A stretch of 26,532 nucleotides of DNA, taken from IMG/VR virus record IMGVR_UViG_3300041585_000117, positions 1 to 26,532 of that record; one strand, 5' to 3'. Position numbers and translations under genes: made by a program. This DNA is from a virus. Below are positions 1-26,532 of this stretch, piece after piece. Within the stretch, counting starts at the first letter, position 1; every line of letters begins with the position of its first letter. Below the pieces are notes generated by a model. The model worked only from the letters and a program-made list of their open reading frames with translations, was not told the DNA's origin and did not search any database.

Positions 1-45
1 AAACCAGGCGGGCTGTTATGAATGTGTTGAATACTGGGGATAAAT

Positions 46-1398
46 TTACGCGACCGCAGGCAAGATGGGTATCACGCGCTTTTTGGGGGTTTCAGGGACA
101 CCATGAACCTGCCCGAAGATGTCTTTGCGGTCCTGGCGGAAATCGCCTTCGATATAAACAGGAACATAGCCTGTCAAAAACTCAATGGCGGCAGCAAAGA
201 AAACAATGTTGTCCGAGTAGGCGTTATTGCAAGTCGTCTCCCAAAGATCGCCTTCAAGAAACATGCAAGCACCAGCGCAGATCTGAAGCACGGGGCAGGT
301 CTTGCATTCGCTTCGGTGCGACCAGTGGGTAGAGGTGTTGAGCTTCACGCTGGCAAGGTCTGCGACCGTACCAATCAAGTGGCTTTGCCCGTTTGGCGCG
401 ACGCCCTTGGAGCTGACGTTTTGGCAAGTCATTACCTGGCCTTTTAAGTCCACCGCAATGGCGTCGTTTCTGTCCATGCCGCACTTTTGACCTAGCGCGC
501 TGGAGGGCCGCTGCATTTTCAAGCTCTCTAAAAAGCCAGCGATCTTGCTGTGGCCTAAATCAAAATTTTTAGCCAGTCCACTGCGCAGTTCAGAAAACGC
601 TTGCGTGCGGTATCCCATGTGTTCGTCGGGTTTCAGGGACGCCCCCACACCGCCTTGGTCATACGCATCAACAAAGCTGCCCTCACCGATATTGACGTTT
701 TCGTCTCCCGTGAGGTCAACAAAGAATTTATTGATTGCTGCTCGGCTGGAATTCTCACGGTTAAGCATGGCGTTAAAGCTAATTCTCCCCAGCGGTGCCA
801 GCCGTTGGTACAGATCAAGAATGGCTGCTCGCACTGCAGGCTCATCCAGCGGGTCAGGGCCGCGCACATGTTGACCTGGCCCATCGTGGCTGATACCAAC
901 ACCAAACTCCAACGCCACCAACCAGTCGTTGATCTCAGGCGTAAGCAGTGAGCCGTTGGTGATAACCGAGAGCACTGCCTGCGGATATTTCACGCGGATC
1001 GCTTCGGCCAGAGGCTTTAAAGTCTTCCAATAAACGAAAGGCTCACCGCCCCAGAACTCCACTTTTTCAGGAGGCGTTGTCACCCATTCATTTAACCCCG
1101 ACAAAAACGGCTCAATGTCGTTTTTATTGGTTTCGCCTGCGCGGGGCACAAAGCGCTGAGAGCAGTATTCGCACTCGTAGTTGCAAGACAGCCCCAGAGA
1201 AATCTTTAGCAGGCGCGGCGTGACCTTGCCCGCCGGGGTGTCAACGCTTGTGGTGACTACCGCTTGGTACTTTGAACTGGTTTGAATTCCTTCCACCAGA
1301 TCCCGCCCCTGCTCATCCGTAAGCCTTGATGTGTGGGGGTCGTAATTCAAAACAATACGGTCGTCGGTACCGGGTTTGATGGCTGTAATTTTGAACAC
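46..1398 (-). CDS. Radical SAM/SPASM peptide-modifying enzyme
   Basis: A 450-residue radical SAM enzyme. Seen: the SAM-cluster motif CxxxCxxC at C72, C76 and C79, followed by the GGEP motif near 117-120. The C-terminal half has all seven SPASM cysteines in canonical spacing: C306, then x13-G-x4 to C325, then C365-x2-C368-x5-C374-x3-C378, and C390. The family generates a 5'-deoxyadenosyl radical, and SPASM members with two auxiliary [4Fe-4S] clusters usually modify peptides (thioether links, formylglycine and related chemistry). The start is GTG, inside the overlap TAGTG with the preceding oxygenase gene, with an AAGG Shine-Dalgarno about 8 nt upstream. It is the last gene of a four-gene coupled cassette after a Cys-rich Hint-domain fibre gene, so I infer that its substrate is a virion protein. 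No RiPP precursor-recognition domain is obvious in the N-terminal 64 residues. The family call is firm; the substrate is unknown. Confidence 0.93.
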   Translation of the reverse strand: MFKITAIKPGTDDRIVLNYDPHTSRLTDEQGRDLVEGIQTSSKYQAVVTTSVDTPAGKVTPRLLKISLGLSCNYECEYCSQRFVPRAGETNKNDIEPFLSGLNEWVTTPPEKVEFWGGEPFVYWKTLKPLAEAIRVKYPQAVLSVITNGSLLTPEINDWLVALEFGVGISHDGPGQHVRGPDPLDEPAVRAAILDLYQRLAPLGRISFNAMLNRENSSRAAINKFFVDLTGDENVNIGEGSFVDAYDQGGVGASLKPDEHMGYRTQAFSELRSGLAKNFDLGHSKIAGFLESLKMQRPSSALGQKCGMDRNDAIAVDLKGQVMTCQNVSSKGVAPNGQSHLIGTVADLASVKLNTSTHWSHRSECKTCPVLQICAGACMFLEGDLWETTCNNAYSDNIVFFAAAIEFLTGYVPVYIEGDFRQDRKDIFGQVHGVPETPKKRVIPILPAVA

Positions 1399-2024
1399 TA
1401 TTTGGCCTTAATAGGAGTGAAAATCTTATTCATGTCATGCCCTATGACTTTGTATTCCAAGCCAGCAATGACTCGCGCAAAAGGGCTTGGGTCGGTTTCA
1501 TGCAGCACGTAACTTGGGAAAATCACGGCCATGCCGGGGCGCACAGCAATCCGATGCAAAGGTGCCCGATACGGAAACCCACGAACCGCTGGGTCAATCA
1601 AGATCAAGTCAGCAGCAGGCTCATCTGGCGACTCGCCAGTCCGCAAGTAGATAGACACCACCACATCAGCGTCAAAGTGCGTGTGAGGAACAATCCGCCC
1701 ACCCGCCAAGTAAGAGCGGGCAAAGCCGCGCACCGCCAGTTCTCTCTGGTCGGCTGCAGGATCTTGTAAACCAGATCCAAGGAACTGCCGCACAGCTGCG
1801 GTGATTGGATCTAGCAAATAAGCGCGGTCCGCAAGCGTTAGATCGGCCAACATGTCAGGACGCGAAATCGTGCGACGTCCCGTGCGCTTGGCAAAGTCTG
1901 CGTCATGCATAGCGCGATTAACGTGATAGTCATGTGAAGCAACTGCAATGCGTTCAAGAGCTTCTGGGTCATGTGGCAAATCAATCATTGCCACCGGGGT
2001 AGAAAAAATCTGGGTGACTTGCAT
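1398..2024 (-). CDS. 2-oxoglutarate/Fe(II)-dependent oxygenase
   Basis: A 208-residue double-stranded beta-helix oxygenase resembling the roughly 200-aa putative 2OG-Fe(II) oxygenase family (TIGR02466-like). Seen: H114 and the HxD pair H116/D118, a distal H175 in a VLHETDPS context, and R184, which fits the 2-oxoglutarate-binding Arg. The segment before H175 (PGMAVIFPSYV) is the usual strand leading to the distal His. Family enzymes hydroxylate protein side chains or small molecules, using O2 and 2-oxoglutarate. The ATG lies 2 bp after the stop of the preceding gene, and the gene's own TAG shares one base with the GTG of the radical SAM gene, so the three are probably translationally coupled. 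Pairing with a SPASM enzyme behind a tail-fibre gene suggests modification of a structural protein, but this is inference. Halogenase or other oxidation chemistry cannot be excluded, although D118 favours hydroxylase over halogenase. Confidence 0.88.
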   Translation of the reverse strand: MQVTQIFSTPVAMIDLPHDPEALERIAVASHDYHVNRAMHDADFAKRTGRRTISRPDMLADLTLADRAYLLDPITAAVRQFLGSGLQDPAADQRELAVRGFARSYLAGGRIVPHTHFDADVVVSIYLRTGESPDEPAADLILIDPAVRGFPYRAPLHRIAVRPGMAVIFPSYVLHETDPSPFARVIAGLEYKVIGHDMNKIFTPIKAK

Positions 2025-2026
2025 GT

Positions 2027-2953
2027 TTAAACCACAGACACCAAAACTTCATCGCAACCGGATATATTGCGAAACCCCACCTTGACCTTGAAAGACTCAC
2101 CGCTTTGCATGCCAGCAGATGAGACACGAAACGAGGCCAAGCCGCCGACCGACTTGACGCGCCGCAGGGGAAGCACACCGCCTGTTTCTTCTAGGAAAAT
2201 CGTCTGCTCGCCGTGCGGGTAGAGCGCACCTTCCGAGTCAACTACCTGCACATCTACCACCTTACTTGTGTCTGCAGCCATAGACACACTCGGGGTCAGA
2301 ACTTTTAGAGTCGGCAGACAGTGCGACATAACGCCAACAGGCGGTGCTTCGTCTAGCTGGGTCCAGCTTTCCAAGTTAGACGAAAAGTGACATTCAGCGC
2401 TGTTGCGGACTAAAAATGAGCACTCATCAAACGCAGCGCCAGTGTGAGGAACCGCCACTAACACGGGCCACATATCGGCTGACATTGCGCGAGCAAAGCG
2501 TAAATCACGCTTGGATTGGTAGCTCTGCTCATAAACATTGAACGGCGCCAAAGGAACGCCTTTTTCGCTAAGCGCCAGTACATAAATCCCTGGACCGTCG
2601 CGTTCTGCTGAACCCAAAAAGCTATTTGTGCGTTTGAGGGTAGACACGCCAAGAAATTGAATTTTGATACCGGCCAGATCAGGAGAAAGCCATTCACCAG
2701 ACCACAGCTCATTGGCAAAGCTGTATGTAGAAGCCGGAAGACTGTCGCTACTGGTAATCAAAGCGTCCAGCAAAGCAGGAGCCTTGACATCAAAGTCAGC
2801 GGCTTCGACTTCTGCCGTCTTGAAGAACACGGCTCTCACTCGCTCTGCGCTGATGTCAATACGAATATGAATGGGGGTAAAAAACCCACGGCCCTGAGTA
2901 GCGTTTGGCACTTTGGCATCAAGCCCGCTCCAACGCAGTAGTTGTTGCTTCAT
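2027..2953 (-). CDS. Unknown protein with C-terminal Ig-like domain, tail-fibre cassette
   Basis: A 308-residue protein I do not recognise. The last 80 or so residues look like a bacterial Ig-like (Big_1-type) beta-sandwich: a V-D-V-Q-V-V-D-x-x-G strand, a G-G-V-L-P-L turn and a final V-K-V strand. The N-terminal 230 residues look soluble and globular, without a signal peptide or membrane segment. The open frame extends to a GTG at 2962 that overlaps the preceding TGA, but that GTG lies inside the Shine-Dalgarno AAGGAG (2962-2967), which is 8 nt from the ATG at 2953. I therefore choose 2953. The gene sits between the Hint-domain fibre gene and the 2OG oxygenase, all tightly packed. Plausible roles are a secondary fibre or decoration protein, or a scaffold for the modification enzymes. 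Neither role can be proved from sequence. Confidence 0.8.
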   Translation of the reverse strand: MKQQLLRWSGLDAKVPNATQGRGFFTPIHIRIDISAERVRAVFFKTAEVEAADFDVKAPALLDALITSSDSLPASTYSFANELWSGEWLSPDLAGIKIQFLGVSTLKRTNSFLGSAERDGPGIYVLALSEKGVPLAPFNVYEQSYQSKRDLRFARAMSADMWPVLVAVPHTGAAFDECSFLVRNSAECHFSSNLESWTQLDEAPPVGVMSHCLPTLKVLTPSVSMAADTSKVVDVQVVDSEGALYPHGEQTIFLEETGGVLPLRRVKSVGGLASFRVSSAGMQSGESFKVKVGFRNISGCDEVLVSVV

Positions 2954-2958
2954 GATGC

Positions 2959-4383
2959 TCACTCCTTATTTGTTTTTGACTCAACGGCAATGCCGTTGGC
3001 AAAGAAAGTTCGGTCGCCATCAAGCTCAACTGACATCAAAACTTCAGCTGCCTCACCAATCAAACGCTCGATTGATTCGACGCAGATGCGGCCGTTTTCA
3101 GTGATGAGGGTGTCGCCTACTTCGACGTTGCGCAGTAAGTTGGCGTCAATGCCAATATCGGGCGTCTCCAATCGCTTTTGAGCCAACCACAGAGCGTAGT
3201 AGTCGCGGTCTACTGCCAGCCAGCCGTCTGGACTTCTAAGCAGGTGCTCACGGGTCATGCGCAAAGTTTGATTAATCAAAACTGTTACTTCTCCAGGCTC
3301 AACTGGACAAACAATAGGCTCCAGTACTGTGGCGACGCCACCAAAAGCCGTGCGAACCTGATCCCCAGCAACCATTTCGTCAACGCGCTTTCGTGCGCCG
3401 TTAGCCATGGTTAGCATCGTGTCCAATGGAAAGCAACAAGTGCCGCAGTTACAGTTACAGTCGCAATTGACCGAGTAAGAAATCTGGTAATAGGTACGAA
3501 GTTGATGCCTCCCATCGCCTGAGTCAAAAACTTCAGTTCCCAATGTCTGCACATGGTTGCAGTTGACGTTGCCGCAATTAGTGCGAATCCCGGTATCACG
3601 GGCTGCACCTTGCGCCCCAAGCACAGTTGTTCGCAAAGCAAACTTGTCATGCAGCCAGCCGTAGTTAGCCGTCCATACTTGACCAGCGTTGTTGGCGTAC
3701 ATATCCCAGTTGCCATCGCTTTTCAGAAAACCCATCATGTTGCCGTTGACGTGCAGCGAGCGAGTCACGTTGTCCGTGTCCTGCATCGTGATGGTCGGGG
3801 CTGTGTTCTGAATCGTGAGATTCCCAGTCATCGTGTCGCCGGTCTTGGCCACGCGGCTGGACAGATCAATGTTCACCGTGGAGTTGCCACTCGCATCCGG
3901 CCCCGCACCATTGACCGATCGCACAAAGGCTGTCGAGTCATACCCGTCTAACTTGTCAGCGTCCACCGCCTTGGCCGTGATGCCCAAATATGTCGTGTTG
4001 TGGTTGTGCGCGCTTGATGCAAAGGCAGTCGCTTGCTGGCCATCAAGCAGATCGGCATCCAAGCCAGTTCCTGCGCCATCAACCGTCAGCAGCTTGGCCA
4101 AGACATCGGCAGCCGTGTAGGTGGCGGCGTTGAGCTTGGCTGCGAACTGTGTGTCTATGCCACTTACCAGGTCCATGATCAGACGCCAGCTGTCTGGGTT
4201 GGTGCTGATCAATTGGTACAGCTTTAATTGGTCGCTTCGGTAGCACAGCATTCCCACCTGTTGATTGATGGTTGGGAACGTTGTGCCGCTGTTGCATGAA
4301 ATTGCTGTCTTGTCGTTGTTCAGTATCTCGATGAGCGAATCCGAGAGCGTTCTGGACGACGGAATGTCGGTGAAGTTTTGCAT
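2959..4383 (-). CDS. Tail fibre protein with Cys-rich peptide and C-terminal Hint autoprocessing domain
   Basis: A 474-residue phage fibre protein. The N-terminal two thirds show fibre-type modules: two copies of the LDxDxLDG motif (about residues 108-121 and 141-153), a TGDTMTGNL segment near 181-189, and Gly/Asn-rich strands. A short cysteine cluster follows, C307, C309, C311, C313, C316 and C317, with C270 and C275 further upstream. From C317 a Hint (hedgehog/intein) domain begins: C-F-P at 317-319, the N-G and G-D turns (about 328 and 340), a TxxH block-B motif (T377, H380), and a terminal F-F-x-N-G strand at 460-464. Family knowledge: the first Cys undergoes N-S acyl shift and cleaves or transfers the upstream chain. 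The usual terminal His-Asn is missing and no C-extein follows, so splicing is unlikely. The ATG directly abuts the TAG of the 455-aa gene, with AGGGG about 7 nt upstream. Confidence 0.85.
   Translation of the reverse strand: MQNFTDIPSSRTLSDSLIEILNNDKTAISCNSGTTFPTINQQVGMLCYRSDQLKLYQLISTNPDSWRLIMDLVSGIDTQFAAKLNAATYTAADVLAKLLTVDGAGTGLDADLLDGQQATAFASSAHNHNTTYLGITAKAVDADKLDGYDSTAFVRSVNGAGPDASGNSTVNIDLSSRVAKTGDTMTGNLTIQNTAPTITMQDTDNVTRSLHVNGNMMGFLKSDGNWDMYANNAGQVWTANYGWLHDKFALRTTVLGAQGAARDTGIRTNCGNVNCNHVQTLGTEVFDSGDGRHQLRTYYQISYSVNCDCNCNCGTCCFPLDTMLTMANGARKRVDEMVAGDQVRTAFGGVATVLEPIVCPVEPGEVTVLINQTLRMTREHLLRSPDGWLAVDRDYYALWLAQKRLETPDIGIDANLLRNVEVGDTLITENGRICVESIERLIGEAAEVLMSVELDGDRTFFANGIAVESKTNKE
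2962..2967 (-). promoter_or_regulatory. Shine-Dalgarno AAGGAG deciding the start at 2953
   Basis: AAGGAG on the minus strand stands exactly 8 nt before the ATG at 2953. It overlaps the alternative GTG at 2962, which therefore has no ribosome site of its own. It lies just before the stop of the upstream Hint-fibre gene, as expected for coupled translation. Confidence 0.75.
2962..3435 (-). other. Hint (hedgehog/intein-type) domain, residues 317-474 of the fibre protein
   Basis: About 158 residues starting at C317. The N-terminal block reads C-F-P-L-D-T followed by a hydrophobic strand, N-G, V-D-E-M and G-D, as in bacterial Hint domains. Block B has T377-x-x-H380. The C-terminal strand ends F-A-N-G-I-A-V-E-S rather than the H-N-(C/S/T) needed for Asn cyclisation. 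I infer hedgehog-like one-ended processing: a thioester at the C316-C317 bond, then hydrolysis or attack by a nucleophile. The domain call is good; activity is unproven. Confidence 0.78.
3433..3465 (-). other. Cys-rich peptide CDCNCNCGTCC next to the Hint scissile bond
   Basis: Residues 307-317 of the fibre protein alternate Cys with Asp, Asn or Gly. The encoding DNA contains a short TGTAAC repeat. After Hint cleavage this peptide would become the C-terminus of the fibre. It is a candidate for metal binding, disulphide cross-linking or modification by the radical SAM/SPASM enzyme three genes downstream. These roles are inferred from position and composition only. Confidence 0.7.
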
Positions 4384-5751
4384 CTAGTACCCCTGTGCAA
4401 TCCAAGTGAAGGAGCCGCTCACGCGTGCGGCGAAAGTGTTTTCAAGAACGGCCGTAAAGCCGGTGGTCGTGACGGAACCTATGAGGCGTGGAATGGCCAC
4501 TGCAGTGCCGCCCTTGTGCGTCACAGTGACTTCGGGCGGGACACGAAAGCTGCGAGTAAAACCAATCACAGCGCCGAGAGCAGCATCGGTGATCTGGGCC
4601 GTGCCTCGGTCAAAGATGTCGGGGACATCCACAGTCACGCGCAAGGCGTCGATGAAGCCGCGATCAGAATTGCGTGATTTGAGGATGGCCCTAAAAAGCG
4701 CTCGGCGGTAGGTGTAGTCACCTTGGATGAAGTCACGAAAATCCGTGTACCCCGGCGGGTGCCCAGCGCTCACGATGTTGGCGAAGTCCTGCTCTGTGAT
4801 CTCGGCCGTGGAAATGATCATGTCGCTGATCACGCCATTGGCATGCCGCCGGTACTGCTCAGCCAAGAGCAAGGCTTCACTGGCGTTGATACGCAGCGCA
4901 CGCTTAAGAGCGTCCGTTACGCCAAGTCCCTCGTTGATCAATCGCCGGTAGGCCACCGTGCGTCCAATGGCCTCACCCATAGCCACGGCTTCAGCTACCC
5001 GCTTGATCGACTGTCGCGCCGCTTTATCGCTCGCTCCAAATGCTTCGGCAACCGGTTTTTGAACCTGCTTGGCACCCTGATCGCTGAGTGCTAAGTTTTC
5101 GCTGATCCGAAGCACGAATGCGATCAGGTCGGCATAGGTTTCAGCAAAGCTCAGTCCCTCGGTGATGCGCTTGGTGACCACTCGATCAAGGTCATCGCCA
5201 ACGCCAAAAGCTTCTGAGTTGGCTTTGCCAATCACTCGCCCTGAAAACTCTGCAATCGGCAGCCCCTCAGCAAGGCGCTTGATACCGCTTTGACGGAGCA
5301 CATCTGCCAGCGATAGGCCCTCGGTAGCAAGCTTGGTGACCGTGCGCGAAAGATAATCGGCTGACTGAAAGGCTTCTTGCGCGGCCTTGCGACTGGCCTT
5401 GGAGACGCCTTCGGTCATGGCCAAGCTCTCGACAAATCGCAGGACGTAGGCGATCAGGTCTGAGTAGGTTTCGGAAAATCCAAAAGTCTCCGACTCGCAC
5501 AACATGAACTGCCGTTTGAGGTTCTCTGCGACCAAGAGCGACTCATTTGATCGCTTTGTCCACTGTCGCCCCGTTGCCTCTGTGAACGCAAGCGTCACAG
5601 CAACGGCAATGCTGTAAACCGCAGGGTACGCCGTTGTCCACGACTTACCGGCACTCGCACTGGCCCAAGTAAAACTTGCGTTTGCCCAGGTGTAGCTCGC
5701 GCCCTGCAGCTCGGTGACCGTCACCGTATCAGGTGTCACCGCCTCTAGCAT
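4384..5751 (-). CDS. Tail protein with 18-residue helical repeats and lectin-like C-terminus
   Basis: A 455-residue structural protein. Residues 70-303 are a regular repeat: glutamates starting the pattern E-[AGS]-[LFV]-x-[FLVA]-[AGS]-[DE] occur at 70, 88, 108, 126, 144, 162, 180, 198, 218, 236, 254, 274 and 292, that is every 18 or 20 residues. The composition is strongly helix-forming (Ala, Glu, Leu, Arg, Lys, no Pro runs). Two units (about 89-110 and 199-220) are near copies containing the ETY-x-DLIA core. The last 75 residues (R-S-F-R-V-P-P-E-V-T-V, then T-G-F and F-T-W-I-A-Q-G-Y) look like the H-type lectin or beta-sandwich end found on phage tail-tip proteins. It lies between a small tail protein and the Hint fibre, 5 bp after the former's stop. 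The inferred role is a fibre or spike component: a helical rod carrying a binding head. Confidence 0.8.
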   Translation of the reverse strand: MLEAVTPDTVTVTELQGASYTWANASFTWASASAGKSWTTAYPAVYSIAVAVTLAFTEATGRQWTKRSNESLLVAENLKRQFMLCESETFGFSETYSDLIAYVLRFVESLAMTEGVSKASRKAAQEAFQSADYLSRTVTKLATEGLSLADVLRQSGIKRLAEGLPIAEFSGRVIGKANSEAFGVGDDLDRVVTKRITEGLSFAETYADLIAFVLRISENLALSDQGAKQVQKPVAEAFGASDKAARQSIKRVAEAVAMGEAIGRTVAYRRLINEGLGVTDALKRALRINASEALLLAEQYRRHANGVISDMIISTAEITEQDFANIVSAGHPPGYTDFRDFIQGDYTYRRALFRAILKSRNSDRGFIDALRVTVDVPDIFDRGTAQITDAALGAVIGFTRSFRVPPEVTVTHKGGTAVAIPRLIGSVTTTGFTAVLENTFAARVSGSFTWIAQGY

Positions 5752-5756
5752 ATCGA

Positions 5757-6203
5757 TCAGCTCATGGTGAAGGTAAAGACTGCGGTCAAGCTGTCATCCG
5801 CACCTTTGTTGACCACGGGGAAGACCACGCGATCGAACATGATCCCAGCGGTGGCGGCGTTGAATACGCCAGCCTCGGTGATTGCACCCGTGGCGTCACC
5901 GACCACAAAGTCGGCACTGAATGTCAACGTTTTGGTGCCCGCCGTGTGCGCGTAAGTGGCTGCGTTTCGGTCCAGCTCAGTTACCAGCGCCGACTGCGTA
6001 GACGCGGCAGCCGTGGTGCCAGTGCCCAAGGCAATAAAGCCCATCACGGACGGCCTAGATGCGGATTTTCCGATCGCGTCGGCAATGAAATCAAAGCCAA
6101 CGTTGACGATGATGTTGTCCTGATGGACAGTTTCAACCTCGCCAGTCGCTCGGCGCACGATGAGGGTCATCGCGCCGTGAAGTTGCATGTTTTCTTGGAT
6201 CAT
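5757..6203 (-). CDS. Small phage tail/fibre-associated structural protein
   Basis: A 148-residue beta-rich protein of the kind often found directly after the J protein in lambda-like phages of beta-proteobacteria. Recognisable features are the central L-G-T-G-T-T segment near residue 60, a strand pattern at 96-125 (TLTFSADF, then ITEAGVFNA), and a final alternating hydrophobic strand. It has no signal peptide or membrane segment. The ATG at 6203 has a GAGG-type Shine-Dalgarno about 7 nt upstream. The gene begins a new group after the terminator-like hairpin at 6242-6277, and the repeat protein follows after 5 bp. It is probably a tail-tip accessory protein or fibre adaptor; the exact role is unknown. 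Confidence 0.75.
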   Translation of the reverse strand: MIQENMQLHGAMTLIVRRATGEVETVHQDNIIVNVGFDFIADAIGKSASRPSVMGFIALGTGTTAAASTQSALVTELDRNAATYAHTAGTKTLTFSADFVVGDATGAITEAGVFNAATAGIMFDRVVFPVVNKGADDSLTAVFTFTMS

Positions 6204-6241
6204 GAAAGTCCTCGTTAAAAAATGGTGAAGAACAAATAGTC

Positions 6242-6277
6242 AAAAAAATGGCGCAGCCTCTTGCGAGAGCAGCGCCA
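6242..6277 (-). terminator. Rho-independent terminator after gene J
   Basis: On the minus strand a TGGCGC/GCGCCA stem (6272-6277 with 6249-6254) encloses an inner CTCT/AGAG stem. It is followed immediately by ATTTTTTT (6248-6242 read as T on this strand). It lies 39 bases after the J stop codon and 39 bases before the start of the next gene. It may end or attenuate head-tail transcription before the fibre/modification genes. No convincing promoter is visible between it and the next start. Confidence 0.65.
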
Positions 6278-6315
6278 CGGGCGGGGGGATCAGTGATTTA
6301 GATCAGTGAACGGAT

Positions 6316-9300
6316 TTAATACAGCCGCAAGCTTGTGAAACCGCCGAGCGGCGCAAACGGAGCGCTTGCAGAGCGCACCTCGCCTCCCATGCGTCCAGCA
6401 AACAAGCGCCGCTCCGTCGTGGTCTGACACACGCCAAGGCAAATACGGTCTGTGTCCGCAACGGCAAGCGGAACCATCACGCGACGAGAAAGCTGGTCTT
6501 CTAAAAAAAAGGCTCCGGTGCTTGCGTCATAGCCCACGCTCAGCGAGGTGCCTGCACCACTTTCACCACTTTCACCACTTTCACCACTCTCACCAGCTTC
6601 GCCACCCTCACCACTTGCGCTCCAGATCACGCAAGTGGTGATCTCGGTGGGTATGAACCAAAACGACGTGTGAAAGAGCGCAGGTACGTTCACGCTCCAT
6701 GCCACCCGCGTGGTGTCCTTGACCATGAGGCCATCGCCATAGCGGCCCGCCGCGTATGCCGCGCCCGCCGCTTGACTGGATACGGGATTGCCCAAACCAG
6801 CGGTCGATCCGTTGAGCCGCCAGCCGTAGATCTCTCCGGCCTGAAGCGCATCCTCCCGGGCAATTTGGAGCCTAGCGTCTACGTTGGCAATGGCACCGTC
6901 ATTGGCCCACTGGCGCTGAGCGGCCTCACTACTCCACGGAAAGTTCGAAGCCAGCCACGTCGTGCGGTCATCACTGGACGCGCCCAAGCTGCTCTGCAGC
7001 GTGTTCTGGGCCCGAATGGGGGACACCAAATCGACCTCAAAGAGGTACTCTGCCGTCTGCGCGCCCGTGGTCATGCGCAGTACGTTGCGACCATTGACAG
7101 ACGCCACAGATGCAAAGTGCTTGGTGCCCGGAAATCCCAAGGCCTGCTGATCGCGCTCCAAGATCAGGTTAGCGTTTTGCGGCTGGGCCACCACGGTGGA
7201 GACAAAGCTGGGGACGTCGCTGTAAATGCCCGGCGAGGCAGTGGCCTTGATCCAGAACGTGCGCTCCCCGTCAAAACCTGCGGGCAGTGTGTAGCTCGTC
7301 GACTTGACCTCGGCCACGAAGAGCGAAGCATCCCAAGCCGCCCCCTCGCGCAACTCATAGCCCACCACTTCAGGCTCGGGACTGGGTTGCCAGCGGAACT
7401 CCAGCCGATTCGCCGACTGCACCACATCGAACTGGCGCACGGTCGAGGGTGCCAGCAAGGTCAGCACAAAAGTGGTCACGTGGGCGCTGTAGTTTCCGGA
7501 GGTATCGATCCCTCGTATGTGATACGGGTACTGCCCTGCCGCGCTCTGGTCGTGGACCATCTGGGTCGCGGCGGTCTTGGCCACCAACTGGGCGTTGTCC
7601 CAACCAGGCCCCACCCGCACCTCGTAGCCTGACAGATCGGCGTCCAGAAGCTCATCCCACTGAAGGAGCAGGTCCGACATCCGGCGCTGAACCAAAAAGC
7701 CCGTGACGTCGGACGGCGGAAGCGTTTTCCCAAGCACCGTAGCGCTAAGGGTCGCCGGCACGCTTTCCTTGCGCGTGATGCCAATGGCCCGTAGGCTGAA
7801 CTCGTACTCGCCTTCCTGCGCGTCACGGATTTCGGCGTAGTTGGCGCTGGTCAGCGGTAGGCTCACGAAGTTGCCGCCCCTGACCCGGTACGACAGTCGA
7901 TATGCGATCGCAGCTTGCACCTCCGACCAGGACACTTGCACCAGAACCTGCGCCTGGTCCTTGACGCGGTAAAGGCTCTCTTGCACGGCAAGCCCGGTGG
8001 GTGTCGCCGGCACATCCGAAAGGACCGTGATCGATCGTGGCTGAAGCGCTATGCCCTCCTCAATCGCGGCGTACTTGCTCGGGTTATGAGCCAGGGCCGT
8101 GACTTCATACTCACCCGGATCACGCTCGGCGACAGCGACCACCCGAAAAAGTTGGGCCTCAATGATCGAGGAAGCCAACACCCAGATCGCATCCGTCTGC
8201 GGAACCAGGCTGAACGGGATCGTCACCGTCAAGGTTCGGCCTGAAATCGGTCCGAGCATTCGCTCTTCAACGGTGCCGTTGGGCAAGATCACTGAGAGCC
8301 GCCAAGGCAGGTCCGCCGGCAGGTCTTGGTCCAGCGTGACGGTGCGGGCAGTAGCCGCAGCAATCCGGCCCCCCAGTCGCATGCCGCCACGCACCGGGTC
8401 CGCCACCTTGATGACATCCCCCGGGCGCACCACGGCCCCTTCCAAACCCGTGCGAAAAGTGACAATTTCTGACTCGGACTGCTCGGAGTACAAAAGCCAC
8501 TTGCCCACGCGGTGAGCCTGGCCTCGGGAGGTGCATCCCAAAGCGATCACCTCGGCCTGCACGATGCCGTATCGAGCGATACCGGCTGCGTCCTCGACGT
8601 ACTCGACCTTTTGCCGATAGAAGTCCTGCGGATCGTTCCAGGTGACCAGCGCCACGGTGTGCCGGGCCTTGGCGGACGAGCCTTGGTAGGCGAACTCACC
8701 GTCGATCACGTTGCCAGGGGCGAATTGGTAGACCGGATCCACCGGCGCGTCCTGCGTGACCGTGATCGCCCCACCCGACCAATACACCATGCCCCGGAAA
8801 ATCGAGGCCATGTCCTGAACGACCTTGTAGGCCTGCTCACGCGTTTGCAGGTACAGGTTGCAGGTAAAGCGCGGCTCGAGCCTACCGAGTCCGTCGGGAA
8901 CGAGTTGATCGCAATACTGAGCCACCCGATACAGCGCCCACTTATCAACCTGCGCCTCAGGGATATAGCTCCCCAGCCCGTAGCGAGTGCTCGTGACCAG
9001 GTCATAGAAACACCAGGCCGGGTTATCCGTCCAGGCGATCTTGAAGGTGCCGTCCCAGACTCCGACATAGGCCCGCGTGGCCGCGTCGTAGTTCGCCGGC
9101 ACCCGCACGCGCAGCAGCTTCATGTCATAGCTGCGGCGAGGGATGGAGGAGAACTGCGAGGCATCGACCCGCAGCGCCACCAGGGCGCTGTTGGGATACC
9201 TCAGCTTGCTCTCGATGACCTCGGTGTAGGACTCCAGATAGGTCTTGTTCTGGATGGCCGATGAGGTCGAATCGGCCGTGATGCGACGCACACGGATCTC

Positions 9301-9891
9301 CCAGGGGCCACTGCCCGTCAGGCGGACGTAATAGCCGCGCTGGTACTTGGTCGTGGTCTTGCCGGAGATCGTGTCGTTGACCACCTCCACGAAGCCGCCA
9401 CCGTTGACCTGAAGGTCGATCGCGAAATTGACCGAACTGCCGTTGAGGTCACCGTTGGTGGTGTCCTGGTTGGTCAGCTGGGGCACGCTCACCTTCACCC
9501 GTACCGCATCAATGTCTGGGTCGGTCACTGAGCGGACCACCGGGTGACTCGCCTTGACCTGCACGCCCACGGCGATTTCGCTCTCGACCGAGGCAAACCC
9601 GGGCACATAGCTTTGCTGCTGGGTGCCCGGCCGCGACTCCAGCGTTACGCCCGTGAAGTTGTATGAGCCGTCCTCGTTCTCAATGGGCGTGTCATCCAGA
9701 TACACCGACTTGAGCCCGTCCGCCAAGCCCTCGATCTCGCCTTCCGAGATCAGGTCCATCACGCGGGCAAAGGCCTTCGACCGCAGGCTGTCGGGTGCCT
9801 CTTGGGCGACACGGGCACTGCCGCCTCCGCCCTTGCCACCTCCGGCGCCAATGATCAGAGCGGTCGTCAGGTCGCTTCTGAGGTCGTTCAA
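6316..9891 (-). CDS. J: Tail tip host-specificity protein J
   Basis: A 1191-residue central tail-tip protein of the lambda gpJ family, which forms the tail hub and carries the receptor-binding end. The N-terminus has the typical G-A-G-G-G-K-G-G-G-G glycine patch and the ARVMDLISEGEIEGLADG segment. A large hub region follows, then fibronectin type III-like domains over roughly the middle third (V-P-A-T-P-T-G-L start; later P-S-D-V-T-G-F and D-T-S-G-N-Y). The C-terminus is a LamG/concanavalin-like fold interrupted by an ESG tandem repeat. The longer open frame to 10173 starts with Arg-rich non-conserved sequence that overlaps gene I and is rejected. The best start is TTG at 9891: it overlaps the I stop as TTGA and is preceded by GAGGTG about 5 nt away. 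The C-terminal domain is the likely receptor contact. Confidence 0.93.
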   Translation of the reverse strand: MNDLRSDLTTALIIGAGGGKGGGGSARVAQEAPDSLRSKAFARVMDLISEGEIEGLADGLKSVYLDDTPIENEDGSYNFTGVTLESRPGTQQQSYVPGFASVESEIAVGVQVKASHPVVRSVTDPDIDAVRVKVSVPQLTNQDTTNGDLNGSSVNFAIDLQVNGGGFVEVVNDTISGKTTTKYQRGYYVRLTGSGPWEIRVRRITADSTSSAIQNKTYLESYTEVIESKLRYPNSALVALRVDASQFSSIPRRSYDMKLLRVRVPANYDAATRAYVGVWDGTFKIAWTDNPAWCFYDLVTSTRYGLGSYIPEAQVDKWALYRVAQYCDQLVPDGLGRLEPRFTCNLYLQTREQAYKVVQDMASIFRGMVYWSGGAITVTQDAPVDPVYQFAPGNVIDGEFAYQGSSAKARHTVALVTWNDPQDFYRQKVEYVEDAAGIARYGIVQAEVIALGCTSRGQAHRVGKWLLYSEQSESEIVTFRTGLEGAVVRPGDVIKVADPVRGGMRLGGRIAAATARTVTLDQDLPADLPWRLSVILPNGTVEERMLGPISGRTLTVTIPFSLVPQTDAIWVLASSIIEAQLFRVVAVAERDPGEYEVTALAHNPSKYAAIEEGIALQPRSITVLSDVPATPTGLAVQESLYRVKDQAQVLVQVSWSEVQAAIAYRLSYRVRGGNFVSLPLTSANYAEIRDAQEGEYEFSLRAIGITRKESVPATLSATVLGKTLPPSDVTGFLVQRRMSDLLLQWDELLDADLSGYEVRVGPGWDNAQLVAKTAATQMVHDQSAAGQYPYHIRGIDTSGNYSAHVTTFVLTLLAPSTVRQFDVVQSANRLEFRWQPSPEPEVVGYELREGAAWDASLFVAEVKSTSYTLPAGFDGERTFWIKATASPGIYSDVPSFVSTVVAQPQNANLILERDQQALGFPGTKHFASVASVNGRNVLRMTTGAQTAEYLFEVDLVSPIRAQNTLQSSLGASSDDRTTWLASNFPWSSEAAQRQWANDGAIANVDARLQIAREDALQAGEIYGWRLNGSTAGLGNPVSSQAAGAAYAAGRYGDGLMVKDTTRVAWSVNVPALFHTSFWFIPTEITTCVIWSASGEGGEAGESGESGESGESGAGTSLSVGYDASTGAFFLEDQLSRRVMVPLAVADTDRICLGVCQTTTERRLFAGRMGGEVRSASAPFAPLGGFTSLRLY
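6555..6614. repeat. 9-bp tandem repeat in gene J (ESG repeat)
   Basis: About six and a half copies of a 9-bp unit (plus strand tttcaccac, with variants tctcaccag, cttcgccac and cctcaccac). On the coding strand it gives E-x-G triplets, mostly E-S-G, in an exposed loop of the C-terminal domain of J. The first three full units are identical, suggesting recent slippage. Confidence 0.85.
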
Positions 9892-10529
9892 AGGGTCACC
9901 TCGTCCACGTCGATCCCCGCGCTGATCACGGCAGAACCCACGATCAAGCGGCCATAGCCCACTGGCACTGGATGCCCTTGGGCGGTGGTGTTCACCGCCC
10001 CGTTGAAGCTGTAGCTGGGCTTGTTTTCGGGCCGCTCGGATGGATCGGGCGCCTTGGGCGTGGGCGCGATCATCTGGGCAACGCCACCCAGCACCATCGA
10101 AGTACCGATCGAATACAGAGTGGTCTGCGAAAGAAACGATCCGGCAGCGGCCCAGCCCATCGGATTCCACCAAGCGACGGCGATCAATGCCACGCCCAAC
10201 AGGATTTGACCCAGGCCATTGCTGCCGGCCCCGGAGACAACAGGCGCAATGGTGATGCGCTGCTGACCGGTGGGCTCGTGCAATTGGTCGAGCGAGAGCG
10301 CGTCTCGCCCAGCCAGCACGCGATAGCCGACACCGCGCTCGCCAGATGCGACCAGTTCGCGCTCAAAGGCGGGAAAGTTGGCGCACAGCGCGCGTACCGC
10401 CTCCGCAGCCGAGCCAATGGCCAAGCGGTGCCGGCGACCGAATCGCTTGGCGAGCTCACCGAGAAGAATGACCGTGACCATATTTAAGAACGTGGGTTGT
10501 GACTTTTTGCCAGTAGCCGCCGTAGACAT
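9888..10529 (-). CDS. I: Tail assembly protein I
   Basis: Up to 213 residues, lambda gpI family, required for tail-tip assembly with J, K and L. The conserved core begins V-T-V-I-L-L-G-E-L-A-K-R-F-G-R and continues with A-E-A-V-R-A-L and the H-E-P segment. A hydrophobic Gly/Ala-rich stretch lies around residues 97-150 (GLGQILLGVALIAVAWW and a later segment). The C-terminal 50 residues are the P-V-P-V-G-Y-G-R-L-I-V-G region seen in this family. The ATG at 10529 overlaps gene K by 74 bp with only a weak GAG site. The internal ATG at 10481 (197 residues) would start exactly at the conserved core and is an equally good choice. The stop overlaps the TTG start of J. Confidence 0.88.
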   Translation of the reverse strand: MSTAATGKKSQPTFLNMVTVILLGELAKRFGRRHRLAIGSAAEAVRALCANFPAFERELVASGERGVGYRVLAGRDALSLDQLHEPTGQQRITIAPVVSGAGSNGLGQILLGVALIAVAWWNPMGWAAAGSFLSQTTLYSIGTSMVLGGVAQMIAPTPKAPDPSERPENKPSYSFNGAVNTTAQGHPVPVGYGRLIVGSAVISAGIDVDEVTL

Positions 10530-11181
10530 CCCGGCTCGACAGCCTGCCCTGCAAGTGATGCAGGATCAGACCGTCGCCGAGGTACACGGCTGCATGATTG
10601 GGAACGGGCGACGCCACCTGCATTAGGAAGCAGTCGCCCGGCTGCAGACTGCGCAGGTCGGCGAAGTTAACGGCCTCAAAGCCGACCTGCGCAAAGTTAT
10701 CCAGGTAGAGGTTCTCGCCCCGCTTCCACCAGTCATCGAAGCGGGCAAAGTTGGGAAGAAGCACGCCGCGCTCACTGCGGAACCAGTCCCGCACCAGGGA
10801 ATAGCAGTCCAGGACGCCATGCGACCATTCCCGACCGACCAAGGGCGCTACAAAGCCGGTCGGCTCAATACGGACCCAGTCCTCGCTGGGGAACCCCACG
10901 ATGTGCCACGGCAGACCGCTGGCCTCACAGGCCACCCGGTCGGCCTGGCTGGGCTCGGGCGACATCCCTGGATGGCTGTGCACCACCCCCACAATCTCGC
11001 CCTGTATGTCGGCCGCTGCGTAGTCCTCTGGGTGGATCACGAACTGGTCGGTTCCCACGCCAATGTTTCGGCAGCGGGCGTAGACCTCGCGGCCCTTGCG
11101 GATCACGAGCAGCCCACAAGCCTCGCGCGGGTAATCCGCGCGGGCGTGCTCCAGCGCCAGCGCCTTGTTCTCGGCGAGCAT
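10456..11181 (-). CDS. K: Tail protein K, JAB/MPN and NlpC/P60 peptidase
   Basis: A 241-residue two-domain peptidase of the lambda gpK family. Domain 1 (about 1-110) is a JAB/MPN metallopeptidase with E20 and the zinc motif H68-x-H70-x7-S78-x2-D81. Domain 2 (about 118-235) is NlpC/P60-like with C126 in an L-D-C-Y-S-L-V-R-D-W context and H196 in N-H-A-A-V-Y-L-G; H208 or H209 may be the third residue. The family processes the tail tip and/or cuts peptidoglycan during infection. The open frame extends to 11403 but overlaps gene L. The ATG at 11181 shares one base with the L stop (TGATG) and starts at the conserved domain. All catalytic residues are present. Confidence 0.93.
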   Translation of the reverse strand: MLAENKALALEHARADYPREACGLLVIRKGREVYARCRNIGVGTDQFVIHPEDYAAADIQGEIVGVVHSHPGMSPEPSQADRVACEASGLPWHIVGFPSEDWVRIEPTGFVAPLVGREWSHGVLDCYSLVRDWFRSERGVLLPNFARFDDWWKRGENLYLDNFAQVGFEAVNFADLRSLQPGDCFLMQVASPVPNHAAVYLGDGLILHHLQGRLSSRDVYGGYWQKVTTHVLKYGHGHSSR

Positions 11182-11897
11182 CAGCGGATCAGGCCCGCAG
11201 CCGGAAAGCCCCCGAACGAGAGCTCGGCGTGTTGTCCAAACCGCGCCTGGCAAGACGACAGGCGCTTGCCGCAGACGTCCTGGCCGCTCCCGCCCACCGC
11301 CTGATCGTTCGCATCGAAGTACGCGGGGCCGGTGTAGCCACACTCGCTGCCGCGATATCTCCAGGGGCAGACGTTCTGGACGATCTGCCGACGCGGCAGG
11401 CAAACGCCCTCCAAATCGAACGAGGCCGCCAGTTCGAATTCGACGACATCCCGGGTTTCCCGTGACTTGCGGTCAACGTAGTAGATGTCGTCCGCGAACT
11501 CGGCGGACCGGTCAGCGCTCGGGTTCACTGCGCCTGGGAAGTTTACGGCGTCCAGGTACTTGGCCAAGGTGCGCTTGCGGGTGATCTTGGCGCCGATGAG
11601 GTCCTGATAGCTCAGCACCAGGGCCGTGATCGAGCCGGTGACGTTGGCCACACGCAGGCGTGGCCGCGGCACCTGACCTCCACCGTTCAGCTCAAAGCCC
11701 TCCACCTGGATCGGAAAGGCCTCATAGGCATTGCCCTGCCAGACGACCCGCTGCATCAGCGCGTTGGTGCCTGCATGAAAGCGCACTGGACCCTGCCCGA
11801 ACAGGGACAGGTCCAGCACGAATAACTCGATCACGGCGCTGGGCGCGAGCTTCTGGATCTCAGACGTGATCGCCGAAGAGGTGGACGGCTGCGTCAT
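11181..11897 (-). CDS. L: Minor tail protein L, Fe-S type
   Basis: A 238-residue tail-tip protein of the lambda gpL family. The N-terminal part contains the beta domain with F-E-L-N-G-G-G-Q-V-P-R-P near 68-79. The C-terminal domain has the cluster-binding cysteines C177 (V-C-P-W-R-Y-R-G), C186 (E-C-G-Y-T-G), C209 and C216. Lambda gpL is known to bind a [4Fe-4S] cluster through four C-terminal cysteines, and the pattern fits. An extra C166 lies just upstream. The ATG overlaps the preceding gene M by ATGA, and the gene's TGA overlaps the K start. It joins the tail tip to the tube together with M and J. Confidence 0.92.
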   Translation of the reverse strand: MTQPSTSSAITSEIQKLAPSAVIELFVLDLSLFGQGPVRFHAGTNALMQRVVWQGNAYEAFPIQVEGFELNGGGQVPRPRLRVANVTGSITALVLSYQDLIGAKITRKRTLAKYLDAVNFPGAVNPSADRSAEFADDIYYVDRKSRETRDVVEFELAASFDLEGVCLPRRQIVQNVCPWRYRGSECGYTGPAYFDANDQAVGGSGQDVCGKRLSSCQARFGQHAELSFGGFPAAGLIR

Positions 11898-12232
11898 GAC
11901 AGATCAAACACTTGCTTGAAGGTTGCACGCACCGTCTCAACGTTGGGCTCGTCCAAAGACCGGCTCCATTCCTCGCACGTGAACTTGCCAGAGGCTCCAG
12001 CCGGTGATACCCAGTCAAAGGCCTGGACCGCACCACGGGCACGCAAGAAGTTATCGATGGCGGCCGCATCCAGGCTCGTGCGGCCGCGAAACTCCAACGT
12101 CCAGACCTCGGGCTTTGTATTGAGTCCAAAAGCCAGCCGCTGCTCGTAGCCGTCGCCAAACGCCACGCGGCGCACGTTGGGGCGCAGGGTGACGCTGGCA
12201 CCGACTGACGGAGTCCAAGTGAAGGTTGCCAT
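11894..12232 (-). CDS. M: Minor tail protein M
   Basis: A 112-residue protein of the lambda gpM/phage minor tail family. It starts F-T-W-T-P-S and contains F-G-D-G-Y-E-Q-R (residues 25-32), then W-T-L-E-F and the F-D-W-V-S-P-A segment near 72-78, all typical of the family. It belongs to the tail-tip complex that closes the tube below the tape measure. The start abuts the stop of the tape measure gene and the end overlaps L by 4 bp. Full length for the family. Confidence 0.92.
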   Translation of the reverse strand: MATFTWTPSVGASVTLRPNVRRVAFGDGYEQRLAFGLNTKPEVWTLEFRGRTSLDAAAIDNFLRARGAVQAFDWVSPAGASGKFTCEEWSRSLDEPNVETVRATFKQVFDLS

Positions 12233-14773
12233 TTACAAGGCCCTTCGCGTATCCAACAGGCCACCCGCACGCTTTTGCGCGAGCAACTCTTGGCGTACCG
12301 CGCTGGCGATTGCCTTGCCAAGGTCACGGCCACCTGCTTCATCGCCGCTGGCAGCGGCTCCCGCGTCAGACACGCTCACCGAGATGTTGAACACATCACC
12401 ACCGCCGCCACCGGACATCGTGACCGGGATGCTGCGGCCATCCGGCAAGGGTACATAGGCCTCATTCATTCGGCCCTCGCCAAACAGCGCCAGTTGCGGT
12501 CCGGTAGCGATGCCTCCGTTGGCGTACTGGTTGAGGGCAAGCGGTCCCATGTTGCTCATGATTCCGCCGTTGGCTGCCGTCATCGTGATGGGCACCACCT
12601 GAGAGGCGGGGGCGCCGAACGTCGCGCCTCCGGTACCCCCAAATGCGGAGCCGATGAGCGAGCCGAGCCAGCCGGCCAATGGCCGCGTGATGCTTTGCTG
12701 AATCTGAATGCGGATCATGTCCGAAATGATGGAATTGGCCAGCGAGCGAAAGTCCAACTTACCGGTCATGACAAAACTCGTGAGCGCGTCGGTCATCCCG
12801 TTGAATGCGCGCAAGGTGGCTGACTCCATCTGCTTGCCCATCTGCTCGGCCTCCTCGGCCACCGATCGAAGTCCTTTTGCAAAACCGGCCTGCGGGTCAG
12901 ACAGCTCTTTGGCGCGCTGGGTCAGCAAACTCGCCCCGTCTGCTGCCTGACGCGCCGCTTCCTCAATCTTTTTGAAGGCGTCGGCCAGCTTTTCATTGCC
13001 AGGGGCAGCATCTGTCAAATCACGGGACTGCTGGGCCAAGGCAGCCAGTTGCGTAGCGCTTTCTTGGCGAGCACTCGCTAAGCGCCGCAGCGACTCGATT
13101 TCGCTGATGGCACCCGTGTCGCGCAGCGTCTTTATCTGCTCTTCAACCGCACGCAGCTCACTCTGGCCTCGCGCAGCTTGCTCTTGAAGATCTTTGAGCG
13201 TCTCGCCTGGAAGGCGGATCTCACGCTCAAGGTTGGATTGCTGCGCATCGCGCTCGAGTTTTTGGCGCTTGAGGGTGATTTCCACCAACCGGTCCTGCAA
13301 TTTGAGCTTGTCCTGAGCCGTCTTGGCTACCCTATCAAGGCCACGGCGCAAAATGGACTCCTCCTCGTTGGACAAAGCACGCAGTTTGTCAGTGAAGTCT
13401 TCTTGCGCTGCAAGACGGGCCTGGCTTGCTTCTTTGAAGCTGAGATACCCCTGGCTCTCATAAAGGTCGATGATGCGTTGGCGGTCCTTGAGGATTCCAC
13501 TTTCCACATCCACCATGGCCTGTAAGCGCTTGACCTGGCTGTCAATCCCGGCCATGGCGTTGGCGGTTACAGCCGTCGTTGCGGTGCTGTAGTTCAGTGG
13601 CTTTCGCGGTTCGGGTGGCTGCGTTGCTCCATTTGCTCCATTCACTGCTTCACTTGCCTTACGAATCTCATCAAAACGCTTGCTAACGGCGTCGGCCAGC
13701 AACGGCATGTTCCAGAGTTCAACGTAGTTCTGGTTGGCCTGCTCAACGATGGTGTTTCGCTTTTCCAGTGCCGCCTTCAAGATTGCACGGTTTTCCTCAG
13801 AAAAGGGATTCAGGCCCTTGCCGCCAGCCAAAAACGTACCGGCCAGCTCCATGTCAGCCCATACAGCCGAAAAGCTGCTGACGACCGACTTGACCGTGTT
13901 GCCAATGACGCGCAGTGAGTCAATCACTACGGCGATCGCGTAGGCCGTGTTTTCAGCCCAAGCTGTGAGCGTGCCCTCAGTGCGCAGGCGTTGAATGCCT
14001 TCTACGGCGTTGTCCGTTCCGAGCAAAACACTTTTTAACTCTTTTGCCAGAACAGACATCGATGGGATGGCTGAGGTGACAAGCGTCTGCGCGACAAAGT
14101 TTGACTCTGCCCTCATCCGCGCCATGGCTTTGGACGCGCCGTCGGCCTCCTCGATCTGCTGAGCCGTCAAGCGAATATTGAGGTCTTGGTTTTCTGCAAG
14201 ATCTTTAAGGAATGGCAGCATCGCGGCACCCGACTTGCCAAACAACTCCATCGCCACAGCGGTCTTGCCTGCACCGTCTTCGAACTCAGCCAGTTTGAGG
14301 GCGATATCGTTCATGACATCGGCCGGGTCTCGAAGATTCCCGCTGACGTCCTTTGCCCGAATGCCCAGGAACTGAAGTGCTTTTGAAGCCCCGGCCGTTT
14401 CGTCGTCTACGCCCGCCAATCCTTTGGACAGCTTTGCCAAGCTAGCGCCAATCGCCTCCATCGCAGTCCCGGAGATGGTGGCCACAGGGGCAAAGCCTGA
14501 GAGCGCGGTCGTACTCGCGCCGGTTTGCTCAGACAAGCCTTGAAGGGCTGCAGCGGCCTCAAGCGTCTTTGTGACAAAGGCCTGCATTGCAACGACTGAT
14601 GTGGTGCCAATCGCTACCGCAAAGGCTGCCTTGGCGACGCTCGCGACCTGCTGCATCGAGCTCTTCATGTCATTGGCATGACGATCCAACAGCCTGGCCG
14701 TGCGGCCAAGGTCTGCACGGAACTCGGAGGTTTCGGCGGACAGCTTGACGACGAGCGAGCCCAGGTCAGCCAT
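12233..14773 (-). CDS. H: Tail length tape measure protein
   Basis: An 846-residue tape measure protein that sets tail length and is ejected into the host envelope. The N-terminus (about 1-40) is a short G-S-L-V-V-K-L-S-A-E domain with a coil, followed by a hydrophobic segment near 45-65 (AAFAVAIGTTSVVAMQAF). The middle has long Glu/Arg/Gln-rich coiled-coil stretches, especially 470-620. The C-terminal domain carries the lambda-type motif F-R-S-L-A-N-S-I-I-S-D-M-I-R-I-Q near 695-710, then Gly-rich low-complexity sequence (A-N-G-G-I repeats, G-R-S-I-P-V). At about 0.15 nm per residue the tail would be near 125 nm, a rough inference. The ATG overlaps the end of the GT frame by 8 bp. No strong Shine-Dalgarno is visible, so coupling with GT is likely. 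Confidence 0.95.
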   Translation of the reverse strand: MADLGSLVVKLSAETSEFRADLGRTARLLDRHANDMKSSMQQVASVAKAAFAVAIGTTSVVAMQAFVTKTLEAAAALQGLSEQTGASTTALSGFAPVATISGTAMEAIGASLAKLSKGLAGVDDETAGASKALQFLGIRAKDVSGNLRDPADVMNDIALKLAEFEDGAGKTAVAMELFGKSGAAMLPFLKDLAENQDLNIRLTAQQIEEADGASKAMARMRAESNFVAQTLVTSAIPSMSVLAKELKSVLLGTDNAVEGIQRLRTEGTLTAWAENTAYAIAVVIDSLRVIGNTVKSVVSSFSAVWADMELAGTFLAGGKGLNPFSEENRAILKAALEKRNTIVEQANQNYVELWNMPLLADAVSKRFDEIRKASEAVNGANGATQPPEPRKPLNYSTATTAVTANAMAGIDSQVKRLQAMVDVESGILKDRQRIIDLYESQGYLSFKEASQARLAAQEDFTDKLRALSNEEESILRRGLDRVAKTAQDKLKLQDRLVEITLKRQKLERDAQQSNLEREIRLPGETLKDLQEQAARGQSELRAVEEQIKTLRDTGAISEIESLRRLASARQESATQLAALAQQSRDLTDAAPGNEKLADAFKKIEEAARQAADGASLLTQRAKELSDPQAGFAKGLRSVAEEAEQMGKQMESATLRAFNGMTDALTSFVMTGKLDFRSLANSIISDMIRIQIQQSITRPLAGWLGSLIGSAFGGTGGATFGAPASQVVPITMTAANGGIMSNMGPLALNQYANGGIATGPQLALFGEGRMNEAYVPLPDGRSIPVTMSGGGGGDVFNISVSVSDAGAAASGDEAGGRDLGKAIASAVRQELLAQKRAGGLLDTRRAL

Positions 14774-15439
14774 GTTTTTTCACTTTGTGCGCGAACATCG
14801 TCTTGAACTTGATGACATTCAAACGGGTATCCACCTGCGGCTCAGGACGATCGAGATAAGGCATGAAATCTTCTGGCGTGAATGCTTTGGCATTTTTTGA
14901 TCGGTTCGCGTTTGCGAAGGTTGCAGCGACTACGCCGCTGCGAAGGTCCGCCCGCATGTCCCCAAAGGGCTCGAGTTGGTAAAAGGCCATCCACTCGGTG
15001 AGCTCGTCCGACCCAATGCGCCCCAGCAGTTCACGAACTGGAAGTCCGAGTGCCAGAGCGAGTCTGAAAACGAATCGCCGGGTGGGATGAGCCTTTAGGC
15101 TTTTTTTGCGGCGTCGACCTGCTCTGCGCCTATGCCGTTGAGGCGCTGCGCAACAGAAAAGACGCGGTCAAGTGCGCGTGCACTTTTGCGCCCCAGCAGC
15201 GCAATCTCGCTGTCTTCAAATAAACGCTCGCCGCTTGCATCGCAAACGGTCAAGGCGACGAGCCTGGCGCGCACGTTTTCCATGCGGCCCTCTTTGGCAA
15301 TCAAACTGGTTTCAAAGGCATCACGATCGGTACCGCTCATGGTTCGCACGAACACATCGCCGCCCCATTCAGGAATGGTGATCGCTTCGCGGGGCAAGTC
15401 ATCTGCGGCCAAGATGGCGTCTTTGGTGAGAATAGTCAT
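14766..15439 (-). CDS. Tail assembly chaperone GT, made by -1 ribosomal frameshift
   Basis: A fusion of the G frame (15439 down to 15101) with the T frame (15101 down to 14766), about 224 residues. The two frames overlap at seven adenines, and reading back one base after AAA-AAA gives a continuous protein: S-L-K-A-H-P-T-R-R-F, then L-A-L-G-L-P-V-R-E-L-L, then T-E-W-M-A-F-Y-Q-L-E-P-F-G. This is the DUF4035/gpT-like sequence expected for a lambda-type GT chaperone, which binds the tape measure through T and the tube protein through G. The T frame has no start with a Shine-Dalgarno before its conserved residues: the ATG at 14990 would cut off the conserved L-G-L-P-V-R-E-L-L helix. It lies between the tube and tape measure genes, as in lambda. 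Confidence 0.85.
15095..15439 (-). CDS. Tail assembly chaperone G
   Basis: A 114-residue protein, the unshifted product of the G/GT pair. It contains I-P-E-W-G-G-D-V-F-V-R near residues 22-32 and M-S-G-T-D-R-D-A-F-E, typical of the small chaperone that precedes tape measure genes in HK97/lambda-like phages. The C-terminus ends A-A-K-K-A directly on the slippery A7 run. The open frame extends to 15535 but overlaps the tube gene. The ATG at 15439, 4 bp after the tube protein's stop, matches the family N-terminus. Most ribosomes should end here, so G is made in excess over GT. Confidence 0.9.
   Translation of the reverse strand: MTILTKDAILAADDLPREAITIPEWGGDVFVRTMSGTDRDAFETSLIAKEGRMENVRARLVALTVCDASGERLFEDSEIALLGRKSARALDRVFSVAQRLNGIGAEQVDAAKKA
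15101..15107 (-). other. -1 frameshift slippery site A AAA AAA G with downstream hairpin
   Basis: Seven adenines on the minus strand, read GCA-AAA-AAA-GCC-TAA in the G frame, so the stop is the second codon after the site. Slipping back one base opens the T frame (AGC-CTA-AAG). The next bases form AGCC-TAAA-GGCT, a small stem-loop that hides the G stop and may stimulate the shift. Position and frame match the lambda G-T shift, although the heptamer differs (lambda uses GGGAAAG). Confidence 0.8.
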
Positions 15440-15443
15440 GCGC

Positions 15444-15866
15444 TTAGCCTTCCGTGATGTCGCCGTCGATTTCAATCGTGACACTGGCTTCCACCACCGC
15501 ATCCACGCCGCCTTGGACGCTGAACTGCGTGACATAGCCGTAAAAGGTCCAAGTGGTCCAAGTGGCAGCCGGAGCGGTGTCGGTAAAGGTAATCTTGTAT
15601 TGCCGACGAGCGCGGTTTGAACGGTCCAAGCGCAAGCCCAGGTGCACCGTGTCGTCCGGGTCGAAGTGCAGGCTCAAAGACAGCTGGCCCTCATCGCGAA
15701 GACCGACTCGCTTTTCCTTAGCCGTCGAAGTCAGGTTGGTGACGTCAATGACCGATGCCTGGCCTCCGGGGCCTTGAAAGGAAACCACGTTCGGGATGGT
15801 TTCAAAAGCAGTGGCTCCAAAACGGGCAATGATGATGCCTTGGGCGGTGATGGCAGTACTTGGCAT
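15444..15866 (-). CDS. Major tail tube protein
   Basis: A 140-residue tail tube protein forming the stacked rings of the tail. Features: an N-terminal I-I-I-A-R-F-G-A strand, V-V-S-F-Q-G-P-G-G-Q-A-S-V-I-D-V-T-N-L near 27-45, a charged K-E-K-R-V-G-L-R-D-E-G loop (50-60) followed by L-S-L-S-L-H-F, and a C-terminal V-E-A-S-V-T-I-E-I-D-G strand. This is the compact tube form found in phiE125/HK97-like phages. The start has a strong GGAGGT 5 nt upstream of the ATG at 15866. The 76-base gap upstream is A-rich on the plus strand and shows no hairpin. The strong ribosome site fits a high-copy virion protein. Confidence 0.9.
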   Translation of the reverse strand: MPSTAITAQGIIIARFGATAFETIPNVVSFQGPGGQASVIDVTNLTSTAKEKRVGLRDEGQLSLSLHFDPDDTVHLGLRLDRSNRARRQYKITFTDTAPAATWTTWTFYGYVTQFSVQGGVDAVVEASVTIEIDGDITEG

Positions 15867-15942
15867 GAATGACCTCCAAAAAAACTACAAAAATGAAAAA
15901 CTGAAGAGAAAAACTAAAGATAAAAAACCGCACCCCTTGCGA

Positions 15943-16278
15943 CTAGCGGTAGTAAGTGAAGTCCACACAAACGCGATAAATCCGGGCTTGTTCGTCAAAT
16001 TCGGTCAAGCCCATACGCACATCGGCCACCGTGTGTATGTCTGCCAGCACGGCAGCCAAGACCTGCTCTTGCAATTGCTCGCAGACCTCGAGCGATCGTG
16101 CATAGGCGTCGAGTTGGACGCGCGAGCGCCTCAAGGGACTGGGTCCATCCAACGAGATGACGCTTGACTGATCGACTGGCGTGTAGACCAGGGTCGGGTA
16201 CTGCGCGTCTGGTGGCGCGACTACCGCGTAGACCTCGCCTGCTGCCAAATGTTTGATGGCATCGAAGAAATCTTGCAT
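15943..16278 (-). CDS. Tail terminator/completion protein, DUF3168
   Basis: A 111-residue protein matching the DUF3168 pattern: an N-terminal helix, then G-E-V-Y-A-V-V-A-P-P-D-A-Q-Y-P-T-L-V-Y (14-32), S-L-D-G-P-S-P-L-R-R-S-R-V-Q-L-D-A-Y-A (42-60), a helix, and a final strand R-V-C-V-D-F. The family lies between HK97 gp10-like and tube genes and is thought to cap the tail tube for joining to the head. The ATG at 16278 follows the gp10 stop by 2 bp, with an AAGG site upstream. Synteny supports the role. Confidence 0.88.
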   Translation of the reverse strand: MQDFFDAIKHLAAGEVYAVVAPPDAQYPTLVYTPVDQSSVISLDGPSPLRRSRVQLDAYARSLEVCEQLQEQVLAAVLADIHTVADVRMGLTEFDEQARIYRVCVDFTYYR

Positions 16279-16280
16279 TG

Positions 16281-16769
16281 TTAGGACCTTTTGAGCGCAG
16301 TCGCTTCGATCTCGATTCGCTGGCGCAGGCGCTCCTTGATTGCATCGACCGCTTCACGGCGCCTGGACTCAAGCGCCGGTCGAAGAAAAGGTCTGGCTGC
16401 CATTTTTCGGGTGCCAAACTCCAAGAAGCGCCAATACCAAGCGTCTTGCGAGAGAGTTCCACGCTTGCCTTGTTTTTGGTACTTTTTGCCATGGCGCACC
16501 ATCACGTAAAACGTTTGACGGCCACCACTGGAAAGCTCCCGAATGTGCTTCATGATCACCGAACGTTTGAGCGTCCCAGGGGGCGGCTGCTTGGGCCCCA
16601 GAGACTGCGCAGCCTTAGGTGCCCGAGCCCGGGCTTCATCACGAATGACTTTTGCACCCGCGTAGACTGAAGCTCTCAGACCTCGGTTGGCAATGCGAAC
16701 GGGCAACTCCCTAAGCGCGCGATCGAGTTCAGCAAGGCCTTCGATGTGAACTGTTTGAGTCTTAGCCAT
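16281..16769 (-). CDS. HK97 gp10-like head-tail joining protein
   Basis: A 162-residue protein of the HK97 gp10 family. It contains E-G-L-A-E-L-D-R-A-L near residues 9-18, A-G-A-K-V-I-R-D-E-A-R-A-R-A-P (37-51) and the hallmark W-R-F-L-E-F-G-T-R-K-M-A-A-R-P-F-L-R-P-A near the C-terminus, followed by a basic helix. The family takes part in neck or tail completion. The open frame runs up to 16898, but the extension is Cys-rich, non-conserved and inside the preceding gene. The ATG at 16769 overlaps that gene's stop by 8 bp and has a GAGG site about 8 nt upstream. Confidence 0.92.
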   Translation of the reverse strand: MAKTQTVHIEGLAELDRALRELPVRIANRGLRASVYAGAKVIRDEARARAPKAAQSLGPKQPPPGTLKRSVIMKHIRELSSGGRQTFYVMVRHGKKYQKQGKRGTLSQDAWYWRFLEFGTRKMAARPFLRPALESRRREAVDAIKERLRQRIEIEATALKRS

Positions 16770-17112
16770 CCCGCAGTCCCTCGGTCGCGAGCAATATGAC
16801 CGCGACATTGGCCTCGTCATCATTGAGTGCGCCATGGATCGAAAAAACTCTTCCCCGATACAAAACCCGCATCTGAGCCACTTTTTTAGGGTCGTCAAAA
16901 GCAGGCTGGTACCTCACAGTGATCTGGTGGGTGACTTCAGCCGCAACACGATCAGCGATGCGCGCCTCACGGCCCGATATCGGCTGAATGTCTGCCCAGA
17001 GCGTTGCCAAATGCGCCCAAGCCTGCACAGGCGCACCAAGGGAGTCTTTGGTCACCGTAGGAATTTGAATCTGAATGCGGCGATTGAGCTGCCCTGCGCT
17101 GATCGCTGTCAT
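16762..17112 (-). CDS. Head-closure (head-tail joining) protein
   Basis: A 116-residue protein of the phage head-tail joining family (PF05521-like; HK97 gp7/SPP1 gp16 type). Typical features are an N-terminal L-N-R-R-I-Q-I-Q-I-P, A-W-A-H-L-A-T-L-W-A-D-I-Q-P-I-S-G-R-E (31-49), H-Q-I-T-V-R-Y near 62-68 and the Y-R-G-R-V-F-S-I-H-G strand (85-94). It forms the small beta-barrel ring that closes the neck. It overlaps the connector gene by ATGA and overlaps gp10 by 8 bp. Confidence 0.92.
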   Translation of the reverse strand: MTAISAGQLNRRIQIQIPTVTKDSLGAPVQAWAHLATLWADIQPISGREARIADRVAAEVTHQITVRYQPAFDDPKKVAQMRVLYRGRVFSIHGALNDDEANVAVILLATEGLRDG

Positions 17113-17732
17113 ATGACGCTCACCCGGTAACCATCCAGTAAACCATCCACGAATGGCAATGGGTCAATGCGCCCCCGGGAAAGCGTGGCCATTTCTTCTC
17201 GGTGGCTGTAAAGACTTCCCACGCGCAACTTGATCCAACTCTTGATCCCGGCAGGTACATCGCTTGCGGCTCCATAACCAGCATCAAATATCACGCTAAC
17301 CGAGCCGATCTGCGGCAAGGTAGGTGGCCAGATCTGACCAAACACCGGGGTGATGCGCGCAGGCTCACAAGCCGCGTCCACCGTATAGCTCGAAGCGGGC
17401 ATCGTTTGCAGCGCGCCACCCATGTCCAGGTAGTTGATGGCAATCACCGACTGCACTGGACATTTGGGCAGGAGGACAGCGTGCCCCGGCAAACTAAAGG
17501 ACTGACCCGCAGGAACGCCCATCAGACTGGGGCCGGGAAAGCTGTCTAAAACCATCTTCCAGCGGGCAGTCACAAACTGCCTGCCGGTCAAGGTTTCAGC
17601 CGCTTGCCTGGCCGCCGTGATGAGGGACGCAATGAGCGTGTCATCCTCGTCAAAATCCACCCGCAGATGGAGTTTGACTTCCCACAGGGACACCGGCTCC
17701 TCTGAAGATGGGGCGGCGAGTTGCAATGGCAT
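17109..17732 (-). CDS. Head-tail connector, phiE125 gp8-like
   Basis: A 207-residue head-tail adaptor of the phiE125 gp8/HK97 gp6-like group. The N-terminal helical part has V-S-L-W-E-V-K-L-H-L-R-V-D-F-D-E-D-D-T-L-I (14-34) and A-A-R-Q-A-A-E-T-L-T-G-R-Q-F (40-53). The middle is a beta insertion (C-P-V-Q-S-V-I-A-I-N-Y), and the C-terminus has G-I-K-S-W-I-K-L-R-V-G-S-L-Y-S-H-R-E, the helix found in this family. It forms the ring attached below the portal. The stop overlaps the next start and its own start abuts the previous stop. Confidence 0.9.
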   Translation of the reverse strand: MPLQLAAPSSEEPVSLWEVKLHLRVDFDEDDTLIASLITAARQAAETLTGRQFVTARWKMVLDSFPGPSLMGVPAGQSFSLPGHAVLLPKCPVQSVIAINYLDMGGALQTMPASSYTVDAACEPARITPVFGQIWPPTLPQIGSVSVIFDAGYGAASDVPAGIKSWIKLRVGSLYSHREEMATLSRGRIDPLPFVDGLLDGYRVSVI

Positions 17733-18179
17733 TTAGATCACCTGAACCACAGCAGCTTGATTGCCCACGTCTGCCGGTGCATAGCGGGGGTTGACCCCAA
17801 GCAGCTGGGCCGAGGTGACGCTGGCGGCTACGCCAACGGTCACTGTGGCGCGCACAAAACCAAAGCCGTTCACGGTGTCGAGCTCTTCTGGCTTGACGTT
17901 GACGAGCACCTGTTTGTTGTCACCCGTGGCTTTGACGATCTGGGTGATCGCTTTGCCGCCGATGTCTTTGGCACTGGTGCCCGCGCTGTCTACGGCCTGC
18001 TGCAGTTTGGCGTCCACCGTGGCCGAGGTGCCGAGCACGCCGGTTTGGATCACTGCGAGCAAGCCGTGGTGGTTGGCCCCCGAGATCCAGCCGGTGCTAA
18101 TCATGCCCACCGCTTGGGAGGCCGGATCGATGGTGGCGAGAATGGCGAGCATCTCGCTGGCTTTTGAGTTGGGAAACAT
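17733..18179 (-). CDS. Conserved phage structural protein downstream of capsid, function unknown
   Basis: A 148-residue protein of a type regularly found between the capsid and connector genes in HK97-like phages. Seen: I-D-P-A-S-Q near residue 17, a strand region with G-T-S-A-T-V-D-A-K-L-Q-Q-A, D-S-A-G-T-S-A-K-D-I-G-G-K-A-I-T, and V-N-V-K-P-E-E-L-D. It is beta-rich, with no membrane segment or signal. A strong AGGAG lies about 8 nt before the ATG at 18179, suggesting high expression. Decoration or neck protein is plausible, but no function is established to my knowledge. Confidence 0.8.
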   Translation of the reverse strand: MFPNSKASEMLAILATIDPASQAVGMISTGWISGANHHGLLAVIQTGVLGTSATVDAKLQQAVDSAGTSAKDIGGKAITQIVKATGDNKQVLVNVKPEELDTVNGFGFVRATVTVGVAASVTSAQLLGVNPRYAPADVGNQAAVVQVI

Positions 18180-18227
18180 GATTTTTCTCCTAGGTGCTTC
18201 GGGCTGGTTTTTGGGTGCGGGCGCGAA

Positions 18228-19589
18228 TCAACGCGCGCCAAGCTGGATGAAGGGCGAAAGCGTGGTGCTGCCCTTGGCCGGTGCTATTGGGGCGGCGATC
18301 TTGGATTGGCCGTCCATGCGGAAAGTGGTCCGAAACGCCGTCAGGTCTGCATCGAAGTACAGGTGCATGCTGGTCGCCGTCTGCATGCCGCCTGCCTTGG
18401 TGATGGTTTGGTAGTAGGACAAATCGACCAGCAACACATCGCCTTGGCTGGAGAAGGTGTTGGCGTGCTGGGAGACAAACACCGGGCGCCCCAGCAAGGT
18501 GCCGTAGGGCGAGACTTGAATCCCGCCGACATTGATGCCGGTGGGCAGGTAGATCGGGTAGTTGCCCAAGGTCAGGGTGAACAATGCTGGGAGCACGTCG
18601 TTGTTGACGATCCAGACCGCTTTGGCAAAGCTGCCCGGCGGCAAGCGGGCGATCATCTTGGCTAGGTTCTGCGCTTGCAGGGTTTGCGTTGCCTGGCCGC
18701 TTTCTTTGGCCACCGTCACCGTGGTGCTGGCACCCATGCAGCCGACCGGAACGCCGGTGCCGGAGCCGAACAATATGGACTCATTGGTTTTCCAGCGAAT
18801 GGAGGTGGCGATCTTGTCGGGCAAGTAGCTCGACAGCGCGTTGGAGTCGTCCAGCAACTCATCGGTTGCGGGCACCAAGGCCATCAACTTTTTAAGGCGC
18901 AGCGTGGCCAAGCCGAGCACCGGTTTACTGGCCACAGCAGAGCTCGCCTCACCTTGCCAGTAAGCCCGGATGCCATTGGTGCCCCAAGGGGTGGTCTCGT
19001 CTTTGGGAAACGCCATGGTGTTGCCACTGATCTCGACGTTGTCGGTCATCGGTAGGAGCGAGTCCTCACCCAGCGAGAGTTGAAAGATCTCCTGCGCAAA
19101 TTGGGGCGGCACTAAAAATCCGCCGTCTTGCGCCGAGCCTTCGCTACCAAAGCTGTTAGGCAGCGCAGCAGCGCGGCCTGTGCCGATCAACAAACGCTCG
19201 TCCAGCGCATTGCCGTGCTTTTGCGCTTGACAGACGTTTTGCAGAAAGTCACCCAGACTGTGAAAGCCGTGTTTCGGATCGAGCTCGCGGTTGTCGCTCA
19301 CCAACATACCGCTGTAGCCCGCACCTAAGCTCGAGCCTGAACCTGAACCTGAGCCTGAGCCCAAGCCTGAACCGAAATGCGTGCCCATCTGCACCTCTTC
19401 AGAAATCAAGGCCGACTCGCGATCAATCGCAGCTGAAGTCGCTTCGATTCGGCTTTTAAGGGCGTTGAATTTGATGACATCCTCGTCCGACAGATCACGG
19501 TTTTCTTGTGCCGCGATATCGGTCAAGGCCCGCGCCTCTTTGACAAGATCAGACTTGCGAGCTTGAAGCTCGCGTAATTGCTTACTCAT
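18228..19589 (-). CDS. Major capsid protein, HK97 fold
   Basis: A 453-residue HK97-type capsid protein. Residues 1-68 are a charged coiled-coil delta (scaffolding) domain. Residues 72-91 are a Gly-Ser linker. The mature shell domain follows, with G-G-F-L-V-P-P-Q (N-arm/E-loop region, near residue 156), T-L-R-L-K-K-L-M-A-L-V-P-A-T-D-E-L-L-D-D (spine-helix region) and a C-terminal A-F-R-T-T-F-R-M-D-G strand. The delta domain is probably removed by the S49 protease upstream, around the linker or just after it. The start has GGAG about 8 nt upstream. A terminator-like hairpin lies immediately before the ribosome site. Confidence 0.95.
   Translation of the reverse strand: MSKQLRELQARKSDLVKEARALTDIAAQENRDLSDEDVIKFNALKSRIEATSAAIDRESALISEEVQMGTHFGSGLGSGSGSGSGSSLGAGYSGMLVSDNRELDPKHGFHSLGDFLQNVCQAQKHGNALDERLLIGTGRAAALPNSFGSEGSAQDGGFLVPPQFAQEIFQLSLGEDSLLPMTDNVEISGNTMAFPKDETTPWGTNGIRAYWQGEASSAVASKPVLGLATLRLKKLMALVPATDELLDDSNALSSYLPDKIATSIRWKTNESILFGSGTGVPVGCMGASTTVTVAKESGQATQTLQAQNLAKMIARLPPGSFAKAVWIVNNDVLPALFTLTLGNYPIYLPTGINVGGIQVSPYGTLLGRPVFVSQHANTFSSQGDVLLVDLSYYQTITKAGGMQTATSMHLYFDADLTAFRTTFRMDGQSKIAAPIAPAKGSTTLSPFIQLGAR
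19317..19373. repeat. 6-bp repeat encoding the capsid Gly-Ser linker
   Basis: Plus-strand cctgaa/cctgag hexamers in tandem encode alternating Gly-Ser at capsid residues 73-91, between the delta domain and the shell domain. Low complexity and likely variable in length; it marks the expected protease-accessible junction. Confidence 0.75.
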
Positions 19590-19607
19590 TTGGGTTTCTC
19601 CAGACGT

Positions 19608-19629
19608 AAAAAAACCACCTCTTGGGTGG
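19608..19629 (-). terminator. Terminator-like hairpin just before the capsid gene
   Basis: On the minus strand CCACC-CAAGA-GGTGG is followed by seven T. The 5-bp GC-rich stem with a U-run fits a rho-independent terminator, but it lies 18 bases before the capsid start with no room for a promoter afterwards. It may therefore attenuate transcription, stabilise the processed capsid mRNA, or be read through by an antiterminator. Confidence 0.55.
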
Positions 19630-19633
19630 CGGG

Positions 19634-19682
19634 ATTAAACAGATTAAACAGATTAAACAGATTAGACAGATTGAGCAGATTG
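19634..19682. repeat. 9-bp tandem repeat in the protease-capsid gap
   Basis: About five units of attaaacag (three perfect copies, then attagacag and attgagcag) and a decayed partial copy. It lies in the 189-base gap between the S49 protease and capsid genes, next to the hairpin. It is AT-rich and could be a slippage product. The rest of the gap (19683-19778) shows no recognisable element. Confidence 0.85.
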
Positions 19683-19778
19683 AAAGATTGCGCAAGCAAG
19701 TCGCGCATAAGTGTTGCGACCTAAGGGTCGCCGTTCGGACTGGAGGCGTTCAACGGAGCGGCTCCTGGGCAGTCCAAA

Positions 19779-20750
19779 TTACAGAAAATCAAGTTCCGAC
19801 CGGGCTTGGCTCAAACGTGAGGTTTTGGGCTTGGCAGCAGGGCTGGACTTGACATTTAACTTAGCGTTCACGACTGCATCCTTTTGCATCTTGCTCAAGA
19901 CCTGATCAAAGCTGGCAATGCCGTCGACCATGTTTTGCGCCAAGGCAGCGTCTGCGCCCAACACCCGGCCTTGACCCATGCCTTCTCGGACCTGCGAGAT
20001 CGAGAGATTTCGACCCTTTGCGATGGCTTTGGTGAACGCCTGGAAGTAATCATCCACGCGGGATTTCATAAAACCCTGCGCTTCTTCGCTGAGCGGGGCG
20101 TAGGGATTGCCCTCCACCTTGAACTTGCCCGCTGAAATCAGCGTTGGCGTCACGCCCTCGGCAGCGAACGCCTGAGAGTAGTCAAAGTGCGCTTGCCACA
20201 CACCAATGGAGCCCACCTCGCCGCCAGCGGTGACATAGAACTCGCTGGCTTGGGAGCCAACCCAGTAAGCAGCAGAAGCTGCCAGACTGTTGGCGATGGC
20301 CACCACTGGCTTTTGTGCGCGGGCGCTCAAGATAGCGTCCCCCAGTTCAGCGACCCCGTACACGCTGCCGCCAGGGCTGTCTATGTCCAACAAGATCTGA
20401 CTGACCGCATCATCGGCAACGGCTTGTCTGAGCATTTGGGTCACCAACTGCGTGCTGACCATGCCGGGGCCGGAGACGTCATCGACCATGTTGCCCCGTT
20501 GGGTGATGACACCGTAAACAGGGATGACGGCAATGCCACCGCCGGAGATGGCTGCCGAGGTCTGCCTGCGGGTGTCGCGCAGCACGCGGTCGGTTTGGAC
20601 TTGAAACATCGCCGCGTCGCTTGCCGGAGACCCTTGCGACCAGCGCGAAACAACTGAGGCCAACGCACTCAAGCGCTCGGGCATCAAGGCCCAGGGGGTT
20701 GCCAGAAATTCGGCGACTAAAAGTTGGTTTTTCATAAGTTGGTTTTTCAT
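19779..20750 (-). CDS. S49 (SppA/SohB-type) head maturation protease
   Basis: A 323-residue Ser-Lys protease of the S49 family, the type used by lambda (gpC) for capsid maturation. Seen: I-A-V-I-P-V-Y-G-V-I (73-82), the ClpP/SppA strand L-D-I-D-S-P-G-G-S-V (121-130), the nucleophile region S-L-A-A-S-A-A-Y-W with S159 as the likely catalytic Ser, G-S-I-G-V (180-184), and A-G-K-F-K with K209 or K211 as the general base. The C-terminus ends in a short Lys/Ser-rich tail without a long scaffold domain, consistent with the capsid carrying its own delta domain. The open frame extends to 20828, but ATG 20750 overlaps the portal stop as ATGA. A perfect 15-bp duplication places a second in-frame ATG at 20735. 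Confidence 0.93.
   Translation of the reverse strand: MKNQLMKNQLLVAEFLATPWALMPERLSALASVVSRWSQGSPASDAAMFQVQTDRVLRDTRRQTSAAISGGGIAVIPVYGVITQRGNMVDDVSGPGMVSTQLVTQMLRQAVADDAVSQILLDIDSPGGSVYGVAELGDAILSARAQKPVVAIANSLAASAAYWVGSQASEFYVTAGGEVGSIGVWQAHFDYSQAFAAEGVTPTLISAGKFKVEGNPYAPLSEEAQGFMKSRVDDYFQAFTKAIAKGRNLSISQVREGMGQGRVLGADAALAQNMVDGIASFDQVLSKMQKDAVVNAKLNVKSSPAAKPKTSRLSQARSELDFL
20721..20750. repeat. 15-bp tandem duplication of the protease start
   Basis: Plus strand aagttggtttttcat occurs twice back to back (20721-20735 and 20736-20750). On the coding strand this gives M-K-N-Q-L twice, so the gene has two identical start contexts. Only the first overlaps the portal stop. Neither has a strong Shine-Dalgarno. 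Confidence 0.95.
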
Positions 20751-22309
20751 ACATTGAGTCCGAGTGAGACAAGTGATTGGGTAAGCTGCTTTTGATCCAG
20801 CGGCTCGGCTGGTTGACTTTTTGCCCACAGCTGAACCCGCTCTAGTGGGACTGCCAGTGCTTGTGAGATCAGCAAGATGTCTTTGTCTGCCAAGTGACCT
20901 GATCGGCCGATTCGGCGCGCAAGCCGCTCAGAGGTCGTTTGAACAAGGGCATCAAATCGATCGTTCAATCGAACGTTCAATCGACCGTTAAGCCGGGCCT
21001 CACTGGCATCCGTCGCGGGCTCGATCGCTTCTTGCTCTGGTAGCTTCGGTAGCTTCGGTAGCTCTGCCGCTTGTGTTTGCATATCGATTTCCAATTCCTC
21101 AGCAGCGCCCTCTTCCACCATGTTGAGCGGCCTCAAAGGCTGATCCAGCCCGTCAATCGGATTGAGGTTTTCTGAAACACGCGCCTCGTTGCGGGTAAGC
21201 CAGCCGTTCTGAATCCCACTTTGGTAGTAGCTTGAGCGGCTCGCTGCATCACCGCGCATCAGGTTGGCGAAATCAAATTCGATCTCGATATCGTCGCCCT
21301 CGAGCAGCAGCTCCGATTCGATACTGGCCTCCCAGCGTTCGGCCCAGGGCGTCATCGTGTGCATGACAAACTCCAGGCTTTGCTGCTCGATGTTTGAAAA
21401 TGTGGCGCGTTCCAAGTCCGCGATCATGTGCGGCGGCACTCGAAAAAGCCGCGCAATGTCGGTGATCTGGAACTTCCTGAGCTCCAGAAACTGGGCGTCT
21501 TTGTTGGTCACGCCCACTTCGTGAAACTTCATGCCGTTTTCCAGCACGAGTACTTTGCCGCGATTGGGACCAGACTGCGCCTGCTGGTACGACTCCCTAA
21601 AAACCTTCTTGGCCTCGGTGTCCTTGAAGGAGCCAGGAAACTCGATCCAGCCACCCGTTGGCTTGGCGTCGTTTGCAAAAAAGCGCGCACCGTAGTCCTG
21701 GGCGGCCAGTGCCATCCCCAAACTTTCTCGGGCCAACTCAATCGGGCTCATGCCCATCAACCCGTCAGAAGACAAGCCGCGCAGGTGCCACACATCGCCC
21801 CTTGGCATGATCACCACGGTGCCTGAGCGGTCGGTGACGCGGTAGCGGTATTCACCAGAGGGCAGTAACTCGATCTTGACCCGGTCCGGATGGATTGGCA
21901 TCAACTCGGTGATCTCGCCGCGCGCGTTGGTGATGATCTGGTTGTAGGCGTTACCTCGCAACACCATGTGGCCTTGCAGCATCTCGCGCCACTCAAACGG
22001 GTTTTGAAACCGGTTCGGGCGCTTGCCCATCAAGCGGTAGAGCCAGTGGTCCGTGATCCGGTCTTTGCCGCCATCGGGGCGGCGCTGGTAAATCACCAAG
22101 GGCAGCGAAGCCATGGTCTCCGACAAAATGCGCACGCACGCATAAACGGCAGCCAGGCGCAAAGCACCATCGGCCGAGACGCGCATGCCGCTGCCCGAGC
22201 GTGCAGAGGCTGACTCAAAGAAGAAATCACCCCAAGGACTGCGATCCCCGGAGGATGCGCTGGGACCGCTTGGTTTGCGCAGACGATCAAAGAGGTTTAA
22301 AAATCCCAT
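20747..22309 (-). CDS. Portal protein, HK97 family
   Basis: A 520-residue portal protein that forms the dodecameric DNA gate. HK97-portal features: R-L-A-A-V-Y-A-C-V-R-I-L-S-E-T-M-A-S-L-P-L (51-71), M-L-Q-G-H-M-V-L-R-G-N-A-Y near 109-121, G-L-S-S-D-G-L-M-G-M-S-P-I (179-191), and R-V-P-P-H-M-I-A-D-L-E-R-A-T-F-S-N-I-E-Q-Q (stem-helix region). The C-terminal 110 residues are less conserved and contain short repeats (K-L-P-K-L-P; L-N-G-R-L-N-V-R-L-N). The ATG at 22309 is 19 bp after the TerL stop, without a clear Shine-Dalgarno. The stop overlaps the protease start. Confidence 0.95.
   Translation of the reverse strand: MGFLNLFDRLRKPSGPSASSGDRSPWGDFFFESASARSGSGMRVSADGALRLAAVYACVRILSETMASLPLVIYQRRPDGGKDRITDHWLYRLMGKRPNRFQNPFEWREMLQGHMVLRGNAYNQIITNARGEITELMPIHPDRVKIELLPSGEYRYRVTDRSGTVVIMPRGDVWHLRGLSSDGLMGMSPIELARESLGMALAAQDYGARFFANDAKPTGGWIEFPGSFKDTEAKKVFRESYQQAQSGPNRGKVLVLENGMKFHEVGVTNKDAQFLELRKFQITDIARLFRVPPHMIADLERATFSNIEQQSLEFVMHTMTPWAERWEASIESELLLEGDDIEIEFDFANLMRGDAASRSSYYQSGIQNGWLTRNEARVSENLNPIDGLDQPLRPLNMVEEGAAEELEIDMQTQAAELPKLPKLPEQEAIEPATDASEARLNGRLNVRLNDRFDALVQTTSERLARRIGRSGHLADKDILLISQALAVPLERVQLWAKSQPAEPLDQKQLTQSLVSLGLNV
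20961..21067. repeat. Short tandem repeats in the portal C-terminal coding region
   Basis: A 12-bp near-repeat (tcgttcaatcga then acgttcaatcga, 20961-20984) encodes L-N-x-R units. A 9-bp repeat tagcttcgg (21041-21058, with a third degenerate copy to 21067) encodes K-L-P units. Both fall in the variable C-terminal tail. Confidence 0.75.
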
Positions 22310-22328
22310 CAGTTCAGAGCAGCTTTAT

Positions 22329-24041
22329 TTAGAGGAGTATGAGTTCATAGTCAGCACCCAGCACCACCGAGTCACCCGGTTTGATGGCGCGCGACAGCGC
22401 CATGATCAGTGCGACGATGCCGTCGATCTTGTTTTCTGCTCGCTCCTTGCGCGGGTAAATGTTGTCCTTGGCGTCCAGGTGGGCCACCACGTTGCTGACC
22501 ATCCAGCCCAGCACTGGGTCGCCGTCATGGGACAGCTTTTTTTGAAGCACCAAGGCTTCAAGCGTCTTCATCGGCTCTGAAAAATTCAGCACCGTAGAAC
22601 GTACTTCAATCATGGGCAGACCCTCACTCATCATTCGAGTCGAGAGTTGCGTGGCCTGAAACGGATCAAAAGCCACGGCTTGCACGACAAACCGAGACGA
22701 AAGGTCGTTGAGGTCAGCCTCAATCCAGCTGAAATCGATCACGTTGCCCGGCGTCACTGTCAGGCGTCCTGTGTGCATCCAGCCGGGATACTGGCTGTTG
22801 CCGTTGGCGTTGACCGTGTCTTCCGGTAGGTAGTACTTGCCGAAGACCGCGAATGCGTCTGGTATGTCGGGATGGGCAAAGACCGTCACCAAGGCGGCAA
22901 TGTCGGTCTTGCTTGCCAAGTCCAGGCCAATCCAGCAGGGCTGACCCACAAAGGCTTCGATGTCCAGGTCCTGATCGGCGCAACGATCCCAAGATCGCAT
23001 GTCCATCCAAGCGGTGTCGGCGTTGACCCACTCGTTCAAGTGCTTGGTCTTAAAGTTGTTCATCGCACTGGGCAACTGCATTGCCTTGGCTTGAAGCGGT
23101 CCCAAAATTTCCGGGCGCACCGAGATGCCCCAGTTCGGGTTGGCCTTGATCAGCGAGTCTTCTCGGGTCCAGTCGTCCCCATCATCCAGGCCATAGACGA
23201 TGCCAAACTGGCTGTCATCCTCGAACACGCCATCAAGCAGCCGGGTCACAAAGGTCCGGACTTCGTAGCAAATGCCGGAGCGGTTGCTGCCAGCGGTGGT
23301 GATCACCCAAAGGAGCGAGTTGTCTCGCTTGCCAGTGCCGGTCTCCACCACGTCATAGACGGTACGGGTCTTGTGGGCGTGCAATTCATCGATGCAGCCA
23401 AAGTGAATGTTCAGACCATCAAGGGTCGAGCCCTCGGCGGAGAGCGCTTCAAACTTGGAGCCGGTCTGCAGCACGTTCATGTTGTGCGCGCCGACATTGA
23501 CAGAAAACCGGGTCCTGAAACCTTGGGACCTGCGCGCCATGGTCTGCGCATCACCAAAAACGATGCGCGCCTGGTCGCGGGTGGTGGCCAGGGAATAGAC
23601 CTCCGCACCCCCTTCGCCGTCGGCGGCCAGCATGTACAGCGCAAGCGCAGAAGACAGGGTCGATTTTGCGTTGCCGCGGGGTACTTCGATGTACGAGCGC
23701 CGAAAGCGGCGATTGCCGTCGGGCTTGACCCAGCCGAAGACGGTGGTCAGGATAAACACCTGCCACGGCTCCAACTTGATCGTCTCGCCTGCCAGCGGTC
23801 CTTTGACGTGGGGCAGACGCTCAATGAATGCGCACAGGTTGTCTGCCGGGTAAAACGTCCGGCCGTCCTTGGCAGTGAGCTTGGGGTTAAAGCGGTACGG
23901 ACTGTCTTTGCCTTTGAAGTGAATCAGATCTGCTAACTGGCGCTCGCACGCGCGCTGCACCCATTTGCAGGTCAGGATTTTCCCGGCAACAACGTCTTTG
24001 GCGTACTGGCGTGCGATCGCGACGTAGTCATGTTTTGCCAT
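22329..24041 (-). CDS. terL: Terminase large subunit
   Basis: A 570-residue packaging motor with ATPase and nuclease domains (Terminase_1/HK97-like). ATPase: a Q-motif-like E-P-W-Q near 91-94, Walker A variant P-R-G-N-A-K-S-T (121-128), Walker B with C-I-D-E (D218, E219), and the coupling segment W-V-I-T-T-A-G. Nuclease: the RNase H-like acidic sites G-L-D-L-A-S-K-T-D, A-F-D-P-F and, near the C-terminus, E-N-K-I-D-G-I-V-A. The frame is open to 24068, but the first residues there overlap TerS. The ATG at 24041 lies 5 bp after the TerS stop, behind GGTGA. Catalytic residues look intact. Confidence 0.96.
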   Translation of the reverse strand: MAKHDYVAIARQYAKDVVAGKILTCKWVQRACERQLADLIHFKGKDSPYRFNPKLTAKDGRTFYPADNLCAFIERLPHVKGPLAGETIKLEPWQVFILTTVFGWVKPDGNRRFRRSYIEVPRGNAKSTLSSALALYMLAADGEGGAEVYSLATTRDQARIVFGDAQTMARRSQGFRTRFSVNVGAHNMNVLQTGSKFEALSAEGSTLDGLNIHFGCIDELHAHKTRTVYDVVETGTGKRDNSLLWVITTAGSNRSGICYEVRTFVTRLLDGVFEDDSQFGIVYGLDDGDDWTREDSLIKANPNWGISVRPEILGPLQAKAMQLPSAMNNFKTKHLNEWVNADTAWMDMRSWDRCADQDLDIEAFVGQPCWIGLDLASKTDIAALVTVFAHPDIPDAFAVFGKYYLPEDTVNANGNSQYPGWMHTGRLTVTPGNVIDFSWIEADLNDLSSRFVVQAVAFDPFQATQLSTRMMSEGLPMIEVRSTVLNFSEPMKTLEALVLQKKLSHDGDPVLGWMVSNVVAHLDAKDNIYPRKERAENKIDGIVALIMALSRAIKPGDSVVLGADYELILL

Positions 24042-24046
24042 AGAGA

Positions 24047-24511
24047 TCACCCGGCAATGTCCGCCCAAGGGTCGTTATCTTTTGGGGTGTCGCTGGGTGC
24101 AGAAATCCGTGAACGGGCCGCAGGGGTGAAACCCATCTCGGTCTCGTAGACCTTCATCTCCATGGCCAGCTCGCGGATCACGTCCATCAGCGGGGAGCGA
24201 CGCAAGATGCCGCTTGGTGTCTTGATGATCATTCCCGACACACCGGCACGATTGATCTTGGCCAGCGCCTCGCGGTACAGACCCGAGCAGTTGGCCCAGC
24301 GTTCCAGCACGGCACCATCAAGCGCGGACAAAAGTCCAGGCGGTGAATTGGCCACAGCGTAGTTCCAGGCTTCCTTGGCCACGTCGCTCATGTACTCGGG
24401 CGGCGTGCACAAAGCCTTGGTGGGCCGGGGCTCGTGGGGGTTGGTCCGGCATTTCTGCACGGTGCCTTTGATCTGTTTGATTGCCAGCGGAAGCGGCTTA
24501 CGACCGGCCAT
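24047..24511 (-). CDS. terS: Terminase small subunit, P27 family
   Basis: A 154-residue small terminase of the P27 family, which recognises phage DNA for packaging by TerL. It begins M-A-G-R-K-P-L-P-L-A-I-K-Q-I-K-G-T, the typical G-R-K-P...K-G-T start. It continues with P-P-E-Y-M-S-D-V-A-K-E-A-W (helical), a central helix with L-E-R-W-A-N, and T-P-S-G-I-L-R-R-S-P-L, characteristic of the family. The Shine-Dalgarno is poor (only CCACCCCC before the ATG), although the N-terminus fits well. It is the first gene after the inserted HigBA module. Confidence 0.92.
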   Translation of the reverse strand: MAGRKPLPLAIKQIKGTVQKCRTNPHEPRPTKALCTPPEYMSDVAKEAWNYAVANSPPGLLSALDGAVLERWANCSGLYREALAKINRAGVSGMIIKTPSGILRRSPLMDVIRELAMEMKVYETEMGFTPAARSRISAPSDTPKDNDPWADIAG

Positions 24512-24606
24512 GGGGGTGGGCTCAATTCTTCAAAAAAATGTTTTCAATTTGCACGCGCAAAAATCTGTGCAAGCGCACGCATTTGGTGCATCGATCTGTA
24601 GAGATT

Positions 24607-24628
24607 TGACCCCCCTAGGGGGGGGGTC
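24607..24628. repeat. C6-TA-G9 palindrome between terS and higB
   Basis: GAC-CCCCC, TA, then nine G and TC form a GC-rich inverted repeat in the divergent intergenic region. It could extrude a hairpin on either strand, but no T-run follows on either side, so it is not a standard terminator. It may mark a protein-binding site or an insertion scar of the TA module. The rest of the 24512-24600 stretch has several TTGCAC/GTGCAA-like words but no clear terS promoter. Confidence 0.6.
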
Positions 24629-24643
24629 TAGCATGACCAATGA

Positions 24644-24662
24644 TGCAATCTCACAGATTGCA
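24644..24662. promoter_or_regulatory. Palindromic operator, likely for HigA
   Basis: TGCAATC-TCACA-GATTGCA is a perfect 7-bp inverted repeat with a 5-bp spacer. It overlaps the -35 element of the higBA promoter. HigA-type antitoxins repress their own promoters through such palindromes, so this is the best operator candidate. Confidence 0.65.
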
Positions 24663-24686
24663 CGAAACCATGACTTGCATTACACT
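24658..24686 (+). promoter_or_regulatory. Promoter of higBA
   Basis: TTGCAC (24658-24663), a 17-base spacer and TACACT (24681-24686): four of six matches at each element with ideal spacing. The predicted transcript start falls at or within a base or two of the GTG at 24693, implying a leaderless or nearly leaderless mRNA. The palindromic operator overlaps the -35. Confidence 0.6.
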
Positions 24687-24692
24687 TGATTT

Positions 24693-24971
24693 GTGATCAA
24701 AAGTTTTCAACACAAAGGTCTGGAGCGGTTCTTTCGCCGAGGCGAGACCAAAGGCATCTTGGCCCAGTATGTGGGTCGAGTTCAACGGATACTGGACTTG
24801 CTAGACGACGCGGCGGACCCACAGCAGTTGAAGATTCCAGGCATGTTCTTGCATCCACTCAAGGGCGACCGGAAAGGCCAATGGGCCATGTCGGTTTCAG
24901 GGAACTGGCGCATCACATTCGCCTTTGATGGCGAGGACGTTATCGTTGTCAATCTGGAGGACTATCACTAA
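24693..24971 (+). CDS. higB: HigB-type toxin (RelE superfamily mRNA interferase)
   Basis: A 92-residue toxin of the HigB/RelE group, which cuts ribosome-associated mRNA. Seen: the N-terminal K-G-L-E-R-F-F-R-R-G near 8-17, a helix with V-G-R-V-Q-R-I-L-D-L-L, L-H-P-L-K-G-D-R-K-G (53-62), W-R-I-T-F-A-F-D-G (72-80) and the terminal V-N-L-E-D-Y-H. The start is GTG at 24693: an in-frame stop lies just upstream at 24687-24689, so no longer form exists, and no Shine-Dalgarno is present. The stop shares one base with the higA start. It runs opposite to the phage late genes and is cargo between the HNH and terS genes. Length and motifs look intact. Confidence 0.92.
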   Translation: MIKSFQHKGLERFFRRGETKGILAQYVGRVQRILDLLDDAADPQQLKIPGMFLHPLKGDRKGQWAMSVSGNWRITFAFDGEDVIVVNLEDYH

Positions 24972-25279
24972 TGGCTACTCATTCTTTGCGCGACCCCAAG
25001 CGTCGGCCAACGCACCCAGGCGCTCTTCTGCGTGAGGACGTTCTGCCTGCGCTCAAGATGACCCAGAAGGACTTTGCCGACTGGATCGGTGTGTCGCGGC
25101 TGAGCGTCTCAGAACTGATCAACGAGAAGCGCACGGTAACGCCGGACATGGCCATGCGTTTGGGCAAAGCCCTGGGCAATGGCCCACAAATTTGGCTGGG
25201 CATGCAGCAGACACTCGATCTGTGGGAACTGGCACAGCAAGACACTTACCAATCCATCAAGACGCTGGAACTCGTTTAA
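24971..25279 (+). CDS. higA: HigA-type antitoxin, HTH-XRE repressor
   Basis: A 102-residue antitoxin with an XRE/HTH_3 domain. It has the family signature H-P-G-A-L-L-R-E-D-V-L-P-A-L near residues 15-28, the helix-turn-helix around 30-56 (T-Q-K-D-F-A-D-W-I-G-V-S-R-L-S-V-S-E-L-I-N-E-K-R), and D-M-A-M-R-L-G-K-A-L-G, then W-L-G-M-Q-Q-T-L-D-L-W in the C-terminal part. It neutralises HigB and should bind the palindrome at 24644-24662. The TAATG overlap with higB couples translation. Its stop overlaps the HNH stop tail to tail (4 bp). Confidence 0.93.
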   Translation: MATHSLRDPKRRPTHPGALLREDVLPALKMTQKDFADWIGVSRLSVSELINEKRTVTPDMAMRLGKALGNGPQIWLGMQQTLDLWELAQQDTYQSIKTLELV

Positions 25280-25638
25280 GAACCAGCCCGCTCGCTGGCC
25301 GTCTTGCGGTTGTGACACGAGATACAAAGAGGTTGCAGATTGGCCACATCAAGCCGTGCGCCGCCTGCCTTGAGGGGCTGTACGTGGTCAGCCACCACCG
25401 CCGGGGTCAAGCGACCCTTGGCCTCACAGGCCCTGCAGGTGGGGTGTGTTCGCAGGAAGGCTGCACGTACTGCACGCCACTGCGCCGATGAGTAAAAGCC
25501 CAACTCCACATCAAAGCCTCTGCGGGCACGGCCGTAGTCGCGGTGCACCGCTTTGCGATGGGTATCGCAATAGCCAGGCTTTACCAACACAGCGCCGCAT
25601 CCGGGGTGTCTGCAAGGGGTTGGCGCTGACAGTGGCAT
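25276..25638 (-). CDS. Phage HNH endonuclease
   Basis: A 120-residue HNH nuclease. An N-terminal zinc-ribbon-like group has C9, C14, C24 and H27. The HNH core has C68-x2-C71, D84-H85 (A-D-H-V-Q-P-L), N100, C105-x2-C108 and H109-N-R-K. Both cysteine pairs for the structural zinc are present. HNH proteins encoded next to terS in HK97-like phages stimulate terminase cleavage at cos. Here the gene is the first of the late operon but is separated from terS by the antisense HigBA module. The ATG at 25638 has no strong Shine-Dalgarno, and no convincing promoter is visible in the 121-base gap upstream. Confidence 0.92.
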   Translation of the reverse strand: MPLSAPTPCRHPGCGAVLVKPGYCDTHRKAVHRDYGRARRGFDVELGFYSSAQWRAVRAAFLRTHPTCRACEAKGRLTPAVVADHVQPLKAGGARLDVANLQPLCISCHNRKTASERAGS

Positions 25639-25759
25639 GGAGTCGACAGTCTTAAAAATGTTCTCAACTATTTGCGGGACTTGTGGGTTCAGGACTTGGC
25701 TTTACTTGTGTTCAGAGCGTTCATAGGAACAGCAGCAACAACCCAAAGGAAACCCAATC

Positions 25760-25960
25760 ATGAGCAACACCAAACGAGACCAACAACTCCAGCAAATCGC
25801 ACTGGACCACTTGTTTATCGCAACCCTTGAGACCCGCAGCAGCGACAGCCTCGACTTTCACGACGTGAGCGTCTGGGCCATCAAAACCGCTTTGCAAGCC
25901 GCCTTTGAGGCAGGCCGCAACGCCGCTGCCACCGCTTCACAAACCCAACCCAAACAGTGA
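25760..25960 (+). CDS. Small DUF6900-like protein
   Basis: A 66-residue protein whose core (L-E-T-R-S-S-D-S-L-D-F-H-D-V-S-V-W, residues 23-39, then A-L-Q-A-A-F-E-A-G-R) matches my memory of DUF6900, small proteins on mobile DNA that often precede a DUF3489 gene. No function is known. It starts with ATG behind AAAGGA (25745-25750, 9 nt spacing). A weak candidate promoter (TTGGCT near 25696, then TTCATA) lies in the upstream gap. The next gene starts 13 bp after its stop, so the two probably form an operon, divergent from the HNH gene. Confidence 0.8.
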   Translation: MSNTKRDQQLQQIALDHLFIATLETRSSDSLDFHDVSVWAIKTALQAAFEAGRNAAATASQTQPKQ

Positions 25961-25973
25961 TCAGGGGATCGAC

Positions 25974-26501
25974 ATGACCGCAACAGCAACCACAGCAACC
26001 ACAGCCACGACAGCCACAGCGCAATTGAGCGCAACGCAGCAACAAATCCTCAACCACGCCGCTGTTAATACGGATGGCAAGCTGGTCTGGTTTCCCGAGA
26101 CCCTCAAGGGCGGTGCCAGAAAGAAAGTTCTCGACAGCCTCTTCAACCGGGCGTTGATCACGACCGACAGCACCCATTGGTTTGTGGCCGCTGAGGGCTA
26201 CGAAGCATTGGGAATACCTCGCCGAGCGCCCATCACACTGGCGGCTCTGGACGCAGTGATTGAGTCTGCTGAAGCAAGTCCTGCAGCCAAGCCACGCACG
26301 CGTGACAACAGCAAGCAAGCCCAGGTGATTGCGATGCTCAAGCGAGCCGAGGGCGCAACGATCACGCAAATCTGCGAGGCCACCGGATGGCAATCCCATA
26401 CGGTGCGCGGCACCTTTGCCGGAGCCTTTAAAAAGAAACTGAGCCTGGAAATCACCTCCAGCAAATCACCCGGTGGCGAACGCACCTACTCAATCGCCTG
26501 A
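25974..26501 (+). CDS. DUF3489-domain protein (winged-helix-like)
   Basis: A 175-residue protein. The N-terminus is a Thr/Ala repeat (residues 2-15) followed by a helical region with L-S-A-T-Q-Q-Q-I-L-N-H-A-A. The C-terminal 65 residues are the DUF3489 domain: R-D-N-S-K-Q-A-Q-V-I-A-M-L-K-R-A-E-G-A-T-I, then I-C-E-A-T-G-W-Q-S-H-T-V-R-G and F-K-K-K-L. This looks like a small winged-helix DNA-binding fold. The frame is open from 25905, but ATG 25974 follows AGGGG at good spacing and the DUF6900 stop by 13 bp. A regulatory role is inferred; the family is uncharacterised. Confidence 0.85.
   Translation: MTATATTATTATTATAQLSATQQQILNHAAVNTDGKLVWFPETLKGGARKKVLDSLFNRALITTDSTHWFVAAEGYEALGIPRRAPITLAALDAVIESAEASPAAKPRTRDNSKQAQVIAMLKRAEGATITQICEATGWQSHTVRGTFAGAFKKKLSLEITSSKSPGGERTYSIA
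25983..26018. repeat. 9-bp tandem repeat at the DUF3489 N-terminus
   Basis: Four 9-bp units (acagcaacc twice, then acagccacg and acagccaca) encode a Thr/Ala-rich N-terminal tail. Probably slippage-prone and length-variable. Confidence 0.8.
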
Positions 26502-26532
26502 TGCTCCTGCGGTCGCAGAGTGCTGGCGACGA

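Follow-up and report, generated by a model that had tools for sequence, protein, structure and literature searches.

Alternating-cysteine tails of phage fibres and a linked SPASM radical SAM enzyme that probably modifies them

Results

Organisation of the gene block

What stays constant across the phage and prophage relatives compared here is the pairing of a phrog_1802-like SPASM radical SAM enzyme (rSAM) with a virion or fibre protein carrying a terminal alternating-cysteine tail of the form NCNCNC. Since the tail is found nearly always with the same rSAM across about 100 loci, these viruses probably modify their own fibre tips. We consider it probable, from the sequences, that the rSAM covalently modifies this NCxC tail, an estimate that spans C-beta/C-gamma thioether formation, another SPASM reaction on the tail and formylglycine formation.

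The window, meaning the whole stretch of DNA that was analysed, is a 26,532 bp virus record of IMG/VR and probably a fragment. On its minus strand, the central tail fibre J gene is followed first by a Gp80-like gene and one uncharacterised ORF, next by the fibre, Ig-like, 2OG-Fe(II) oxygenase-like (2OG) and rSAM genes; gene calls throughout are simple ORFs. The window stops 45 bp past the rSAM stop codon, so that any gene farther downstream is missing and the cassette may be incomplete. The features are as follows.

6316..10173, minus strand: central tail fibre J gene, given as context (Pfam and PHROGs)
2959..4383, minus strand: tail-fibre-like protein with Cys tail and Hint domain (tail fibre PHROGs; identity to Hint-less fibres)
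3436..3468, minus strand: alternating-Cys core NCDCNCNCGTC, residues 306-316, proposed rSAM substrate (two-way association with rSAM)
2962..3435, minus strand: Hint domain, residues 317-474, with C317 and T377xxH380, lacking the C-terminal His-Asn (AF2, Foldseek, alignments)
2027..2962, minus strand: Ig-like partner protein, a frequent accessory (family in 71 of 95 loci; AF2)
1398..2024, minus strand: 2OG-Fe(II) oxygenase-like protein, accessory, with HxH at the iron site (PF13759 below cut-off; phrog_81, 9e-9; family alignment)
46..1398, minus strand: SPASM radical SAM enzyme of 450 aa, proposed fibre-tail maturase (phrog_1802, 5e-62; TIGR04085)
1162..1185, minus strand: CX3CX2C radical SAM cluster motif, C72/C76/C79 (invariant in 98 of 98 relatives)
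229..483, minus strand: SPASM cysteines C306, C325, C365, C368, C374, C378 and C390 (kept in 96-98 of 98 relatives)

The first-pass annotation had described four tightly coupled genes with close or overlapping ends, and all four ORFs were indeed found there on the minus strand, with gaps of 0-2 nt and overlaps of 1-4 nt (the Ig-like ORF overlaps the fibre ORF by 4 nt, the Ig-like and 2OG ORFs are 2 nt apart, and the 2OG and rSAM ORFs overlap by 1 nt). The Cys-rich peptide and Hint domain that it had assigned to the fibre correspond to residues 306-316 and to a Hint fold at residues 317-474, and the seven SPASM cysteines claimed for the rSAM are all present and conserved. Its statement that both enzymes have intact catalytic motifs holds for the rSAM cysteines and not for the 2OG protein, where HxH stands in place of HxD.

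Two-way association of the tail with the rSAM

Scans of IMG/VR and GTDB gave at least about 130 further loci of the rSAM family, the IMG/VR portion being the best 80. Dereplication of the rSAM proteins at 90% identity left 110 loci among the matches listed, of which 95, those whose upstream DNA exceeded 3.5 kb, served as the forward test set. An alternating-Cys tail was found upstream of the rSAM in 89 of these 95 loci (among the matches listed), with a C-terminal CxCxC on a same-strand ORF in 81, directly before a Hint domain in 7 and near the C-terminus in 1. The six loci with no recognisable tail are L060, L063 (which ends LCDCD), L116, L132, L133 and L136; L116, a Polynucleobacter prophage, has a broken rSAM frame and a degenerate tail, CNCDRNCGC. 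A C-terminal CxCxC occurred in 93 of 583 genes upstream of the rSAM versus 2 of the 990 remaining genes in these loci, and in 1 of 398 genes of control loci, that single case (L149) adjoining another rSAM. The tail is thus far beyond chance expectation; these co-occurrence counts are phylogenetically uncorrected, the loci share ancestry, and most precursors come from one broad fibre group.

For the reverse test, IMG/VR was searched independently of the rSAM with the DNA pattern NCNCNCNC-stop, which represents one tail form only. It matched 52 stretches, 47 of them in frame at an ORF end. An rSAM was present on the contig in 44 of the 47 in-frame matches: 39 had it within the stretch itself, L185, L201 and L212 had it beyond the stretch, and L220 and L217 share contigs with L077 and L035. 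The remaining 3 contigs end early, 72 bp or 348 bp past the tail gene or about 455 bp past the partner gene. None of the 5 contigs with an out-of-frame match had an rSAM. Tail and enzyme are thus equally strong predictors of each other in this collection.

Among the matches listed, the tail has 3-9 units, and the spacer residue preceding a core Cys is Asn in 391 of 521 positions (75%), Ala in 45 and Asp in 41. The upstream fibre genes of relatives terminate in YNFNCNCNCDCNCMG, NCNCNCDCNCTCK, NPNCRCNC and similar sequences. Single-linkage clustering assigned 98 precursors to a single broad fibre group and the others to 10 smaller groups, five groups having at least two members; a few singletons (e.g. 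L022 7742 and L127 2249) are probably spurious frames. The tail occurs on several unrelated scaffolds, small and large, and in both lambda-like and T4-like gene contexts.

A dedicated maturase genetically linked to a conserved precursor core characterises RiPP systems, and such a linkage was found here in both directions. It had been proposed that the rSAM and the 2OG protein both act on the fibre or its Cys-rich segment, before or after Hint cleavage. For the rSAM, the near one-to-one association in the two tests strongly supports the predicted action on this segment, which would give a modified virion tip; the 2OG part of the proposal did not stand in the same way, the gene being optional.

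The Hint domain of the fibre

Phage tail-fibre PHROGs matched the N-terminal part of the window fibre, and its first 250-300 residues are 75-89% identical to Hint-less fibres that end at the core. Pfam Hint matches were below cut-off. The AF2 model of residues 298-474 has a Hint fold (pLDDT 82.8) with the core disordered, and its best Foldseek matches are BIL2 (6y75, E=1e-11), the gp41-1 and DnaB inteins, a bacterial BIL (2lwy) and Hedgehog (1at0). C317 and T377xxH380 fit the Hint catalytic positions, and nine aligned homologues all keep the first Cys and the His of block B. The window domain thus shares the fold, catalytic Cys and TxxH with Hint/BIL and Hedgehog domains; it differs from them in that it ends the fibre, directly after a Cys core, and lacks the C-terminal His-Asn needed for splicing (the protein ends FFANGIAVESKTNKE), so that cleavage only, and not splicing, is expected. 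Cleavage on the N-terminal side of Hint would restore a terminus of the common kind.

The first-pass annotation had made the Hint fibre a defining part of the system and had named, as speaking against this, homologous enzymes occurring mainly without one. A Hint domain was found in only 7 of the 95 dereplicated loci (among the matches listed), which makes it a minority variant. The set of Hint fibre, 2OG and rSAM was likewise rejected as a definition, Hint and 2OG each being in a minority of loci. Because the fibres of most relatives end in the tail and have no Hint, the shared feature is the alternating-Cys tail, and as judged from these loci the NCxC tail is the defining element of the predicted system. 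All Hint fibres that bear the tail have the domain immediately behind the core. One Hint fibre without NCxC (L229) had no rSAM within its 16 kb stretch; it is a control that fits the tail-rSAM link, though only one.

The rSAM enzyme

The window rSAM matched phrog_1802 in the PHROGs profile search (E=5e-62) and the SPASM model TIGR04085 above its cut-off (32.7 bits against 27), its PF04055 match being below cut-off. The seven-Cys SPASM pattern (CX9-15GX4C, CX2CX5CX3C, C) is complete. Among NCBIfam models, PapB came top and QhpD second, both weak: the ranthipeptide maturase models NF047865 and TIGR03906 scored 50.5 (cut-off 340) and 48.6 (cut-off 453), and the anSME model TIGR03942 scored 33.3 (cut-off 349). 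Membership in a named NCBIfam maturase family was therefore rejected, every score lying far under the cut-offs; the rSAM may work like PapB/QhpD and yet lie outside their family. With no subfamily model passing its cut-off, homology does not fix the chemistry. A profile search of the PDB gave 8vpo as best match, then anSME (4k37, E 9e-12) and CteB (5wgg). The general profile-library scans reported no leader-binding RRE domain. Judged by its sequence, the enzyme is a new family within the SPASM maturases.

Cultured carriers

In a tblastn search against annotated phages, only the Achromobacter phages JWF and 2-1 matched over most of the rSAM; Salmonella, Erwinia and Campylobacter phages were rejected as further carriers, their matches covering the radical SAM core only. 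Immediately ahead of the Hint cysteine, JWF and 2-1 have NCNCDCNCNCS or NCNCDCNCS. Their tail locus is like that of the window in having an NCxC-Hint fibre, a small partner gene and the rSAM, in the same order; unlike the window it has no 2OG gene, and the partner is another protein (240 aa), of a type present in 9 of 110 loci among the matches listed. Their database records draw no functional link among these genes, and the JWF rSAM is annotated as anSME. Prophages carry the system as well, and with cultured phages at hand it is directly testable.

Discussion

Proposed mechanism

We propose that the virion incorporates the fibre as a RiPP-like precursor. The N-terminal body of this protein would attach to the tail, and the alternating-Cys tail (NCDCNCNC) would be the core modified by a dedicated SPASM rSAM. 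In the window, autoproteolysis at C317 would remove Hint and leave an NCxC C-terminus as in most Hint-less relatives. The rSAM would take the C-beta hydrogen from Asn/Asp and link the Cys sulphur there, giving ranthionine-type thioethers, and the fibre tip would be stapled into a compact, redox-stable knot that helps in recognising the host or keeps the fibre stable. The 2OG oxygenase-like protein may be an optional second tailoring enzyme, and the Ig-like protein a tip adaptor, chaperone or recognition partner.

Of the possible products, C-beta/C-gamma thioethers from Cys to Asn/Asp are the most likely one by analogy, a choice that we make tentatively. In NCNC, successive NxxC sites overlap. 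SPASM enzymes make C-beta thioethers between Cys23 and Asn20 in NxxcA and to Asp in freyrasin, and QhpD links Cys to the Asp C-beta in a protein subunit, and to the C-gamma for Glu (PMC8326336); PapB accepts many different spacings and can form nested links (PMC9413430). The rSAM beside its Cys-rich substrate thus resembles the ranthipeptide maturases (PapB/freyrasin, NxxcB/NxxcA), whose NxxC and CX3D cores use Asn/Asp C-beta acceptors, and QhpD, whose target is one subunit within a larger protein complex (PMC8326336, PMC9413430). Unlike in these systems, the substrate here would be the C-terminus of a phage fibre or virion protein, with Cys alternating with Asn.

It is rather unlikely that the rSAM acts on the tail and makes another product, be it sactionine (C-alpha) thioethers, C-C cross-links, epimers or methylation. 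Sactipeptide acceptors are typically more hydrophobic, and the Asn/Asp-Cys alternation suits C-beta acceptors better, even though many maturase models match the family about equally weakly and SPASM enzymes perform all these reactions on peptides (PMC8326336).

Quite improbable is an enzyme that turns tail cysteines into formylglycine as anSME does, with aldehydes that could bond host-surface amines. anSME substrates bear a CxPxR-type motif, which the tails lack; this reading leaves the strong Asn bias of the spacers unexplained, and the rSAM scores far under the anSME family cut-off. The resemblance on which it draws is that of a SPASM rSAM of related structure, with 4k37 among the closest solved structures, TIGR03942 as second-best model for the rSAM of one relative (L090) and the annotation of the JWF enzyme; anSME also abstracts a C-beta hydrogen, acting on Cys (PMC8326336).

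Slightly less probable again is a metal- or Fe-S-binding tip for which the rSAM is only an assembly or loading factor. Dense alternating cysteines would look like metal ligands, but no SPASM rSAM is known to load metals and the conservation of Asn between the cysteines is unaccounted for. That the rSAM is an auxiliary metabolic gene (AMG) for heme or other cofactor metabolism merely lying beside the fibre is very improbable: a Baltic virome survey files SPASM-type genes as an ahbD AMG of uncertain function (PMC9301287) and rSAM cassettes have been noted in pelagimyophage host-recognition islands (PMC7029224), but this explains neither the two-way NCxC link across scaffolds and phage types nor the joint decay of rSAM and tail in prophage L116.

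A probable class of modified fibre tips

We lean towards a widespread class of tailed phages with rSAM-modified (poly-thioether or other) fibre tips, a RiPP-type modification in the virus particle with optional oxygenase-, halogenase- and desaturase-like tailoring and, in some members, a Hint cap that removes itself. Such chemistry is known so far mainly from bacterial peptide natural products, and an rSAM serving virion tips, as proposed, would add a new variant to the RiPP-type modifications. In the literature searched, which covers few subscription papers, we found no paper tying a phage fibre tail to an rSAM, nor one on FibroRumin (TIGR04136). The latter resembles our system in having an rSAM beside a short peptide with terminal alternating Cys (L149), and differs in being cellular, with a small precursor, another rSAM family and no phage structural protein.

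If this reading is true, RiPP-type radical chemistry operates on the receptor-binding tips of phages, the range of virion constituents is wider, and genes now filed as AMGs (SPASM rSAM, 2OG oxygenase, possibly viral halogenases) have a likely substrate. The C-terminal tag NCNCNC would then predict a modified protein, and the enzymes could serve as tools to staple protein termini.

Accessory genes

The most frequent gene orders among the matches listed are fibre-Ig-rSAM (21), fibre-Ig-2OG-rSAM (15) and fibre-rSAM (8). The Ig-like partner family is present in 71 of 95 loci (among the matches listed); the window protein has a C-terminal Ig-like fold (AF2 pLDDT 88.9), and its full-length fold matches are from uncultured Caudovirales. 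Naming it by fold was rejected, the matches being generic Ig/BIG only.

The 2OG family occurs in 33 of 95 loci (among the matches listed). In the window, the PF13759 and phrog_81 matches are weak, and H114-T-H116 replaces the canonical HxD/E iron-ligand pair, which many relatives have as HxD or HxE; H175 is conserved in 27 of 28 and followed by Arg. Its presence in about a third of loci, together with the non-canonical iron motif in the window, points to an optional tailoring enzyme. Core composition did not differ with 2OG presence (Asn 75% with 2OG, 76% without). Occasional extras are tryptophan-halogenase-like proteins in L006 and L018, a desaturase-like protein in L005 and a second rSAM in L004.

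Radical SAM enzyme: C-terminal motif and cellular counterpart

The radical SAM enzyme ends in a conserved motif, [KR]x[IFV]P[IV], which was found in 75 of 110 relatives and is possibly a docking site. A cellular counterpart of the phage fibre/radical SAM pair lies on a Moranbacteria contig (control locus L149), where an 83-aa peptide with ten alternating-type cysteines at its C-terminal end adjoins a radical SAM enzyme of the FibroRumin family (TIGR04136, score above cut-off).

Window 49-90, radical SAM C-terminus, motif shared with relatives
L149 136-1817, Cys-tailed peptide and radical SAM enzyme

Additional genes of related loci

In locus L004, the fibre with an alternating-Cys tail (NCxC fibre) and the Ig-like partner are followed by a second radical SAM enzyme, with the main one directly after. 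The three-gene set that separates fibre and radical SAM enzyme in locus L005 was seen again in a few loci. Downstream of the enzyme, a large group of loci encode a DctP-like solute-binding protein and a protein whose SGGIDST motif is PP-loop-like. Tryptophan-halogenase-like proteins adjoin the NCxC fibre cassette in two loci, and in the cultured cyanophage P-SSM2 (L234) a halogenase and a 2OG oxygenase adjoin tail-fibre assembly genes; virion proteins may be substrates of phage halogenases.

L004 6537-7970, second radical SAM enzyme, same family, divergent
L005 4886-7837, two proteins and a fatty-acid-desaturase-like protein
L007 9669-11702, L061 11670-12614, L090 12649-13686, genes after radical SAM
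L006 6457-7998, L018 12698-14236, tryptophan-halogenase-like proteins
P-SSM2 8923-11397, halogenase and 2OG oxygenase region

Small Cys-tailed proteins and the ORF preceding the fibre gene

Small proteins, 92-173 aa long and frequently in tandem pairs, end in NCNCNCNC and may be separate fibre-tip proteins; the two tested had no PHROG match. Upstream of the window fibre, an ORF seems to have internal repeats of degenerate sequence, and its C-terminus is weakly H-type-lectin-like (Pfam E 0.13).

L190 2048-2634, L197 7111-7907, L173 4373-4894, small Cys-tailed proteins
Window 4384-5751, ORF preceding the fibre gene

Follow-up and report, generated by a model that had tools for sequence, protein, structure and literature searches.

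What is a run of closely spaced cysteines doing at the end of a phage tail fibre, and what is the role of a Hint domain that begins at the very next residue? Both questions are raised by a 26.5-kb viral record, referred to here in its whole length as the window. Its late operon lies on the minus strand and runs from the terminase genes to the tail. Adjoining the terminase genes is a gene pair (24693-25279, plus strand) that resembles, as judged by eye, a HigB/HigA toxin–antitoxin module. The fibre gene and its neighbours comprise the following features.

4384-6203, minus strand: two upstream tail genes (455 and 148 aa), kept beside CxC fibres.
2959-4383, minus strand: tail fibre protein of 474 aa with a C-terminal CxC run and Hint domain (open reading frame; PHROG tail-fibre matches, best 5e-9).
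3640-4383, minus strand: conserved fibre shaft, residues 1-248 (Hint-less IMG/VR relatives are up to 94% identical).
3466-3639, minus strand: variable tip module, residues 249-306 (relatives diverge past about residue 248).
3436-3465, minus strand: CxC run CDCNCNCGTC, residues 307-316 (matches the C-terminus of Hint-less relatives).
2962-3435, minus strand: Hint domain, residues 317-474, 158 aa, about 17 kDa (Pfam, alignment, model and fold comparison).
2027-2962, minus strand: 311-aa protein with a C-terminal Ig-like fold (structure model; weak Ig-like matches).
1398-2024, minus strand: 2OG-Fe(II) oxygenase-like protein (phrog_81, 9e-9; Pfam 2OG-FeII_Oxy_5 below cut-off).
46-1398, minus strand: radical SAM (rSAM)/SPASM enzyme of 450 aa (phrog_1802, 5e-62; SPASM TIGR04085 above cut-off).

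The 148-aa upstream protein matches phrog_5417 and a tail-fibre PHROG. Its 455-aa companion (4384-5751, minus strand) contains degenerate SEALxLAE-like helical repeats and has as best match phrog_12240, a family of unknown function, and the J-like tail-tip protein (6316-10173, minus strand) carries a short GES repeat, GESGESGESGESG, towards its C-terminus. Within the fibre, the tip module holds two NC dipeptides (C270 and C275); an NCBIfam match to a nucleotide pyrophosphatase lies far below cut-off and is a chance match. A chimera of assembly is thought unlikely, since the fibre stop codon overlaps the start of the 311-aa gene by four bases in the same operon. Homologues of the 311-aa protein stand between fibre and rSAM genes in many loci. 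The Ig-like assignment applies to the C-terminal half of this protein; matches for a fold of the whole chain were unconvincing.

The preliminary description, made from the letters of the window, had placed six cysteines at residues 307-317, with the last opening a Hint domain, and the reading frame of the fibre gene confirms this: cysteines occupy positions 307, 309, 311, 313, 316 and 317. Pfam matches to Hint_2, Hint and Vint start at residue 316 or 317, under the gathering cut-offs. The catalytic positions of the domain are these.

3433-3435, minus strand: C317, predicted Hint nucleophile, with the predicted scissile bond between C316 and C317 (alignment and superposition).
3244-3255, minus strand: block-B motif T377-R-E-H380 (His invariant in 21 aligned rows, Thr or Ser in most).
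2977-2982, minus strand: E468-S469 at the position of the terminal His-Asn (alignment with the HN-ending domains of loci L170, L188 and L194).

An AlphaFold model of the domain, for which 21 related Hint domains served as alignment input, has a pLDDT of 79, with core blocks above 90. Its fold compares well with BIL2 of Tetrahymena (6y75; VIA Z 20.2), the Clostridium thermocellum BIL (2lwy; 16.9) and hedgehog (1at0; 15.0), and model residue 18, which is C317, superposes on intein residue 1 and on hedgehog C258. The proposal of a Hint fold whose nucleophile directly follows the cysteine run is thereby borne out. A phmmer search of the PDB with the domain gave weak matches only (E 0.22), which the fold comparison later bore out. 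The domain has no close relative: identity to the aligned Hint domains is 18-28%, and an IMG/VR search with peptide patterns of the window Hint alone returned none, although a Hint profile search did find some. C317 is nevertheless invariant among the 21 aligned domains. Pairs of relatives' Hint domains give dN/dS values of 0.06-0.31; these domains are under purifying selection.

Class assignment is governed by the far end of the domain. The terminal His-Asn by which A-type BILs and inteins are recognized is replaced by E468-S469, and just five residues follow that position. Intein splicing is ruled out, because a domain that lacks both the terminal His-Asn and a C-extein cannot splice; as the preliminary description had anticipated, cleavage would at most be one-ended, as in hedgehog and B-type BILs. 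B-type BILs are defined by all Hint motifs minus the C-terminal one and perform N-cleavage (PMC7765530). The fibre domain shows this motif pattern, judged from the motifs themselves and not from a subfamily profile. With B-type BILs and the hedgehog Hog-Hint it shares the fold, the N-terminal cysteine nucleophile, the block-B T-x-x-H and the missing His-Asn, together with a predicted one-ended N-cleavage. It differs from them in standing at the C-terminus of a phage fibre, abutting a CxC run and being linked to an rSAM gene, and its cleavage is a prediction.

Relatives of the fibre separate the run from the Hint domain. A whole-fibre search of IMG/VR retrieved 59 relatives. Of the complete ones, nearly all lack a Hint and finish with tails such as NCNCNCNCCGC, NCNCNCACDCCC or NCNCDCNCC; the run is kept in this way by about 50 close relatives. 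In pairwise global alignments the last residue of Hint-less relatives falls at window positions 313-317 in 16 of 17 cases and at 320 in the other. The relative at locus L003, with a shaft 94% identical to that of the window, ends exactly at residue 316. Since these ends align at the predicted scissile bond, a cut between C316 and C317 would give the fibre its customary C-terminus again. The idea that the cysteine tail is owed to the Hint domain, or exposed only by it, finds no support: most relatives carry the tail at a plain stop codon. Judged from these comparisons, the cysteine run is older and more widespread than the Hint domain.

A survey of 83 distinct tails (69 Hint-less and 14 Hint forms; two are probably spurious reading frames) defines the junction more closely. 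In 58 of the 69 Hint-less tails the last cysteine is the final residue or the one before it. In the Hint forms, 14 distinct fibres besides that of the window, the Hint cysteine always stands 0-1 residues past the last cysteine of the run. The junction is therefore conserved, in lineages that are not all close kin. Asparagine precedes cysteine at more than 60% of tip-module sites, both in the run and upstream of it (61% of upstream tip cysteines in the 83 tails), against an asparagine background of 8.8%.

The factor that travels with the run is the rSAM gene, three genes downstream of the fibre in the window, which the preliminary description had left out of account. It is present in 18 of the 19 CxC-tailed fibre loci with at least 5.5 kb of downstream sequence, and a divergent radical-SAM homologue adjoins the fibre of the 19th (L059). 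A profile search with the rSAM enzyme alone yielded 80 loci in bacterial genomes. Of the 61 rSAM loci with enough upstream DNA, 48 encode, ahead of the enzyme and on its strand, a protein with a CxC tail or a CxCxCxC run; among the 13 misses, several are truncated, frameshifted or just off-motif (L093, L099, L117, L141). None of 932 control reading frames in rSAM-bearing bacterial loci has such a feature, scored as a CxCxCxC run or as CxCxC among the final 17 residues, so chance is excluded as a source of the CxC run. The rSAM-linked CxC proteins are otherwise of widely varying length (72-616 aa), and the co-occurrence spans at least two proteobacterial classes. One Rhodobacteraceae locus was examined in detail; it proved to be an operon of tail genes, with matches to fibre J and to long tail fibres.

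Hint domains were surveyed as well. A Hint profile search gave 68 viral loci, in 14 of which a CxC run immediately precedes the domain. The rSAM gene is found in 13 of these 14 (the contig of the last one ends) and in none of the other 54 (Fisher p 4e-13, a value inflated by relatedness, since the loci are mutually related and such counts overstate independent events). Locus L064 and most of L160-L213 were set aside as inteins or BILs in other genes, outside the system; L203 belongs to it. At L159 (4405-5520), one of the 54, a GCSGC-type cysteine-rich run stands ahead of a Hint domain in a locus where no rSAM-like reading frame was found. Overall, the rSAM gene accounts for the cysteine run better than the Hint domain does.

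Two sets of observations count against a strict coupling of enzyme, run and Hint. Loci of the Variovorax type (L126, L128, L138, L140, L142) have the same rSAM family and no CxC tail nearby; at L128 and L138 a short reading frame with a DCGC motif, possibly a non-phage RiPP-like precursor, precedes the rSAM gene. Providencia phage PSTNGR1 encodes a related C-terminal Hint without a cysteine run, and a radical-SAM search found no match in it, which indicates that the modules are separable. Homologues with a Hint domain but no cysteine run, which the preliminary description had named as counting against its reading, thus exist outside the system, in PSTNGR1 and in the 54 other viral Hint loci, which lack a CxC run. 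Among rSAM-adjacent fibres no exception occurs.

The enzyme itself carries the cysteines of its class, as follows.

1162-1185, minus strand: radical-SAM motif C72-x3-C76-x2-C79 (invariant in 12 rows).
229-483, minus strand: SPASM cysteines C306, C325, C365, C368, C374, C378 and C390 (all invariant in 12 rows).

The CX3CX2C motif and the SPASM cysteines are thus found in 12 of 12 aligned sequences, and the curated maturases nearest to all 12 include PapB and QhpD. For the window enzyme, PapB is the best NCBIfam match and QhpD the second, at scores far below the equivalog cut-offs (50.5 bits against 340 and 48.6 against 453), so that the likeness is a guide and not an assignment of reaction. PapB and QhpD form thioethers from cysteine to the side-chain carbons of Asp or Glu, QhpD doing so on a protein subunit (PMC9413430, PMC8172795). 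The ranthipeptide maturases PapB (freyrasin) and CteB (SCIFF) likewise combine a radical-SAM/SPASM enzyme with a cysteine-rich substrate having Asn or Asp neighbours; here, however, the C-terminal end of a virion structural protein would serve as substrate, and the motif is CxCxC instead of CX3D. QhpD, which cross-links Cys to Asp/Glu in a whole protein, the gamma subunit of quinohemoprotein amine dehydrogenase, differs in its substrate and in a quinone context that is absent here. These loci show one feature of RiPP-like systems, in that a gene for a maturase adjoins a substrate motif that recurs from locus to locus.

Of 125 rSAM loci, 81 have a relative of the 2OG-Fe(II) oxygenase close to the rSAM gene. 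Among Hint-bearing lineages this oxygenase was found in the window only, and a tie between it and the Hint domain is rejected on that ground. That it acts on the same fibre tip as the rSAM enzyme is speculation.

Together these data, drawn from sequences and models, suggest that phages chemically mature their fibre tips. The reading that we favour, and hold to be reasonably probable, is of a RiPP-like, rSAM-matured fibre tip whose Hint domain is a self-removing C-terminal extension. The mechanism would proceed as follows. (i) A dedicated maturation operon would have the fibre as its substrate, with the shaft and tip module as leader and the C-terminal (N)CxCxC run as core. (ii) The downstream radical-SAM/SPASM enzyme would modify the run. 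We infer that the most likely modification joins cysteine sulphur to carbons of neighbouring Asn or Asp residues, in thioethers like those made by PapB and QhpD. (iii) In the window phage, the Hint domain directly after the core would undergo an N-to-S acyl shift at C317, followed by hydrolysis of the bond between C316 and C317. (iv) This cleavage would restore the C-terminus that a stop codon gives to Hint-less relatives. A domain that restores the usual terminus resembles a self-removing follower or an assembly domain, and not a ligation device. Its task may be to hold the core open until the modification is made, to assist the assembly of the trimer or to set the timing of maturation.

Its place at the C-terminus of a fibre invites a different account, in which Hint serves the fibre trimer as an intramolecular domain for assembly or chaperoning, whether or not it is released once folding is complete, in a role comparable to that of the Peptidase_S74 tail-fibre domain. 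The coupling to CxC would then be positional only. The CxC-free Hint protein of PSTNGR1 fits this account, as do neighbouring fibres in the Rhodobacteraceae locus, which match long-tail-fibre families across their C-terminal ends. Yet close relatives with a 94% identical shaft manage without any such domain, and the position of all rSAM-linked fibre Hints at a CxC end is left unexplained; we regard this account as unlikely. Somewhat less credit is given to an unmodified tip, in which the run binds metal or forms disulphides, the rSAM enzyme modifies another tail component and the Hint domain is inactive or irrelevant. Metal binding by CxC runs is conceivable, in the manner of the His-rich T4 fibre tip, and the window enzyme scores far below the maturase cut-offs. 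Against this stand the recurrence of the rSAM–CxC pairing across classes and in proteins of such different size, the purifying selection on Hint domains and the invariance of their catalytic Cys and His. The suggestion that Hint leaves a reactive C316 thioester for cyclisation or covalent attachment to a virion protein or the cell surface is quite improbable: fold, missing His-Asn and a nucleophile adjoining a thiol-rich tail whose thiols could attack a thioester are all in place, but no conserved acceptor was found, and the Hint-less majority, whose same tail ends at a stop codon, cannot use such chemistry and does not need it.

Parts of the fibre-tip maturation system were already known as annotations. 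The phrog_1802 phage radical SAM proteins and a protein of Achromobacter phage JWF, annotated as a 'Hom_end-associated Hint family protein', are direct homologues, and JWF has the same gene order (fibre-Hint, one gene, rSAM). Hint-containing phage proteins are likewise recorded as annotations; those in the literature searched are inteins of terminase, replication or metabolic genes. Campylobacter phages carry many radical SAM genes, which have been interpreted as metabolic with no CxC link stated (PMC2853527). In the open-access literature we found no paper that links phage fibres, CxC tails and rSAM enzymes, no stated connection of rSAM, cysteine run and Hint, and no precedent for rSAM action on a phage tail. 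If the rSAM-matured tip is correct, a phage adsorption structure is matured by radical chemistry, virion proteins join small peptides and a single dehydrogenase subunit as substrates of rSAM maturases, and a large group of phage 'radical SAM' genes at present filed as 'other' gains a function. A maturase with an unusual CxCxC substrate is a possible yield.

A wider proposition is put forward tentatively, and we give it somewhat less than even weight: that in many proteobacterial phages an rSAM/SPASM cassette, often with a 2OG oxygenase, cross-links an Asn-Cys-rich tip, so that a hardened, RiPP-like element makes contact with the receptor, and that several lineages have independently put a self-removing Hint follower exactly at the core end. 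The trees also count for the favoured reading. The rSAM tree calls for at least four gains or losses of Hint; in it the window is grouped with 17 Hint-less rows and no further Hint bearer (support 97). In the Hint tree the window domain branches outside the main group of CxC-linked Hints. A common clade for all CxC-linked Hints is rejected, though only modestly and with long branches (p-AU 0.026). At one locus (L058, 8001-9077), three short CxC-tailed reading frames with differing tails lie together, as if fibre-tip cassettes had been duplicated.
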